Below, in pieces: positions 1 to 64,000 of a stretch of DNA of 64,000 nt. The stretch covers positions 1 to 64,000 of the forward strand of contig NZ_GL476300.1 in assembly GCF_000148725.1 (NCBI RefSeq), read 5' to 3'. The position numbers and the translations under genes are program-made. Below the pieces are notes generated by a model. The model was not told the origin of the DNA. It searched no databases and saw nothing but the letters and a program-made list of their open reading frames with translations. Positions within the stretch are counted from its first letter, which is position 1. Each line of letters starts with the position of its first letter. The DNA is from Roseibium sp. TrichSKD4. Lineage in GTDB: Bacteria > Pseudomonadota > Alphaproteobacteria > Rhizobiales > Stappiaceae.

Positions 1-469
1 TTCCCTCAGGACCAATCCGTTTGCGCCAGCGGGTATGGTTGAGGGACAATGGGGAATCGGTGCTGGAAAAACTCAAAACCGCAGAAAGACTGCCAGTAGG
101 GGTTTTCAACCCAACGCTCAACCGTCTCTTCATCGGAAAGATCGTACATGTGCTTGAGAAAGTGCAGCCCGGCCATCAGACGCGTTGGTTTGGCCGGTCG
201 TCCCAAGGGGCGATAATGCCTGCCGAACTCCGCATCAAATTCATCCCAAGGCATCAGACCAGACAGCCGCACCAACGAATGGTTCATATCGATGATTGCG
301 GCCAGGCGTTCCTTGAACAGATCGCCACACCGTTTGTTGCGTTTTGAAGGTCTCATGAGAATATGCCAGAAAATGCGTGCTTCGGATCAACTAACCGGCA
401 TATTCACACATCCAAAACCCAATGGGTATCCATACTCTTCAATCAGTTAAGGGGTTTTTCAGCGCGAAC
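1..469 (-). mobile_element. Right-end part of an IS5-type insertion sequence (copy 1)
   Basis: This stretch matches 26362-26832, the right third of the complete element, in the same orientation. I see only three differences, all within bases 34-58: a lost C after 34, a lost T after 46, and C instead of T at 58. The element ends at 469 in GCGCGAAC, exactly as copy 2 does, and is followed by CACTTA. That is the reverse complement of the TAAGTG duplication flanking copy 2. The left part lies outside the window, so completeness cannot be judged. Confidence 0.9.
6..356 (-). pseudogene. IS5-type transposase, N-terminal part, frameshifted
   Basis: The first ~100 residues are identical to the transposase at 25370-26719 (start MRPSKRNKRCGDLF; DUF772-type N-terminal domain). 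The two single-base deletions at ~34 and ~46 then throw the frame off and it runs out of the window. As written it cannot make the DDE catalytic core. Because the two deletions sit 12 bases apart and the rest is identical to copy 2, a sequencing or assembly error is as likely as real decay. Confidence 0.75.
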
Positions 470-523
470 CACTTAGCATCGATTTTCCTTGTCCCCTCCC
501 ATCTCCATCCTCGGCCGGAAGCA

Positions 524-541
524 GGGTTGCATGAGCAACCC
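524..541 (+). promoter_or_regulatory. Hairpin in the ardA leader
   Basis: GGGTTGC-ATGA-GCAACCC is a perfect 7-bp stem with a 4-base loop. It ends 10 bases before the ardA Shine-Dalgarno sequence (GGAGAG at 551). It could be an operator or a leader stem affecting translation. Only the symmetry and position support this. Confidence 0.4.
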
Positions 542-560
542 ACTACTAACGGAGAGAAAC

Positions 561-1079
561 ATGAAGGAGATAAACTCAGACATTCAAATCTATGTAGCCT
601 GTCTAGCTTCATACAATAACGGCATCTTGCACGGCGGTTGGATTGATGCCTGTCAGACAGCGGATGATATCCGCTATGCGATCCACGACATATTGAAGAC
701 CTCACCCATTGAAGGGGCGGAAGAATACGCCATCCATGATCATGAAGGCTTTGAGGGCGTCTGGATACGTGAATATGAAGATATTGATTATATCGCCAAG
801 CTTGCAGCCTTTCTTGAGGAGCATGGAGAGCTAGGCGGTAAACTTGTTGAGTATTTTGGAGACATTGAAACAGCCGAAGAGGCTTTATCAGATCGCTACC
901 ACGGTGAATTTAAATCCTTGTCGGAATTTGCCGAAAACCTGACCGAAGAAACAACAGAAGTTCCGGGCAACCTGCGGTTTTATATTGATTATGAAGCCAT
1001 GGGGCGAGATCTGGCGATCAGCGATGTGATTGCCATCGAAACGGGCTTCGAAGCCGTGCATGTATTCTGGAGCTGCTAA
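561..1079 (+). CDS. ardA: Antirestriction protein ArdA
   Basis: This 172-residue acidic protein belongs to the ArdA family of DNA mimics, which block type I restriction enzymes when a mobile element enters a new host. The family hallmark YNNGILHGGWIDA lies near the N-terminus, followed by YAIHDHEGFEG and the acidic middle typical of ArdA. The length is normal (about 165-180). I chose the ATG at 561 because GGAGAG lies 5-10 bases upstream; an in-frame ATG at 489 has no such site and lies close to the IS end. The next gene starts 2 bases after the stop, so they are probably co-transcribed. Its place next to relaxase genes fits a mobilisable element or its remnant. Confidence 0.93.
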   Translation: MKEINSDIQIYVACLASYNNGILHGGWIDACQTADDIRYAIHDILKTSPIEGAEEYAIHDHEGFEGVWIREYEDIDYIAKLAAFLEEHGELGGKLVEYFGDIETAEEALSDRYHGEFKSLSEFAENLTEETTEVPGNLRFYIDYEAMGRDLAISDVIAIETGFEAVHVFWSC

Positions 1080-1080
1080 G

Positions 1081-1380
1081 ATGACCCAGCACGAATACAC
1101 AATCACATGGCATGATGGTGTGCAGGATATAGAGATCCGTATCCTGCATACGCCTTTAAAATGGAACGTGATTTCTCATCTGGAAATCCAATCGATCAAA
1201 CCCAAGCGCTGCGCCTTGCCGATCACAGGAACGGGTTACTTATCCCATCACTTTGCGCCAGAATCTATTGATTTGGAAGAAACCACCATCACGGAACTGG
1301 TGACTAACTGGCTGAATGAAGGTGACCGTCCGGCGAAGGCGCTCTGGCGCGACACCGATGCGGCCTGTTACGCTGCCTGA
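1081..1380 (+). pseudogene. Small gene downstream of ardA, 3' end displaced by IS66
   Basis: The gene starts with ATG two bases after ardA and reads MTQHEYTITWHDGV. I do not recognise a family with a known function; it looks like the small conserved protein often encoded beside ardA. After codon 80 (WLNE) the reading frame enters the IS66 element at 1322 and stops at 1378-1380. Joining 1320 to 3784 across the 8-base duplication restores an in-frame ending of 20 codons that stops at 3844-3846, giving a 100-residue original protein. The present product carries 19 foreign residues instead. The loss is therefore recent enough that both parts remain open. Confidence 0.8.
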
Positions 1381-1390
1381 GCAGCGTAAC
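1367..1390. terminator. Perfect hairpin at the 3' end of tnpC
   Basis: GTTACGCTGC-CTGA-GCAGCGTAAC is a perfect 10-bp stem with a 4-base loop that includes the tnpC stop. It lies about 45 bp inside the IS end and has no T-run. It may protect the transposase mRNA or limit read-through from outside. Confidence 0.45.
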
Positions 1391-2891
1391 GCCAGGGCAG
1401 AAGTTCGTCGAGGCGTGTGATTTTGTGGTCGGCGACTTGACCGAGGACCCAGGTCAGCCAGGCCTGAGGGTCAACACCGTTGAGCTTGGCCGTTTCGATC
1501 AGGGTATAAGCGATAGCCATGGCTTTGCCGCCGCCTTGGGAGCCTGAGAACATCCAATTTTTGCGTCCGATGGCGACGGGTTTAACGGCGCGCTCGGCGG
1601 TGTTGTTATCCAATTCCAGATGGCCGAGCTCAAGGTATGGGCGTGCTTTCGGCATTCGGCCCAAGGCATAGCGGATGGCCTGCGCGAGTGGTGACTTTCC
1701 CGAGATTTTGGGCAATTGCGTCTGCAACCATTCTTCCAAGGCGTCAAAGATCGGTTTTGCCCTAGCCTGCCGGATGGTAGCGCGGTCTTCGGGGGGCATG
1801 CCCCTGATCTCTTTCTCGATAGCGTAAAGCTCAGCAATCCGGCGGATGACTTCTTCGCAATGGCGCTGCCCTGCGAGGAGAAGACATCCACGAACTTGCG
1901 TCGTACATGCGCATGCAGCCATCTCATCGGCTTTGTCGTCACCGAACACACCGTTGAACCCGGAATATCCATCCGCATGGACCCAGCCCTTGTATCCCGA
2001 CAAATGAGCAACGGGATGCTCTCCTTTGCGATCCACCGTGAACTGATACCATGCACAGGGTGGCGATTGGCCAGACCAGGCACGCTCATCCCGCACATAG
2101 GTCCAGACCCGCGCCGTTTTGGTCTTCTTGTTGCCGGGGGCCAGCATTTTGATGGGCGTATCGTCGGCAAAAAGCGCAGGTCCTTGCCGCACCATCCGTC
2201 CGATGGCATCGGCAAGAGGTTCCAGCAGGGCCGTCGAGCGACCAACCCAGTCGGCCATGGTCGAGCGGTCCAGATCGACGCCTTCACGGGCAAAGATCTG
2301 GCTCAGGCGATAGAGGGGTAAATGATCGGCATATTTGCTTACCAGAACATGGGCCAACAATCCCGGTCCGGGCCGCCCACGCTCAATGGGGCGCGATGGC
2401 AGCGGCGCTTGCACAATCGCCTCGCACCATGAACAGGCTTTGCGGGGCCGGATGATCCGCTTCACCTTGAAGCGTCCCGGCACGTATTCCAACTCTTCGG
2501 TGACATCCTCACCCAGGGTGCGCAAGTTGCCACCACAACGACCGCATTCATCACCGGGAGAGAGCTCCTCGTCTTCCCGATCCAGATGATCCGGCAAGGG
2601 CTTGCGGCTGTGTTTGCGCTTCGGCTTTGGATCAACTCCCTCCTGCGACGGGGCGGGCTGTTTTGCCTGGTCTTCAGCGGCCTCAACAATCTCGGCGTCC
2701 TCGAGCAGATCGAGATTGAGCTGATCCAGACCCTCAGACTTGGAGCCGAACCGATGCCGATTGGCCCCGTGCAACTGGTGTTGAAGCTGCTCGACCTTGA
2801 GGCTCAGAGCCTTGACCTCGTCGGCCAGAAGGCGGTTCACCGCCCTCAATTCGGCGGGGTCCTCCGGGGTGATATCAAGGTCCTTCAGCAT
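1368..2891 (-). CDS. tnpC: IS66 family transposase TnpC
   Basis: This 507-residue protein is the DDE transposase of IS66 elements. It begins with a leucine-rich coiled-coil region (residues ~15-45). A CGRCGG zinc-finger-like motif follows around residue 115-120, then the central IS66 catalytic domain ([19 protein letters not shown]) and the C-terminal [12 protein letters not shown] block typical of the family. Length is normal. tnpB lies 69 bases upstream on the same strand. Confidence 0.95.
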
Positions 2892-2960
2892 CTTCGATCT
2901 TATATCAGATCAAGGGCGTAAGTTGAATCCCGAGAGGCGCGCAAACGCCAATATATTGGC

Positions 2961-3308
2961 CTATCCGACGCTCAGGGGCCGCCATGTTTTTTGCGGCATC
3001 CGCCAGTCTATGCCTTCAAGCAACATCGACAATTGCGCGGGCGTCACGCTGACCTTACCGTCCTTCGCAGCAGGCCAAACAAACCGGCCCTTCTCAAGGC
3101 GCTTGCTGAACAGGCATGCGCCCTGTCGATCCCACCAGATGATCTTCAGCAGATCACCGCGCCGTCCCCGGAACACAAACAGATGTCCAGAATAGGGTTC
3201 AAGCTCCAGAACCTTCTCCGCCTGAGCCGCCAAAGTGTTGAACCCGCGCCGCATGTCCGTCACCCCGGCAGCCAGCCAAACCCGCGCGTTGGACGGCACG
3301 GGGATCAC
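2961..3308 (-). CDS. tnpB: IS66 accessory protein TnpB (IS66 Orf2)
   Basis: A 115-residue protein of the TnpB/Orf2 family found in nearly all IS66 elements. It starts [20 protein letters not shown] and contains [19 protein letters not shown], the family signature. It is required with TnpA and TnpC for full transposition in studied elements, though its biochemical role is unclear. The start overlaps the end of tnpA by 4 bases, indicating translational coupling. Confidence 0.95.
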
Positions 3309-3712
3309 GGCATTAGACCTTCAACCAAAGCCAGCACCGTCGGCAGCGCCGTCGTCCCTTCCACCAATACCCGCCGCCCGTCCGACAGCGTGATATCAAC
3401 CCGCTGAGCCGACAACGGCATATCCGAGGCAAGCGCCGCGATCTGGTGGCCTGGTGCGGCCTGCGGGCCCTCTATCTCCACTGGTAGAAACGCCGCTCCA
3501 TCAAGGACGCAATCGCTGTCTTCTGGCGCAAACCGCTCATCACGCAGCCAGTTGTGGATCAGGTTCGCATTCATCGCAGAGCGGCGCGCAACCTGCGCAA
3601 CCGAAACCCCCGGCACTCTGGCCTGCAAACAGATCGACCGCTTCTCGTCATCCGACCAAAACCGCTTCTTGCTGCCCTTCTTCGTACCCAAAATGTGCCT
3701 CACAATGTCCAT
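3305..3712 (-). CDS. tnpA: IS66 accessory protein TnpA (helix-turn-helix)
   Basis: A 135-residue protein with an N-terminal helix-turn-helix of the transposase IS3/IS911 type ([15 protein letters not shown], then [20 protein letters not shown]). It probably binds the element ends. The start codon lies inside an inverted repeat (3704-3729), which may limit translation. It overlaps tnpB by 4 bases. Confidence 0.92.
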
Positions 3713-3729
3713 TAACGAAAATGGACATT
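3704..3729 (-). promoter_or_regulatory. Inverted repeat over the tnpA start codon
   Basis: AATGTCCATT at 3704-3713 and AATGGACATT at 3720-3729 form a perfect 10-bp inverted repeat with a 6-base spacer. The tnpA ATG (3710-3712) is inside it. In mRNA it would hide the start codon, a common way for insertion sequences to keep transposition low; as DNA it could be an operator. Confidence 0.5.
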
Positions 3730-3783
3730 ATCACCCCACTGCGCTCCCCGTCAGAGCGGGAATACCGAACGCTCACGAATGAA

Positions 3784-3846
3784 GAGGCACAAAAACCCCA
3801 CTGGCAAAAGCATCTGGAATGCAGCAGGCAATACGCATTGTTTTAA
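3784..3846 (+). pseudogene. 3' remnant of the small gene split by IS66
   Basis: These 20 codons plus stop (EAQKPHWQKHLECSRQYALF, TAA at 3844-3846) join in frame to codon 80 of the gene at 1081 once the IS66 and one copy of GAATGAAG are removed. The fragment has no start of its own. It ends convergent with, and overlapping by 3 bases, the stop of the relaxase gene. Confidence 0.75.
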
Positions 3847-6233
3847 TGCCGTCTTGGAATAAATGATCGATCAGGAGCGCGTGACCAAACGCGCTCTTGT
3901 TCATCCCGATCTTTTTCAAGGCAGCGCAGTGAAGCCTTGTCAGCATACAGCCTTACCTCTTCACGGTGGCGAGACATCGCTACATAAGACAGATGCGAAT
4001 CCATTGTTTTAGAGCCCAGCACAAACGCCCGATCTACCGTTGCCCCTTGGGATTTATGGATGGTGATGGCGTAGCCGTGATCAATCTCGCTATAGAGTGA
4101 AGGATTAACGCACACACTGCGCGCCAGCCCATCCTCATCATCAAGACGGATCGTAAGCTGCCCCTCATCAATGGCCTCGACAGTGCCAAGCATGCCGTTT
4201 TTCACGCCAAGCGTTCGATCATTCTTGGTCAACACAATGCGATCCGTCACAGCAAAGGCGCGCGGGCCGTGGCTGGTGTAAAGCAGCGCCTCGTGACTTA
4301 ACTCACCAGCAGCTTTTTTCATCTGACGGATGGTCTGATTGATCGCATGAACATCCTTGCGGCGATGCGCAAGCGCTAGCCGTGAAGCCTCATCCCCATA
4401 AAGTTCCTGATCGGTCAAATACCCTTCGGCCAGCTTAGCAATGGCTTCATTGGGTTCACGGGTTTGAATGATGCACCCGTTTTCACGGTAGGCGGACAAG
4501 GCTTCTTTGTTTTTGCCATCTGCAAATAGGCGTGTGGCCTGTCGCTGCCACTCAAACCATTGACGGCGCACTTCTGTCAGCTTGGCTGTATCAACGCTGC
4601 CAGCAATATCCTTAAACGGCGTACCTGCCTGAATAGGCTGAAGCTGTTCAGGATCACCAACCAGCACAATCTTTGCGCCAGAGCGGGCAGCTTCATGAAC
4701 AAATTTCGCGAGTTGCTTTGCGCCAATCATCCCAGCCTCATCAATGACGAGGACGGTGTTCTTATCCAAGCGCTCATACCCGCTTGCCCAGCTATGTTCT
4801 AACGAGGCTAGTGTTCGGCTCGTAATCCCTGATGAGCTTTTCAGCCCATCAGCAGCCTTGCCAGAGAGCGCCGCACCTATAACGCGATAGCCTTGTTTCC
4901 CCCAGGCTGATTTAGCGCTTTTAAGCATCGTGCTTTTACCCGCGCCAGCCAGACCAACAACGGAAGATAGCTGCTTGCCACTCAAGACGTGTTTAACCGC
5001 AGCCTCTTGTTCGGCGCTTAAACTGGCTCCATAGGCATCAGCCAGATGCGCGTTTTCATCGGCGATGGCTTTTTGAATAATGGCGCTATCAACATGATGA
5101 CTGGAACGACCTTCCAACTCATGGACACTGCCCATGAGATCACGCTTGCAGGCTTGAAACTCAGCGCTTGTGTAGCGCGCTTCAGTCCCGCGCCCAGAGA
5201 ACTTGACCAGATCACTACATTGAAGGGCGCGCTCTAACGCGCCATGCAACTCCATCGGATTGTCGATAAAGTCCGCCAGCCCGCGTAAAATATCAGAGCG
5301 CGTAAATTCCTCTTTTTTATCGGCAATGAGAGGGATGATATGCGCAGGATCGTGTCTGACCTTTTCTTTGTTTGAAAGCCGCTCTTCATCAAGCGGAACA
5401 ACCAAAGGCTGATCAGGATCGGCAAAAACAGATTGCTCAAACGCTTCTTTGAGCCGCAACCCTCGCGCTTCCTCAACGCTTGGAAGACTTTGCAGATCCC
5501 CAAGGCGATCCCGAACGATTTTTGTTTTTTCACCGACCCAGCGTGCAACGGAATAAACTTCGCCATTGCCATCAACGGCGACAAAGCCGCGTCTATCGCC
5601 ACGAGCAAGAGTGAATCCATGTTCTCTCAATGCGCTCGCAAAGGCTGCGCGGCTATCAGAAGCCTCCCAGCACTGACGAAATATCTGTTTGATCGCCTTA
5701 GGATCTTTATTGATCCGTTTGGCTTGCAGGGCTTCGATATTGGAATAGTTGAGCGGATCGCGCTGATCAGCATCTCTAAAGCCATCAGGCATATCCCAGC
5801 CATGCTCGATGTATAGATCACGGGCGAGACTTGTCAGCTTGCGCTTGAAGTGCGGCAGATTGATTGCCTTCATTTTGGCGACATCAATCCTCGACCACAC
5901 GCAATGCGCATGACGGCGGCCTTTCTTCTCATGAAACACGATAGCGCGGGGCTGCCCCTCCAACCCAAACGTCTCTTCGATACGGGTAATGGCCGTTTCA
6001 AAGACGCTGTTCGGCACATCTTCTGTTTGTGGTGGGCTGAGACTGACAGAGAAGAAGAACTGGCGGCAGCGTGTGCCTTTAGAGATCGCTTCGGCTTCCT
6101 GCAACGCGCCAAGCAGGTCAGTCGATAAAAATCCACTCACCTCATGCACCTCAACATGATCATTGTCATGCATGTTGAGAAGATGCTCTGCCAGCCGAAT
6201 AGCGCCCCCGCGCTGCGCCCCTTCTAAAATCAT
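3843..6233 (-). CDS. traA: Conjugative relaxase fused to a RecD-like helicase (TraA/MobQ type)
   Basis: A 796-residue two-domain mobilisation protein. Residues ~1-250 form a relaxase nuclease domain, starting MILEGAQRGGAIRLAEHLL, with the metal-binding histidine motif GRRHAHCVWSRID at about 105-117. Residues ~400-780 form a superfamily-1 helicase with Walker A GLAGAGKS (427-434), Walker B VLVIDEAG (494-501), VGDPEQLQPIQAG, and the RecD C-terminal ATIHKSQGATVD-like and YVAMSRHRE motifs. Such proteins nick DNA at oriT and unwind the strand for transfer. The start overlaps mobC by 4 bases. All motifs I looked for are intact. No type IV secretion genes are visible, so it would depend on a helper or be a remnant. 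Confidence 0.88.
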   Translation of the reverse strand: MILEGAQRGGAIRLAEHLLNMHDNDHVEVHEVSGFLSTDLLGALQEAEAISKGTRCRQFFFSVSLSPPQTEDVPNSVFETAITRIEETFGLEGQPRAIVFHEKKGRRHAHCVWSRIDVAKMKAINLPHFKRKLTSLARDLYIEHGWDMPDGFRDADQRDPLNYSNIEALQAKRINKDPKAIKQIFRQCWEASDSRAAFASALREHGFTLARGDRRGFVAVDGNGEVYSVARWVGEKTKIVRDRLGDLQSLPSVEEARGLRLKEAFEQSVFADPDQPLVVPLDEERLSNKEKVRHDPAHIIPLIADKKEEFTRSDILRGLADFIDNPMELHGALERALQCSDLVKFSGRGTEARYTSAEFQACKRDLMGSVHELEGRSSHHVDSAIIQKAIADENAHLADAYGASLSAEQEAAVKHVLSGKQLSSVVGLAGAGKSTMLKSAKSAWGKQGYRVIGAALSGKAADGLKSSSGITSRTLASLEHSWASGYERLDKNTVLVIDEAGMIGAKQLAKFVHEAARSGAKIVLVGDPEQLQPIQAGTPFKDIAGSVDTAKLTEVRRQWFEWQRQATRLFADGKNKEALSAYRENGCIIQTREPNEAIAKLAEGYLTDQELYGDEASRLALAHRRKDVHAINQTIRQMKKAAGELSHEALLYTSHGPRAFAVTDRIVLTKNDRTLGVKNGMLGTVEAIDEGQLTIRLDDEDGLARSVCVNPSLYSEIDHGYAITIHKSQGATVDRAFVLGSKTMDSHLSYVAMSRHREEVRLYADKASLRCLEKDRDEQERVWSRAPDRSFIPRRH

Positions 6234-6679
6234 GGGGCATCATCCCATTCATCCAGACGCTTCGTGCCAAGCGCTTTTAATAGCTCCGTGCGCAATACGC
6301 AGACATGCGCGTAAGCCTCATTGATTTTATCAATAATGTCCTGATCGACAGCCAACGTGCCGCTATTGGCATGGAATGCGAGCTGATTGAGATTGTTGGC
6401 GATGCGTGAGCTGCCCAGCATCCCCAGCACTTGCGTCAGTGCCTTCTGATCAGTGACAGGCTCAGGGCGGCGGCGTTTCTTACGCTTTGTCTCCTGATCA
6501 TCAAACAGGCACTTGCGAATATAGGCGCTCATGGACGAGCCCTTCGCCCAGTCTTCAAGTAAGGCGCGCTCATTACTGGATAAGCGCAGTGTCACCGGAG
6601 ATGCAGCCGCGTGAGACTTCTTCTCAGGCAGAGCCGTATGGTCGGAAAATTCTGATTTTAGGGCAACTAGGTGTTTCAT
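6230..6679 (-). CDS. mobC: MobC-like relaxosome accessory protein
   Basis: A 149-residue protein resembling plasmid mobilisation MobC proteins, which bind oriT and help the relaxase. Visible features are the ribbon-helix-helix-like region (VTLRLSSNERALLEDWAKGSS, split at residue ~30-50), the basic run KRKKRRR, and SSRIANNLNQLAFHAN, the pattern conserved in MobC. It overlaps traA by 4 bases downstream and the small gene upstream by 4 bases, so the three form a tightly coupled unit. Confidence 0.8.
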   Translation of the reverse strand: MKHLVALKSEFSDHTALPEKKSHAAASPVTLRLSSNERALLEDWAKGSSMSAYIRKCLFDDQETKRKKRRRPEPVTDQKALTQVLGMLGSSRIANNLNQLAFHANSGTLAVDQDIIDKINEAYAHVCVLRTELLKALGTKRLDEWDDAP

Positions 6680-6924
6680 CTTGACGGCCCCTGCATTTGT
6701 GGGGCGCGACGACGAACAGGCTTGCGAGATGGCGTTTTTAGGATCGCATCAACGTCGATGTTTTCTGCTTTGAGATGGCTTTCCCAATCCTCCAATTGGT
6801 CGAAGAGAGTGTTCCACTTCACACTCTCTGCCTGCACCATTTTCTTCCAATGAAATCTATATACTGCAGGTCGGGTTCGGATTGGTACTGCGGACACCTC
6901 TTTAGGATGAGGCCAACAAGACAT
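6676..6924 (-). CDS. Small protein upstream of mobC, 5' region replaced by IS3
   Basis: An unrecognised small gene. The longest frame (82 residues) begins with an ATG whose last base is the first base of the IS3 element. The start best supported by a ribosome site (GGAAG six bases upstream) is the ATG at 6840, giving 54 residues beginning MVQAESVKWNTL and ending in a basic tail. It overlaps mobC by 4 bases, so it probably belongs to the mobilisation operon. The original promoter, and any oriT upstream, would have been removed or displaced by the insertion. Confidence 0.5.
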   Translation of the reverse strand: MSCWPHPKEVSAVPIRTRPAVYRFHWKKMVQAESVKWNTLFDQLEDWESHLKAENIDVDAILKTPSRKPVRRRAPQMQGPSR

Positions 6925-6989
6925 GTCCTCCGTCAGCGCTTAATGGACAAATTGGTTTGATTTCGTAAGGGAGTGATTTTGGCTCATCA

Positions 6990-7385
6990 TTGCTAACTCA
7001 GGAGCAAATGATAAGACGAAAGAAGGATCGAGTGACCGACGATGCGGATCGGATCGTAAAAGACATCAAACGCCAGACCCGCCGTCGGTTTTCCGCTGAA
7101 GAGAAGATCCGCATAGTGGTTTCTGGTCTTCGAGGCGAAGACAGCATTGCAGAACTTTGCCGCCAGGAAGGTATCGCCCAGAGCCAGTATTATTCCTGGT
7201 CCAAGGACTTCATGGAAGCGGGCAAGAAACGGCTTGCTGGGGACGCAGCTCGTGAAGCCAGTTCTGATGAAGTAAAGTCTCTTCGCAAAGAGACGAGGGA
7301 CTTGAAGGAAGTGGTTGCAGAACAGGCTCTGGAACTTCGCCTTCTCAAAAAAAGCATGATCGGGGATGGGGTCGACGACGAATGA
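6990..7385 (+). CDS. IS3 family transposase OrfA
   Basis: This 131-residue protein has the helix-turn-helix of IS3 OrfA proteins (RFSAEEKIRIVVSGLRGED, then IAELCRQEGIAQSQYYSW), followed by a coiled-coil leucine-zipper region at ~95-125. It binds the element ends. It overlaps OrfB by 4 bases (ATGA), so OrfB is probably made by reinitiation rather than, or as well as, frameshifting. Confidence 0.92.
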   Translation: MLTQEQMIRRKKDRVTDDADRIVKDIKRQTRRRFSAEEKIRIVVSGLRGEDSIAELCRQEGIAQSQYYSWSKDFMEAGKKRLAGDAAREASSDEVKSLRKETRDLKEVVAEQALELRLLKKSMIGDGVDDE

Positions 7386-8362
7386 GATATCCCGCCTCCG
7401 AGAAACTTGAAATCATTCGACTGGTGGAGCAGTCCCATCTTCCAGTCAGACAGACGCTGGATCGGCTGGGTATTCCAAGGTCAACCTTCTACGTCTGGTA
7501 TGACAAATATCAAACCGGTGGCATAGATGCCTTGCAGGACACGGCCCCCATGCCTGCACGGGTCTGGAACCGGATCCCCGATGATATCCGCCAACAGGTC
7601 ATTGATCTGGCCCTGGAAGAACCGGAACTCTCACCTCGGGAGCTGGCTGTCCAGTTTACGGACACAAAGCAGTACTTCGTGTCTGAGGCCAGTGTTTACC
7701 GGTTGCTGAAAGCCCATGACCTCATCACCAGTCCGGCCTTTATCGTGGTCAAGGCAGCTGACGAGTTCAAGAACAAGACCACAGCGCCCAATGAGCTGTG
7801 GCAGACAGACTTCACCTATCTGAAGGTTATTGGCTGGGGTTGGTTTTACCTGTCAACAATCCTTGATGATTACAGCCGCTATGTCATCGCGTGGAAGCTG
7901 TGTACGACGATGTTGGCCAGTGATGTCACGGATACGTTGGAACTGGCCTTACAGGCTTCAGGCTGTAATCAGGCCAGTGTCCGCCACCGGCCAAGACTGT
8001 TGTCGGACAATGGGTCAAGTTACTTCGCCGGTGAGCTGGCCGACTGGCTCGACGACAAAGGCATGGACCATGTGCGTGGAGCCCCATACCACCCCCAAAC
8101 GCAGGGCAAGATCGAAAGATGGCATCAGACCTTGAAAAACCGGATCCTTCTGGAGAACTACTTCCTGCCCGGTGACCTCAAAGCCCAAATAAGCAAGTTC
8201 ATCAGCCACTACAATCATCACCGATATCACGAGAGCTTGAAGAACCTCACACCCGCTGACGTCTACTTCGGGCGCGGCGAACAAATCCTGCGCAAACGAG
8301 AAAGGATCAAACAAAGCACCATCGAACAACGCCGCTTGCAACACCGCAAACAGGCCGCCTAA
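7382..8362 (+). CDS. IS3 family transposase OrfB (DDE integrase core)
   Basis: A 326-residue catalytic subunit. An N-terminal helix-turn-helix (HLPVRQTLDRLGIPRSTFY) precedes an rve-type integrase core with all three acidic residues: D in WQTDFTYLK, D in LLSDNGSSY, and E in QGKIERWHQ. The C-terminal YNHHRYHESLKNLTPADVYFG block is typical of the family. No frameshift or stop is seen, so the protein should be functional. Confidence 0.95.
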   Translation: MRYPASEKLEIIRLVEQSHLPVRQTLDRLGIPRSTFYVWYDKYQTGGIDALQDTAPMPARVWNRIPDDIRQQVIDLALEEPELSPRELAVQFTDTKQYFVSEASVYRLLKAHDLITSPAFIVVKAADEFKNKTTAPNELWQTDFTYLKVIGWGWFYLSTILDDYSRYVIAWKLCTTMLASDVTDTLELALQASGCNQASVRHRPRLLSDNGSSYFAGELADWLDDKGMDHVRGAPYHPQTQGKIERWHQTLKNRILLENYFLPGDLKAQISKFISHYNHHRYHESLKNLTPADVYFGRGEQILRKRERIKQSTIEQRRLQHRKQAA

Positions 8363-8567
8363 TATCGACAAACAGATGAGCCAGATACTCCCTTAAACAA
8401 AACTCATATCTGTCCAAAAATCCCTGACGATGGACAATTTCGTGTGGTGCCATTTCCAAAAATGCATAAGCACCTTGAGGACCTTGAGCTAACCGCCTTA
8501 TGGTCGGCTCGATCAAAACTTGATTTCCCGCCCGCCAAGAGCGCGCATTTTAGCAAGAGGTTTTCCC

Positions 8568-9665
8568 ATGAAGGTCAATGGTCAGCACTATCGCTCCCTT
8601 TGGTGGGATGATGCCAAGGGTGCCCTGCAGATCATCGATCAGCGCTGGCTGCCGCATGATTTTCTCGTAGAGCAAGTGGATACGATGGCGGCCTTCGCCG
8701 CTGCCATTGTGGAAATGCGCGTCCGCGGTGCGCCACTCATCGGGGCCACAGCGGCTTACGGCATGGCATTGGCGGCCCGGCTTGACCCCTCGGATGCTCA
8801 TTTGGCTCAAGCATGGGTTGCCCTGAACAAGACGCGCCCAACAGCGATCAACCTGCGCTGGGCGCTGAACCGGTGCCGCGATCATCTGCTTCCACTTCCC
8901 GAAGCCCAACGCGCTGACGCAGCGCTTCAGCTGGCTCATGCCATTGCCGATGAAGATGTAGAGATCAACCGCAATATCGGCCTGAACGGCCTGAAACTCT
9001 TGCGCGATATTGCTGCCAGAAAGCCAGCTGGTGAACCGGTGCGGATCCTGACCCATTGCAATGCCGGTTGGATCGCCACCGTCGACTGGGGCACCGCGAC
9101 CAGCCCGATGTATCATGCTCATGATGAAGGCCTGCCAATCCATGTGTGGGTGGATGAAACCCGCCCGCGCAATCAGGGGGCGCTGACGGCTTGGGAACTG
9201 GGCAGCCACGGCATTGCGCACACCTACATCACCGACAATGCGGGCGGCCATCTCATGCAGCGTGGTCAGGTGGATATCGTGATTACCGGCACGGATCGCA
9301 CGACGCGCCGGGGCGATGTCTGCAACAAGATCGGCACTTATTTGAAAGCGCTGGCTGCGCGCGACAACAACATCCCCTTCTATGTTGCCCTGCCCTCACC
9401 CACAATTGACTGGACCGTCGATGACGGTGTTGCTGAAATCCCGATTGAGGCACGCAATGCGCGGGAAGTAACCCATATCATGGGCCGAGAAGACAATGGC
9501 ACCATTAGCACGGTTCAAGTCACACCAGATGAGACGCCCGGCGGAAACCCGGCCTTTGATGTAACGCCCAATCGGTTGGTAACCGGGCTCATTACCGAGC
9601 GCGGTATCTGTGATGCATCACCGGAAGGTCTCGTGGGCCTCTTTCCGGAATTTGCCAGCAAATAG
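8568..9665 (+). CDS. mtnA: S-methyl-5-thioribose-1-phosphate isomerase
   Basis: A 365-residue enzyme of the methionine salvage pathway that converts methylthioribose-1-phosphate to methylthioribulose-1-phosphate. It has the family motifs RVRGAPLIG (51-59), THCNAGW with catalytic Cys164, VDETRPRNQGA, and GTDRTTRRGD with catalytic Asp243. Length is normal. I chose ATG 8568 for the ribosome site AGAGG 8-12 bases upstream and the family N-terminus; a frame extension to 8520 lacks support. No other salvage genes lie beside it. A strong terminator follows. Confidence 0.95.
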   Translation: MKVNGQHYRSLWWDDAKGALQIIDQRWLPHDFLVEQVDTMAAFAAAIVEMRVRGAPLIGATAAYGMALAARLDPSDAHLAQAWVALNKTRPTAINLRWALNRCRDHLLPLPEAQRADAALQLAHAIADEDVEINRNIGLNGLKLLRDIAARKPAGEPVRILTHCNAGWIATVDWGTATSPMYHAHDEGLPIHVWVDETRPRNQGALTAWELGSHGIAHTYITDNAGGHLMQRGQVDIVITGTDRTTRRGDVCNKIGTYLKALAARDNNIPFYVALPSPTIDWTVDDGVAEIPIEARNAREVTHIMGREDNGTISTVQVTPDETPGGNPAFDVTPNRLVTGLITERGICDASPEGLVGLFPEFASK

Positions 9666-9684
9666 GCACCATTTCCCAGAACAA

Positions 9685-9710
9685 AAAACCCGCCATTTCC
9701 GGCGGGTTTT
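9685..9710. terminator. Bidirectional terminator after mtnA
   Basis: AAAACCCGCC-ATTTCC-GGCGGGTTTT is a perfect 10-bp stem with A-run before and T-run after. It can end both mtnA from the left and the transpeptidase gene from the right. Confidence 0.9.
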
Positions 9711-9734
9711 CAATATTGACAACCGCTGCTCACG

Positions 9735-10400
9735 TTATCCCAAGACAACCACCTTCGCCCCGGTGTTCACGCGTTCATAGAGATCGATGATATCTTGATG
9801 CCACATGCGGATGCAGCCGCTTGAGGCGTTGGTTCCGATGCTGTTCGGCGCATTGGTGCTGTGAATCCGGTAGAGCGTATCCTTGTTGCCCTGCCAGAGA
9901 TAAAGACCACGCACACCAATCGGGTTGGAGGGGCCTCCGGGTTGGCCGTCTTTCCATTTCGCAAGGCGCGGCTCTCGCTCGATCATTTCTTTCGGCGGGA
10001 ACCACTTCGGCCATTTGCGCTTGTACTTGATGACCGCCTCACCGTTCCAGGCAAAGCCAGCACGCCCAACCCCGATCCCGTATCGGATTGCACGACCACC
10101 GGGTTCGACGAGATAGAGAAACTTGCGCTTGGGGTCGACGACAATGGTGCCCACTTCATACCACGTCGGATAAAAAACGCTCTGACGCAGGAATTTAGGA
10201 TCAAACTTTTGATACTGAATCGCAGGGAGCGAAAAACCGCCATCGCGCATCGGCGCATAAGCAGTGGCGTAGTCCGGTGTGCCATCATCGAGCGGTGTTA
10301 ACCCGGCTTGAATGGTGGCGCCCTTTTGGCTCTGACAGGCTGCCAAAACCAGTGGCAGTCCCAAAAAAATGAATCCGCGGCGGCTCAAATTTGAAGCCAT
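9735..10400 (-). CDS. L,D-transpeptidase (YkuD domain), lipid-anchored
   Basis: A 221-residue cell-wall enzyme of the YkuD family, which makes 3-3 peptidoglycan crosslinks or attaches proteins to peptidoglycan. The signal peptide has both a twin-arginine-like SRRGF and a lipobox LVLAAC (Cys22), so a periplasm-facing lipoprotein is expected. The catalytic region has YRIHSTN followed by NASSGCIRM, with the nucleophile Cys near residue 196. I chose ATG 10400 because GGGGAG lies about 9 bases upstream and the signal peptide then starts correctly; a frame extension to 10448 would bury it. Confidence 0.9.
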   Translation of the reverse strand: MASNLSRRGFIFLGLPLVLAACQSQKGATIQAGLTPLDDGTPDYATAYAPMRDGGFSLPAIQYQKFDPKFLRQSVFYPTWYEVGTIVVDPKRKFLYLVEPGGRAIRYGIGVGRAGFAWNGEAVIKYKRKWPKWFPPKEMIEREPRLAKWKDGQPGGPSNPIGVRGLYLWQGNKDTLYRIHSTNAPNSIGTNASSGCIRMWHQDIIDLYERVNTGAKVVVLG

Positions 10401-10595
10401 AAGCATACTCCCCAACCGTTGTCGCAGTTTGCTCCTCGCCAGCTCCAAGCCCTAGGCGACAAATGCTAACAAACGACGGCCAAAAATAAGTGGACCGACT
10501 AAAGACATGCCCTGCGGCTATAGCAACCGAATTATGGTTAATGATGCCATAAAGGAAATTTTACGATGCCGCTGCGGCCAAAAGAACACAGGTTC
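10401..10595. other. Intergenic, no gene seen
   Basis: 195 bases between the transpeptidase start and the end of dld. It must hold the transpeptidase promoter. I see no RNA gene, repeat or clear terminator for dld. Confidence 0.5.
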
Positions 10596-12314
10596 TCAGG
10601 GCGCGTCACACACATAATTCCTGCGCTTTGACATCTTGCCAATACCCGGATTGAAGGAGTTGGTCGGGTCGCAGCAACGATAATGCTCCGCCAAATCCGG
10701 CTTTGCCGGATAGAGATGGCCAACATTGTGTTCGGCTGGATACTCCGCACCTCGTTGATCCAGAATTTTCAGCATCTCTGCCTTTAGCGCCTTTGGATCA
10801 ACGCCCTTTTTCACGATGTAGTCCTGATGAAGGACATGGCACATGAAGTGGCCATAATAGAGTTTGGAGACCAGCTGATCCTCGATTTCCTGTGGCAGCT
10901 GCTCATACCAGTCGCGGTCGTTGCGGCGCAGCGCAATATCGAGAGCCAGAATATCCTCCACCTCGTTCTTGTGAATGGCCATATATCGAACCGCCGCTCC
11001 GGCAGCGGCAAAGCGATGCAGCCCTGCGATCTTGGCTTCTCGATCCGTGCATTCAAAAAAGTCACCATCGCGGCCCGCAAAATGCGTTTTCAGAAAGCCG
11101 GACGCTTCCTCAATGCCCTCATCCCGCATTTTGAGGATCAAGTGGTGACGGTATTTGTCTCGAAACGCCCGCATGCGCTTTGGCAAGATATTCGGAGTTA
11201 TACGCGAGAAAAGCTGCATGACCTGATCGGTCAGGTTGGACAGGAACGGAACATTGCGCAGGTAGGAATCCACGGCTCCCTTCAGCGCAAAGAAGGTGGG
11301 CAGGCGATCCGTCCCCAGCCAATCGATCATCATGACCGTGTCTTTGCCGTAGCGATCGGTAATGTCGAAAACTTCGCGCTCCATGTATTCGGCTGAAACG
11401 GGCAGCGTCTCGAAATTCGCCAGAATGTGGCGACGCAATTCAGTCAGGTACGCTTCGCTGTTCGTGCCGAGATAAAAGGTCTTTTGGGCGGCGGGTTTTT
11501 CATAAGTATCCAGCCGGACGGCAAACACGCCCAACTTGCCAGCGCAGCCGGACGCTTCAAACAGGCGACTTTTGTCCGCATTGAACCGCGCCGGGGTTTC
11601 CGCATCCACATCACGCACTTGACCGGCGTAATCGGTCGCGGAGGCCTTGCGATTTGTTTCTGGTGCAGACTGATCGAAATCGCCCTTCTCGAGGCGGTTT
11701 AAAATCTCTTCCGGTGTTTCTCCCAGATCAATGCCGAGATGATTGACCAGCTTCAGCGTTCCGTCGGCCTGTTTTTGCGCAAAAAGGGCAAGTTCAGTGT
11801 AAGACGGCCCGCGCTCCACCAGAGATCCGCCGGAATTGTTGCACACGCCGCCGATGATAGAGGCCCCGATGCAGGACGACCCAATTACCGAATGCGGCTC
11901 GCGCCCCATGGAGCCAAGCAGCTTTTCCAGTCCGAACAACGTTGCGCCGGGGAAGGCAAGAACCTGCTTGCCGCCGTCCAAAGGAACAATCGTGTCCATA
12001 CGCCGTGTGTTGATGAGAACAACACCGCGATCATACGTGCCGGACGGTGTTGAGCCCTCTGTTAGCCCGGTGTTGGCCGCCTGCATGATCACGATCTTGT
12101 CTGCATCCACACAGGCCTCCAGAACCTTCCACTGTTCCAAAAGCGAGCCCGGCTGCACGACACACAAAGCGTCTCCCTCGCCTGAGCGGAACCCTCGCCG
12201 AAACCGCTCCGTCGCCCGAGCGCCCGTCAGGACGTGGCGGTTTCCCACAATTTCCTTGAGGCGGCTGATGAGTTCTGGATCAGACAGTAGGGATTGCTCT
12301 GTGACGACAGACAT
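10596..12314 (-). CDS. dld: Quinone-dependent D-lactate dehydrogenase
   Basis: A 572-residue FAD enzyme of the Escherichia coli Dld type that oxidises D-lactate to pyruvate at the inner membrane and passes electrons to quinone. The FAD domain is shown by QAANTGLTEGSTPSG and by GSSCIGASIIGGVCNNSGG (residues ~80 and ~145). A basic membrane-binding region and the C-terminal domain ending DPTNSFNPGIGKMSKRRNY follow. Length equals the family norm. It lies downstream of the amidase gene with a 110-base gap that holds a perfect palindrome, so it probably has its own promoter. Confidence 0.95.
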   Translation of the reverse strand: MSVVTEQSLLSDPELISRLKEIVGNRHVLTGARATERFRRGFRSGEGDALCVVQPGSLLEQWKVLEACVDADKIVIMQAANTGLTEGSTPSGTYDRGVVLINTRRMDTIVPLDGGKQVLAFPGATLFGLEKLLGSMGREPHSVIGSSCIGASIIGGVCNNSGGSLVERGPSYTELALFAQKQADGTLKLVNHLGIDLGETPEEILNRLEKGDFDQSAPETNRKASATDYAGQVRDVDAETPARFNADKSRLFEASGCAGKLGVFAVRLDTYEKPAAQKTFYLGTNSEAYLTELRRHILANFETLPVSAEYMEREVFDITDRYGKDTVMMIDWLGTDRLPTFFALKGAVDSYLRNVPFLSNLTDQVMQLFSRITPNILPKRMRAFRDKYRHHLILKMRDEGIEEASGFLKTHFAGRDGDFFECTDREAKIAGLHRFAAAGAAVRYMAIHKNEVEDILALDIALRRNDRDWYEQLPQEIEDQLVSKLYYGHFMCHVLHQDYIVKKGVDPKALKAEMLKILDQRGAEYPAEHNVGHLYPAKPDLAEHYRCCDPTNSFNPGIGKMSKRRNYVCDAP

Positions 12315-12382
12315 GATGAAGGCACCAAATTCGTTTCAGTAAATCACCGAGGTTTCTAGCCAAATTTGGCTAAGGTGTACCC

Positions 12383-12394
12383 GGTAGTACTACC
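12383..12394. promoter_or_regulatory. Palindrome upstream of dld
   Basis: GGTAGTACTACC is a perfect 12-bp palindrome, 69 bases upstream of the dld start. Its size and symmetry suit a dimeric repressor such as a GntR-family lactate regulator, but none is encoded here. The regulator is therefore a guess. Confidence 0.4.
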
Positions 12395-12424
12395 TAACCG
12401 GACCAAAAGTCGCAAAGGCTGAAC

Positions 12425-13729
12425 TCACGAAAGGCGCGCCAGCTCGGCTTCAACGGACTTGGCGACGGCCAGAAGTTTGTGATCCTGCCCACCGGGAGCC
12501 ACCAGCATGGCGCTCAGGGTCAATGCACCGTTTTTGTACGGCAGCGCGATAGAGCATGCGTCCGTTACATTGGCCAAAGACGGGTTGCGCAAAGCCAAAA
12601 GATTCAGCCGGTTGAAATTGGCGTCATCTTCAAGGTCGCTCAACTTGGGTGGCAAGATCGGTGTTGTTGGCAAAATAAGGAGATCATCACCGACCTCTGT
12701 AGCAAAGTCCGCAATCAGTTTCTGACGGCGGTTGAGAGTCTGTCGGTATTCAATAGCCGAAATTTCTTCGGCCTTGCCCATACGCGCATGCACCCGTTGA
12801 TCCATATCCGCACCTGAGTTCTGGAAATGGGTTTCATAGTGCGCTCGGGATTCAACAGAGGTCATATGCCATGGCGGCACCTGATTGTAGAGATCCGCGC
12901 AAGATGTCAAATCCCGCTCCACTACATCAAACCCAGCTTTACGGAGATGGCTCACAACGGCCTTAAAACCTTCCGCAATGGCTTGGTCCACTTCGGTGAA
13001 GCCGAAGTTGCGCGGAACAACAAGCCGAGCCTTTTGAGCCGGAGCCGAACTTGTTTCTTGCCCGGACATGACCTGCCAAGCCAGTTCGCAGGCAGAGACC
13101 GTGCGTGCCATCGGGCCAAAACTGTCAAGACTGTCAGACAAGGGATTGCCGCCTTCGAGCGAGACTGAGGCCTGCGAAGGCTTGAAGCCGGTTATGCCGC
13201 AAAAGGCCGCCGGAATGCGCAAGGAGCCGCCGGTGTCGCTGCCGATGGCGATATCCGCCAGTCCAAGGGCAACAGACACTGCCCCACCGCTTGTGGACCC
13301 ACCCGGCGCACAGCCCGGATAGATCGGGTTTTGCGGCGTTCCGTAGTGAGGGTTGAGGCCAAGCCCGGAATACGCAAACTCCGACATGTTGGTGAGACCA
13401 ACAAACACGGCTCCGGCTTCATCCAGACGTACGACCGAGGGAGCATCTTGGCTTGCGGGCGGATCGATTTGCAGAACCTTGGCAGCGGACGTGGTGGTCT
13501 CACCCTTTAGATCAAACAGCGCCTTGACACTGACCAGCGCCCCGGCCAAAGGTGATTTCGCTCCACCTGCCTTTTTCGCTTGCTCTCTGGCCCGATCCGG
13601 CAGGAGCTTCGTGAAGACTGACTGTGCCTTTGGCTCGTCCGCCAGTTTAAAAGCCTGTTCGAGACGGGTTTCAGCAGTATCAGCAGACCAATGTGTCGTG
13701 TTCATAGCCGTCATGTCTCGCTTTCCCAT
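12425..13729 (-). CDS. Amidase signature family hydrolase
   Basis: A 434-residue amidase. The Ser-Ser-Lys triad is visible: Lys69 in VSVKALFD, the cis-Ser in GGSTSGG (~145-147), and the nucleophile Ser169 in DTGGSLR. The usual GGSSGG is written GGSTSGG here, a small variation. Substrate cannot be told from sequence. Alternative starts are at 13714 and 13705 (MTAMNTTHW), either of which may be the real one. The gene is divergent from the M20 deacetylase at 13852 and 110 bases upstream of dld. With a deacetylase next door, breakdown of an N-acylated or amide compound is plausible. Confidence 0.9.
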   Translation of the reverse strand: MGKRDMTAMNTTHWSADTAETRLEQAFKLADEPKAQSVFTKLLPDRAREQAKKAGGAKSPLAGALVSVKALFDLKGETTTSAAKVLQIDPPASQDAPSVVRLDEAGAVFVGLTNMSEFAYSGLGLNPHYGTPQNPIYPGCAPGGSTSGGAVSVALGLADIAIGSDTGGSLRIPAAFCGITGFKPSQASVSLEGGNPLSDSLDSFGPMARTVSACELAWQVMSGQETSSAPAQKARLVVPRNFGFTEVDQAIAEGFKAVVSHLRKAGFDVVERDLTSCADLYNQVPPWHMTSVESRAHYETHFQNSGADMDQRVHARMGKAEEISAIEYRQTLNRRQKLIADFATEVGDDLLILPTTPILPPKLSDLEDDANFNRLNLLALRNPSLANVTDACSIALPYKNGALTLSAMLVAPGGQDHKLLAVAKSVEAELARLS

Positions 13730-13851
13730 TGAACTGAATTTGTAATCATTATGTCAAATATGCCAAGTAACGGGGAATGCGCTGCACGCACAAGGGCATG
13801 AACTATCCATGCCAAGCCTCCCACCACGACAGCTTTTCTTCAGGACATTTG

Positions 13852-14880
13852 ATGACACAGATTGCCCGCTCCGACATTCAATCCTCAATCCTTGATGCCG
13901 TGGACAAGGGCTTTGAAAAACAGATTGCTTTTCTACAGGAAATCGTCCGAGCCCCTTCCCTGCGCGGGAATGAAGCCGAAGCCCAAGGTTTGGTGTCTTC
14001 TGCACTTCGTGACCGCGGCTATGAGGTTTCCGAGTTCGAGATCGATACGGATCAAATCGGCCAACATCCGGCGTATTCGCCGACCACCGTTGATCACTCC
14101 GGCATCTTCAATGTGGTAGGCAGCAAAACTCCTGAAACCGCAAATGATCGCTCACTTGCATTGAACTCCCACATCGATGTGGTTCCAACTGCAGATCCGT
14201 CCTTGTGGCAACACGCCCCCTTTTCTGGACACAGAGATGGGGATTGGCTTTATGGTCGCGGCGCAGGAGATATGAAAGCAGGCCTGAGTGCCAACATTTT
14301 CGCTTTGGACGCAATTGCCGCTGCTGGCTTGAAATTGACGGCTCCCGTGCAAATTCAGTCGGTGCTCGATGAAGAAGTGACAGGAAATGGCGCTGCTGAA
14401 ATGATCCGCAGAGGGCAAGTCGAGGACGCCATCCTGATCCCGGAGCCAACCGATGAGCAGCTGGTTTCAGCCAATTCCGGCGTTGTCAAATTCCGGATTT
14501 CCGTTGAAGGGGTTCCCGCCCACCCGCGCGACCCGGAGAGTGGCCTTAGCGCCATTGATGCGGCGATCCAGATCATTTCTGGACTCAAACAACTTGAAAC
14601 CGAATGGAACAATGAAAAACATGCGCACTCCGGTTTTGAAGATTTAAGCAACCCGGCAAGCTTGAATATCGGGACCATTTCGGGCGGCGAGTGGCCTGCC
14701 TCCGTCCCCTGCGCTTGCGTCTTTGAAGGGCGGATCGGCTTTTATCCCGGAGACGATACCAAAGCCCGAGCCAAGGCTTTCGAAACTCATCTGAAAGCAC
14801 TTTGCGACGCATACCCACGCCTGAAACGGGCAAACCCGAAGCTGGAATGGGTTGGTGTCATGCAATCCGGTTATCGGCTA
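13852..14880 (+). pseudogene. M20 family deacetylase (ArgE/DapE type), 5' part
   Basis: The first 343 codons of an ArgE/DapE/ACY1-like metallopeptidase. Metal ligands are present: His107 and Asp109 in NSHIDVVP, Asp140 in RGAGDMKAG, and Glu174-Glu175 in DEEVTGNG. The dimerisation domain follows (HPRDPESGLSAIDAA). The gene is cut after CTA (codon 343, GYRL) by the transposon at 14881; the frame then runs 8 foreign codons into it and stops at 14907. The remainder (codons 344-429) is at 17113-17373. The start at 13852 follows AGGACA; an ATG at 13777 is in frame but unsupported. The product made now lacks the last metal-binding His region and should be inactive. Confidence 0.88.
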
Positions 14881-14890
14881 GGGTCAGGAC

Positions 14891-15654
14891 TCATAACCAG
14901 AAGATGATTGTTGCTGCGAGATAGATTGCGGATCGGAATGTATGAGCGCATCGGTCATAGCGCGTAGCGATGCGCCGCCAGTCTTTCAGCTTGGCAAACA
15001 GGTTTTCGACTTTGTATCGGGTTTTGTACGTGGTCTTGCAGTATTCGATTGTTTCTTTTCGATTTTTCTTCGGCGGAATACAGGGTGCAATCTTTTGTTC
15101 CGCTAACATCTCGCGGATTTTGTTGCTGTCGTATCCACGATCCCCAATCAGGGTTTCGGCCTTGGGCAGGTCTTTGAGCAAAACATCTGCGCCTTTGAAG
15201 TCGCTTCGTTGGCCTTCCGTCAGGTGTAGGCGCACAGGTCGCCCAAGATTGTCACACACGGCGTGTAGCTTTGTATTCAAGCCGCCTTTTGTGCGCCCAA
15301 TCAGCCTCGGCTCGTCGCCCCCTTTTTTAGGCTGGAAGCTGTGCGGTGGGCTTTCAGGTGCGTGGCGTCAATCATTAGGATATTTCCCGACTCGTCCTGC
15401 GTCTTGGCCAGTTCTTCGAAGATGCGCTCGAACACACCATTTTCCGACCATCGCTTAAACCGGTTATAGAGCGTCTTGTGCGGCCCGTAATCAGGGGGTG
15501 CATCGACCCATTGCAGCCCGTTCTTGATGACATAGATTATCCCGCTCAGAACCTTGCAGTCATCGGCACGGTCAACCCCACGGGGCTTTGGAAAGAACGG
15601 TGCAATCTGTTCAACCTGCTCTTGAGTAAGCCAAAATAGATGTGACATGGGCAC
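14891..15654 (-). CDS. IS5/IS427-type transposase, two frames joined by -1 frameshift
   Basis: Two frames make one DDE transposase. OrfA (15301-15654, 117 residues, MPMSHLFWLTQEQVEQIAPF) holds the DUF4096-like N-terminus and the first catalytic Asp (LMIDATHLKAH). The second frame (14891 to about 15310) holds GDRGYDS and a KVENLFAKLKDW stretch with the final Glu. They overlap at AAAAAAGGGGGCG on the minus strand (~15310-15330). A -1 slip there gives a continuous product through EPRLIGRTKGGLNTKLH. Programmed frameshifting at such runs is known for this IS group, so the gene is probably intact. It starts 24 bases inside the degraded internal end. Confidence 0.88.
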
Positions 15655-15811
15655 CCCTCCTCGTTACCATGAATCACAGTAGTGAGCCGAGAGGAACCCT
15701 CTTTATCGAACGGCCGCGATGCGGGACAAAGCACCATTTCGCTGCGATCGCACCGATGGAAGCTCTGGTGCAAATCATTACACACGCCAAGACATGTGAC
15801 CCGGACCAGTT

Positions 15812-16258
15812 TCAGTCAAGCGGTGGGGGGCGCATCCGGACCGGGCTGGATTTAACGATTGCCGTCTGAGTAGACGCATGCGTCGAGAAGTCTTCCAGTA
15901 GCCCATCAAGTTCTGAGATGTCTTTGAGGAGCATCCTCGCAACAAACGCGTCTTCGCCGGTGACTTTGTCGCACTGAACGATGCGATCTGACATGATGAT
16001 CTTTTCAGCCAGCAGATAAACCTTTCCGGGAAAAGGCTTGAATCGTACTATCGCTTCGAGGGTGTAGCCAAGTTCTATCGGCGACAGCTCTACACCAAAC
16101 CCTGTAATTACGCCCGTGTCTTCGAGCCGTTTGATGCGATCACGAACAGTAGGTGCAGACACATCAGTCAATGATGCAAGCTCACGCCAGCTCAGCCTCG
16201 CGTTGCGGCTCAGCTCTTGAAGGAGTGTTCGGTCCAGTTGATCAAGTATGATTTTCAT
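15812..16258 (-). CDS. Lrp/AsnC family transcriptional regulator (transposon passenger)
   Basis: A 148-residue regulator with an N-terminal helix-turn-helix (LSWRELASLTDVSAPTVRDRI, split at residues ~23-43) and a C-terminal ligand-binding RAM domain (~65-140). Such proteins sense amino acids as octamers. It is divergent from the LysE-type exporter 145 bases away, the standard arrangement for a regulator that induces its exporter when an amino acid builds up. The pair sits wholly between the transposon ends. Confidence 0.92.
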   Translation of the reverse strand: MKIILDQLDRTLLQELSRNARLSWRELASLTDVSAPTVRDRIKRLEDTGVITGFGVELSPIELGYTLEAIVRFKPFPGKVYLLAEKIIMSDRIVQCDKVTGEDAFVARMLLKDISELDGLLEDFSTHASTQTAIVKSSPVRMRPPPLD

Positions 16259-16403
16259 TACGACAGCCCACTAGCCTTTTTGCTTTCGATTTGGCCAAAC
16301 TGTTATCGTTTTGCCTCCGGAAGGCAAAGCACTTCGACTATGACGGTGTATAAAATCCGGTTTGGCGCTTCAACTATGGTGCGCAAGGCAGAGGATTTGA
16401 GGC

Positions 16404-17015
16404 ATGGCTTGGGCAATATGGCTTTCATACGCGACGATATCAGTGGCCAACATCGTAACACCGGGGCCTGCGAACTTGAACACGCTCAGACGGGCATTGC
16501 AGCTTGGTTTTATGCCGGTCCTGCCAACTATCTTTGGTAACGCTTTGGGTCTTGCCGTGGGCGGCATCCTTTGTGCGGGTGGCGTGGCTGCTTTCGTCGT
16601 GACGTCAGACGTGCTTTGGACGGTATTTCAATGGCTCGGGGTCGCTTATTTAGGCGGTTTGGGACTCAAACTGATCATAAAGCGTGACCACATAGCCTTC
16701 GGGAAGGGACTGATCCAGCAGGTGCCGCCACGGCTTTTGTTCCGGGAGGCATTCTTGCTTGCGGTCACAAACCCCAAAGCCTTGTTGTTCTATCTTGCAC
16801 TTTTCCCGCAAGTTCTAGACCCATCCCAGCCGCTTTGGTCTCAATCAACTATGCTAGTATTGACCTACTGCGGGCTGTCCATTCTATCGCTTAGTACCTA
16901 CGCACTGCTGGCAGAAAAAATTCGCGGGCGTTTTCTAACGCAAGCACGTTATGACGTTTTCCGGGTCTGTTCCGGGCTTGTATTGATAGGCTTCGCCTTA
17001 AACTTGGCCTCGTAA
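16404..17015 (+). CDS. LysE family amino-acid exporter (transposon passenger)
   Basis: A 203-residue inner-membrane protein with about six hydrophobic segments. It carries the LysE/RhtB signature TPGPANL near residue 19-25 and NPKALLFYLALFPQ near residue 123-136. Members export lysine, arginine, threonine, homoserine lactones or similar compounds; the substrate here is unknown. The start at 16404 gives the standard N-terminus. It is probably controlled by the divergent Lrp-type regulator. The gene ends 95 bases before the transposon's right end. Confidence 0.9.
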   Translation: MAWAIWLSYATISVANIVTPGPANLNTLRRALQLGFMPVLPTIFGNALGLAVGGILCAGGVAAFVVTSDVLWTVFQWLGVAYLGGLGLKLIIKRDHIAFGKGLIQQVPPRLLFREAFLLAVTNPKALLFYLALFPQVLDPSQPLWSQSTMLVLTYCGLSILSLSTYALLAEKIRGRFLTQARYDVFRVCSGLVLIGFALNLAS

Positions 17016-17112
17016 CATCACAAAGTGGTCATTGATGTTTTGTGCAGCATCCGTGACTATGGGCTCATCGTCGACACTTGTCTCTCACCCCATTTTATGG
17101 GTCCTGACCCTA

Positions 17113-17373
17113 GATGAAACATCGACTGCCGGTACCATTCTACAGGATGCTCATTGCGCGGTCTCGGGCGGATCGCTCCGACGATATGTGATGGCCTGTT
17201 ATCTGGATGGAGCCCTCTTCGCCAATCATGCGAACCGTCCAGCATTGACCTACGGACCACTTGCCGAAAATATCCACGGCATTGATGAGCGGGTCAGTTT
17301 GTCGTCTCTCAAACGGGTCACTCAGACGATCGCCCTATTTGCCGCGAACTGGTGCGGGGTTGAATCGGCCTGA
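17113..17373 (+). pseudogene. M20 family deacetylase, 3' part
   Basis: The last 86 codons of the deacetylase begun at 13852. DETSTAGTILQDAHC follows on from GYRL of the 5' part in frame. The ending YGPLAENIHGIDERVSL contains the conserved C-terminal metal-binding His of M20 enzymes. The open frame visible today extends back to 17032 but its first 27 codons are transposon DNA. No ribosome site supports independent translation. Confidence 0.85.
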
Positions 17374-17537
17374 GATGGAGACAAATAGTCGGACCGCCGC
17401 GCTGGCTACTGCTTTGCCACCGTAATGTCATGTCACAACCCTATGGTCTTCCGCCGAAACCATGTGGTAGATGCGTTACCAACCTTATAGCGGTGCGTGT
17501 TTGCACCTTTGAAACTTGAAAATTCAGGAATTTTGAA

Positions 17538-18845
17538 ATGCGCGTTGCAATGATTGGAACCGGATATGTTGGCCTTGTATCCGGGGCCTGTTTCGCTGAT
17601 TTCGGTCACACGGTTACGTGTATCGACAAGGCGAAGGACAAAATCGACGCGCTGAACGCCGGTGAAATTCCGATCTATGAGCCGGGTCTTCAACAACTTG
17701 TTGCGAAAAATGTCGATGAAGACAGGCTTTATTTCACGACCGAAGCTGAAGAAGCCGTTCGCAATGCTGATGCGGTCTTCATCGCAGTGGGAACGCCAAC
17801 GCGGCGCGGCGACGGTCATGCAGACCTTACATACGTCTACCAAGCGGCCGAAGAGATCGCGCATCTGATTGAAGGCTTTACGGTCATCGTCACCAAATCG
17901 ACGGTTCCCGTGGGAACAGGTGACGAAGTGGAAGCCATCATTGCCAAGGCAAATCCGCAAGCCAATTTCGCCGTTGTTTCCAACCCGGAATTTTTGCGAG
18001 AAGGGGCTGCGATCAACGACTTCAAGCGCCCGGATCGGGTTGTCGTTGGCACGGAGAATGAAGAAGCGGTGAAGGTGATGCGCGAACTCTACCGTCCGCT
18101 CTACCTCAATGAAACACCGATTCTTGTCACAAAACGTCGGACATCCGAGCTTATCAAATATGCAGCCAATGCGTTTCTGGCGGTGAAGATCACTTTCATC
18201 AACGAGATTGCCGATCTTTGCGAAAAGGTTGGGGGCAATGTTCAGGAAGTCTCGCGTGGGATCGGCCTCGACAATCGTATTGGCGGGAAATTCCTACATG
18301 CAGGTCCCGGATATGGTGGATCGTGCTTCCCAAAGGACACATTGGCGCTTTCCAAAATCGGCGCTGATGCCGACGTTGATCTCAAGATCGTCAACTCAGT
18401 CATCGAAGTGAACAATCGGCGGAAGTCCAAAATGGCCGACAAGGTCATTGAGTTCATGGGCGGTGACGTGTCTGGCAAGACGATCGCTCTGCTTGGTTTG
18501 GCATTCAAGCCCAACACCGATGATATGCGGGACGCGCCTTCCATCGACATTGTCGCCCGCCTGCAGGAGGCTGGTGCAAGCATTCGCGCGTTTGACCCAG
18601 CCAGCATGAAGGAAGCCGAGCATGCGATGACGAATGTGCTCTTCTGCGATGGCCCTTATCACGCCATCGAAAATGCTGATGCGGTTGTCATCGTCACCGA
18701 GTGGGACCAGTTTCGGGCTCTCGACCTCGACAGGGTTCACAACCTGTTGAAAACCCCGAAGGTCATCGACCTCCGCAATATCTACGATACCGATTATATG
18801 TCTGAGCGTGGATTCACCTATACCAGCGTTGGGCGCGCCTACTGA
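17538..18845 (+). CDS. ugd: UDP-glucose 6-dehydrogenase
   Basis: A 435-residue enzyme that oxidises UDP-glucose to UDP-glucuronate for exopolysaccharide or lipopolysaccharide. The NAD-binding GTGYVGLVSG starts at residue 7, and the catalytic Cys263 lies in GPGYGGSCFPKDT. KRRTSELIKYAANAF and LGLAFKPNTDDMRDAPS are also present. AGGA lies 10 bases before the ATG. The ExoY-like transferase follows 228 bases later, so both may serve surface polysaccharide synthesis. Confidence 0.96.
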   Translation: MRVAMIGTGYVGLVSGACFADFGHTVTCIDKAKDKIDALNAGEIPIYEPGLQQLVAKNVDEDRLYFTTEAEEAVRNADAVFIAVGTPTRRGDGHADLTYVYQAAEEIAHLIEGFTVIVTKSTVPVGTGDEVEAIIAKANPQANFAVVSNPEFLREGAAINDFKRPDRVVVGTENEEAVKVMRELYRPLYLNETPILVTKRRTSELIKYAANAFLAVKITFINEIADLCEKVGGNVQEVSRGIGLDNRIGGKFLHAGPGYGGSCFPKDTLALSKIGADADVDLKIVNSVIEVNNRRKSKMADKVIEFMGGDVSGKTIALLGLAFKPNTDDMRDAPSIDIVARLQEAGASIRAFDPASMKEAEHAMTNVLFCDGPYHAIENADAVVIVTEWDQFRALDLDRVHNLLKTPKVIDLRNIYDTDYMSERGFTYTSVGRAY

Positions 18846-18902
18846 GGTACGCTTAGGCCACTGATGCCGCTTCGTAAGCTTTAACAATATTTTAGATAGA
18901 GC

Positions 18903-18935
18903 AGCCCACCCCCAATATTTACCTTGGGGTGGGGC
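18903..18935 (+). terminator. Probable terminator after ugd
   Basis: AGCCCACCCCCAA and TTGGGGTGGGGCT pair with one shifted base on each side around the loop TATTTACC. The hairpin lies 58 bases after the ugd stop. The T-rich run after it is weak, so efficiency is uncertain. Confidence 0.5.
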
Positions 18936-19073
18936 TTGATAAATGTACAATTTTTAATACACAAGCGAGCCAACTTCGCCTATTAACCCTTTGTAAACTA
19001 TTCATTCGCACTGCCGATCAGTGCCGGTGTATAACATTCAAAGACACAACCGGACGCGGGCACACTCAGAAAC

Positions 19074-19823
19074 ATGTCAGACGACTATTTGACATATGAA
19101 AAGAAAGTTCCTGACCACAAACCAAGTGGCCTGTTCATCGAACTGTGGGCACCAGCTCCAGGTTCAGCAGACGTATTTTCCGGCACTTCATTTGGGAGCG
19201 GAAGCAACCTTCCCTCCAAGACCGGGAACAGGATTAAACGCGCGATCGACATCTCTGGCGCAATTGCAGGCTTGGCTCTGTTGGCACCGTTACTTCTCGG
19301 GATCGCCCTGCTGATCAGAGTGACCAGCCGAGGCCCCGCATTGTTCGTCCAGAAACGTTACGGGTTAGACAGGCAGCTGTTCCAGATTTACAAATTCCGC
19401 TCGATGTATCTGGAGACATGCGACCCCAGTGGACGCCAACAGACCATTGCGGGGGACACGCGTGTAACTCCTATTGGGCGTTTTCTACGCCGCACCAATT
19501 TTGATGAACTGCCACAGCTTCTGAATGTCCTCAAAGGAGATATGTCACTTGTAGGCCCGCGGCCTCATGTGCCGGGAATGCTGGCCGCCGGCGTTCCTTA
19601 CGAAGACTTTGATTCCCGCTACATGCTGAGGCACAATGTGCGCCCGGGCATCACCGGACTGGCACAAGTCAAAGGTTGGCGTGGCGAAACCAAAGAATGG
19701 CGAGCCGCCAAAATGCGCCTTGAGTACGACCTGGAATACGTTAGGAACCACAGCGTTTCGGTCGATCTGAAAATCTTGGCGAAAACCATAGCAACCGAGT
19801 TTTTTGGCGGAACCGGCAAGTGA
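19074..19823 (+). CDS. Exopolysaccharide sugar transferase (ExoY/WcaJ type)
   Basis: A 249-residue member of the bacterial sugar transferase family that puts the first sugar phosphate on undecaprenyl phosphate. A variable N-terminus (~1-50) is followed by one hydrophobic segment (~57-82), then [23 protein letters not shown] and SLVGPRPH, the catalytic and signature blocks. The C-terminal [16 protein letters not shown] is also typical. The short form with a single membrane segment matches ExoY rather than the longer WbaP. There is no strong ribosome site before 19074, so the exact start is uncertain. It is convergent with aroQ, 16 bases away. Confidence 0.93.
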
Positions 19824-19839
19824 TTTTCAGATTTCGGTG

Positions 19840-20283
19840 TCAACTCGCCTTCAACAAACGCGCCATCCGCTCAACTGATAATTCATAACCCTGCGTCCCA
19901 AAGCCCGCAATCACCCCTTCAGCACGTGCGGACACGTATGAGTGATGACGAAAGGTCTCACGCGCATGAATGTTTGAGATGTGCACCTCAAGGACTGGTC
20001 CTTCAAACATATTCAATGCATCCAGGATAGCGACCGAGGTATGCGAGTAGGCAGCAGGATTAATAATGATCCCGGCGGCCTCCTGACGGGCCCGATGGAT
20101 TGTATCGATTATTTCATGCTCTGCGTTGCTCTGGAAAAAGTGCACGACCAGACCATGATCGGACGCCAGAGAAGTGCATTTGTTTTCAACGTCAGCAAGT
20201 GTTTCCGCGCCGTAGATCTCAGGCTGCCGCAAGCCAAGCAGGTTCAAATTTGGTCCGTTGATTACGAAAACTGTGTTGCCCAT
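19840..20283 (-). CDS. aroQ: Type II 3-dehydroquinate dehydratase
   Basis: A 147-residue dodecameric enzyme of the shikimate pathway (3-dehydroquinate to 3-dehydroshikimate). It begins with the family motif [10 protein letters not shown] and has the catalytic Tyr24 in [23 protein letters not shown] and [11 protein letters not shown] complete the active site. Length is normal. No accB/accC follows, although that is common in this group. There is about 190 bases of non-coding DNA upstream. Confidence 0.96.
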
Positions 20284-20465
20284 GGCCGGCCTGTTCTTCC
20301 TTGTTTGTATTCCAGTGCGTTAGATGCTGTTATACCTGCTTCCACCATAAAGCATTGATTTTTTTTGGCCTAAAATTACCACTCCCGCTTCGGAAAGCGA
20401 TCACTCTTTTAGGTAATCTTAACCATAATCCTTAATCTTTCGGGTCAGCCAATAAAGTCTGAAGG

Positions 20466-20687
20466 ATGGCATTGAAGATGGTCACAGTGCGTAAATCTCT
20501 CACGAGCCTAGATGAGTTTCTGGCGGCTATCGACGGGTATGAGCATCTGGACAGTCAGGTTCTGATCGCATTCCTTCTGGAACACTACACACTAGACTTG
20601 GATCTGATACCGGAATTCGTTGCCAAACTTACGCAACTGACCTCTGCTACTCCGGTCCTTGCAGAGCACCAAAGCATTGCAGCCTGA
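20466..20687 (+). CDS. Small acidic hypothetical protein
   Basis: 73 residues (or 69 if the ATG at 20478 is used, which has GAAGGA 11 bases upstream). It is acidic, leucine-rich and predicted helical (SLDEFLAAIDGYEHL, LDLIPEFVAKLTQL). I know no family. It is convergent with the response regulator at 20721. Codon use looks normal for this genome, which is the main reason to accept it. Confidence 0.5.
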   Translation: MALKMVTVRKSLTSLDEFLAAIDGYEHLDSQVLIAFLLEHYTLDLDLIPEFVAKLTQLTSATPVLAEHQSIAA

Positions 20688-20720
20688 TACGGTTCTCTTT
20701 TTCAGGTGAATTGAAAAGCG

Positions 20721-21239
20721 TTAGCCAGCTGGCGCTTCGGATTTTTTCTCATCAGGATTACCGCCTGGACCGCCTTGCCAGATTTTCTGACGATTGCGGA
20801 TCTCACGCGGAGCGGGACCGAAATACGTGCCGGTCTTGATGAAATCTCTCGGCTGCAGGATCACGCTCGAAACCCGTTGATAAAGCGCCTTGGCCGAGAT
20901 CGGCTTTGAGAGAAGCTCATGCACGCCAAGCCGCCGCGCTTCCACGATCCGGCTTCTCTCGGTGTGAGCGGTCACCATAATAATCGGAATATACGCAAAC
21001 GGATTATTGGGGCTGCGGATCATGCGCACCATGTCGGCCCCGTCCAGAATTGGCATGACCCAATCCAGGATAAGAATATCGGGATTTGCGCGGTCCATCG
21101 CCTCAAGACCGGATGCACCATCTTCTGCCTCAACTATTCGGCGTGCGCCAAATCCCTGAAGCATCGTACGAATGATCGTACGCATGTATGCACTGTCTTC
21201 CACCAACAAAAATGTCAGCGAGGCCAAGTCCAAGCTCAC
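20721..21239 (-). CDS. CheY-like response regulator with C-terminal extension
   Basis: A receiver-domain protein of about 172 residues. The acidic pair is in LLVEDS, the phosphorylated Asp in LILDWVMP, the Thr in VTAHT and the Lys in LLSKP. The last ~45 residues (FGPAPREIRNR onward) are a polar tail with no DNA-binding domain. I chose the GTG at 21239 because AAGGAGG lies just upstream; an ATG at 21272 adds 11 residues without a ribosome site. No kinase is nearby, so partner and output are unknown. Confidence 0.88.
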   Translation of the reverse strand: MSLDLASLTFLLVEDSAYMRTIIRTMLQGFGARRIVEAEDGASGLEAMDRANPDILILDWVMPILDGADMVRMIRSPNNPFAYIPIIMVTAHTERSRIVEARRLGVHELLSKPISAKALYQRVSSVILQPRDFIKTGTYFGPAPREIRNRQKIWQGGPGGNPDEKKSEAPAG

Positions 21240-21593
21240 AAATCCCTCCTTGTTTCTTCTAATTAGTGACATAGAATTCTGAAGAGAGGGTTAGAATTTA
21301 GAGACAACTTGATTGTTACTTTTACGTATTATTCCAGTTATACTTCACCACCCAAGCAGTCAATGAATACACAGACCACCTAAATTTGCCGCATTAGTAA
21401 ACCATCAAAGATGAAACAAACAGCAAATCGTCGCCACGCCATTTTTAACAATGACCGAGCGGCGGCCTTGCCCGGTTATAATGAGCATCTTCTTTATTGA
21501 GACGTGTCGATGGACTTCACTCAGCGCAGAATTGCAAACTCGCTGTTACATTCAGAAACGAATTTTTGACCGCTCTAATGACATAATTTTTGC
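21240..21593. other. Intergenic, no gene seen
   Basis: 354 AT-rich bases between ccoS and the response regulator gene. It should contain the promoter for the response regulator. I find no RNA gene, repeat or convincing terminator. Confidence 0.5.
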
Positions 21594-21737
21594 CTACAGG
21601 TCGTCGTCCTGCAAAATACGCCACTTTGCCCCTTCAAGGTCATCATATTGACCGGACTTCAGCGACCACAAAAACGCGACCAGACCCAAAAGGCCGAGCA
21701 GCAGGGCGATGGGGATGAGATAAAGCAAGACTTCCAT
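21594..21737 (-). CDS. ccoS: cbb3 oxidase maturation protein CcoS
   Basis: A 47-residue single-pass membrane protein needed to insert cofactors into CcoN. It begins MEVLLYLIPIALLLGLLG, followed by FLWSLKSGQYDDLEG, the CcoS signature. It ends in WRILQDDDL. It lies 34 bases after the ccoI stop, the usual end of the ccoGHIS operon. It is small enough to be missed by automatic gene finders. Confidence 0.93.
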   Translation of the reverse strand: MEVLLYLIPIALLLGLLGLVAFLWSLKSGQYDDLEGAKWRILQDDDL

Positions 21738-21771
21738 ATTGAACTACCCAAGTAGCGGCCCTTACGGCCTG

Positions 21772-23985
21772 TCATCCTATATTAATAGCAGAGTTAGATG
21801 CTTTACCCCAGCGCAACCGCAAGGCGTTGGCCGTGACGGCAACTGACGACAGGGACATTGCGACAGCTGCTACCAGAGGTGTCACAAATCCCGCGACAGC
21901 AATTGGCACAGAAATCACGTTGTAAATCGCAGAGATCCAGAGATTTTGCTCAATGGCCCGCCGAGCCCGGATGGAAATATCAAGCGCATCCGCCACCGGC
22001 GCCAGATTGTCGCTCAAAAACACTGCATCTGCAGCTGCCTGACTCAGGTGGACCGCTGTTACCGGTGACAGGGACACATAGGCACCAGCCAAAGCCGGCG
22101 CATCGTTGAGTCCGTCCCCAACCATCAACACTTTCCGTCCCTGATCTTTCAACTCCTGCAACCGAGCTATCTTGTCCGCTGGCTTGGCTTCACCCTTCCA
22201 GGTTGCGACTCCGAGTTCATCTGCTACGGCTGTAACCGCGCCAACCTGATCGCCGGACAGTATTTCGAGGTCGTACCCGAGAGACTTCAGAGTGCTGATC
22301 ACGCGCTGGGCATCTGGGCGCAGTTGCTGGCGAAGCGGCAGAAGCCGAATATCGTCTCCATACCGAACCCCAAGCAGTGATGCACCGGGATATCTGGCCA
22401 ACACCTCCTCGCGTTGCTCGCAGCTCGCGCCGCAGAAAGAAGCGCTGCCCAAGCGCAGAACCTTGCCGTCTACACTTGTTTCAATGCCGGAGCCCGAAAC
22501 CTCCGTCACACCATCGAGCGGCACCAAGGCATTGGTCGCCTTGACCATGGCTTGCGACAAGGGATGACGGCTTGAAAGCGCCAGACGCCCCGCCAAAACC
22601 AAGGTCGGGTCCTTTAAGGAAAGCTCGGTGCAGAACGCAGCTTCGGCAGAGGTTAGTGTGCCGGTCTTGTCAAACACAATCGTATCGGCATCCGAAAACC
22701 GCTCAATGGCATCGCCCGCGTTCAAGAGAATACCAGAGCGGAACAACTGGCCTGATGCGACCACCTGAACAGCAGGTACGGCTAGCCCGAGAGCACAAGG
22801 ACAGGTAATGATCAAAACCGAGATCGCGATGACCAAGGACGGCTGCCAGCCAAGCCCCAACAGCGTCCAGCCGATGAATGTGACTGCCGCGGCGGTGTGA
22901 ACCAAGGGGGCATACATTTGGGCGGCCCGATCGGCGATACGCACATAAAGGGACTTTGCTTGCGCGGCTGTTTCCAGCAAGCGATTGACTTCATCAAGCA
23001 GGGTCGCGCCGCTTTCCGCCGACACACGGACCTTGAGCGGACCATCCCCATTGACAGTTCCGGCATAGACCTGCTCCCCGGCCCGGACCGGTAAAAGTAC
23101 ACTTTCCCCCGTAACAAGGCTTTGATCGATTTCGGATTGCCCGTCTTCCACGAGACCGTCAACCGGCACGCGGTCACCAGCGGCCACCAACACTAGGTCA
23201 CCGGTCACGATCTTTGATAGCGGAACCTCGCGGACAAGACCATCTTCTCCTATCCGTGCCGCGACTTCCGCCTTCAGGGCTGCGATGTTTTCGGCAAGGG
23301 AGCGGGTTTTACCTCGCATGCTGTGATCGAGATAACGCCCCACCAACAGGAAAAACAGCAGCATGACCGCTGATTCAGAATAGGCGTGCGGGTGATGCTG
23401 GAGCGTTTGAACGACAGAAAGTGCTACGGCAAGACTGACGCCGATCGTAATCGGCACATCCATATTCAGTCGGCCCGCCCGAATAGCGCGAAACGCGCTA
23501 TAGGCGAATGGACGTCCGGCATAGACGACGGTGGGCAAGGCGATTAGCGCCGATACCCAATGAAAGAGGTCGCGCGTAATAGGTGTAATATCGGTCGCGT
23601 TGCCGGACCATACAGACACAGACAACAGCATGATGTTCATGCTGGCAAAACCGGACACCGCCATAGCACGGAGCAACTGCTTGCCGGTCTTGTCTTGCGT
23701 TTCGCGAGCACTTGCCGGGTCAAACGGATGGGCTTTGTATCCCAAACGGTCCAACTCATCGACAATATCATCAGCGCCGGTTGCCGTTTGATCCCAATCG
23801 ACAGCCAGACGGTGCGATGTCAGATTGACCCGTGCATTCCGGATGCCCGGCAAGCGAGACAAGCCGCGCTCTATTTCGCCCATACAGGCGGCGCAGGTAA
23901 TCCCTTCAACGGCCAGGTCCATATGGGAACTGCCGTCCTCAGCCGGTGTGATAAACGCATCCCAATCGCGCATGTGCACCGTCAT
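21772..23985 (-). CDS. ccoI: Copper-translocating P-type ATPase CcoI (FixI)
   Basis: A 737-residue P1B-type ATPase that delivers copper for the CcoN binuclear centre. The N-terminal heavy-metal domain has CAAC (Cys31, Cys34). Eight membrane segments are expected, with the metal-transport motif CPC near residue 395. TGES, the phosphorylated Asp439 in DKTGT, and GDGLNDAPAL are all present. There are 8 bases between the ccoH stop and this start, so the genes are translationally linked. Confidence 0.96.
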   Translation of the reverse strand: MTVHMRDWDAFITPAEDGSSHMDLAVEGITCAACMGEIERGLSRLPGIRNARVNLTSHRLAVDWDQTATGADDIVDELDRLGYKAHPFDPASARETQDKTGKQLLRAMAVSGFASMNIMLLSVSVWSGNATDITPITRDLFHWVSALIALPTVVYAGRPFAYSAFRAIRAGRLNMDVPITIGVSLAVALSVVQTLQHHPHAYSESAVMLLFFLLVGRYLDHSMRGKTRSLAENIAALKAEVAARIGEDGLVREVPLSKIVTGDLVLVAAGDRVPVDGLVEDGQSEIDQSLVTGESVLLPVRAGEQVYAGTVNGDGPLKVRVSAESGATLLDEVNRLLETAAQAKSLYVRIADRAAQMYAPLVHTAAAVTFIGWTLLGLGWQPSLVIAISVLIITCPCALGLAVPAVQVVASGQLFRSGILLNAGDAIERFSDADTIVFDKTGTLTSAEAAFCTELSLKDPTLVLAGRLALSSRHPLSQAMVKATNALVPLDGVTEVSGSGIETSVDGKVLRLGSASFCGASCEQREEVLARYPGASLLGVRYGDDIRLLPLRQQLRPDAQRVISTLKSLGYDLEILSGDQVGAVTAVADELGVATWKGEAKPADKIARLQELKDQGRKVLMVGDGLNDAPALAGAYVSLSPVTAVHLSQAAADAVFLSDNLAPVADALDISIRARRAIEQNLWISAIYNVISVPIAVAGFVTPLVAAVAMSLSSVAVTANALRLRWGKASNSAINIG

Positions 23986-23993
23986 AACACGCC

Positions 23994-24506
23994 CTACTTT
24001 GCCAGATAAACGCGGTTTTGCGACCGGAATACACGCTCAGAACCTGAATTGCCTTCCAATGTGAGGGTCCAATTCCCAGCCTCCAGATCAGAAACATTGC
24101 CGACATAGGAGCCCGCACCGGCTTCCGTCAATGCGACAACCTTGTCGAGGGTTTCCGTCGCCGGTCTTTGCAAGTTTGCGCTAAACGCGAGGCCTGAAAT
24201 TGCCCGGCCATTTTTATCCAGCGCCGTCACGGTGACTTCGGCCGTTCCGTCGGTAGCTCGTGTCACATGCGTGGCGACATCCCAACCAAGCGCTGCTTGC
24301 GCCTTGGCGGCGGCAATGTCCTCGTTATAGGCTTGGCCCGCCTTATAGGAACTTTCCACGGCAACGCCCGGAAAGGTGCCCAGGGCGTAATAGAGAAACA
24401 CACCATTTGCAGCGAAGATGACGCCGAAAAAGGCCAGAATGTAAGCAAGAACCCTTTTACCAGTCAGCGGCTTAGGGGCGTTTCCGACTGAATGTGTCAT
24501 CGTCAT
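23994..24506 (-). CDS. ccoH: cbb3 oxidase assembly protein CcoH (FixH)
   Basis: A 170-residue protein with one N-terminal membrane segment (VLAYILAFFGVIFAANGVFL, about residues 19-38). A periplasmic FixH domain follows, with YNEDIAAAKAQAALGW. It helps late assembly of CcoNOP. I chose ATG 24506 for the AGGAG 7-11 bases upstream; an extension to 24572 lies in the stem-loop region. It is followed closely by ccoI. Confidence 0.92.
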   Translation of the reverse strand: MTMTHSVGNAPKPLTGKRVLAYILAFFGVIFAANGVFLYYALGTFPGVAVESSYKAGQAYNEDIAAAKAQAALGWDVATHVTRATDGTAEVTVTALDKNGRAISGLAFSANLQRPATETLDKVVALTEAGAGSYVGNVSDLEAGNWTLTLEGNSGSERVFRSQNRVYLAK

Positions 24507-24573
24507 TTCAAACTCCTGGCAAATAAACTGGCCACTGGTTGGCCCTGATTTGCATCGTGAAATTTTTCTCATT

Positions 24574-24597
24574 GGGGAGCGGGTTGCCCCGCTCCCC
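24574..24597 (-). promoter_or_regulatory. Strong stem-loop between ccoG and ccoH
   Basis: GGGGAGCGGG-TTGC-CCCGCTCCCC is a perfect GC-rich 10-bp stem. On the minus strand it follows the ccoG stop by 11 bases and is not followed directly by a T-run. It may be an attenuator or mRNA-stability element between ccoG and ccoHIS rather than a full terminator. Confidence 0.5.
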
Positions 24598-24608
24598 CAT
24601 TTTCGCCC

Positions 24609-25351
24609 TTATGGCGCTTTGAAGAAGTCATCCTCAGTCACCACTTCGCCCATCACAGATTCAGTGATGCGGAAGGTCACCGGTGTGCTCTTTTCCATCT
24701 TCACATCTGGAGGTGATGTCACGAGAATGCGCACCTCTCGGGTGGTGTCCGGCCCAACTTCAATAATCGGACGGTCAGCGAACACGGCCTCAACACCAAT
24801 GGCCTCAACCTTGGTACGCGGCGGCATGCCTTCCACGTGCAGAACAAAGTTCCGCGCGTGTTGCCTCTTGTTGGACAAACGAATGGTGTAGCCGTTTCGC
24901 ACAGTGCCATCGCTCTGTTCAACAAAGACCGGATTGCGGTCGTGCAGGACGCTGATGTCTGCGAAATCACGCGTCAACAATGCGGTCAGCATAATGGCAC
25001 CGACGAGAACGATTACCCCTGCATAGATGATCGTTCGAGCCCGCACGATCTGATAGATCGGCTCCTTGCCTTCAACCCGGCGCTCAATGTTTTCATCCGT
25101 GTCATATGCGATCAGGCCAGTCGGCTTGCCGACCTTGGTCATGATGTTGTCACAGGCGTCGATACATAGGCCGCACTGAATGCAATCCAATTGTGCGCCC
25201 TTGCGGATGTCGACCCCGGTCGGGCAAACCTGAAAACACTGGTGACAATCAATACAGTCACCAGCTGGCAAACCTTTCAGCTCAAGCGCCTTGTTTTGCT
25301 TCAGCGACCCGCGCGGCTCCCCACGATCCCAACGGTAGGTCACATTAAGTG
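24609..25351 (-). pseudogene. ccoG: ccoG (fixG/rdxA), 3' part separated by IS5-type insertion
   Basis: About 245 codons of CcoG, the membrane copper(II) reductase of cbb3 oxidase assembly. Two ferredoxin-type cysteine clusters are here (DCIDCHQCFQVCPTG and DCIQCGLCIDACD). A membrane segment (IIYAGVIVLVGAIMLTALL) and the periplasmic Ig-like domain ending in TEDDFFKAP follow. The open frame extends back to 25409 but those first residues come from the insertion sequence. Joined to 26833-27643 without one TAAGTG, the gene is 1548 bases, 515 codons plus stop, in frame. Confidence 0.92.
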
Positions 25352-25369
25352 GTCCGCCCTGAACAACGT

Positions 25370-26719
25370 CTAAGCCATTGATGTTGCGCGTGGCCGAAGC
25401 AATACGCAAATATTCGATTTGACCGGTTTGGGGATGGGGTTTGTGATCCAGAGCAGCAAAATGATCAGTGCATTGAGGATCAGACGCAGGTTATGACCGG
25501 CTGCGGCCAGCAGGGCGTTGATGGCATCGCCATTTTTGCCATTGAGGAAGTTCCGGTCAAGTCGTCCATCTGTTTTCATGTGGCCGATGGTGGCCTCGAT
25601 CGCTGATCGTCGTTTCAGCTCACGCTTCATCTGTGCCGTCAGCCCGCGCTTCTGGCCGGAGATCATGACCTTGGCGTCGCCCTCATAATCATGCCCCCGA
25701 TAGCCACGGTCCACATAGACACGCTCAGCTTTGGTGCCGCAGACTTTCTCAGCCTGACTGATGGTGTCATTCAAGGTGTGCCCATCATAGGGATTGCCCT
25801 CAAAAGCCCTCGCCGCAAGAACCAATCCTTCCCGATTGGTCGTGGCAATGCCAACCTTGGCCCCGAACTCGTAAGGTGTTCGCGCCTTGCCCTTGGCAAT
25901 ACAGGCCACTTCCGGCGCATGCATGGAATAAATCTTGTTTTTGTCCTTGGGGGTCTGGGCCAGAAGCCGCTCCACCAGTCCCAGCAGACGGGAGAACCGG
26001 TGCTCAAGACCTTCGTTGCCTGCGATCTTGCGGGAGATGTCGCGATAGACCCGGCCCAGATAGGTCTTCAGCTTTTTGAGTTCCCGGCGCATCCGCTTGA
26101 ACTGTTTGGCATGGGCATAACGGCCCGCCATCAAGGCCGCCTTTTTGGCAACTCTGGTATGGCTGCGACGCAAGATGATGCCGGCCCTCTTGGCCTGGCG
26201 CACCAGAAGCTGCAAGGCCTTGTGATAAAGACGGCTATCGGTGGGATGGGCAATGGCTTTGGGTTGAACGGTCGTATCAACCAAGACCCGCTCAAGGCTG
26301 CTCTTCTTGATCGTCCCGCTCTCAATCGCAACACCTACCGTAGCAGAAAGAAGCTTTTCCATTCCCTCAGGACCAATCCGTTTGCGCCAGCGGGTCATGG
26401 TTGAGGGATCAATGGGGAATTGGTGCTGGAAAAACTCAAAACCGCAGAAAGACTGCCAGTAGGGGTTTTCAACCCAACGCTCAACCGTCTCTTCATCGGA
26501 AAGATCGTACATGTGCTTGAGAAAGTGCAGCCCGGCCATCAGACGCGTTGGTTTGGCCGGTCGTCCCAAGGGGCGATAATGCCTGCCGAACTCCGCATCA
26601 AATTCATCCCAAGGCATCAGACCAGACAGCCGCACCAACGAATGGTTCATATCGATGATTGCGGCCAGGCGTTCCTTGAACAGATCGCCACACCGTTTGT
26701 TGCGTTTTGAAGGTCTCAT
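25370..26719 (-). CDS. IS5 family transposase, intact
   Basis: A 449-residue single-frame DDE transposase. The N-terminal DUF772-type domain spans ~20-120 (DEFDAEFGRHYRPLGRPAK). The DDE core has Asp in LVDTTVQP, Asp in YVDRGYRGHD and Glu in SAIEATIGHMK. A hydrophobic C-terminal stretch (LILNALIILLLW) follows. It ends 18 bases from the element's left end. No frame damage is seen. Confidence 0.95.
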   Translation of the reverse strand: MRPSKRNKRCGDLFKERLAAIIDMNHSLVRLSGLMPWDEFDAEFGRHYRPLGRPAKPTRLMAGLHFLKHMYDLSDEETVERWVENPYWQSFCGFEFFQHQFPIDPSTMTRWRKRIGPEGMEKLLSATVGVAIESGTIKKSSLERVLVDTTVQPKAIAHPTDSRLYHKALQLLVRQAKRAGIILRRSHTRVAKKAALMAGRYAHAKQFKRMRRELKKLKTYLGRVYRDISRKIAGNEGLEHRFSRLLGLVERLLAQTPKDKNKIYSMHAPEVACIAKGKARTPYEFGAKVGIATTNREGLVLAARAFEGNPYDGHTLNDTISQAEKVCGTKAERVYVDRGYRGHDYEGDAKVMISGQKRGLTAQMKRELKRRSAIEATIGHMKTDGRLDRNFLNGKNGDAINALLAAAGHNLRLILNALIILLLWITNPIPKPVKSNICVLLRPRATSMA

Positions 26720-26832
26720 GAGAATATGCCAGAAAATGCGTGCTTCGGATCAACTAACCGGCATATTCACACATCCAAAACCCAATGGGTATCCATACTC
26801 TTCAATCAGTTAAGGGGTTTTTCAGCGCGAAC
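26362..26832. repeat. Direct repeat of window bases 1-469
   Basis: This segment is the same IS5-type right end found at the window start, in the same orientation, 26.4 kb away. The two copies differ by two single-base gaps and one substitution. Recombination between them could delete or excise the DNA between, including mtnA, dld, ugd and part of the cbb3 cluster. Confidence 0.9.
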
Positions 26833-27643
26833 TAAGTGCCTTTTCGTCGGTCAGTGCGGCCTGAATCCGCGGCCAAGGGCACATATAGATGCACACTTGT
26901 TCACGCATGAACCCTGCAAGCAGGTAGGTTGTCGAGGTTAGAATAGCGATCCAGATATAGGCCGCCATGGGTGCCTGAAACGTCGCCAGCTCATAAACCA
27001 GTGTTGGCGCATCGTTGAAGTAGAGAACCCATGCACCACCTGTCCACCAGGCAATCATGATCCAGAAGAAGTGCTTAGTCACCCGCTTCGCAACCTTGCT
27101 TGCGGTCCATGGCGCATTGTCGAGTACGATCCGCTCGCGGCGATCACCTTCGACCTTGCGTTCCACCCAGAGGAACAAGTCTGTCCAAACGGTCTGTGGG
27201 CATAGATACCCACACCACAAGCGGCCCGCGATTGCGTTCATCAGGAACAGGGCAACGGCTGCGATAATCAACAGCCCGGTCAGGTAATAGACTTCCTGCG
27301 GCCAGATTTCGATAAAGAAGAAGTAGCCCCTGCGCCCTTCCATGTCGACGAGCACTGCCTGATCCGGGGCATTCGGGCCTCGGTCAAAACGGATGAAGGG
27401 CAGGAAATAGTAGATCCCGATTGTGATGAACAGCAGGGTCCATTTGATCCTGCGAAACAGCCCATGGGTTGCCATGGGGTAGATCTTTTTTGCTGATGCA
27501 AACCACTCTTCCGAGTGTTCAGCAGTCTCGGCTTCGGTTTTGGAAACCATGCCGCCGTCCTTTTCTCTGGCGGATCCTGCCCCAAAAGGATCCTGAACCA
27601 CACCCGAACCGGTCTCCTTCCCCGCTTCAGGCAATACTTTCAA
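26833..27643 (-). pseudogene. ccoG: ccoG (fixG/rdxA), 5' part
   Basis: The first 270 codons of CcoG. After a polar N-terminus (~70 residues), several membrane segments follow (KWTLLFITIGIYYFLPFI; LLIIAAVALFLMNAIA), then the redox motif CGYLCPQTVW and the region EQVCIYMCPWPRIQ. The frame is lost in the insertion sequence: after EKAL the codons SSR are element DNA, then stop at 26822. The 5' product keeps the membrane part but lacks both iron-sulfur clusters. Confidence 0.92.
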
Positions 27644-27692
27644 TGCAAGTGATACGGTCGCTTTAGCCGATATGCATTGCGCCGGATCAAAT

Positions 27693-27723
27693 CAGCGCCA
27701 GGAGATTGAATTTCCCGGCGCTG
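27693..27723 (-). promoter_or_regulatory. Stem-loop between ccoP and ccoG
   Basis: On the minus strand CAGCGCCGGGA and TCCTGGCGCTG pair over 11 bp (one G-U) around a 9-base loop. It lies 9 bases after the ccoP stop and lacks a T-run. It probably stabilises ccoNOQP mRNA or lowers read-through into ccoGHIS. Confidence 0.5.
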
Positions 27724-27731
27724 GTTCATCT

Positions 27732-28613
27732 TTACTGACCACCACCAAAGGAGTGGACATAGACCGTCAAGGATTTGATGGTCGCCGGATCAAGACGTGC
27801 TTCCCAGCCCGGCATGACACCGTTGCGCGGGTTCTTGATCTGCGCGGTGATCGCATCAAGGGTTTTGCCATAGAGATAGTTGGCAGAAACCAGGCTTGGT
27901 GCGCCAACATCCTGAATGCCCTTCAGGTCATCGCCATGACAAGCTGCACAGTTGTCTACATAGAGCGTCTCGCCTGCTGCCAGATCGACACCTTCCTTCG
28001 GCTCAAGACCTGCCTTTACAGCCACGAAGCTTGCGACTTGATCGATCTCTTCGCGTGATAGAAGTTCGTCACGGCCGAAGGCTGGCATGTCACCAAAACG
28101 GGTATCTTCATAATCGTTATGGCGAATACCGTATTGAAGTGTCGTATGGATGGCGTCGAGAATACCACCCCAAATCCAGGTGTCGTCCTGAAGGTTTGGA
28201 TAGCCCTCAAAGCCGGTCGCCCCTGTGCCATGACATGGTGCGCAGTTGTCACCGAAGGCAGCCTGACCGTTTGCCAATGCAAACTCCAGCAGGCTTTGGT
28301 CAGCCTTGATTTCCTCAAGCGGCGTTGCGACGATCTTGTCGGCAAAGCCGGACCGAGCATCAATGCCCTCCTGATAAGCGGCCAAAGCATCTGCACGCTG
28401 GCTGTTGCCCAGAACACCTGAAGTGTAACTGCTGACCATGGGCCAGGATGGGTAGAGAACCCAATAGCCGATGGCCCAGGCGATGCAGAGGTAGAAACTG
28501 TACAACCACCATCTAGGAAGCGGATTGTTGAGTTCCTTCAGACCGTCCCATTCGTGACCGGTGGTTTCAACCCCGGAAACCTGGTCGATTTCTTTATTGT
28601 GACTGTCAGCCAT
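27732..28613 (-). CDS. ccoP: cbb3 cytochrome oxidase dihaem subunit CcoP (FixP)
   Basis: A 293-residue membrane-anchored cytochrome c that brings electrons to CcoO/CcoN. The N-terminal membrane segment spans ~35-55 (WWLYSFYLCIAWAIGYWVLY). Two haem c sites are present: CAPCH at 124-128 and CAACH at 222-226. Length is normal. ccoQ ends three bases before its start. Confidence 0.97.
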   Translation of the reverse strand: MADSHNKEIDQVSGVETTGHEWDGLKELNNPLPRWWLYSFYLCIAWAIGYWVLYPSWPMVSSYTSGVLGNSQRADALAAYQEGIDARSGFADKIVATPLEEIKADQSLLEFALANGQAAFGDNCAPCHGTGATGFEGYPNLQDDTWIWGGILDAIHTTLQYGIRHNDYEDTRFGDMPAFGRDELLSREEIDQVASFVAVKAGLEPKEGVDLAAGETLYVDNCAACHGDDLKGIQDVGAPSLVSANYLYGKTLDAITAQIKNPRNGVMPGWEARLDPATIKSLTVYVHSFGGGQ

Positions 28614-28616
28614 GGA

Positions 28617-28772
28617 TCAATCCTCCCGAAACGGGATCTGAGACGCATCGTCAAACTTTTCGCGGTTTTTCGGCCAAAGCGCATAGGCCAAAACGATGCT
28701 GAAAAGGATCACGAAGTAGATGAGGCCCCAGGTTTGCGCGAACCCTGCAACAGCCATGTATGTCTCGTTCAT
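28617..28772 (-). CDS. ccoQ: cbb3 oxidase small subunit CcoQ (FixQ)
   Basis: A 51-residue single-pass membrane protein: MNETYMAVAGFAQTWGLIYF, then VILFSIVLAYALWPKNREKF. This is the CcoQ pattern of one helix followed by a basic/acidic tail. It stabilises the oxidase complex. It sits between ccoO (6 bases away) and ccoP (3 bases away) as usual. It is short enough to be skipped by gene finders. Confidence 0.94.
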   Translation of the reverse strand: MNETYMAVAGFAQTWGLIYFVILFSIVLAYALWPKNREKFDDASQIPFRED

Positions 28773-28778
28773 AACCAC

Positions 28779-29513
28779 CTACCTCAAGTTTGCCTTGTTG
28801 TCGTAGATCGAGAAATCGACGAGCGTTCCGAGCATCTGGAGATAGGCCACTAGGGCATCCATCTCGGTGACTTCTCTCGGGTTGCCGTCGTAATCGCGCA
28901 CTGCGATCCCCGGCCAACGCTCTTCGAATTCATAGGCTGCATCCGTGTCAGGCATGGCCTGGCCCATCAGGTCGGATGCTGCAGCGTCGATCTGCTCTTG
29001 TGTGTAAGGAACACCGACAATCGCGTTTGCTTTCAAGGTTGCCGAAATTTCACGCGTATCCAGACGGGTCTCCGCAAGGAACGGATATCCCGGCATGATG
29101 GATGTTGGCACGACAGACCTTGGATCGATCAAGTGCTCCACATGCCAGTCGTCAGAGTATTTTCCGCCAACACGCGCCAGATCCGGACCCGTCCGCTTAG
29201 ATCCCCATTGATGCGGATGATCGTACATGGACTCAGCCGCCAGCGAGAAGTGACCGTAGCGTTCCAGTTCGTCACGCATCGGACGCACCATCTGCGAGTG
29301 GCAGGTGTAACACCCTTCGCGAACGTAGATCTCACGCCCTGCCATTTCCAGCGGAGTGTAAGGCCGCATACCCTCAGTTTTTTCGATGGTGCTCTTCAGA
29401 TAGTAGAGCGGTGCAATTTCGACGAGGCCGCCGATCGAGACCATGATGAGGATGCCTACGAGAAGAACGATTGAGTTCTTCTCGAAGATTTCGTGTTTTG
29501 TCCAAACAGACAT
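28779..29513 (-). CDS. ccoO: cbb3 cytochrome oxidase monohaem subunit CcoO (FixO)
   Basis: A 244-residue membrane-anchored cytochrome c. The N-terminal membrane segment is at ~14-38, the haem c site CYTCH at 68-72, and the axial Met likely in [10 protein letters not shown] chose ATG 29513 because GGGGAG lies ~9 bases upstream and [13 protein letters not shown] is the conserved start; an extension to 29585 would run into ccoN. It lies 13 bases after the ccoN stop. Confidence 0.97.
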
Positions 29514-29526
29514 TATTATTCTCCCC

Positions 29527-31182
29527 TTATTCGGCAGCAGCCAGGGAGCCGGCAGGCATGGTGTCAGCTTCTTCAGCTTCTCCATGACGAACCGTCATCC
29601 AAAGGTTGTAAGCCATGATCAGGGAGCCGAGGACGAACAGAGCGCCACCCAATGCCCGGATCACATAGAACGGATACATCGCATCAACGGTTTCGATGAA
29701 AGAGTACTCCAGGAAGCCCAGCGCATCGTATGCACGCCACATCAGACCCTGCATGATACCGGAGACCCACATCGCGGTGATGTAGAGAACGATACCCAGA
29801 GTGGACAGCCAGAAGTGCCAGTTCACCAATTTCAGCGAGTAAAGCTGTTTTTTGTTCCACAGCCACGGGATCAAGCAATACAGCGCTCCGAAGGAGATGT
29901 AGCCAACCCAGCCAAGTGCACCGGAGTGAACGTGACCAATGGTCCAGTCCGTGTAGTGCGACAGGGAGTTGACTGCCCGTAAGCTCATCAGTGGCCCTTC
30001 GAAAGTGGACATGCCGTAGAAGGCAACCGAGACCACCATCATCCGCAAAACCGGATCAGTCCGCAGCTTGTCCCATGCCCCTGAAAGGGTCATCAGACCG
30101 TTGATCATGCCACCCCAGGACGGCATCCAGAGGATGATGGAGAAGGTTGCGCCCAGCGTGGATGCCCATTGCGGCAGAGCCGTGTAGTGCAAGTGGTGCG
30201 GACCAGCCCAGATGTAGATGAAAATCAATGCCCAGAAATGCACGATGGACAGGCGGTAGGAGTAAACCGGCCGGTCAGTGCGCTTCGGCACGAAGTAGTA
30301 CATGATGGCGAGGAAGCCGGCGGTCAGGAAGAAGCCCACCGCGTTGTGGCCGTACCACCACTGAACCATGGCATCTTGAACACCAGACCAGACTATGACC
30401 GACTGGGTCGAGTAGATCGACACCGGAATGGTCAGATTGTTGGTGATGTGCAGCATGGCAACAGTGACGATGAACGCCAGATAGAACCAGTTCGCCACGT
30501 AGATGTGCGGCTCTTTCCGCTTCCACAGCGTACCAAGGAACAGCATCAGGTAAGCGACCCAAACAATCGTCAGCCAAAGGTCGGCATACCATTCCGGCTC
30601 GGCATATTCCTTGCCTTGTGTCGCGCCCAACAGATAGCCGGTGCCCGCAATCAGGATGAAGGCGTTGTAACCGAGAACCACGAACCAAGGCAGGATGCCA
30701 CCCGGCATGCGCGCGCGGCAAGTCCGCTGCACCACATACATGGACGTTGCCAGAAGCACGTTGCCGCCAAACGCAAAAATCACCGCTGAGGTGTGCAGCG
30801 GGCGCATACGGCCGAAATTGGTCCAGGGAAGATCAAAGTTCAGTGCGGGCCAAGCCAGCTGGCTGGCAATGATCAGCCCGACGAGGAATCCGGCGATTCC
30901 CCAGAACATCGCAGCCACAGAAGCAAACTTGATAGGGCCGATGTTGTAATTCGGCTTTCCGTCAATCTCCTGCGGGATCTGCTGATTGTCCCCCTCGAAA
31001 TAGTTTTTGAAGATGTAAAACACACCGCCAGCAGCGAACAACGCTCCCAGACCGGTGTGAAATGCCATCACTTGATCGAATGTTTTGCCTGCGATGATCA
31101 GGCATCCGAATGCGATTACGGCGAGGAAAAGAGCAAAGAAGCCCTCTTCCATCGTAAGCATTCTGGCATGTGAAGTTGCCAT
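29527..31182 (-). CDS. ccoN: cbb3 cytochrome oxidase catalytic subunit CcoN (FixN)
   Basis: A 551-residue subunit with twelve predicted helices that carries haem b, haem b3 and CuB and reduces oxygen with very high affinity. Conserved haem/copper ligands are seen in [13 protein letters not shown], in [12 protein letters not shown], in [14 protein letters not shown], and in [12 protein letters not shown]. Length is normal. A perfect FNR/FixK box lies about 80 bases upstream, fitting induction at low oxygen. Confidence 0.97.
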
Positions 31183-31262
31183 TTTTAGCGCCCCAGTTCT
31201 TACAATCGTTACAAGGTGCCAACGATATGGAAGACCAAAAGCATGCCACTGACTGACCCGCG

Positions 31263-31276
31263 TTGATTCAAATCAA
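31263..31276. promoter_or_regulatory. FNR/FixK box upstream of ccoN
   Basis: TTGATTCAAATCAA is a perfect match to the consensus TTGAT-N4-ATCAA bound by FNR, FixK and related CRP-family regulators. It lies 81 bases before the ccoN start. fixK lies 3.6 kb away. Confidence 0.88.
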
Positions 31277-31376
31277 GAATCGGGCAAACCAGCGGGTTTC
31301 AGGGGTTTAAATGCAGTTGAATTGTTTGGGTTTTTGAAAAATTGTCGCAGCTGTCACGCATTTGCCCAATGACAAT

Positions 31377-32435
31377 TCAGGATAGTGGCTGACGAGATTC
31401 TCGCCCTAGCATCACAACCGAAATCCAGGGCAAAAGCAGCGCCATGGAGACGAATCGGAAAATCTGGTGAACCGCAACGTAAATGGGATCAAGGTCCAGC
31501 ATGAAGGACAAGAGCGTCATCACCTCCAGCCCGCCCGGCGCATAGGCTAGTAGCGCCTGTCCGAATGGTATGTCCATCCAGTAAGACGTGATGGACGCTC
31601 CCAGCCCTGCAATCAAAACGCCTGCTGCAAAAGCTGCAACGGAAATGCCCGTCAGGCGGACCAGTTCCCGTGGTGTAATGGATTCAAATCGGCTGCCAAT
31701 CAAAGACCCCAGAAGGATGTAACAGGGTATTTGAAGCTGTTCCGGAAGCCCCATGGGAACATAACCGCTTCCATTGCCAATCATGCTGATCAGAAACGAG
31801 CCAACCATCCATCCGGCCGGAACACCGGCTCTGTTGGCAAAAAAACCGCCAACTGCACAAAGAAACAGGCCAATAAGGCTCGTGAGCAAAGGAACGCGTT
31901 CCACTGCGTTTGCTGTTTCGGCTGGAAGGCCTGATGTCCCGACGATCAGCATCGGCAAGAATGCAACGAGGAATAACAGGCGGATTGTCTGCGTCGTTGC
32001 GATCCGGCCAAGGTCAGCACCCCGTTCCGCAGCCAGCGCCATCACAAAAGACAGCGCGCCGGGAATAGCGCCGTAAAGAGCTGTTTCGGCAGGCCAACGG
32101 CCTGCATATCGCAGCACCGCATAGCTTGCACATGCAATTCCAAACACGGTGATTGCCAGAATAGCCAAGGAGAGCGGCCATTCAGATGCTCGAAGCAGGA
32201 AGTCCGGCTGCACTCCCGAGCCCATGACCAATCCCAGCGCGACAAACACCGCGTTGCGAACAGGGGTTGACACTCCGGTTGAGAAACCACCCAAGGTCAC
32301 GAGAGCCACGGCAACCATTGCTCCAGATAGCCATCCAGCGGGTAAACCCAGCCACGTAAACACCGCACCACCAAGCCCACCGACCAAGGCAGTGAGACCA
32401 AGTTTTAACAGAGACTTTTTGAATATAATGCCCAT
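31377..32435 (-). CDS. AbrB-family (PF05145-type) membrane protein
   Basis: A 352-residue, very hydrophobic protein with two similar halves (LPAGWLSGAMVAV near residue 31 and VPAGWMVGSFLIS near residue 205), typical of the AbrB duplication family. Some members are annotated ammonia monooxygenase or regulator, but no activity is established. I expect about ten membrane segments. It ends 194 bases before ccoN and is transcribed in the same direction; it is probably not part of the oxidase operon because the FNR box lies between. Confidence 0.85.
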   Translation of the reverse strand: MGIIFKKSLLKLGLTALVGGLGGAVFTWLGLPAGWLSGAMVAVALVTLGGFSTGVSTPVRNAVFVALGLVMGSGVQPDFLLRASEWPLSLAILAITVFGIACASYAVLRYAGRWPAETALYGAIPGALSFVMALAAERGADLGRIATTQTIRLLFLVAFLPMLIVGTSGLPAETANAVERVPLLTSLIGLFLCAVGGFFANRAGVPAGWMVGSFLISMIGNGSGYVPMGLPEQLQIPCYILLGSLIGSRFESITPRELVRLTGISVAAFAAGVLIAGLGASITSYWMDIPFGQALLAYAPGGLEVMTLLSFMLDLDPIYVAVHQIFRFVSMALLLPWISVVMLGRESRQPLS

Positions 32436-32561
32436 CTAGACTGCCTGCTCGTGTCGAAGCACCCGTCCCTTTTGGGGGCACTCCTGACGGTTGAGCTAGC
32501 TCCCTTTCATAAGAAAGGCATCATTGATTTAAACAATCAACATAAGATCAAGGTCAGCGCG

Positions 32562-33269
32562 TCAATCTGTGACGCCGGGCACATCTGGAACACGCGGGGC
32601 TGTAAATGGTGTTGGGCCAAGACACTCCAACTCAGCCGCTTTTGCAACTTCTGGCATGACCTCTACGGTCCGAAGCATTTCTTGCAATGCGGACAGATGG
32701 TCAATTTTGGCCGCTTCGCCATGTGTATAAAGAACGGCCCAGCGAGCGCAGGCTGCAAGAAGAAGGTCCAGAACGCTCACCTCGTAGCCCAGCAAAAAGG
32801 ACCCTTGCTGCTTTTCAATCTCTGCATTCAGGAGCGCAAAGTGCTCATTCACCCGACCTCCAAGTGTTGAGACCAGTTCAGACTGCCCGGCCTTGTCCGT
32901 GACATATACATGCGGGCGGAAAGAGACACGAAGATCGGACTGAAGCGTGCTGGAGAGGAAAAACAGCCACTTCAAAAACCGGCCTCGTTCCGGACCGTTT
33001 GGTAAGGCACCCAAGCTTCCGTGCTTGTCGGACATATGAAGTAGTATGGCCGCCGTTTCAAACAGCGGAGCATCCTGATCCGGGTCGACCAGAACAGGCA
33101 AAAGCCCTTGCGGGTTGAGCTGCCGATAGGTCTCCGACTTGTGCGCCTGAATGCTCCGATCGACAGCGTGATAGCGATAAGGCTGATGCAGTACCTCCAG
33201 AGCCATCCTGACCACCAGATTTGCACTGTCCGGCGAGCCGTAAAGCTCATAAATCGCCTGCTTTTCCAT
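32562..33269 (-). CDS. Glutathione S-transferase family protein
   Basis: A 235-residue protein with an N-terminal thioredoxin-like fold (IYELYGSPDSANLVVRMAL, then NPQGLLPVLVD and LFETAAILLHM, the glutathione-binding region) and a helical C-terminal domain. The catalytic Ser may be Ser12 in YGSPDS. Substrate unknown. AGGAG lies before the start. It is divergent from hemN, and the FNR-like box lies between them, so it could be oxygen-responsive. Confidence 0.88.
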   Translation of the reverse strand: MEKQAIYELYGSPDSANLVVRMALEVLHQPYRYHAVDRSIQAHKSETYRQLNPQGLLPVLVDPDQDAPLFETAAILLHMSDKHGSLGALPNGPERGRFLKWLFFLSSTLQSDLRVSFRPHVYVTDKAGQSELVSTLGGRVNEHFALLNAEIEKQQGSFLLGYEVSVLDLLLAACARWAVLYTHGEAAKIDHLSALQEMLRTVEVMPEVAKAAELECLGPTPFTAPRVPDVPGVTD

Positions 33270-33307
33270 CGCCCTCTCCTTTTCAGACCTCCTGTTTGAA
33301 AAACCGA

Positions 33308-33321
33308 TTGAGAAAAATCAA
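33308..33321. promoter_or_regulatory. FNR/FixK-like box upstream of hemN
   Basis: TTGAGAAAAATCAA matches TTGAT-N4-ATCAA with one changed base. It lies 35 bases before the hemN start and 39 bases before the divergent GST gene. It would place hemN in the low-oxygen regulon with ccoN. Confidence 0.75.
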
Positions 33322-33355
33322 GGCAATTGCGGGCAGATCAGTGAAATGTGCGCCA

Positions 33356-34732
33356 ATGAGCAAGATCGACCTTTCCTACGCGATGCGGACGGTTCCGCGT
33401 TACACCAGCTATCCGACAGCCCCTCACTTTCATGACGGGTTGAGCGCTGACACCTATGTCAGCTGGCTTGAGGCCCTCGGACCGAGCGATACGTTGTCGC
33501 TGTATCTTCACGTGCCTTATTGCCGGGAAATCTGCCACTATTGCGGCTGCCACACAAAGGCGACACGCAAGGAAGCACCGCTGGTTGCTTATGCAAAAAC
33601 GCTCCGCCAAGAGATCGAATTAGTCGCCGCTCACCTCACATCTGCAGGCTCTGTGCGGCATATCCATTGGGGTGGCGGTACGCCGAGCCTTCTGCCTCAT
33701 ACCGACCTTTTGCAAATCACTCAAGATCTTCAGGACAGGTTCCAATTCGCAGCTGATGTTGAGCACGCGATTGAACTTGATCCACGTAACGTCACCCCTG
33801 CCCTTGCAGAAACACTGCAGAAAATGGGTGTGAACCGCGCAAGCCTTGGTGTTCAGGATTTCGACCTTACCGTCCAAAAAGCCATTGGCCGGGTTCAGCC
33901 TTTTGATCTGGTTGCAAAAGCCGTTGCAGATTTGCACGCGGTGGGCCTGACCGATCTCAATTTCGACCTTATGTACGGCCTTCCAGAACAAACGCGAGAG
34001 ACCATTCTCGATACAATCACAAAAACGCTTGAGCTACGCCCCGGACGGATTGCCTTGTTCGGCTATGCCCATGTGCCGTGGATGCGCAAGCATCAAACCT
34101 TGATGGACGAAACACGGCTACCCGATGCAGCTGAACGCCTGGCCATGGCGGATTTGGCCCGCACCGCCCTCCAAGACGCTGGATATACGGCAATCAGGCT
34201 GGATCATTTTGCGTTGCCGGAAGACAGCATGGCTCAACAACTTGAAGCTGGAGACCTGCGCCGTAACTTCCAAGGCTACACGACAGATCAGGGTGATCAG
34301 TTGATTGGTTTTGGTGTCTCTTCCATCGGCAAACTAAGCCAAGGTTATATCCAGAACCTACCTGACGTGGGCGGTTGGAGACGCAAGATCGAAGCGGGAA
34401 CCTCGCCAATCGGAAAAGGCTTGGCCCTTTCAACCGACGACCTTTTGCGCGGCCGGATCATCGAGCAACTGATGACAGACTATCAATGCGACGTTGAAAA
34501 GACCTGCGGTGCATTCGGAGTCTGCACATCCTCCTTAAGCGATTGTTTTGATGCGCTATCTGGACTTGCTGATGATGGGCTTGTCCGATTGTCCCGCTCA
34601 GGTGATCACGGGTTTCGTGTTGAGATCACGGAACAAGGACAGCCCTATGTTCGCTTGGCTGCAGCGGCCTTCGACGCGTATCTGGGCGGGAGCATGACCT
34701 CCGGCAAAGCGCGCCACTCAACGGCTGTTTGA
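33356..34732 (+). CDS. hemN: Oxygen-independent coproporphyrinogen III oxidase
   Basis: A 458-residue radical SAM enzyme that converts coproporphyrinogen III to protoporphyrinogen IX without oxygen. The cluster motif is C56-x3-C60-x2-C63-x-C65 (PYCREICHYCGC). The N-terminal YTSYPTAPHF is the HemN-specific mark that separates it from HemW. WGGGTPSLL and the C-terminal domain are present. I chose ATG 33356; an extension to 33221 would overlap the divergent gene. It makes haem for the cbb3 oxidase at low oxygen. Confidence 0.95.
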   Translation: MSKIDLSYAMRTVPRYTSYPTAPHFHDGLSADTYVSWLEALGPSDTLSLYLHVPYCREICHYCGCHTKATRKEAPLVAYAKTLRQEIELVAAHLTSAGSVRHIHWGGGTPSLLPHTDLLQITQDLQDRFQFAADVEHAIELDPRNVTPALAETLQKMGVNRASLGVQDFDLTVQKAIGRVQPFDLVAKAVADLHAVGLTDLNFDLMYGLPEQTRETILDTITKTLELRPGRIALFGYAHVPWMRKHQTLMDETRLPDAAERLAMADLARTALQDAGYTAIRLDHFALPEDSMAQQLEAGDLRRNFQGYTTDQGDQLIGFGVSSIGKLSQGYIQNLPDVGGWRRKIEAGTSPIGKGLALSTDDLLRGRIIEQLMTDYQCDVEKTCGAFGVCTSSLSDCFDALSGLADDGLVRLSRSGDHGFRVEITEQGQPYVRLAAAAFDAYLGGSMTSGKARHSTAV

Positions 34733-34768
34733 GCCGCCACCCAGCTGTGGAAATGCAGAATAAAAAAT

Positions 34769-34793
34769 AGCCGACACGATGTGCCGGCTTTTT
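34769..34793. terminator. Terminator between hemN and fixK
   Basis: AGCCG-A-CAC-GAT-GTG-C-CGGCT with one mismatch is followed by five T on the plus strand and preceded by six A. It ends hemN and may also serve fixK from the other side. Confidence 0.85.
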
Positions 34794-34833
34794 CAGTTGG
34801 GGAGGATACCAAAAAGAAAAGTTGGAAGACCGG

Positions 34834-35547
34834 TCAATGCATGCCGGTCATTTGGCAAAGGCTGCAGACGCGCTTCAAGTGGATTTGGTCTGACCGGTCA
34901 ATGCGGATAACTCCGCGGCGCTTGAGATCAGATACCACACGGCTCACGGTCTCGATGGTCAATCCGAGATAGTCTGCAATTTCCTGACGCGTCATGTGAA
35001 GCTTCAGATCGTAGCCGTCATTGTCCTCATCATCCGGACCGATACAGCCAAGGCCGCCGCGATCTGGAACCAGATACATCAGGAAGCTGGCTACCCGCTC
35101 AACAGCCGATTTCCGTCCGAGAAGAACCGCATGCTCGTGAAGGATCCGCATCTGGTTTGAAAGGCATTTGGCCAGCTTGCACTGGACTTCGGCAGAACCC
35201 TCTACAAGGCGCAACTCAAGCTCGTGAACCGTTGCTTCCGTCAAGGTTTCTGCTGTGCAGTCATATTCGTCACTGCCCGCAAGGCCGAAGATTTCCCCCT
35301 GACGCAGAACTTCCACCACCTGACGTCGCCCGTCTGGAAGCAGCTTGAAGAGCATGACTGTTCCGGACGCAACTTCAAACAATCTGCGCGCCGGGTCGCC
35401 TTCGTAATAGATCACGTCATGCGATGCGTAGGTAGAGGTCTTGGCTCCGAAGTCCGCAAAGGTTTCATCAGACTTCGCCCCGGAAGGTCGTACCGGTCTT
35501 ACACGCCGCGCGAGCCGGATCCCGTCTTGGGGTTCAAGATAAGCCAT
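34834..35547 (-). CDS. fixK: Crp/Fnr family regulator FixK
   Basis: A 237-residue cAMP-receptor-like regulator: cyclic-nucleotide-binding fold (~28-145) and helix-turn-helix (MTRQEIADYLGLTIETVSRV, 185-204). The N-terminus has no Cys cluster, so it cannot hold the FNR [4Fe-4S] oxygen sensor; this points to FixK, whose level is set by FixJ. An unusual C-x2-C (VCSLC) lies at the C-terminus. I chose ATG 35547 for the AAGGAGG just upstream; an extension to 35712 is not supported. It should bind the boxes before ccoN and hemN. Confidence 0.9.
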   Translation of the reverse strand: MAYLEPQDGIRLARRVRPVRPSGAKSDETFADFGAKTSTYASHDVIYYEGDPARRLFEVASGTVMLFKLLPDGRRQVVEVLRQGEIFGLAGSDEYDCTAETLTEATVHELELRLVEGSAEVQCKLAKCLSNQMRILHEHAVLLGRKSAVERVASFLMYLVPDRGGLGCIGPDDEDNDGYDLKLHMTRQEIADYLGLTIETVSRVVSDLKRRGVIRIDRSDQIHLKRVCSLCQMTGMH

Positions 35548-35721
35548 ATTTCCCTCCTTGGTCCGGATGGACCGCGCCCGAATGGGCAACATGATGTCAA
35601 AAGGCCCGCACCAAGGTTGGGACACCCTCCGCAATATAAGCTCCGGATTGGTCATGAACCTGAATGCAGCAAATCGCCCCGTCCGACGATTTCGCCTCTT
35701 CAATGCAACCACGTTAACCGC

Positions 35722-35735
35722 ATGACATAGATCAA
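35722..35735. promoter_or_regulatory. Weak FNR/FixK-like box upstream of fixK
   Basis: ATGACATAGATCAA (TTGATCTATGTCAT on the gene strand) keeps one full half-site; the second half has two differences. It lies 175 bases before fixK and could mediate autoregulation. Confidence 0.4.
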
Positions 35736-35749
35736 TAAATTCGGTCGAA

Positions 35750-35769
35750 TGCGTAAGGCCTACTACTTA
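35750..35769. promoter_or_regulatory. Possible FixJ-binding site upstream of fixK
   Basis: On the fixK strand TAAGTA-N8-TACGCA. TAAGTAG resembles the GTAMGTAG core described for phosphorylated FixJ in Sinorhizobium meliloti. The same pair of hexamers with a 6-base spacer occurs at 36259-36276. It lies ~203 bases before the chosen fixK start. Confidence 0.5.
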
Positions 35770-35814
35770 GCGGCGTATTGCCTCATGCGACGTCCGAACG
35801 CACAACCTCATTGT

Positions 35815-35832
35815 CTAAGGCAGACGCCTTAG
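35815..35832 (-). terminator. Hairpin after the FixT-like gene
   Basis: CTAAGGC-AGAC-GCCTTAG is a perfect 7-bp stem 26 bases after the stop of the FixT-like gene. There is no clear T-run, so termination is only possible. Confidence 0.35.
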
Positions 35833-35857
35833 GCGTTATGCAATTGTTTTCGCTGCG

Positions 35858-36202
35858 TTAGGCGCTGAAATGTTCGGCGAGCTTGGAGTAGGAAATTGGC
35901 TTACGAAGGACAGGCAGGTCCGAAAGCTCTTCCGCGATCAGGCGAAGTTGAGTCTTCGATTTTCCAGTGATAACGATCACTCTTGGTGGTGGGCTCGACT
36001 CGTTCAAATGAGTCACCACGGCTGTTCCAGCCATACCCGGCAGTCCCAAGTCCACAACGACTGTGTCTGTTGGTACAGGCCGCCCGTCTGACAGAAACTC
36101 TTCCGCAGATGCATAAGCTCTCACATCGTGCCCCAACTCATTCAAGAGTATGGTCAACGCGTCACAGACTGCGAAATCATCCTCTATTACGTGAACTGTC
36201 AA
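35858..36202 (-). CDS. FixT-like single-domain receiver protein
   Basis: A 114-residue stand-alone receiver domain. The acidic pair is in VIEDD (8-9), the phosphorylatable Asp51 in VVVDLGLPG, a Thr in VITG and Lys101 in LRKP. It resembles the FixJ receiver but has no output domain. In Caulobacter, FixT, a single-domain receiver-like protein in the fixLJ-fixK locus, inhibits FixL; its position here between fixJ and fixK suggests the same feedback role. It could instead be a phosphate sink. All phosphorylation residues are kept. Confidence 0.75.
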   Translation of the reverse strand: MTVHVIEDDFAVCDALTILLNELGHDVRAYASAEEFLSDGRPVPTDTVVVDLGLPGMAGTAVVTHLNESSPPPRVIVITGKSKTQLRLIAEELSDLPVLRKPISYSKLAEHFSA

Positions 36203-36258
36203 AAGGGGGCACTCCGGCTAAGCGCATTCGAGACGCGCTTAAATATAGCCGATAAACT

Positions 36259-36276
36259 TAAGTAAAGTAGTACGCA
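36259..36276. promoter_or_regulatory. Possible FixJ-binding site upstream of the FixT-like gene
   Basis: TAAGTA-N6-TACGCA on the plus strand, 57 bases before the gene start. It shares both hexamers with the fixK upstream site but in the opposite orientation relative to the gene and with a spacer two bases shorter. Confidence 0.45.
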
Positions 36277-36357
36277 GTAACACTATGGGGAGACCGAATT
36301 TTGCTAGCGCTTTTCGCTCTCCACCACCAATTCTTTGCTGTCCGACCAGTAAATGAC

Positions 36358-36954
36358 CTACTGCCCCAGCACAATACGGACAAGATCCGCTGCATTTCGG
36401 GCTCCGAGTTTTTCCATGATCCGAGCCCGGTGCACTTCCACAGTTCTCGGGCTAATACCCAACTTGCGTCCAGCTTCCTTGTTCGACGCGCCTTCGGTGA
36501 TCTCTTGCAGAACTTCCGTTTCTCGGCGAGTCAGCAGGTCCGCGCCCTGAAAACCCTGTTTGGCTTGTGCATCTGCGCGCCCAGCTCTTGCAGCAATTCC
36601 TTCCTCAATACGCTTCACCACGGCTTCGGCGCTAAAAGGTTTCTCTATGAAATCATGCGCTCCGTTGCGAATGGCTTCCACAGCCATCGGAATGTCGCCC
36701 TGGCCGGAGATAATGAAAATCGGAGCCGGATAATCTTCCGCATTCAGTGCCCGCAAGATCTCAATCCCTGAACGCCCAGGCATATGAACATCAAGCAAAA
36801 TACAGGCAGGGTTTTTGCTGCTTGCAGATTCGATAAACTTGTCACCGTCAGAAAACGCTTCCACGGTGAAACCTTCGGTCTCAAAAACAACAGACAGTGC
36901 ATCACGCACAGCGGGGTCATCATCGACGAGGTAAAGCGTCTTTTCCTGTGTCAT
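36358..36954 (-). CDS. fixJ: Response regulator FixJ
   Basis: A 198-residue response regulator: receiver domain (1-120; acidic residues in YLVDDD, phosphorylated Asp55 in LLDVHMPG, Lys in FIEKPF) and LuxR-type helix-turn-helix (LTRRETEVLQEITEGASNKE at ~140-160, then ISPRTVEVHRARIMEKLGA). This is the FixJ layout and length. It follows fixL by 54 bases and should be transcribed with it. Phosphorylated FixJ activates fixK. Confidence 0.93.
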   Translation of the reverse strand: MTQEKTLYLVDDDPAVRDALSVVFETEGFTVEAFSDGDKFIESASSKNPACILLDVHMPGRSGIEILRALNAEDYPAPIFIISGQGDIPMAVEAIRNGAHDFIEKPFSAEAVVKRIEEGIAARAGRADAQAKQGFQGADLLTRRETEVLQEITEGASNKEAGRKLGISPRTVEVHRARIMEKLGARNAADLVRIVLGQ

Positions 36955-37008
36955 CTCACCCCTTGACCCTTCTTCAATTCCAAATTCTCAAGCTGAATAA
37001 TCATGTTC

Positions 37009-38160
37009 TCAGTTTTCTTGCGGCCCCGTTATTGGGAGCCGCAGGACGAATGTTGTTCCGGCGCGCTTCGGGTCTTCCTCTAGGTAAAGATCGCCGCCAT
37101 GATTTTGCGCGATTGACCGAGAAATCGCCAGCCCCAAACCGAGCCCTTTCCGCTTTCCACCGCTGAAAGCTCGGAACAGTTCCGCCCGCATCTCGTCTGG
37201 GACACCGGGGCCGGTGTCAGAGACGCGAATATCCATCGTATCGGCGGTAATATTCTGAGAAAGCTCGACGGTCACACGCTTCTCCGCAGATTTTTCCACC
37301 GCTTCGCGTGCATTTCTTACAAGGTTCACCAACACCTGACGGATTTGCACCGGATCGGCATACACTGGCGCAAGATCGGTCGATGCGTTCAGTTCAAAGG
37401 AAACTCTGTCATCGCCCACACCTAGCTTGATGAGATCAAAGCACTCTTGAGCGAGCTCGGCGACATTGATCTCTTCCCGCTCCGGTTCTTTTTTCTCCAC
37501 GAAGTAACGCATTCGCTGGATAATATCTCCAGCACGCTCAACCTCGCCCACCGCCTTTTCAATGATTGAAAGGAGTAGTGGGTCCGGATCGTTCACCTGC
37601 AGCTTTTTGGATACGGTTTGCAGATACAGCATCAAGGCAGTGAGCGGCTGGTTCAATTCATGTGCAATGGCTGCACCCATCTCGTCCAGCGCACTGATGC
37701 GGGTCATATTGACTAGTTGCGCCTGCGCTTCTGCAAGCTTAGCTTCAACGGCTTTTCTCTGTCGCAAATCGCGAAGAATGCCGATGAACTGGCGCCCCTC
37801 TGCAGTTGCAGCCTCACCAACCGACAATTCGATTGGAAACTCAGTCCCGTCCTTGTGCCGTCCCTCAACTTCACGGCCAATGCCGATGATCTTGCGTTCG
37901 CCGGTATGAATGTAATGGTCGACGTAACCATCATGATGCTCAGCGTAGCGACGCGGCATGATGGTACTCACATTCCGACCCAGCAACTCTGACGCCTTGT
38001 AACCAAACAGGGTTTCGCAAGCTTCATTAAAGGCCAGCACCTGCCCCTTTTCATTGATCACAACGATACCGTCCACAGCCGTTCCAAACACGCTCGTTAG
38101 GCGCGCTTCAGAAACCGTTGACGCTATTTCCTGAGCATCGGTGTGATCTTGAGGGTGCAT
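37009..38160 (-). CDS. fixL: Oxygen-sensing haem PAS histidine kinase FixL
   Basis: A 383-residue soluble kinase. The single PAS domain (~17-130) has the FixL haem features: proximal His76 in HHDGYV and Arg96 in IIGIGR, equivalent to His200 and Arg220 of Bradyrhizobium FixL. The phosphorylated His167 is in AIAHELNQPL. The ATPase motifs are NLVRNAREAV, DTGPGVPDE and GLGLGLAIS. There are no membrane segments, unlike Sinorhizobium FixL. It heads the fixLJ pair. Oxygen bound to the haem should switch the kinase off. Confidence 0.93.
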   Translation of the reverse strand: MHPQDHTDAQEIASTVSEARLTSVFGTAVDGIVVINEKGQVLAFNEACETLFGYKASELLGRNVSTIMPRRYAEHHDGYVDHYIHTGERKIIGIGREVEGRHKDGTEFPIELSVGEAATAEGRQFIGILRDLRQRKAVEAKLAEAQAQLVNMTRISALDEMGAAIAHELNQPLTALMLYLQTVSKKLQVNDPDPLLLSIIEKAVGEVERAGDIIQRMRYFVEKKEPEREEINVAELAQECFDLIKLGVGDDRVSFELNASTDLAPVYADPVQIRQVLVNLVRNAREAVEKSAEKRVTVELSQNITADTMDIRVSDTGPGVPDEMRAELFRAFSGGKRKGLGLGLAISRSIAQNHGGDLYLEEDPKRAGTTFVLRLPITGPQEN

Positions 38161-38228
38161 GTCCTCTCCCGTGTGTTCCGTTCAAACCTTTAAGGGTATC
38201 TACTTAGAACGGCAAGCCTGCCACGATG

Positions 38229-39389
38229 CTATCCACGTTGAAGGAATTGGTTGATGCGACCTACCGCCTCTTCCAAATGATCGTGTCGGCGGGCAAAGCA
38301 AAGTCTGAGGAAACCCTCCCCTCCGGTCCCAAAGGCTGTTCCCGGCGCAAGGCCGACACCGGTTTCTTTTAAAAGATCTAGCGCAAACTGGCGTGTATCT
38401 GTCACCCCCTCAACGGCGAAGAAGAAATAGAAAGCACCATCAGGTGCAGCATATTGAACACGGTTGTTTCCGGCAAAACCGTCCAGCAACAGAGCCCGTC
38501 CCTTGCGCGCCAATTCAACCTGCTCGGACAAGAAGTCTTCGCCCTCGGTCAGGGCCGCAATGGCTCCGCGCTGCGTGAAGGCCGGGACTCCGGAGGTAGA
38601 GTATTGAACCAGATTTTCAAACACTTGCCCAAGGCGAGCAGGACCCGCAATCCAGCCCAAACGCCAGCCAGTCATGACCCAGTTTTTTGACATGGTGTTG
38701 ACGAACAGGACCGGATCATCTGGATCACAAAACTGCAGAAACGATGGTGCTACACCATCGCCACCGAAATGAAACAGGCCATAGATTTCGTCGGCAATGA
38801 TCCAAAGCTTCCGACGCCGAGCCATTTCAAGAACAGCCTTAAGGTCGTCTAGGCTTGCGACCCAACCGGTCGGATTGCACGGTGAATTCAAAAAGATGGC
38901 CCGGGTTTTGTCCGTGATCGCGTCTTCCAGCTTGGCCATATCCAGCTGCCAGCCGCTTTCCGCAATATCCATCGGGACGGCAACTGTTTTCACACCACGC
39001 AATTCTGCGGCGGCAGCCATATTTGGCCAGGCTGGAGTTGGAATAACGATCTCGTCGCCACTGCTGGCAACCGCCTGAATGGCCAGCTGAATGGCTTGCA
39101 TGCCTGATCCGGTTACACAAACCTGCGCCGCCTCAAACGGCACTCCATATGTACGCCGATAATGGGCTGCAATCGCCTCGCGCAGCTCCGGCAGTCCGCG
39201 CTGATAGGTATAAAAGGTCTCGCCAGTATCCAGAGAGGTTTTTGTTGCCTCACAAATGAAAGCGGGCGTGGGCTGATCGCTTTCTCCTGCCCAAAGAGGG
39301 ATAAGGTCCGGATGATCTCGCCCGGCATTCACAACTTCAATAATGCCACTTTCCGGGGCTCTACCAGCTTCAACACTTAAACTGGACAT
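38229..39389 (-). CDS. Class I/II PLP-dependent aminotransferase
   Basis: A 386-residue fold-type I aminotransferase. PLP-binding features are SGMQAIQLA near residue 104, the NSPCNPTGW motif near residue 182, DEIYGLF, and the Schiff-base Lys235 in SKNWVMTGWRLGW. The last Arg (LRLCFARR) binds the carboxylate. Substrate is not clear; aspartate/aromatic type is likely. I chose ATG 39389 because the family N-terminus starts there; an extension to 39485 is unlikely. Not evidently linked to its neighbours. Confidence 0.9.
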   Translation of the reverse strand: MSSLSVEAGRAPESGIIEVVNAGRDHPDLIPLWAGESDQPTPAFICEATKTSLDTGETFYTYQRGLPELREAIAAHYRRTYGVPFEAAQVCVTGSGMQAIQLAIQAVASSGDEIVIPTPAWPNMAAAAELRGVKTVAVPMDIAESGWQLDMAKLEDAITDKTRAIFLNSPCNPTGWVASLDDLKAVLEMARRRKLWIIADEIYGLFHFGGDGVAPSFLQFCDPDDPVLFVNTMSKNWVMTGWRLGWIAGPARLGQVFENLVQYSTSGVPAFTQRGAIAALTEGEDFLSEQVELARKGRALLLDGFAGNNRVQYAAPDGAFYFFFAVEGVTDTRQFALDLLKETGVGLAPGTAFGTGGEGFLRLCFARRHDHLEEAVGRINQFLQRG

Positions 39390-39573
39390 CAGGTCGATAC
39401 TCAACAGCTCGCTCCGCGTCTCTGAATGAAATCTCGTCAGTCTTAACAGGCACTTGGTAATCATCCTGATGGCACGAATGGACAAGCGTTGCCAACTGTG
39501 ATCGGATTGTCAGCGGTGTTTTTTTGCGTCGGGAAATGATCCAGGACTGCAGCGGGGGCTCAAGCACGACCTG

Positions 39574-42500
39574 ATGATGTACGAGTGGCTTTTTGTTTTT
39601 GCGGCGATTGCCTACATTTTTCTGTTGTTTGTGATCGCCAGCTATGGCGACCGTATGTCAGGCGGCTTGCTGCGCGATGGGCGCAGTCGACCCATCATTT
39701 ATGCTTTGTCGCTTTCCGTTTACTGCACCTCGTGGACCTTTTTCGGCTCGGTCGGCAATGCGAGCCGGACCGGTTTTGAGTTTTTGACGATTTACATCGG
39801 ACCCTTTTTGGTTTTCGCGCTGGGGTATCCAATCCTGCGCCGAATTATCAGACTGGCCAAAGCAGAGCGGATCACCTCCATTGCCGACTTTATCGGCGCA
39901 CGGTACGGAAAAAGCCAATCCGTTGCGGCCGTTGCCACTCTGATCGCTGTGATAGGCATCATCCCCTACATTGCCCTGCAGTTGAAAGCTGTTTCCCAGT
40001 CCATCACCGCATTGGTTGGAACGCCGGATTTGCCTGCCGTTTTGGCCTTATTCGGCTTCAACGACATTGCCTTCATCATTGCTCTCAGCATGGCTGCTTT
40101 TGCGTGGGCCTTTGGCACCCGTCATGTGGATACGACCGAGCATCAGGACGGGTTGATGCTGGCTATTGCCGCTGAAGCCGTGATCAAGCTCGCGGCTTTT
40201 CTCGCGGTGGGCATTTGGGTCTGTTTCGGCCTCTTCGACAGCCCGGTTGACCTGATCAATGCAATTGGCAATGCGCCTGAGGTCGCTGAGGTCTTTGAAC
40301 AACCAATCAATACCGGCAACTGGCTGGTGATGATCCTGCTGTCGACTTTCGCCGTTCTGCTTCTTCCACGCCAGTTCCATGTTGCTGTTACGGAGAACAA
40401 CTCAGAATCCGAGCTGAAATGTGCCGTCTGGATGTTCCCGCTCTATCTGGTGCTGATCAATCTGTTTGTTGTGCCCATTGCAGCAGCGGGTTTGCTGCGC
40501 TTTGGTCAGGATGTAAATCCGGACACATTCGTTCTGGCGCTGCCGGTTGATGCCGGACACCACTGGCTGGCGCTTTTTGCGTTTATCGGGGGACTATCAG
40601 CGGCCACCGCGATGGTCATTGTCGCAACCGTGGCGCTTTCCGTCATGATTTCCAATGATATTGTGGTGCCCCTCATCCTGCGTCGTCGGCAGGATGGCGA
40701 GATCGTTGCCGCCAGTGGCAGCGACATGAGCAGCCACCTTCTCACCATTCGGCGTTTGGCCATATTCGGCATTTTGTTGCTGGCCTATGCCTATTATCGC
40801 GCAGCGGGAGACACGGCGGCTCTCGTCTCCATCGGGCTGCTGTCCTTTGCAGCGATTGCGCAATTTGCACCGCCCTTTATCGGCGCCTTGATTTGGCGCA
40901 GGGCAACAGCGCGCGGCGCAATCTGGGGCATGGCAGCAGGTTTTGCTTGCTGGGCCTACACGCTGCTTTTGCCCACATTCGCCGAGTCTCGCATCATATC
41001 GGCAACCATTCTTGAGATCGGTCCGTTTGGTATTGCCGCCCTTAAACCGCAGGCCTTGTTTGGCATTGAGGGTGACCCGTTCATCCATGGCACTCTATGG
41101 AGCCTTTTGGTCAACGTTACATTCTTTACCCTCGGCTCGTTTACCCGCGCCCCACATGCGGCTGAGACCCTACAGGCCAATATCTTTGTGCCAGCAGCCT
41201 TCAAGCCGACGCCGAGCTTCCGCTTGTGGCGAACCTCTGCAACGGTGAGTGATTTGCAAGCCACCGTTGCCAGATATCTCGGAGAGGCCAGAACCGAGCG
41301 CTCCTTCCAGCGCTATGCTCGGGAAAGGGGTGTTGAGCTTTCGGGAACAGAGCCGGCAGACGTCGGATTGCTCCGCTTTTCGGAGCAACCTCTGGCAAGC
41401 GCGATCGGAGCAGCCTCGTCCCGCCTCGTTCTTTCCCTGATGCTCAAGCGGCATACCCTATCGACCAAGGGTGCAGTTCGGCTTCTGGACGACGCATCTG
41501 CCGCCCTGCAATACAACCGCGATCTACTCCAGACCGCGCTTGACCAGGTGCGTCAGGGCATTGGAGTGTTCGACAAAGACCTCCGCCTGATTTGTTGGAA
41601 CCGGCAGTTTCGGGAATTGTTGGGCCTACCTGCAGAGTTTGGTCAAGTTGGGATCGCTCTTGACAGTATCATCCGCTTTTCCGCCGAAAATGCCGAATAT
41701 GGCGAGGGAACGATTGATGAGACGGTCGAGCATCGCATTGACCAGATGGCCAACCGGCACGAGACCTTTCAAGAACGACTGCGCGCAACCGGTACGGTTT
41801 TGGAAGTTCGCGTCAGCCCCATGCCGGATGGCGGCATCGTGACCACCTATACCGACATTACCGAACGGGTGATGGCCGAAGAAGCCTTGGCCCGAGCCAA
41901 TGAGAATCTGGAACGGCGCGTGCGCGAGCGCACGGAAGAGCTGACAGAGGTCAACAAGCAACTTCGCGAAGCAACCCGTGCAGCTGAAGACGCCAATATC
42001 GGCAAGACACGCTTCGTTGCAGCTGCCGGTCACGATATTCTGCAGCCACTGAACGCTGCCCGGCTCTATTCCTCGATCCTTGTCAGCAAATTCAGCGAAG
42101 GCGAGAACGGTGAACTGGTTCGCAACGTCGAGGCTGCGCTTGAATCCGTTGAAGACATTATTGGCGCGGTTCTCGACATATCCCGGCTGGATACCGGCGC
42201 ATTGAAGCCTGAATACAGCGCCTTTGCATTGGATGAACTCCTAACGCCTTTGATCCGCGAATTTGAGCCGATTGCCCGTGAGAAGGGCCTCACCCTCGCG
42301 ATGGTTCCAACCAGCCTGACGGTTCGTTCTGACAGGCGTTTGCTTCGGCGGCTGATCCAGAACCTTGTTTCAAATGCCATCAAATATACGGCAACCGGCA
42401 AGGTGCTCGTCGGTGTGCGCAGGAATGGCGATGCCCTGCTTCTGGAAACACATGATACAGGCATGGGCATTCCTCCACGCCAGCAAAAGCTCATTTTCCT

Positions 42501-43098
42501 GGAATTTCAGAGACTTGAAGAAGGCATGCGTGCGGCCAAAGGGTTGGGGCTGGGGCTTTCGATTGTTGAGCGGATCAGCAACGTGCTCGATCACCCGGTA
42601 TCCCTTCGCTCAAAGGTTCAGAAGGGCTCCTGTTTTTCGGTTAGAATTCCCACCGCTAAGCCGGTTACGCCGGAAAAACCTGCTCCTGTTGCACCGGCAC
42701 CGGTCGGACAACTTCAAGGGCTCTGCGTGGTCTCAATTGACAATGAGCCGGACATCCTCAACGCCATGCGCCACCTGCTACAAGGATGGCAATGCGATGT
42801 AATTACGGCTCCGGATGACACTGTGGCCCGCGAACTTCTCGACGATGCAGGACTAATTCCGGATATTTTTCTTGCCGATTATCACTTGGACGACGGCACC
42901 GGCATTGAGGCAATAGGCCGGTTGCGGGAAACCTACGGTCAGGACATCCCGGCGCTGCTCATTACAGCGGACAGAAGCCGGCCCGTTCGAGCAGAGGCTG
43001 AATCCAAGTCCATCAATATTTTGAACAAGCCACTAAAACCGGCAGCACTGCGTGCCCATCTTGCCAGATGTAAAACAGCACAAAACGCTGCCGAATAA
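39574..43098 (+). CDS. Hybrid histidine kinase with sodium/solute symporter domain (CrbS-like)
   Basis: A 1174-residue sensor. Residues ~1-500 form about 13 membrane helices of the SSF transporter fold (SLSVYCTSWTFFGSVGNASR at ~44-64). Next come a PAS domain (~650-760), a coiled coil (ERRVRERTEELTEVNKQLRE), HisKA with phosphorylated His820 (AAAGHDILQPL), an ATPase domain (HDTGMGIPPRQ, GLGLGLSIVERI), and a C-terminal receiver with Asp1102 (FLADYHLDDGTG). This layout equals CrbS/MxtR, which with CrbR controls acetate use (acs) in Vibrio and Pseudomonas. It is convergent with a CrbR-like gene, 20 bases apart. Confidence 0.9.
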   Translation: MMYEWLFVFAAIAYIFLLFVIASYGDRMSGGLLRDGRSRPIIYALSLSVYCTSWTFFGSVGNASRTGFEFLTIYIGPFLVFALGYPILRRIIRLAKAERITSIADFIGARYGKSQSVAAVATLIAVIGIIPYIALQLKAVSQSITALVGTPDLPAVLALFGFNDIAFIIALSMAAFAWAFGTRHVDTTEHQDGLMLAIAAEAVIKLAAFLAVGIWVCFGLFDSPVDLINAIGNAPEVAEVFEQPINTGNWLVMILLSTFAVLLLPRQFHVAVTENNSESELKCAVWMFPLYLVLINLFVVPIAAAGLLRFGQDVNPDTFVLALPVDAGHHWLALFAFIGGLSAATAMVIVATVALSVMISNDIVVPLILRRRQDGEIVAASGSDMSSHLLTIRRLAIFGILLLAYAYYRAAGDTAALVSIGLLSFAAIAQFAPPFIGALIWRRATARGAIWGMAAGFACWAYTLLLPTFAESRIISATILEIGPFGIAALKPQALFGIEGDPFIHGTLWSLLVNVTFFTLGSFTRAPHAAETLQANIFVPAAFKPTPSFRLWRTSATVSDLQATVARYLGEARTERSFQRYARERGVELSGTEPADVGLLRFSEQPLASAIGAASSRLVLSLMLKRHTLSTKGAVRLLDDASAALQYNRDLLQTALDQVRQGIGVFDKDLRLICWNRQFRELLGLPAEFGQVGIALDSIIRFSAENAEYGEGTIDETVEHRIDQMANRHETFQERLRATGTVLEVRVSPMPDGGIVTTYTDITERVMAEEALARANENLERRVRERTEELTEVNKQLREATRAAEDANIGKTRFVAAAGHDILQPLNAARLYSSILVSKFSEGENGELVRNVEAALESVEDIIGAVLDISRLDTGALKPEYSAFALDELLTPLIREFEPIAREKGLTLAMVPTSLTVRSDRRLLRRLIQNLVSNAIKYTATGKVLVGVRRNGDALLLETHDTGMGIPPRQQKLIFLEFQRLEEGMRAAKGLGLGLSIVERISNVLDHPVSLRSKVQKGSCFSVRIPTAKPVTPEKPAPVAPAPVGQLQGLCVVSIDNEPDILNAMRHLLQGWQCDVITAPDDTVARELLDDAGLIPDIFLADYHLDDGTGIEAIGRLRETYGQDIPALLITADRSRPVRAEAESKSINILNKPLKPAALRAHLARCKTAQNAAE

Positions 43099-43118
43099 CC
43101 GCAGCTAGAAGTTCAGCG

Positions 43119-43805
43119 TCAGCCCTGTGAGGCTGCCGCTTCTTCTTCATCCGCTCCAAGTTGCCATTGGCCAACTTCGATCCGGGAGGCCGCAATCACA
43201 GCCTGCGTGCGGCTCTCTACACCCAGTTTCTGCAAGATCGCAGAGACATGGGCTTTAACCGTGGCCTCGGAGACTGAAAGTTCATAAGCGATCTGCTTGT
43301 TCAAGAGGCCTTCCGACAACATCATCAGAACCCGCACCTGTTGCGGTGTAAGGGTTGAGAGGCGTTTGACCAGATCACCAACACCGTCGTCTTCTGCCAG
43401 TTCAATTTCTGGCGGCGTCCAGAGATCGCCTGCCATGACTGCGGAAATTGCGTCACGGATCACATCAATTCCGTGGGATTTTGGGATAAAACCGGACGCT
43501 CCAAATTCCATGCAGCGACGGATGACCTGTGGATCTTCATTCGCGGACACGATAACCACTGGGACGCTTGCATGCTGCGCACGCAGATACATCAATCCGG
43601 AAAACCCGCGCATGCCCGGCATGGTCAGATCGAGCAAAACCAGATCAGCCTCGCCGTTTTCGTCCAATCCCTTGGTGACATCTTCCAGCGCACCGGCTTC
43701 CTGAATTTCAGCACCTTGAAACAGCGCTTCCAGTGTCTGTTTCAAGGCTCCTCGAAACAGTGGGTGATCATCCGCGATAACAAACCGATAATTGCTTTCA
43801 GCCAC
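43119..43805 (-). CDS. LuxR-type response regulator (CrbR/ErdR-like)
   Basis: A 228-residue NarL/FixJ-family regulator. The receiver has the acidic pair in VIADDHPLF, Asp59 in LLDLTMPGM and Lys in FIPKS. The LuxR helix-turn-helix lies at ~150-205 (LTPQQVRVLMMLSEGLLNKQ, then LSVSEATVKAHVSAILQKLG). The pairing with the SSF-domain kinase suggests the CrbSR acetate-switch system, but no acs gene is in the window to confirm it. Confidence 0.9.
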   Translation of the reverse strand: MAESNYRFVIADDHPLFRGALKQTLEALFQGAEIQEAGALEDVTKGLDENGEADLVLLDLTMPGMRGFSGLMYLRAQHASVPVVIVSANEDPQVIRRCMEFGASGFIPKSHGIDVIRDAISAVMAGDLWTPPEIELAEDDGVGDLVKRLSTLTPQQVRVLMMLSEGLLNKQIAYELSVSEATVKAHVSAILQKLGVESRTQAVIAASRIEVGQWQLGADEEEAAASQG

Positions 43806-44259
43806 GCCCCTTAACCTCCCTCACCCGATCAGTGTTCTTGTTGTATCGGTAATTGACCTTACATCAATATTCATCCGACAACAGAATTTGGGTGCTTTGA
43901 TTTTCCTGAAATTATGTTCGCAGACTCGAAAAATCGCAAGCACAGGGGAAAATAATTCCTGTTTGCGTTTCCTATTGAGTCAATGTATGCATTAAGTATC
44001 AAACTACTACCCACCCTCCCAACACTTGCAGAACACCTTCGCTGCATGCGAAAGGTGTTATTTTGCTTTTGCTCTCAAAATGAACATAATTCAGAAACAA
44101 ATAGAAAATTAAAGCCATTTTTTTCAACAACCTTCCCTTCTTATTTGGGATATTTCTATTGATTAATTTGGACCAACAATTATCAGTCTACATAACGTTT
44201 CTGATTTACCGCTAGGGTATAGTATAAATAATAACGGAAACAAAGGTCTACTCCAAGTA
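43806..44259. other. AT-rich intergenic region
   Basis: 454 bases, clearly more AT-rich than the surroundings, between two divergent genes. It should hold both promoters. I see no small gene, RNA gene or repeat. Confidence 0.5.
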
Positions 44260-45132
44260 ATGTCGAGATCATTGATAACTCTTTATTCTTTTGTGAACAG
44301 ATGGGAATGCGACGAGAACGACCATCTCAACGTGCAGTTCTATTTTTCCCGCTTTGAAGAAGCCGACCGCCAGTTTCGACTCTCCACTGGCCTTAGCGAA
44401 ACTCTGGTTGGGGCGCGCCGTGTTCGGCATGTGCGCTATCACAAGGAAATGCGGTGCGGCGACCTGATCACCGTGTCTTCATACATTGCCTTTGACGGAC
44501 CTCATATGCTGACGGTTATCCATCAGATGCATAACGCAACAACGGATGAGCTGACAGCGACCGCAATTGATGGCTATGAGCCTAACAGCAGCTCAGTCAA
44601 AGCGCTTCGGACGCGCTTTAAAGATTACAACAGGCCTATCCCAGACGAAGCGACACCCCGTGGGCTCGCGCCAACTCCAACACAATTCCGCTCCTCCATG
44701 GATGGGTTGCTGCAAGCCGGAGCAAGCATCTGCTTCAAGGGGACTGTTCTACCTCGCCACATTGGCACGGACCAAAGGGCAGACGACGGCTTTGCCCTAT
44801 CCTGTTTCACCGATGGTGTTGCCCACATATGGGAACAAACTCCCATGACCCACGCCTATTTGACCGAGAATGGCTATGGGCGCGTTGCTGCGGAAATGAA
44901 ACTAACCTGGCTCAGCCCGCTGAAGGTCGGTGATGCCGTCGGAGTAGTAAGCGGTGTAACCAGCATGGGAGACAAGGTCTTTACTTTGCGCCACCATCTT
45001 TTTGAAACTCGCACACAGCGCATCACTGCGATCTGCGATGTGGTTGCAATGATGATGGATCTGAAAACACGCAAAGCTGTGGAGCTGCCCTCGTTTTCAG
45101 ATGAAGACACAGCGCGTGTTGCGGCCGACTGA
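44260..45132 (+). CDS. Double-hotdog thioesterase family protein
   Basis: A 290-residue protein with two hotdog-like halves. The first has VNRWECDENDHLNVQFYFSR, like the catalytic segment of 4-hydroxybenzoyl-CoA-type thioesterases, with Asp-x-Asp-x2-His-x-Asn. The second half has MTHAYLTENGYGRVAAEMKL and LTWLSPLKVGD. It probably hydrolyses acyl-CoA. It begins soon after the AT-rich region with a poor ribosome site. The substrate and pathway are unknown. Confidence 0.75.
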   Translation: MSRSLITLYSFVNRWECDENDHLNVQFYFSRFEEADRQFRLSTGLSETLVGARRVRHVRYHKEMRCGDLITVSSYIAFDGPHMLTVIHQMHNATTDELTATAIDGYEPNSSSVKALRTRFKDYNRPIPDEATPRGLAPTPTQFRSSMDGLLQAGASICFKGTVLPRHIGTDQRADDGFALSCFTDGVAHIWEQTPMTHAYLTENGYGRVAAEMKLTWLSPLKVGDAVGVVSGVTSMGDKVFTLRHHLFETRTQRITAICDVVAMMMDLKTRKAVELPSFSDEDTARVAAD

Positions 45133-45212
45133 GAGCGCATTATCTGCGTAGAAAGAACTCGTCGACGCAGGGTGCATGCCGCCCTGAACGTCTGCTATGG
45201 GCAAACACTGGC

Positions 45213-46019
45213 CTATTTCTGGTCGGTGTCTTCAAACTCGGACCGTAGATCCTGCATCAAGCCGAAGAAACGGCGCATTGCGCTTTCGGTGAAGTCCAGA
45301 ATTTCTTCCAGCTCTTCTTCCTCCTCGGCAAATCTGGAAGATTGCTCCGCAGATTGTGTCTTCTCGTCGTCTGCGCCTTCATCAGCGTTAGTCATCGGGT
45401 CGTCGGGTTCTGCCGGGGCTTGCTCAGTCTCACCAGATGGCGCGTCTGGCGTTGCCGGCGCAGAGACAACCGGCGGCTCTACCGCGGCGGACTCCAGATC
45501 GTCAATCCGTTCTTCCAGACGCTCAATTTCGGAGTTCAGGCTCTCAATTTCGGCAAGATAGGCTTCCTCAGCCATCGGGGCGGACAAACATCTCCAGGAG
45601 CCGTTTGGCTTTTTGCAAAAGCTGACTGTTCCCGCTTCCCTGTCTACACGCAGCACTTCATCGCCAACTTGCAATAAGAAGAATTGACCACCCGGATTGT
45701 CGGGAAGAGCGTTTTCTTTTTGCAGCACTGTTTCGCTGTCGCTGGTCTTTGTGGACTGTTCAGCCGCCTCCGGCGCCACTGTGTCTGATGTTTTTTCCGC
45801 ACTGTTTGCCGCTTCAGTGACCTTCACAAGAGGTGCGACTGGCGGAACAGGCACAGATGGCCGAGGAACCGGGCGCTCACTACGCGCCTCGACCGGATAG
45901 ACAACACTTCCCCAGGAGACCGTGTTTTGAGAAAAACCGGCAGCGTGGCCTGCCGTGGCCGCGGTTAGACAAACGCCTGTGATCAAACCAATTGCACAAT
46001 AGTCCGAACGAAAATTCAT
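45213..46019 (-). CDS. Secreted Pro/Glu-rich coiled-coil protein, unknown function
   Basis: A 268-residue protein with a signal peptide (YCAIGLITGVCLTAATAGHA, cleaved near AGHA-AG). A proline-rich linker (PVPRPSVPVPPVAP) follows, then a small domain with two Cys (VSFCKKPNGSWRCLSAPM), a coiled coil (~150-175), an acidic low-complexity region and an acidic C-terminal helix. I know no family. AGGAG precedes ATG 46019. The Cys pair probably forms a disulfide in the periplasm. Confidence 0.75.
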   Translation of the reverse strand: MNFRSDYCAIGLITGVCLTAATAGHAAGFSQNTVSWGSVVYPVEARSERPVPRPSVPVPPVAPLVKVTEAANSAEKTSDTVAPEAAEQSTKTSDSETVLQKENALPDNPGGQFFLLQVGDEVLRVDREAGTVSFCKKPNGSWRCLSAPMAEEAYLAEIESLNSEIERLEERIDDLESAAVEPPVVSAPATPDAPSGETEQAPAEPDDPMTNADEGADDEKTQSAEQSSRFAEEEEELEEILDFTESAMRRFFGLMQDLRSEFEDTDQK

Positions 46020-46195
46020 AACGGCCAATCTCCTAAGGGTGTTTCCGCGCGGCCGGAAGCCTCTCTTGTTTACGTGCCATAATTCCATGGCCAAAGCACG
46101 ACGCTGCCCAAATTAATTGTCGGTCATGCACAGACGACCCGCTGCGGCCCCTTGAAAAACACATGAACGACGGACGTCACCTCCATATCAAAAAC

Positions 46196-47851
46196 TCATG
46201 AAGCGTGAGATGGCAACAAGGCTTCCAGCGTTTCAATACGATCTGCTTCGCTTGGCGGTTTGTCCCATCTCAGCCGCGATATTCGGGGAAACCGCATGGC
46301 AAGTCCCGATTTATGGCGGGGAGATCTGTTAAGCCCCTCAAAGGCAACTTCCAGAACCAGCCCAACTTCCTGGGTGTGCTCGACTTCTCGAACGGGACCA
46401 AATCGGTTCACGGTATTGTTGCGCACAAACCGGTCGATCTGCTGCAGTTCTTCGTCGGTGAAGCCGAAATAGGCTTTGCCAACCGGCACCAACTCATCAC
46501 CTTCCGCTGTCGCCCGCCAAACGCCGAATGTGTAATCGGAATAAAAAGACGACCGTTTGCCGTGTCCTCGCTGCGCGTACATCAAGATGGCATCAATCAG
46601 GAAAGGATCGCGCTTCCATTTGAACCACTCGCCCTTCGGCCGACCGGGAAGATAGGAACTGGCCTTGCGCTTGAGCATCAGCCCCTCAACAGCTGATGCA
46701 TCTGCCTGCTGTAAGACACTGGCCGGGTCTCCGCGAACCTCTGCCCACCCCTCCCAGTTTTCTGCGTCAATTTGCGGCGACAGGTCCAGTCTTGAACCAC
46801 CATGCTGCTTAATGACACCTTCCAGCAGAATGCGCCTTTCTGAAAACGGCAGGCTGCGCAAATCCCTCTCGCCGAGAGCAATGATGTCATAGGCCCTGAT
46901 GGCTGCAGGATAGTCCTTTAACAGTTTTGGCCCGGCCTTCTTTCGATTGAGCCGTTTCTGTAAATCCGAGAAAGGTTGAACAGCGTCACCGCGCTTGATC
47001 AGCAGCTCTCCATCCAGAGCCGCATCAAAGGTGAGCGTTTCAAGGACATCGGGAAAGGCGGCGGAAATATCTTCACCAGTTCGGCTGTAAAGGCGTTGAT
47101 GGCGCTCTCCATTTTCATCATAAGCAGAAACCGCCTGAACCCGAATGCCATCCCATTTCCATTCTGCCACAAAATCATCGGGATCGAGGGTCGCCGGATC
47201 TTTTTCTGCATCCAGTGGATGGGCCAGCATCACAGGGCGAAAAGGAACCGGATCACGCACATCCGGAGGCCCCGCCTTTCCTTCCATCCACGCGAACAAC
47301 GCTTCATAGGGCGGTTCCAGTCCGTGCCAGACTTCTTCGATGAGGTTTGGATCAACGCCGCCCATTTTTGCCAGTGCCGTTTTGGCAAGCCGCGCGGAAA
47401 CACCAACCCTTAGCCCCCCTGTGACAAGTTTTAGAAGAGCCCATCTCCCGGTTTCATCCAATTGATCCAGCCAGGTTTCTAGCAATTCTGGGACCTCTGC
47501 CATTTTCGCCGTCAGCAAGGTTTCGACAACGGCAGACAGTTTCGGCGGCTCTGACTGCGTTTCACCGCCTTCTGTCGCCGAAACCGGCCACATCAGAGAA
47601 ATTGTCTCGGAGAGATCCCCGACAAAATCATAAGACAAGCCAAACAACACTGGATCAGTTCGCTCGCTGACCAACTGGCGCAATAAGGCAGGCTTTGCAT
47701 GTTTGAAGCTCAACCCGCTCGTCAGTGCAGCCAGTGCGTAGCCCCGATCCGGATCTGGAATTTCTCGAAAATAAGCCTGCAACATCGCCTCCTTCGCCAG
47801 ACGGCGCGGCTCATAAGACAGACGATCCAGCAGATGGGCGAAAGATTGCAT
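46196..47851 (-). CDS. ATP-dependent DNA ligase of the Lhr-associated repair set
   Basis: A 551-residue ligase: N-terminal domain (~1-190), adenylation domain with the nucleotidyl-accepting Lys232 in EWKWDGIR and YSRTGEDIS, and OB domain (EVAFEGLNRSPRHKSG). It is not linked to Ku or to a LigD polymerase. It belongs with the exonuclease, helicase and PdeM genes at 50616-55777; in Pseudomonas putida these four proteins form a repair gene cluster. Here 2.7 kb of other genes separate it from the rest. Confidence 0.93.
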   Translation of the reverse strand: MQSFAHLLDRLSYEPRRLAKEAMLQAYFREIPDPDRGYALAALTSGLSFKHAKPALLRQLVSERTDPVLFGLSYDFVGDLSETISLMWPVSATEGGETQSEPPKLSAVVETLLTAKMAEVPELLETWLDQLDETGRWALLKLVTGGLRVGVSARLAKTALAKMGGVDPNLIEEVWHGLEPPYEALFAWMEGKAGPPDVRDPVPFRPVMLAHPLDAEKDPATLDPDDFVAEWKWDGIRVQAVSAYDENGERHQRLYSRTGEDISAAFPDVLETLTFDAALDGELLIKRGDAVQPFSDLQKRLNRKKAGPKLLKDYPAAIRAYDIIALGERDLRSLPFSERRILLEGVIKQHGGSRLDLSPQIDAENWEGWAEVRGDPASVLQQADASAVEGLMLKRKASSYLPGRPKGEWFKWKRDPFLIDAILMYAQRGHGKRSSFYSDYTFGVWRATAEGDELVPVGKAYFGFTDEELQQIDRFVRNNTVNRFGPVREVEHTQEVGLVLEVAFEGLNRSPRHKSGLAMRFPRISRLRWDKPPSEADRIETLEALLPSHAS

Positions 47852-48075
47852 GACGAACAGATGACAGTGATAAAATGACAGATCTTGACCAGACTACAGC
47901 AACTTGATGCACTGTCTTCAAGTTTCAAGATCTACAGTCAGCGGTGAGCTGCCATGCGTGAAGATGCTGGACGTGAGGGCAAAGGACGCTTATACAGGCA
48001 CAAAATCATACGCATGTCCGCTTTATCCGCTGAAAATGGCGACGGGATCTGCGTCTCCTTTCACGAAAGTACACA

Positions 48076-50114
48076 ATGACCGAAGTGAGTTCCCTCCCGC
48101 AGGCCCTGCAGGCCGCGTTGGAGAAAAAGGGTTATGAGACCCTAACCCCTGTTCAGGAAACTATTTTGAAGGAAGCCCCGCCAGAGGCTGATCTTCTCGT
48201 CTCCGCGCAAACCGGCTCCGGCAAAACGGTGGCTTTCGGTCTTGCTCTTGCCCCGACGCTGCTCGGCGAAGACGACAACCTTGGACAGGCGAACGCGCCG
48301 ATTGCACTGGCGATTGCGCCGACCCGCGAGCTGGCACTTCAGGTCAAGGAAGAACTCACCTGGCTCTACCGGGAAGCAGGTGCCACGCTAACCTCCTGTG
48401 TTGGCGGCATGGACCCACGGACCGAGCGCCGCGCCCTTGATCGCGGAGCGCATATTGTAGTTGGCACACCGGGCCGCTTGCGGGACCATTTGGAACGCGG
48501 CGCGCTGGACCTTTCCCAGATCAAGGCCGTTGTCCTTGATGAAGCCGACGAAATGCTCGACATGGGCTTTCGGGAAGATCTGGAATTTATTCTCGACGCA
48601 GCGCCAGAAACACGCCGGACGCTGATGTTCTCGGCAACGGTTCCAAAACCGATTGCAGAACTTGCCAAGCGCTTTCAAAAAGACGCGGTTCGCTTGTCGA
48701 CCATTTCCGCCAAGGATCAGCACGTCGACATTGATTACATCGCGCACCCGGTGGTTTCCAGCGAGCGCGAAAACGCCCTCATCAATGTTCTGCGTTGCAT
48801 GAAGCGGAAAATCCATCATCTCTGCTCTACACGTGAGGCGGTTAAGCGCTGACGTCTCGTCTTGCCAATCGTGGCTTTGCCATCGTGTCCCTTTCTGGCG
48901 AACTGAGTCAGGAACAGCGCTCTGCCGCCCTCACCGCCATGAAAACCGGCGCTGCGCGGGTGTGTGTGGCAACGGATGTGGCCGCACGCGGCATTGACCT
49001 TCCCAACCTTGATCTTGTGATCCATGCGGACCTGCCAACGGGCAAGGCTGCGCTCCTGCACCGTTCCGGACGGACGGGACGTGCTGGCCGCAAAGGTACC
49101 AGTGTGTTGATGGTCCCCTTCCCGCGTCGCCGAGCAGCGGAACACACGCTGAAGTTCGCGGGTGTCAAAGTCACCTGGAAAGGCGCACCAACAGCGGACG
49201 ACATTCGTGCCAAGGACAAGGAGCGTCTCTTCGAAGCGCCTGTTCTGAACACCGAGTTTGAACCGGAAGACCTGGCCATTGCCCGCGAGCTTATGGAAAA
49301 GCACGATCCGGAAAAGCTGGCAGCTGCTTTCGTCAAGCTCTACCAGTCTCGTCTTCCTGCGCCTGAAGAGGTCAGTGAAGCGAGTGAAGAGAACATTCAC
49401 GGTCGCGATTCCGGCTCTCGTGGTGGCCGTGTTGCCGAAATCCGTGGCAAGTTTGACGAGGGTGTCTGGTTCCGCCTGTCACTTGGCCACAAGCACCGGG
49501 CTGATCCACGCTGGCTGCTTCCCATGATCTGCCGCGCCGGGCACGTCACCAAAAAGGAAGTCGGCGCGATCAAGATTTTCCAGACAGAAACTCGCTTTGA
49601 AATCTCTGGAGAGCATGCCGAACGATATGCGGCGACGCTGAAGCGCGACGGCACTGGTGAAGACAATGTCACCATCGAACTTCTGGATGCGCGCAAGGGC
49701 AAGGTTCCGCCTCCTCCAGCCGGTGAAGGTGGAGACCGTGGACGCGGAAAACCCCGCCGCAAGGGTGGTGCCCCGGATTACGAAAACATGGGCCGGGAAG
49801 ACCGCATGGACGGAGACCGTCCACGGCGTGGACGCCCGCAAAACGACCGCCCGCGTAAGGTAAAAAGCCGCAAGCGCTTTGGCGAAGAGGATGTGGCACC
49901 CAACCATCCCGCTTACGAGCCGCTCGACCCCAAAACGCTGGGTGGGGAGAAGAAGTCAAAGTCCTTCAAAGGGGATGATGAAAAATCCACGGGCCGCGAC
50001 AAAAAGCCATTTCGCGGTAAACCGAAAACCGGCAAGCCAGCAGGTGGCAACGGGAAACCGAAGAAGAACAAGCCATCCCGGGCGGCTCGCAAAGAAGCCC
50101 GCGCCAAGAGCTGA
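48076..50114 (+). pseudogene. DEAD-box RNA helicase (DeaD/DbpA-like), interrupted by base deletions
   Basis: One helicase gene read in two frames. The first part (48076-48852) has the Q-motif, AQTGSGKT, PTRELALQ, VGTPGRL, VLDEADEMLDMGF and SAT. The second (from 48849 in frame) has ARGIDLPNLDLVIH, HRSGRTGRAG, a DbpA-type RNA-binding domain (~49460-49640) and a long basic Gly/Lys-rich tail. In 48797-48850 family comparison suggests four lost bases: three together cost one codon around the expected AIIFCSTREAV block, and the fourth (a C at 48849) puts TGA in frame. All lie in short base runs, so a sequencing error is plausible. If real, the helicase core is cut between its two RecA domains. Confidence 0.85.
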
Positions 50115-50123
50115 TTGATTAAC

Positions 50124-50147
50124 ATAAGGCCGGGAAACCGGCCTTAT
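50124..50147. terminator. Bidirectional terminator after the DEAD-box gene
   Basis: ATAAGGCCGG-GAAA-CCGGCCTTAT is a perfect 10-bp stem with a GAAA tetraloop. It overlaps the stop codon of the convergent gene at 50144, so it can end both. T-rich sequence follows only weakly. Confidence 0.75.
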
Positions 50148-50587
50148 TCGTTGATGATCATGGCGATAACCCAGTCAACGCCGTCCTGAATGAGGTGGTA
50201 GTGACAGGTGAATTCCAGTACGGCTTCCCCGTCTGCGTCTTCCTGCGTCCAATCGAGCGTAATCATCGCTGAATTGCCGTTGATATGGCTTGAGGACACC
50301 TGAAACTCGGACTGCACCACGCCCTCTTTTTCCAAAGCTGACAAAAGAGTCTCGATGTTGTCCATCAGGTCCTCTTCCTCGGAAAAAACGTGGCCTTCTT
50401 CAAACTGCCATATCGTTACGGGCAGAGCGAAACAATCGCAAATCCTGTCGGCTTCATAGTCGTCAAAACCCGCCTTGTAGTCGTCGAACAGCTGGGCAAT
50501 GGCGGTTTCAGCCGCAAGTTCATCTTCGGCTCCCCCGCCATTTGCATGGCCGTTGCTGTTCGCTGCGGGCTGATGATCGTCCGACAT
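50144..50587 (-). CDS. NTF2/SnoaL-like small protein
   Basis: 147 residues. After a disordered, Asn/Gly-rich N-terminus (~1-25) comes an alpha+beta domain (IAQLFDDYKAGFDDYEADRI, then FALPVTIWQ, ending TCHYHLIQDGVDWVIAMII), the pattern of NTF2-like/DUF4440-type proteins. Function unknown. AAGGAG precedes ATG 50587. It follows the exonuclease gene by 28 bases on the same strand, so it may be co-transcribed with it. Confidence 0.75.
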   Translation of the reverse strand: MSDDHQPAANSNGHANGGGAEDELAAETAIAQLFDDYKAGFDDYEADRICDCFALPVTIWQFEEGHVFSEEEDLMDNIETLLSALEKEGVVQSEFQVSSSHINGNSAMITLDWTQEDADGEAVLEFTCHYHLIQDGVDWVIAMIINE

Positions 50588-50615
50588 TTCAATCTCCTTC
50601 ACCAACCGGTCGGTC

Positions 50616-51632
50616 TTACGCATCGTTTGTGTCGAGGATTTCCTCGCCGTCGCCATACCCGATCATATTGAGCGGACGGGCCTGTCGTCCATTCAATTCG
50701 CACCAGTGCACAAGAGCTTCTTCTGCGCCATGCGTAACCCAAATCTGCTCTGCGCCTGTTTCCAGAATTGTCCGGCAAAGATCATCCCAATCCGCATGAT
50801 CGGACATGATGAGCGGCAGTTCTGCGCCGCGTTGCCGAGCTCTTGCCCGCACCCGCATCCAGCCCGACGCCATGACCGTTTTCGGATCGCCAAAGCGGCG
50901 AGACCAACGGTCCGTCAATTGACCGGGCGGACACATCACCAATTCGCCTGCCAGCTCCTTGCCTCGTTTACCGACAAGTTCGATCGGCCCCAAATCAACA
51001 CCCTGTGTCTGATAGTAGTCGGTCAGTTTTTCCAGAGCCCCGTGCAGGTAAATCGTTCGCTCATATCCAGCGGCGCGCAGTTTTGCCATGACCCTTTGCG
51101 CCTTTCCAAGCGCATAAGCGCCGACAAGATGCGTTTGATCTGCAAACATCGCCATGGAACCCAAAAGCTTTGCAATTTCTTCAGATGCGGGCGGGTGACG
51201 AAACACCGGCAGGCCAAAGGTCGCCTCCGTCACAAAGGTATCGCAGCTAACAAGCTCAAACGGTGTGCAAGTCGGGTCTTTGTGGCGCTTGTAGTCTCCG
51301 GACACCACCGTGCGCCCACTGGCGTTTTCCAAAAGCACCTGCGCCGAGCCGAGAACGTGCCCTGCGGGATAAAGCGAGACTGTGACGAGCCCGAGCGCAA
51401 GCGCCTCACCATAATCCAGCGCCTGAGCCTGACCGCAAGAATTCGCACCATATCGGATGGCCATGATGTCCAGCGTTTGCCGAGTTGCCAGGACAGCACC
51501 GTGACCAGCACGTGCATGATCTGCGTGACCATGTGTGATGATCGCACGCTCCACCGGGCGCACCGGATCAATATGTGCCTTGGCATCAGGGCAATAGAGC
51601 CCCTCTGGCGTGAGGGTCAAAAGGCTGGACAT
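50616..51632 (-). CDS. Ligase-associated MBL-fold DNA exonuclease
   Basis: A 338-residue metallo-beta-lactamase/beta-CASP nuclease. The metal motif HGHADH is near residue 34-39, with GHVLGSAQ and SGDYKRHKD as further motifs. It belongs to the exonuclease family of the Lhr-ligase repair set and is related to CPSF/SNM1 nucleases. It is divergent from the Lhr helicase gene, from which it is now separated by an AT-rich ORF. Confidence 0.92.
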   Translation of the reverse strand: MSSLLTLTPEGLYCPDAKAHIDPVRPVERAIITHGHADHARAGHGAVLATRQTLDIMAIRYGANSCGQAQALDYGEALALGLVTVSLYPAGHVLGSAQVLLENASGRTVVSGDYKRHKDPTCTPFELVSCDTFVTEATFGLPVFRHPPASEEIAKLLGSMAMFADQTHLVGAYALGKAQRVMAKLRAAGYERTIYLHGALEKLTDYYQTQGVDLGPIELVGKRGKELAGELVMCPPGQLTDRWSRRFGDPKTVMASGWMRVRARARQRGAELPLIMSDHADWDDLCRTILETGAEQIWVTHGAEEALVHWCELNGRQARPLNMIGYGDGEEILDTNDA

Positions 51633-51730
51633 ACCCGAAAGCTAATGACTCAAGAGCTTATGTCCAGTGGCTGGACAGACAATCAAGTGTGTGATGTGCT
51701 CCGCTCAAATCTCACCAAAAGTAAGAATCA

Positions 51731-52387
51731 ATGTTTCTTGTATTCATTTTTTCATCGATATGTTTTGCAGCAATATTATTTTTCGGTCCGTATGGAATAA
51801 TTTTCACAACGGTAGCAATCTATATTTTTAAGAAAATAATTCACCCGAACAACACAATCCTAATTAAATACCGAAATCCTGAAACTACCTGCAAGAAAAT
51901 TGCTATCTTTTTAGTAATTACATACGCTATACTTATACCATTCAATTCAATTCTAGAAAGTTCATCGACACTCTACAGGATCGCTGAAATACAGTGTATC
52001 AAATTTCCTCATACAAAGGAATTTATGGCGGTATATTCGGACGGCTCTGTCTATTCAGATTATTTCATTTGGCTTCGAGATCGAAGCTTTCTCAGGAATT
52101 TATTGTTTTCATTCAGTGGGTCTGTGTTTTTGACATTCTTAATATTAGTTTATGTTGTAACTATCAAAACTTTTACGATTGTTAGCTCCGCTTCATCTAA
52201 TGAATTTAATAAAAACAGGCTGACCACCCCAATATTTCTCGCTTTCTTTTTCATCCTTATTCTTATGCTGTCCTCAGATTACATGTATCTATCGAGCAGT
52301 CGGGTTGATATTTGGACACCTCTCATTTTGCCTTTGCTCATTGCATATTGGGGGATCTATACCGCTTCGGCTGCTGCGCCAAAATAA
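51731..52387 (+). CDS. AT-rich multi-pass membrane protein, unknown
   Basis: 218 residues with about five hydrophobic segments (FLVFIFSSICFAAILFFGPY at the N-terminus, IFLVITYAILIPF, FLTFLILVYVVTI, FLAFFFILILML, and a last one near the end). I recognise no family. Its DNA is far richer in A and T, and in Ile, Phe, Asn and Lys codons, than every neighbour, a sign of foreign origin. It lies between two divergent genes of a conserved repair cluster. The frame is clean, so it is probably a real gene. Confidence 0.65.
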   Translation: MFLVFIFSSICFAAILFFGPYGIIFTTVAIYIFKKIIHPNNTILIKYRNPETTCKKIAIFLVITYAILIPFNSILESSSTLYRIAEIQCIKFPHTKEFMAVYSDGSVYSDYFIWLRDRSFLRNLLFSFSGSVFLTFLILVYVVTIKTFTIVSSASSNEFNKNRLTTPIFLAFFFILILMLSSDYMYLSSSRVDIWTPLILPLLIAYWGIYTASAAAPK

Positions 52388-52535
52388 TGATTCAATGCTC
52401 TGCCTTTGGCGCGAACGGAGTATATAAACTTGCAATGGTGCAAAACAAATTCAGACAGATGACCTGGTTCGATTGCATGCCTTATTTGATGAGAATCCAT
52501 CGCCTTTTTGGCATCCCAGTCTTAAAACGTTGACC

Positions 52536-55043
52536 ATGGATAGTCGCGTTCTTCCCTCCCGGTTTCATCAATGGTTTGCTTCTCGTGGCTGGTCGCCGCG
52601 GCCGCACCAGCTTGCTTTGGTGGATCATCTGTCTCGGGGGGAGTCCACGCTCCTGATTGCGCCAACCGGGGCCGGTAAGACACTGGCGGGCTTTCTGCCA
52701 AGTTTGGTGGAGCTGGAGGCACGCGCCAAGCTGCCGCCGGAATCGGCAGGCTCAACCGGCCTGCACACACTTTATATCTCACCCCTCAAGGCACTTGCCG
52801 TTGATATTGCCCGCAATCTGGAAGCTCCGGTCTCGGAAATGGGTCTTCCGGTCAAACTGGAAACCCGCACCGGCGACACACCAAGCCACAAACGCCAGCG
52901 ACAAAAGCGCAATCCACCAGAAATTCTTTTGACAACACCGGAACAGATCGCCCTTTTGCTATCTGATCCTCAATCCATGGAGATGTTCCGGTCCCTGAAA
53001 ACCGTGGTTCTGGATGAACTCCATGCGCTGGTTACGTCCAAGCGCGGCGATCTGTTGGCCCTCGGGTTGGCGCGTATTCGCAAAATCTGCCCGAACCTTC
53101 GCACCATCGGGCTGTCTGCAACGGTTGCTGAGCCCGATGATCTGCGGGCCTATCTTGTCGGGCAACCGGATGCAGAGACACGTGCACTTGCGGAAATGGT
53201 ACAGATCACAGGTGGAGCGGAACCGGATGTCAGTATCTTGGATACGGAAGAACGGTTGCCGTGGTCCGGACACTCATCCCGCCATGCGATGGGCGAGATC
53301 TACCAGCTGATCAAAAAGCATCAGGTGTCGCTGGTCTTTGTGAACACGCGCAGTCAGGCGGAAATGATTTTTCAGGAGCTGTGGCGGATCAACGATGACA
53401 CGCTGCCGATCGCGCTCCATCACGGCTCGCTGGACGTCGGACAGCGGCGAAAGGTGGAAGCCGCCATGGCGTCCGGGGCCTTGCGCGCCGTTGTTGCCAC
53501 GTCTTCCCTCGACATGGGGATCGACTGGGGTGACATTGATCTGGTGATTAATGTCGGCGCCCCGAAAGGCGCAAGCCGACTGGCGCAGCGCATTGGGCGG
53601 GCGAACCACCGGATGGAAGACCCCTCCAAGGCCATTCTTGTTCCCGCGAACAGGTTTGAAGTTCTGGAATGTCAGGCGGCCCTTGCTGCCTCCAAACGCG
53701 GCAAACAGGACACCCCTCCCCTACGCAAAGGCGCGCTGGATGTGCTGGCCCAGCATGTTCTTGGTCTTGCCTGCGCCGATGCCCTCGACCCGGTTGCCAT
53801 TTATGATGAAATCCGCACCTGTGAAACTTATCGGCATCTAACGTGGGAGACCTTTGAAAAGGTCTTGAGCTTTGTCGCAACCGGCGGATACGCACTTAAA
53901 ACCTATGAGCAATACGCCAAGCTTCGAAAGGGCAAGGATGGGCTATGGCGCATCGCCCATCCAAAAATCGCTCAACAATACAGGCTGAATGTCGGCACGA
54001 TTGTCGAAGCCCCGATGCTGAAGGTCCGCCTTGTGCGGTCAAAAGCAGATAGTCGGCGCAGCCCCATCGGGCGCGGCGGCAAGATGCTCGGCGAGATCGA
54101 AGAGTGGTTCGTTGAACAACTCGCGCAAGGCGACACCTTCCTGTTTGGTGGTGAAGTGCTCAGGTTTGAAGGCTTGCGCGAGAACGAAGCCTTTGCTTCT
54201 CGCTCCAAAAGTGACACCCCGATGATCCCGTCCTATCAGGGCGGCAAGTTTCCGCTGTCCACGTATTTGGCGGACAGTGTGCGCGCCATGCTGGCCTCGC
54301 CGGAACGCTGGCGTCACCTGCCCGGTCAGGTTCGCGACTGGCTAGAACTGCAGCAGGCAAAATCCGAATTGCCGACCCGCGATGGCCTGTTGGTGGAGAC
54401 CTTTCCCAGAGCCAAGCGCCACTACATGGTGTGTTACCCATTTGAGGGGCGGCTTGCCCATCAAACCCTCGGAATGCTGCTGACCAAACGACTGGAGCGG
54501 CTGGGGGCACGGCCGATGGGATTTGTAGCAAATGATTATGCGCTGGCCGTCTGGGGTCTGGGAGACTTGTCGCTTTTGTTCTCAAGCGGGAAAATCGATC
54601 TCAATGCGCTTTTTGAAGAAGATATTCTGGGAGATGATCTGGATGCGTGGTTGGCCGAGTCTTCGCTTCTCAAACGCACCTTTCGCTACTGCGCGGTCAT
54701 TGCCGGTTTGATTGAGCGACGACATCCGGGGCAGGAAAAGTCCGGACGACAAGTTACGGTTTCATCCGACCTCATTTATGATGTCCTGCGCTCTCATGAG
54801 CCGGATCACATCCTTTTGCAGGCCACATGGAACGATGCGGCTGAAGGACTTTTGGATATTTCAAGATTATCTGAGTTACTTGCACGTATTAAGGGCCGAA
54901 TCACGCATACTCGCCTTGAGAGAGTTTCGCCTCTGGCTGTGCCAATTATGCTTGAGATTGGCAAGGAGCCGGTCTATGGCGAAGCCATAGACGACATATT
55001 GGCGGAAGCTGCGGAAGACTTGGTTCTGGAGGCCATGGAATGA
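52536..55043 (+). CDS. Ligase-associated Lhr-type DEXH-box helicase
   Basis: An 835-residue superfamily-2 helicase of the Lhr-Core type, an ATP-driven 3'-5' DNA translocase. Walker A is APTGAGKT (42-49) and the DEXH box is VVLDELHAL near residue 160; TSSLDMGIDWG, QRIGRANHR and the Lhr winged-helix and C-terminal domains follow. ATG 52536 is chosen; the frame extends to 52473 but family starts match here. It overlaps pdeM by 4 bases. Confidence 0.94.
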   Translation: MDSRVLPSRFHQWFASRGWSPRPHQLALVDHLSRGESTLLIAPTGAGKTLAGFLPSLVELEARAKLPPESAGSTGLHTLYISPLKALAVDIARNLEAPVSEMGLPVKLETRTGDTPSHKRQRQKRNPPEILLTTPEQIALLLSDPQSMEMFRSLKTVVLDELHALVTSKRGDLLALGLARIRKICPNLRTIGLSATVAEPDDLRAYLVGQPDAETRALAEMVQITGGAEPDVSILDTEERLPWSGHSSRHAMGEIYQLIKKHQVSLVFVNTRSQAEMIFQELWRINDDTLPIALHHGSLDVGQRRKVEAAMASGALRAVVATSSLDMGIDWGDIDLVINVGAPKGASRLAQRIGRANHRMEDPSKAILVPANRFEVLECQAALAASKRGKQDTPPLRKGALDVLAQHVLGLACADALDPVAIYDEIRTCETYRHLTWETFEKVLSFVATGGYALKTYEQYAKLRKGKDGLWRIAHPKIAQQYRLNVGTIVEAPMLKVRLVRSKADSRRSPIGRGGKMLGEIEEWFVEQLAQGDTFLFGGEVLRFEGLRENEAFASRSKSDTPMIPSYQGGKFPLSTYLADSVRAMLASPERWRHLPGQVRDWLELQQAKSELPTRDGLLVETFPRAKRHYMVCYPFEGRLAHQTLGMLLTKRLERLGARPMGFVANDYALAVWGLGDLSLLFSSGKIDLNALFEEDILGDDLDAWLAESSLLKRTFRYCAVIAGLIERRHPGQEKSGRQVTVSSDLIYDVLRSHEPDHILLQATWNDAAEGLLDISRLSELLARIKGRITHTRLERVSPLAVPIMLEIGKEPVYGEAIDDILAEAAEDLVLEAME

Positions 55044-55777
55044 GTGCCCTGACATCGCATTTGACTGAATTTGCGATTGCGCCTGTCTGCCATGATTTGC
55101 AGATCAACGGGGAAACCGTTGGCCTGCATGAAAGCGGAATTCTCTGGTGGCCTGATCAATCCGTTCTCGTCGTTTCAGACCTGCATCTGGAAAAGGCGTC
55201 CTCCTATGCGCGGCGTGGGTTGATGCTGCCGCCATATGACACCGGCATCACGCTGGAGCGCCTGTCTTCGGCGATTGAAACCTTTGATCCGGCTTGTGTC
55301 ATCTCCTTGGGCGACAGCTTTCATGATCCCGATGGCTCGGACCGCCTACCTCCCGTTTATCGCGCCATGCTGACATCTCTTCAGCTCAATCGCGAGTGGA
55401 TCTGGGTCACAGGCAATCACGACCCGATTGCTCCTGTGCGTTTGTGCGGAGAAACCGTGGATGAGCTGACCATTGGACCGCTCACCTTTCGCCATGAACC
55501 TTTGCAGAAGACGGATCGGAGCGTGATCGCCGGAGAAATCTGCGGGCATCTTCATCCAGCTGCCCGCGTTCGCCGCTATGGCCGCTCCATTCGGCGTTCC
55601 TGCTTTGCGACAGACGGTTATCGGCTTGTGATGCCAGCCTTTGGCGCGCTGACCGGCGGACTGAATGTCAACGACACAGCCTTCCACCTGGTGTTCCGGC
55701 GTCTCCAGTTTTCCGTTTTTATGCTGGGGAATGACCGGCTTTATCCGTTCTCAGCCTCACGCCTGATCGGCGACTGA
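55040..55777 (+). CDS. pdeM: Ligase-associated endonuclease PdeM
   Basis: A 245-residue calcineurin-like metallophosphoesterase with all metal motifs: VVSDLHLEKA (Asp47, His49), SLGDSFHD, VTGNHDP and EICGHLHPAAR. It is the nuclease/phosphodiesterase partner of the Lhr-type helicase. The 4-base overlap with the helicase gene implies coupled translation. Confidence 0.93.
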   Translation: MSALTSHLTEFAIAPVCHDLQINGETVGLHESGILWWPDQSVLVVSDLHLEKASSYARRGLMLPPYDTGITLERLSSAIETFDPACVISLGDSFHDPDGSDRLPPVYRAMLTSLQLNREWIWVTGNHDPIAPVRLCGETVDELTIGPLTFRHEPLQKTDRSVIAGEICGHLHPAARVRRYGRSIRRSCFATDGYRLVMPAFGALTGGLNVNDTAFHLVFRRLQFSVFMLGNDRLYPFSASRLIGD

Positions 55778-55796
55778 CCGGAACGGCTTTTTCTTA

Positions 55797-56573
55797 TCAA
55801 TCTTTCTTGAAGATGACGCCTGCAATCCATCCGGTGAAGATCGCCAAAATGACAGCGATCAGCCCGTAAAGAAGGGAATAGTCGCGCGACATTTCAAAGG
55901 TGATTTGTTCAAAGCCGGTCTTTGCAACGGAGAGGCTTCCCTCCGTCTGTGACAGCAAGGCACCGTCCTGAAACAGAAGGCTTTTGATCTTGTAGGCCCC
56001 GACCGGGATATTGGCCGGAAGGGGCACATTGGTCCGAAACATCGTATCCGTCAGAAACTCAATCGCTTCCTGACGTTCGGAATAAAGCCCGGCTTCTTCC
56101 CGCAGCCGCAAGAAGGCCTGCCGGAAATCATCACGCTCTGACAACGGAACGTCAGACTTACCTGTGACTGCAAGGTTCAGGTGATTGAGGCCAATTTGGT
56201 ACTCATCCAACAAATCCCGGTTCGCCAACTCGCCAATCGATGTTGTCGTTGAGATGGCATAGAACGATGGGACATTCAAAAATCGCTCATAATCCCGGTT
56301 GACCCAAACCCCCAAGAACCGGCCCTTGCGGCGAGTAGTGATATCCTGTGTCGGGCCTTCTACGATAATGGCAAGTTCATATTTGCCGCGCCGACTGATG
56401 GTATTTGTGTCCCGGGATATCTGGCCGAAGATCACGATTTCCGTACCCGTGAAGTTCGACTGGATGGAGACCATCTCAGCGGACAGGGCCGTCACCAGCT
56501 CCTCAGCTTCTGCCCGAGAGATCAAGCCAAGAGCCGCAATTCCAATCCAAAGAAGCAGCCAGCGCGCACTCAT
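55797..56573 (-). CDS. TIGR02186 family membrane protein
   Basis: 258 residues with an N-terminal signal (LLLWIGIAALGLISRAEA), a periplasmic domain (~25-220) and one C-terminal membrane segment (LYGLIAVILAIFTGWIAGVI). It matches the alphaproteobacterial family TIGR02186, function unknown. It overlaps the TauE-type permease gene by 4 bases, an arrangement common in this group, so it probably assists that permease. Confidence 0.85.
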   Translation of the reverse strand: MSARWLLLWIGIAALGLISRAEAEELVTALSAEMVSIQSNFTGTEIVIFGQISRDTNTISRRGKYELAIIVEGPTQDITTRRKGRFLGVWVNRDYERFLNVPSFYAISTTTSIGELANRDLLDEYQIGLNHLNLAVTGKSDVPLSERDDFRQAFLRLREEAGLYSERQEAIEFLTDTMFRTNVPLPANIPVGAYKIKSLLFQDGALLSQTEGSLSVAKTGFEQITFEMSRDYSLLYGLIAVILAIFTGWIAGVIFKKD

Positions 56574-57499
56574 GCCCCTGCCCCCTTGGTGATCGCGATG
56601 GAATAGAAGTCCTCAGGCGTGAGTAGCAAGTCGACGGCAAACCGCAGGCCGACAGCAAGTACCAGAAGGCCAAGCAACAGGCGCAGTTGGTCACCGCGCA
56701 GTTTCTGCCCCATCCGCGCACCCAGCTGCGCCCCGATCACCCCACCTATCATCAGGGTGAGCGCCAGAACGATATCAACGGTTTGGGTGGAGGCTGCATG
56801 AAAGATCGTGGCTGCGGCCATTGTGAACATGATCTGGAACAGTGATGTCCCAATCACGATGCCAGTTGGAACTCGCAGCAGGTAAATCAGCGCGGGAACC
56901 ATCATGAATCCGCCGCCGATACCAAGAACGGTGCCCAGAAAACCGATGGACGCGCCAAGTCCCAACACCGGTATCGCGCTTACATAAAGTTTGGATCGGC
57001 GGAACCGCACCTTGAAGGGCAGACCATGGATCCAGTTATGCTGGCCGGGCCGCTTCACACTGACAGCAGCTCCGGAATGACGCCGCCGGATGGCCTTGAT
57101 GGATTCCACCAGCATCAAGGTGCCAACAGTGCTCAAAAAGGTCACGTAAGACAGAGAAATGACGACATCAAGTTGGCCGAGTGACTGCAGCAAGTCGAAC
57201 AGAATAACGCCGAGCAAAGACCCGGTGACACCACCAGCCAGTAGATAGCTGGCCAGTTTCATGTCAATCGCTTTTCGGCGAATGTATGTCACGACTGCCG
57301 ATGCGGAGGAAGCGACAACCTGTGTGGTGACAGTGGCAACTGAAACTGCTGGCGGAATGCCCGAAAAAATCAAAAGCGGCGTGAGCAAAAACCCGCCGCC
57401 AATGCCGAACAGGCCCGATAAAAAGCCGACCGCTCCCCCCATTCCCAAAATCAGGAATATGTTGACCGGAATTTCGGCTATGGGCAGGTACAATTGCAC
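56570..57499 (-). CDS. TauE/SafE family permease
   Basis: A 309-residue membrane protein with about eight segments and two similar halves: GFLSGLFGIGGGFLLTPLL near residue 24 and GFLGTVLGIGGGFMMVPAL near residue 187. Members export sulfite, sulfoacetate or similar anions; the substrate here is unknown. The longest frame begins with GTG; an internal ATG near codon 20 is another option. Coupled to the TIGR02186 gene. Confidence 0.9.
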   Translation of the reverse strand: MQLYLPIAEIPVNIFLILGMGGAVGFLSGLFGIGGGFLLTPLLIFSGIPPAVSVATVTTQVVASSASAVVTYIRRKAIDMKLASYLLAGGVTGSLLGVILFDLLQSLGQLDVVISLSYVTFLSTVGTLMLVESIKAIRRRHSGAAVSVKRPGQHNWIHGLPFKVRFRRSKLYVSAIPVLGLGASIGFLGTVLGIGGGFMMVPALIYLLRVPTGIVIGTSLFQIMFTMAAATIFHAASTQTVDIVLALTLMIGGVIGAQLGARMGQKLRGDQLRLLLGLLVLAVGLRFAVDLLLTPEDFYSIAITKGAGA

Positions 57500-57512
57500 G
57501 ATGACTACCGAA

Positions 57513-57539
57513 TAAAAGCGGACGCCACTTGGGCGTCCG
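57513..57539 (-). terminator. Terminator after the PodJ-like gene
   Basis: CGGACGCC-ACTTG-GGCGTCCG is a perfect 8-bp stem. On the minus strand it is followed by CTTTTATT. It lies about 105 bases after the PodJ-like stop and before the permease start. Confidence 0.7.
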
Positions 57540-57643
57540 ATGTCGCGTTGGTTAGGTTAAACTCCCGCGCCTAGGCTGCTGTCAACACTGCTTGGTCATG
57601 TTTGACCAACTGTTGCAGTCCTGCCGCGCAGGAGATGGTCGGC

Positions 57644-60600
57644 CTAGATTGACTGACCATTCAGTTCCTTGATCAACGCTGCGTCGATATCTCCGGTTTC
57701 CGGAAGCCCAAGGCTTCTCTGGAACGCGCGGACGGCGCTGCGTGTTTGCGGTCCGGTTTGCCCATCTGGGGCGCCTGCATTAAAGCCAAGAGCGTTCAGC
57801 TTCGTCTGGGCATCGCGGATCATGCCGGAGAAATCGACAACGTTTTCAAGAGTGGATGAAGCATTTGTCGACAAGGACGGGGCCGCAACCCATTCCGGGC
57901 TTGTCACGACCTTGTTTGCTGCCGGGTCCGGGGTCTTCACCTTGAAGTTTTCAACGGCCAATCGAGCTGCTGCAAGCTGGGCTTGGTCAAGGCTGTTGGC
58001 AACTTCATCCCGTTTTGAGGCTGCATCCCGGTCGCCGCGCTCTGCTGCGATAGCGAACCACTTGTAGCTCTCAATCAGATCTTTTTCGACGCCCATGCCT
58101 TGTGCATGGAGAATGCCGAGATTGAACAAGCTGTCCTGCACTCCGTGGGTTGCGGCTTGAGTAAACCAATAACCTGCAGAGGCAAAGTCCGGCCCGCCGT
58201 CCTGCCCTTCGGCATAAAGAACAGCGAGATTGTGCATTGCTTTTGCGTTTCCTGCAGACGCTGCCTTTTCATACCAGGCTTTTGCCTTCGGCAGGTCCTT
58301 GTCCACCCCGCGACCTTTTTCATAAAGGCTCGCAAGACGGTACTGCGCAGGAGGGAGCCCCTTGTCAGCTGCTATTTGATACCAACGAGCTGCTTCAGAC
58401 AGATTGGCCGGAATACCATTTCCTTCCGTGTATTTCACACCGACAAGGAATGCTGCTTCCGGATTTCCGCCTGCAGCAGCGCTGCGAAGCGCCATCGGAC
58501 CGATTTGCTCCGGTGGCAAGCTGGCGATCAAGTTCGTCGGCTGTGGTTCAGCCATCACATCTGCAGGTGCAGATGCCTGGAAACCTTGCGGAGCCGGAAT
58601 ATTTTCACCAAATCCGGAGGCGATGCCAGCTGGAGGTGCAAAAGCAACATCCGGAGCAGGCTCTGCCGCTGGAGGGGTGATGTCAGCATCTGCTGCGGGC
58701 AGCGCCTGAGGTGCATCAGCTACAGATACCTCATCTCCCAATGGAGCTTGTTGTCCTTCAGCCACGATCGGAGGTGCTGTGATCGTTTCCGCACCTTCTT
58801 CCATCATTGGCTCAACTGCGCCCGGCGCAACCTCGGTCACATCGGTTTCGTCCAATGTCACGACCGGATTGGCAGGCTCTTCCGCATTGATGGCAACCTG
58901 CTCACCAGAAACATCCGAAGATGAGACCAGCTTGAAGACCTGCAATGTGCCAATGGCCAGCAGTACGGCAGCTGCAGCATAGACCAGAGCCTTACGGCGA
59001 CCGCTTGTGCCGGCTTCTTCCTCTGCCTGCTCGACTGGACGATCACCGGATAGTACCGGCGCCACATTATCTTGCGGCTCGGGTGATACAGCAGTCTCAG
59101 CTTCAGGCGTGTCTTGCTTGCTGCCCTTGCCGCGACCCAGAACCTTGCGGAACCAGCCAGCACGCTCTTTCGTCCGCTCGCCGTCTTCGGCAACCAGACC
59201 AAGTCCGGCATCCGGCGCAGAGTGTCCCATACGCTCGGCTTCCGCCGAAGCAGCCTGCGCGGCACGACGGGCAGCGGCAATGAAGTCTGCCTTGCGATCA
59301 CGACCACCTTCGGATTGCGCAGTTTTTTCACGCATCAAGGGGTGACCCGGAATTTTCCAGGACTGCTGAGGATCTTCCTCATGGGTGTCGTCAATCGGGG
59401 TCGGCTCCAGGTCCGGTTGCATCGCGGCCTGAGCCTGCATCGGGACATTGGCGACCTGAACAGCCTTATTGCGCTCAAGGTCTTCGAGACGCTCTGTCAG
59501 CGAGCCCAGCACGGATTGGACACCATTAAAGGTGTTTTTCGTTCGCTCTTCACTGCCTTCAGCTGCATCCAGCAAGCGTTTCAGGTCGGCCTGCAACCCG
59601 GAGATTGCCTGATCGTATTCGCCGGTTGCCTGTTCTGTGCCGCCAACCTGAGGCTGCTCTGCGAGCACTTCCTTGGCTGCATTCTTGGCAATGTCAACGA
59701 CGTCCTTGCGGGTGTCATGCAGCCCCTGCTCAATACGTTCCAACGCTGTTGCCACTTTTTCCATTTCGCCGGAATGGCTGGTGGCATTTTCCATTTGAAC
59801 AGCAAGTGCTGCGACTTTTTCACCGATCTGCTCGATCCGATCTTCACCGAGATCGTCGCCGCCACGGGTTACAGCTTCCGCCAGCTCGTTAATCCGTTCT
59901 TCCAGAACACTGGTGGACTGAGGCTCAGCGACTGCGGCCCTCATGGAACCGATTTCTTCCCGCAGTTTATCGAGATCTGCGGTGGTAACCTCTGAGCGCG
60001 GCTCTTCAAGACGGCTGCTCAGTGCATTCATTCGATCATGCAGCTGTGTGAACATCTGCTTGTCGGCGTCAGAAACCGAGAAGTTCTGACTGGCCATGGA
60101 GATCGGATGATCAGTTTTCTTTTCGATGACCTCAATCTTATCGGAAATTGCCGCCAGCCGGTTTTCCAATGCGCTAAAGGCAGCCTTGTCTGTCGTGACC
60201 GGCGGAATGCGCTCCATGCGTTCAAGGCGATGGATGATATCGTTCAAACGATTATCCATCATGCCAATTTGATCAGCTTGGGCGGTGGACGCACGATCAT
60301 CGGACATCATGCCAACGATATCTTCCAGACGGCCCTGGAGACGCGAAATGGTCTCCGGCTCCGGCATGCGCTGTTCCATGGCGCTGAGGCGGGTATCGAG
60401 CCCGCGCTGTTCGCGAGCCAGAACTTCCAGATCGTCAAGCCGACCGGAAACAAATTTCATCCGGTCGTCGATACCCTCGACGAGACCAGTCACATCGATA
60501 TGCTCAACAAACTGGCGAACTTCGCGCAATTCGGCACGCAGCGGCTCGATTTCGTTGTGGCTCTTGCGATGGAGAAGTTCCTCCATCCGCTCAGAAATAC

Positions 60601-61870
60601 TGCCGATCCGCTCATCAAGGATCAGCAGGTGCTCAGAACGCGGAAGTGCGGAAAATGCGTCCTCGATCTCGTTCAAACGCGCGGTCACACCACGCAGAAC
60701 GCGTGGATCAACAGCCCCGCGGCTCAGTTCATCGAGACGCTGAAGGATATGCGCATAGCCATGCTCAAGAGTTTGCAGCGCCCCGTCGACATTGGTGCGA
60801 CCAACAATCGATTTCAGATCCGCAACTTCCTTGCGCACTTCTTTTGCGAACTGGTCTGACGATTTGTCAGCGCGAAGGCGATCCACCATGTCTGCAAGGC
60901 GGCGCAGCTCGGCATTTTGACGATTTACCCGATCATGCGTGCCCTTGGACAATCCACCCATAGCGTCACGAAGAGAACCAAGTTCTTCGCGCACCTGTTC
61001 GAATGCTTCTTCCTGCGGCTTTCTCAACGCATCAATGCGGCGACCGAGATCCTTGTAAAGATGGAGAGACGCCTCAGTCCGCTCTTCCTTGCGGGCACGT
61101 GCTCGCGGAGGACGCGGTGCGTCATAACTTTCTTCATAGTCCGGCTCTGCGTGATAATCGTCATAGGCGTCATCACCCTGATCGTAGCCGCGATCCTCCA
61201 TGAAATATTCATCAGACCGGCGACGAGGTGCAGGACGCGCCTGGCGCGGAGCTGGTGCTGGTTCAGGCCGATACTCTTCGCGGCTTCTTGGTACGGGGGC
61301 AGGTCGTGGCCGAGCATAATCTGCAGAATACGGCGGCTCTACATCATATTCGTCTTCGTAGCGGTCCACCGGCCGACGCGCCATACGTCCGGACATGTCC
61401 TGAACCTGATGATCCAACCGGTCGATTGCCCCAAGAGCCTCGCCGACATCTTCCCGGGCGTGCTCTTCATAATAGGGCTCATCGTCATAAACAGGCTCGC
61501 GAACCGGCGCTTCGGGAGCATAGGCCCTAGCACCGGGGCGTTTGGGAGCGCGCTTGCGGTCTGACCGACCACCGGACCGAGACGAACGGTCACTGCGCTC
61601 GGCGAGAAGCCGGTCCAACTCGTCCGCAACCGCGTCGAGGCCGTCATCATCATGATGGCCAAGGGCTGGTGCCCGCCCGACAGCAGTCGCTGTGCTGGTC
61701 AGACGTTCTGCCCTCATTTCGGGATGTTCCTGCGCCTTGCGCACACGACCTCGCGATGGGGCTCGACGCCGATCCTCGGCATCGTCCGTGTAGCGGTCCT
61801 CATCATATTCATGAGGTTCGTGTCGGTTGCGACCGCGGCGTTCTGCCTCGCGGTTTTTCCAAGCCGGCAT
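57644..61870 (-). CDS. PodJ-like polarity/localisation protein with Sel1 repeats and peptidoglycan-binding domain
   Basis: A 1408-residue protein. Order: a charged, Arg/Pro-rich N-terminus (~1-260); long coiled coils (~260-870); a basic linker; one membrane segment near residue 957-980 (ALVYAAAAVLLAIGTLQVFK); a Pro/Ala/Glu-rich periplasmic linker; Sel1-type repeats (~1130-1290, e.g. AAFLVGVKYTEGNG and AQYRLASLYEKGRG); and a C-terminal peptidoglycan-binding domain (~1345-1405, LNALGFNAGAPDGQTGPQTR). This matches Caulobacter PodJ, which organises a cell pole. Likely inner membrane with both ends functional. Confidence 0.85.
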   Translation of the reverse strand: MPAWKNREAERRGRNRHEPHEYDEDRYTDDAEDRRRAPSRGRVRKAQEHPEMRAERLTSTATAVGRAPALGHHDDDGLDAVADELDRLLAERSDRSSRSGGRSDRKRAPKRPGARAYAPEAPVREPVYDDEPYYEEHAREDVGEALGAIDRLDHQVQDMSGRMARRPVDRYEDEYDVEPPYSADYARPRPAPVPRSREEYRPEPAPAPRQARPAPRRRSDEYFMEDRGYDQGDDAYDDYHAEPDYEESYDAPRPPRARARKEERTEASLHLYKDLGRRIDALRKPQEEAFEQVREELGSLRDAMGGLSKGTHDRVNRQNAELRRLADMVDRLRADKSSDQFAKEVRKEVADLKSIVGRTNVDGALQTLEHGYAHILQRLDELSRGAVDPRVLRGVTARLNEIEDAFSALPRSEHLLILDERIGSISERMEELLHRKSHNEIEPLRAELREVRQFVEHIDVTGLVEGIDDRMKFVSGRLDDLEVLAREQRGLDTRLSAMEQRMPEPETISRLQGRLEDIVGMMSDDRASTAQADQIGMMDNRLNDIIHRLERMERIPPVTTDKAAFSALENRLAAISDKIEVIEKKTDHPISMASQNFSVSDADKQMFTQLHDRMNALSSRLEEPRSEVTTADLDKLREEIGSMRAAVAEPQSTSVLEERINELAEAVTRGGDDLGEDRIEQIGEKVAALAVQMENATSHSGEMEKVATALERIEQGLHDTRKDVVDIAKNAAKEVLAEQPQVGGTEQATGEYDQAISGLQADLKRLLDAAEGSEERTKNTFNGVQSVLGSLTERLEDLERNKAVQVANVPMQAQAAMQPDLEPTPIDDTHEEDPQQSWKIPGHPLMREKTAQSEGGRDRKADFIAAARRAAQAASAEAERMGHSAPDAGLGLVAEDGERTKERAGWFRKVLGRGKGSKQDTPEAETAVSPEPQDNVAPVLSGDRPVEQAEEEAGTSGRRKALVYAAAAVLLAIGTLQVFKLVSSSDVSGEQVAINAEEPANPVVTLDETDVTEVAPGAVEPMMEEGAETITAPPIVAEGQQAPLGDEVSVADAPQALPAADADITPPAAEPAPDVAFAPPAGIASGFGENIPAPQGFQASAPADVMAEPQPTNLIASLPPEQIGPMALRSAAAGGNPEAAFLVGVKYTEGNGIPANLSEAARWYQIAADKGLPPAQYRLASLYEKGRGVDKDLPKAKAWYEKAASAGNAKAMHNLAVLYAEGQDGGPDFASAGYWFTQAATHGVQDSLFNLGILHAQGMGVEKDLIESYKWFAIAAERGDRDAASKRDEVANSLDQAQLAAARLAVENFKVKTPDPAANKVVTSPEWVAAPSLSTNASSTLENVVDFSGMIRDAQTKLNALGFNAGAPDGQTGPQTRSAVRAFQRSLGLPETGDIDAALIKELNGQSI

Positions 61871-62277
61871 TTTTTGACCCTGACGTTACGGTCCATTGAC
61901 CGCGGTAAAATCTTGCCTGCAGGGGCAGCTACAAAAAACAATTTGGTCCCGCAGTATTTTGAAAATATTTGTCCAGTCAGGGTAAACAGCACGTTAATTA
62001 TGCTTGCGAATTGCATTTTTCCTACAATTCAGCTGCCAAAAGATAAGCGGATTTGGCACACTACTTTAACCCTTTAGAAAGTTTTTCAGTGCTTTTCCTG
62101 CCCACTACTGGACGGTTACGCAAACGTCAGCTAAACATACACCTCAATGAAGGCTGCCATGCAGATCCCGTTAAGCACTTGTGCTATTGGAAAAAATGCA
62201 GGAGCCCGCGCGCCCGACCCTTGTCGCAGCGCCGTAAACAAAACCTAAAAAACGCCAGATAAAATGAGCCGGACACA
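61871..62277. other. Intergenic between PodJ-like and MerR genes
   Basis: 407 bases holding the divergent promoters of the PodJ-like gene and the MerR regulator. The only clear element is the 19-bp operator-like motif at 62111-62129. No small gene or RNA gene seen. Confidence 0.5.
62111..62129. promoter_or_regulatory. Operator-like motif upstream of the MerR gene
   Basis: GACGGTTACGCAAACGTCA differs at only two positions from GACGTTTACGGAAACGTCA found before the acyl-CoA dehydrogenase gene at 62994-63012. Being shared by the regulator gene and its likely target, it is probably the MerR binding site. Confidence 0.65.
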
Positions 62278-62748
62278 ATGAGTGAAGCGTTATCCATATT
62301 GAACGAACAGGAACTTGTGGATGTCGTCGCCGCTCGCGATGAAAGCACCAAGAAAACACAGTTCACTATCGGAGAGCTTGCAAAGGAGTTCGACTGCACC
62401 CTCAGAACCTTGCGTTTTTACGAAGATAAAGGTCTGTTGAACCCGAAGCGCGATGGCTTGAATCGCGTTTACACACGCCGCGACCGCGCCCGGCTGAAGC
62501 TTGTTCTGATGGGCAAACGCGTCGGCTTCTCCTTGAGCGCTATTCGCGACATGCTTGATCTTTACGATCTGCGCGATGGTCAGGTGACGCAGCTGCGTGT
62601 TGCCCTCAACAAGTTCAACGAACAGATTGATGTGCTGAAAGTCCAGCAAAACGACATTCAGCAGGCGATTGATGAATTGAGCCGGACTGTTGAAATTGTG
62701 TCTGGCATGCTGAAGCAGCGCGAAGCGGAGGAAGCGGGCGACGAATAG
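62278..62748 (+). CDS. MerR family regulator of acyl-CoA degradation (LiuR-like)
   Basis: A 156-residue regulator. The helix-turn-helix is at ~28-50 (FTIGELAKEFDCTLRTLRFY), followed by the MerR wing (DKGLLNPKRDGLNRVYTRRD), a long dimerisation helix and no Cys metal-binding loop, so it is not a metal sensor. MerR proteins of this kind control leucine/isovalerate or fatty acid breakdown genes. A shared 19-bp motif lies before it and before the next gene. Confidence 0.88.
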   Translation: MSEALSILNEQELVDVVAARDESTKKTQFTIGELAKEFDCTLRTLRFYEDKGLLNPKRDGLNRVYTRRDRARLKLVLMGKRVGFSLSAIRDMLDLYDLRDGQVTQLRVALNKFNEQIDVLKVQQNDIQQAIDELSRTVEIVSGMLKQREAEEAGDE

Positions 62749-62777
62749 CTCCCTAACTGACGCTTCGCCTTTCAATC

Positions 62778-62801
62778 AACCCGGGCCTGCCCGGGTTTTT
62801 T
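62778..62801 (+). terminator. Terminator after the MerR gene
   Basis: AACCCGGGC-CT-GCCCGGGTT is a perfect inverted repeat followed by six T. It is 30 bases after the MerR stop, so the acyl-CoA dehydrogenase gene has its own promoter. Confidence 0.9.
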
Positions 62802-62992
62802 GTTGTCTGCCTGATCTGTCGGGAGAACCCTTTTCCAGCAAAAAGTGATCAAAATCGGACTGGCCCTAACGGAAATGAGTGGTAAGCTCTCTGAAAACAC
62901 CGCCAATTTGTGCCAATTTGCATTTTTTTCGCCCTCCTTCCCTAAGGACACCACTTGTCGGCCTCTGGCGCTGTGCGTATATACGAACAAGG

Positions 62993-63012
62993 TGACGTTT
63001 ACGGAAACGTCA
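62993..63012. promoter_or_regulatory. Palindromic operator upstream of the acyl-CoA dehydrogenase gene
   Basis: TGACGTTT-ACGG-AAACGTCA is a perfect 8-bp inverted repeat, 36 bases before the start codon. It matches the motif before the MerR gene at 17 of 19 positions. MerR-family activators usually bind such sites within the promoter. Confidence 0.7.
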
Positions 63013-63047
63013 TGTGTGGTTGATCGTAGGCTATGCGGGAGGATTGC

Positions 63048-64000
63048 ATGCCGAGTTATAACGCTCCAGTTGAAGACACCCTGTTTCTTCTGAAAGACGT
63101 CCTTGGCTTTGAAACCCTGACGGCCCTTCCCGGCCTCGAAGAAGCTACCCCGGATCTGGTTGAAGCCATTCTTCGCGAAGGCGCCAAGTTTGCAGAGGAA
63201 GTTCTGCAGCCACTCAACCAGTCTGCTGACCAAGAAGGCTGTACCCGGCACGATGATGACAGCGTAACAACGCCAAAGGGATACAAAGAAGCCTATGCCG
63301 CCTATTCCGAGGCTGGCTGGGGCACCGTATCAGCCGATCCGGAATTCGGTGGTCAGGGTATGCCGCATACAATCGCCACCCTGCTCAATGAATATCTGTC
63401 TTCTGCCAACATGGCATTTTCCATGTATCCGGGTTTGACGGCGGGCGCGATCGCCGCACTGACTCAGCACGGAAGCCAGGAGCAGAAAGAAAAGTATCTG
63501 CCTAACATGATCTCCGGCACATGGACCGGAACCATGAACCTGACCGAGCCACATTGTGGAACGGATCTCGGCCTCATCCGAACAAAGGCAATTCCGAACG
63601 GGGACGGCAGCTACAAGATTTCCGGCACCAAGATTTTCATCTCGGCTGGTGATCATGATCTTTCTGAAAACATCATCCACTTGGTGCTGGCCCGAATTGA
63701 AGGCGCACCTCAGGGAACAAAAGGCATTTCGCTTTTCGTCGTTCCGAAATTCGCTGTCGCCGATGACGGGTCCGTTGGTGCATCCAATGGCGTTTCCTGT
63801 GGGTCCATCGAGCACAAGATGGGCATCCACAGCAACGCGACGTGTGTAATGAACTACGACGAAGCCACAGGCTGGCTTGTGGGCGAAGAGAACAAAGGCC
63901 TTCGGGCGATGTTCACCATGATGAACGAAGCGCGGCTCGGCGTTGCCGTTCAAGGTTTGTCCCAGTCTGAGGTTGCCTATCAAAACGCAGTTGCCTACGC
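63048..64000 (+). CDS. Acyl-CoA dehydrogenase, DmdC-like large family (runs off the window)
   Basis: The first ~317 residues of an acyl-CoA dehydrogenase; no stop before the window end. It begins [20 protein letters not shown], the N-terminus of the ~590-residue family that includes 3-methylmercaptopropionyl-CoA dehydrogenase DmdC and several beta-oxidation enzymes. FAD and substrate motifs are seen in [19 protein letters not shown] (split) and in [11 protein letters not shown]. The catalytic base lies outside the window. GGGAGG is 6-11 bases before ATG 63048. Substrate is not clear from this part. Confidence 0.9.

Follow-up and report, generated by a model that had tools for sequence, protein, structure and literature searches.

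A probable transporter insertion sequence of the IS427 group carrying an Lrp-type regulator and a LysE-type exporter

The DNA analysed here, a window of 64,000 nt, contains an element of 2230 bp (14881-17110) that is bounded by one pair of inverted ends and lies within a gene for an M20 peptidase/deacetylase. Between the ends are a pair of transposase frames, an Lrp/AsnC-family regulator and a LysE/RhtB-type exporter. The features of the locus are listed below in order of position, with the evidence for each; G734 and its locus L179 denote the closest relative of the element that was found.

13777..14880, plus strand: M20 peptidase/deacetylase gene, 5' part (the target); Peptidase_M20 and M20_dimer domains, joined frame resuming at 17113
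14879..14880: left TA target duplication, from sequence; target CTAG
14881..14896: left terminal inverted repeat GGGTCAGGACTCATAA, on the 3' side of the transposase; inverted-arm and end-pattern matches
14891..15280, minus strand: transposase OrfB, DDE domain, IS5 family; PF01609 (DDE_Tnp_1) 5e-21, NF033580 4e-40, above cut-off
15301..15654, minus strand: transposase OrfA, DUF4096; PF13340 2e-21, NF033580 106 bits, just under the cut-off of 110
15322..15328, minus strand: A_AAA_AAG slippery heptamer for a -1 frameshift between OrfA and OrfB; correctly phased, with the fused frame open
15655..15724: IS sequence upstream of the transposase, kept in G734; ordinary IS427 copies would stop about here; 80% to L179
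15725..17060: passenger slot, a segment absent from the close IS relative; L179 comparison
15812..16258, minus strand: Lrp/AsnC-family regulator; HTH_AsnC-type 3e-14, AsnC_trans_reg 3e-6
16259..16403: intergenic region between divergent lrp and lysE, presumed operator and promoters; from position only
16404..17015, plus strand: LysE/RhtB-type exporter; LysE PF01810 2e-23
17061..17110: right-hand end, 50 bp; 86% identical over its length to L179 of G734
17095..17110: right terminal inverted repeat, on the minus strand GGGTCAGGACCCATAA; inverted-arm and end-pattern matches
17111..17112: right TA target duplication, from sequence
17113..17373, plus strand: M20 gene, 3' part; in-frame alignment to homologues

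The inverted ends named in the original prediction are real. Their arms (14878-14896 and 17095-17113) are 19 nt long and 95% complementary, with 18 of the 19 positions paired when CTA/TAG is included, and the terminal inverted repeat of the element itself is 16 bp with one mismatch, a form common to its relatives. Searched across the 64-kb window at up to three mismatches, the 16-base end gave just two matches, which are the two ends of the element; both are also exact fits to the degenerate end pattern. The left flank reads GGCTA immediately before GGGTCAGG and the right flank reads TAGATG immediately after CCTGACCC, so TA is duplicated on either side as had been proposed, and the target was CTAG. 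TA was likewise found on both sides in all 13 of the relatives listed.

Joining the flanks without the element produces a single open M20 frame of 454 amino acids from the ATG at 13777, or of 429 amino acids if started at an in-frame ATG 25 codons downstream. The joined protein aligned with all 12 homologues compared at 44-47% identity and gap-free around the junction, the alignments spanning from residue 21-38 to residue 451-454; these homologues were the loci fetched from a search that gave some match in 333 of 385 genomes. Restoration of a 429-residue deacetylase on excision, which the original prediction had claimed, is thus confirmed with the choice of start codon as its one proviso, and the restored frame together with the gap-free homologues places the borders of the element exactly to within the TA duplication. 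An Lrp-LysE pair at this same place in relatives that lack the transposase had been named as an observation that would speak against the proposal. None was seen, the M20 gene being uninterrupted in 12 of 12 homologues, although these are distant and no close relative of the interrupted locus was found.

OrfA and OrfB are two overlapping transposase frames, both of them open. The A_AAA_AAG heptamer is in the correct phase, and a -1 shift there gives a single open transposase protein. Along with the domains and the match to NF033580, which is the NCBIfam model for IS5 family transposases, this upholds the predicted frameshifting IS5/IS427-type transposase. Members of the IS427 group have two overlapping ORFs and a frameshift motif, and their DDE motif is complete only in the fusion; ISPha1 of Paracoccus is an exception with a single ORF (PMC3281130). 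That paper tabulates 11 Paracoccus elements of the group; they are 832-865 bp long, and 10 of them have a 2-bp duplication (PMC3281130). The window element has the frameshift-joined overlapping ORFs, the TA duplication and the end length of the group and departs from it in size, being 2230 bp against the usual 0.83-0.87 kb, a size that is typical of the group and does not define it. Its open transposase genes set it apart from mobile insertion cassettes, which lack a transposase of their own and can be moved by a related IS (PMC3129680, PMC3281130), and its single transposase pair and single pair of ends set it apart from composite transposons. Genes unrelated to transposition within one pair of IS ends, with a transposase present, are what is found in transporter IS (tIS), a described kind of IS copy with passenger genes (PMC3129680, PMC7986276, PMC9330008).

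The limits of the passenger were obtained from the closest IS relative found, at locus L179 of G734, where the two transposase frames share 82% and 84% identity with those of the window element. The two DNAs are 80% identical over positions 1-844 of the element (14881-15724) and 86% identical over its last 50 bp (17061-17110). Between these shared ends, the G734 interior consists of non-coding sequence and a nested IS of 833 bp with TA on both sides; there is no gene beyond the nested IS, the remainder being non-coding scrap. The sharing of 844 bp on the left and 50 bp on the right shows that the right end of the window element is a true terminus of this lineage of IS and that the passenger occupies about 15725-17060. 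The meeting point of IS and passenger had been placed near 15675 and is corrected accordingly, since IS homology runs to 15724 and resumes at 17061. The G734 copy is probably dead, as its OrfB has two in-frame stops. A second, partly deleted G734 copy (L201) also matches the window through position 844 of the element; immediately after this, a reading that resembles an IS5/IS1182-like transposase was recognized by eye, and then the contig ends.

A junction at TTTAT near 15712, formed when microhomology removed an internal right repeat, was considered and rejected, because TTTATCGA...GATGCGG is IS sequence that G734 also has. No Rfam matches were found at 13700-17600, and the fold of the transposase leader was unremarkable (z -0.95). 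A short extragenic motif of about 33-55 bp lies at 15705-15760 (core 15721-15746). It also occurs on plasmids of Rhodobacterales and Martelella and in one genome (L072-L076 and L079), where it sits 3' of unrelated accessory genes, namely an ArsR-CDF pair, a CDI immunity gene and a large hypothetical gene. A strict pattern for this motif matched 5 of 41 genomes, which indicates that it is rare under such a pattern and nothing more.

The passenger genes are divergently oriented, and the Pfam domains and strands bear out the earlier description of an Lrp/AsnC regulator beside a divergent LysE-type exporter. For LysE, the nearest NCBIfam models are for homoserine/threonine efflux, with scores below the cut-offs. 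The nearest pair is that of Ruegeria sp. EL01 (L001), with 89% identity for Lrp and 82% for LysE by codon alignment (83% in the contig scan). This DNA similarity spans about 15718-17009 and stops there. The next LysE relatives are from Tateyamaria (69%) and Stappia (57%), and no adjacent lrp was seen by eye at the Stappia locus (L003); the LysE scan of genome contigs accepted only exact hits to any of six octapeptide patterns and can miss relatives. Besides L001, the lrp-lysE pair is present at L002 and is annotated in plasmid loci of Phaeobacter (L066) and Leisingera (L067). No IS ends were found at L001-L010 with up to three mismatches. On the Leisingera plasmid (198-6603 of L067), lrp-lysE lies between two modules in the same orientation, each an IS91-family element plus integrase, so this pair may have become mobile by more than one route.

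Compared with Ruegeria, dN/dS was 0.045 for lrp and 0.076 for lysE, at a dS of about 1.5 that is near saturation. For tnpB, dN/dS was also low and dS near saturation. From these ratios, lrp and lysE look to have been kept functional under purifying selection; lrp-lysE is a normal Roseobacter gene pair. Lrp probably controls the divergent LysE-type exporter and would act at 16259-16403. The exporter itself would be expected to export an amino acid.

The lengths of related elements were surveyed from 86 transposase-side ends with a transposase in the fetched loci, TA being required beside each end and identical copies being merged. A right end lay within the available DNA for 48 of them and did not for the other 38, many of these because contigs or fetched stretches stop. 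End to end, 43 of the 48 IS427 relatives measured 830-876 bp, one of these being the IS nested in G734. Three of the remaining five were shorter than 1 kb (627, 805 and 931 bp) and two were long: the element in G844 is 1593 bp, and that in G734 is 1757 bp to the right end of the nested IS and 1862 bp to its own. Given these exclusions, and because the loci were partly hand-picked (20 sites, among the matches listed), the share of long elements is not a population estimate. These lengths bear in two ways on the original prediction, which was said to fail if other copies of the IS always ended near 15675: most do end at the ordinary length, but the closest relative found, G734, has its right end beyond an enlarged interior, and that end is homologous to the one in the window. 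Taken with the uninterrupted M20 homologues, the conditions set for refutation turned out mostly in favour of the prediction. An additional transposase-side end, L175 in G404, has neither a transposase nor a recognisable partner end.

As a check, the original prediction also proposed looking for other full-length copies of the unit at different sites, and no second one turned up in the collections searched. Among 490 plasmid records that match the element DNA, none covered 80% of the 2230 bp, and no second full copy was found in 87 Stappia-family genomes with at most three candidates scored per genome. Viral contigs, searched with LysE and short end patterns, gave no second copy, and neither did phages queried with 15640-17110. 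The IS part, by comparison, matched 111 of 248 Ruegeria-family genomes, with at most two candidates scored per genome. A scan with a right-end pattern that carried an extra C relative to G734 matched 0 of 394 genomes; it missed its own positive control, G734, and is uninformative on absence.

Other mobile DNA was also observed. Stappiaceae contain a family of MITEs, 261-264 bp long, whose ends are of the IS427 type and whose flanks are TA (L206-L212, seven of the eight loci fetched); the right-end pattern matched 27 of 87 genomes, with 37 matches in G003 alone, of which only some were checked as MITEs. Derivation of the right end of the window element from such a MITE was rejected, as the two match over no more than about 19-26 nt, within the terminal repeat. 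In G732, a 101-bp MITE (L183, 4354-4454) consists of two transposase-side ends of an IS427 element. Within the window, at 24609-25409, 25370-26719 and 26822-27643, a second IS of the IS5 family with a 449-aa transposase splits a FixG/CcoG-like ferredoxin gene in a fixNOP/GHI region, the fix names being assigned by eye. An IS66 transposase (1368-2891), an IS481/IS3-type transposase (7382-8362) and, recognized by eye, a TraA/MobQ-like relaxase-helicase (3843-6233) lie in the left part of the window, which is rich in mobile elements. A DEAD-box helicase, also named by eye, is in two frames (48076-48852 and 48885-50114) and looks either broken or affected by a sequence error. The protein at 29527-31182 (CcoN by eye) matched 59 of 61 Stappia-family genomes, at 78-89% for full-length matches and 92% for one partial match, which makes the host Stappiaceae-like.

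Two further elements enlarge the comparison. The 1593-bp IS427-type element in G844 (L172) has open transposase frames and, between leader and right end, an extra ORF of 157 aa without a Pfam match. In the Stappia family, G704 has a transposase-less insert of 2050 bp between dksA and flgH (L113, 1552-3601). One of its ends is identical to the first 27 bp of the window element, the other is weak (three mismatches in 14), TA is present on both sides, and a transposase remnant of 119 bp (71%) is retained. As cargo it carries a MarR gene that diverges from the genes for an ABA4-like membrane protein and an AAA_33 protein. A search of 41 genomes of that genus, G704 included, with seven candidates scored per genome, identified the empty site in G690, G702, G709 and G714, where the flanks are 32-33 bp apart; the flanks in the others are further apart. 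The alignment across the junction, given for G690, has a looseness of about 10 bp. All four of these genomes also have MarR/ABA4-like DNA elsewhere. It may tentatively be suggested that, in some marine-alphaproteobacterial IS427 elements, a cargo slot between leader and right end takes up and swaps small self-regulated cassettes, examples being lrp-lysE here, the single ORF in G844 and MarR/ABA4/AAA_33 in the non-autonomous G704 element.

The element is best explained, with good confidence, as an IS427-group IS enlarged to a tIS that comprises a frameshifting transposase, an Lrp regulator and a LysE exporter. In a Rhodobacterales-like background, the lrp-lysE pair would have been taken up at a point between the leader of the transposase and the right end. 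The frameshifted transposase would act on the outer ends and carry lrp-lysE along as 2230 bp, and the unit would have entered the M20 gene in a single jump, in a Stappiaceae-like host to which the pair would bring Lrp-controlled amino-acid efflux. Bearing on joint movement are the exact empty site, the homologous ends around a different interior in G734, and the absence of a second full copy; because that copy was not found, movement of the unit in one step is something we infer.

It is unlikely, by our estimate, that an IS427-group element of ordinary length struck the M20 gene first and that lrp-lysE was inserted into it later, the cassette never having moved. Such a history would accord with the missing second copy of the cassette, with the many measured relatives that are too short for passengers, and with G734, where a nested insertion into an element of this kind is seen. 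Against it, no transposon ends were seen on the passenger segment itself, and no inverted pair joins its edges. The same slot is moreover enlarged in G734, whose copy is independent and has a homologous right end, so the enlarged form either predates the insertion in the window or recurs. Whichever order applied, both ends are in place in the unit as it now stands, and its transposase is open.

A decayed composite transposon, in which the right repeat would be the remnant of a second IS downstream of lysE whose remainder was deleted, is considerably less probable still. The Leisingera plasmid gives it some precedent, with a related lrp-lysE flanked by two IS91-family copies. Against it, no second transposase remnant was seen within the unit, a search for the end there at up to three mismatches gave no third copy, and the final 50 bp align with the right end of the G734 element, which is part of a single IS; G734 thereby largely supplies the single-IS relative with the same right end. 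That the structure arose by chance or as an assembly artefact is scarcely credible, given ends that are exact to the base, a duplicated TA, a frame restored in agreement with 12 homologues, and homologous ends in G734. The element was filed as a tIS within the IS427 group, a case absent from the open literature searched. The same literature yielded no paper that joins LysE and Lrp with a transposon or insertion-sequence passenger.

Elements of the IS427 group are common in alphaproteobacteria and are treated as gene-breakers of 0.8 kb. If members of the group can transpose with a regulated exporter on board, they disrupt genes and also transfer metabolic functions, and if the slot suggestion is true, tiny ISs are gene shuttles and not merely mutagens. 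Annotation that expects 0.83 kb would overlook copies with cargo or truncate them where the right end normally lies. Given the parallel cases, the question of cargo can be tested through end-to-end distances in complete genomes.

BrnFE of Corynebacterium and LeuE of E. coli are Lrp-controlled amino-acid exporters. The window pair resembles these systems in that an Lrp-type regulator is presumed to act on an exporter gene, and differs in that the exporter is of the LysE/RhtB type and is carried inside an IS. The element is like the Paracoccus IS427-group members IS1248, ISPpa2 and ISPpa6 in its two overlapping ORFs, frameshift, TA duplication, ends in the range of 13-21 bp and DDE transposase (PMC3281130). 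ISPssp5, also of the IS427 group, is 837 bp as opposed to 2230 bp, and the account of the two ISs in that Psychrobacter study gives neither a passenger gene, whereas the window element has two (PMC6514802). The G704 element, with passenger genes between IS ends and only a remnant of a transposase, fits the mobile insertion cassettes, while the window element retains its own open transposase (PMC3129680, PMC3281130). With the tIS it shares a single pair of ends around a transposase and genes unrelated to transposition; it is unlike the tIS presented in those papers in that its passenger is a regulator-exporter pair and its related elements have other interiors (PMC3129680, PMC7986276, PMC9330008).
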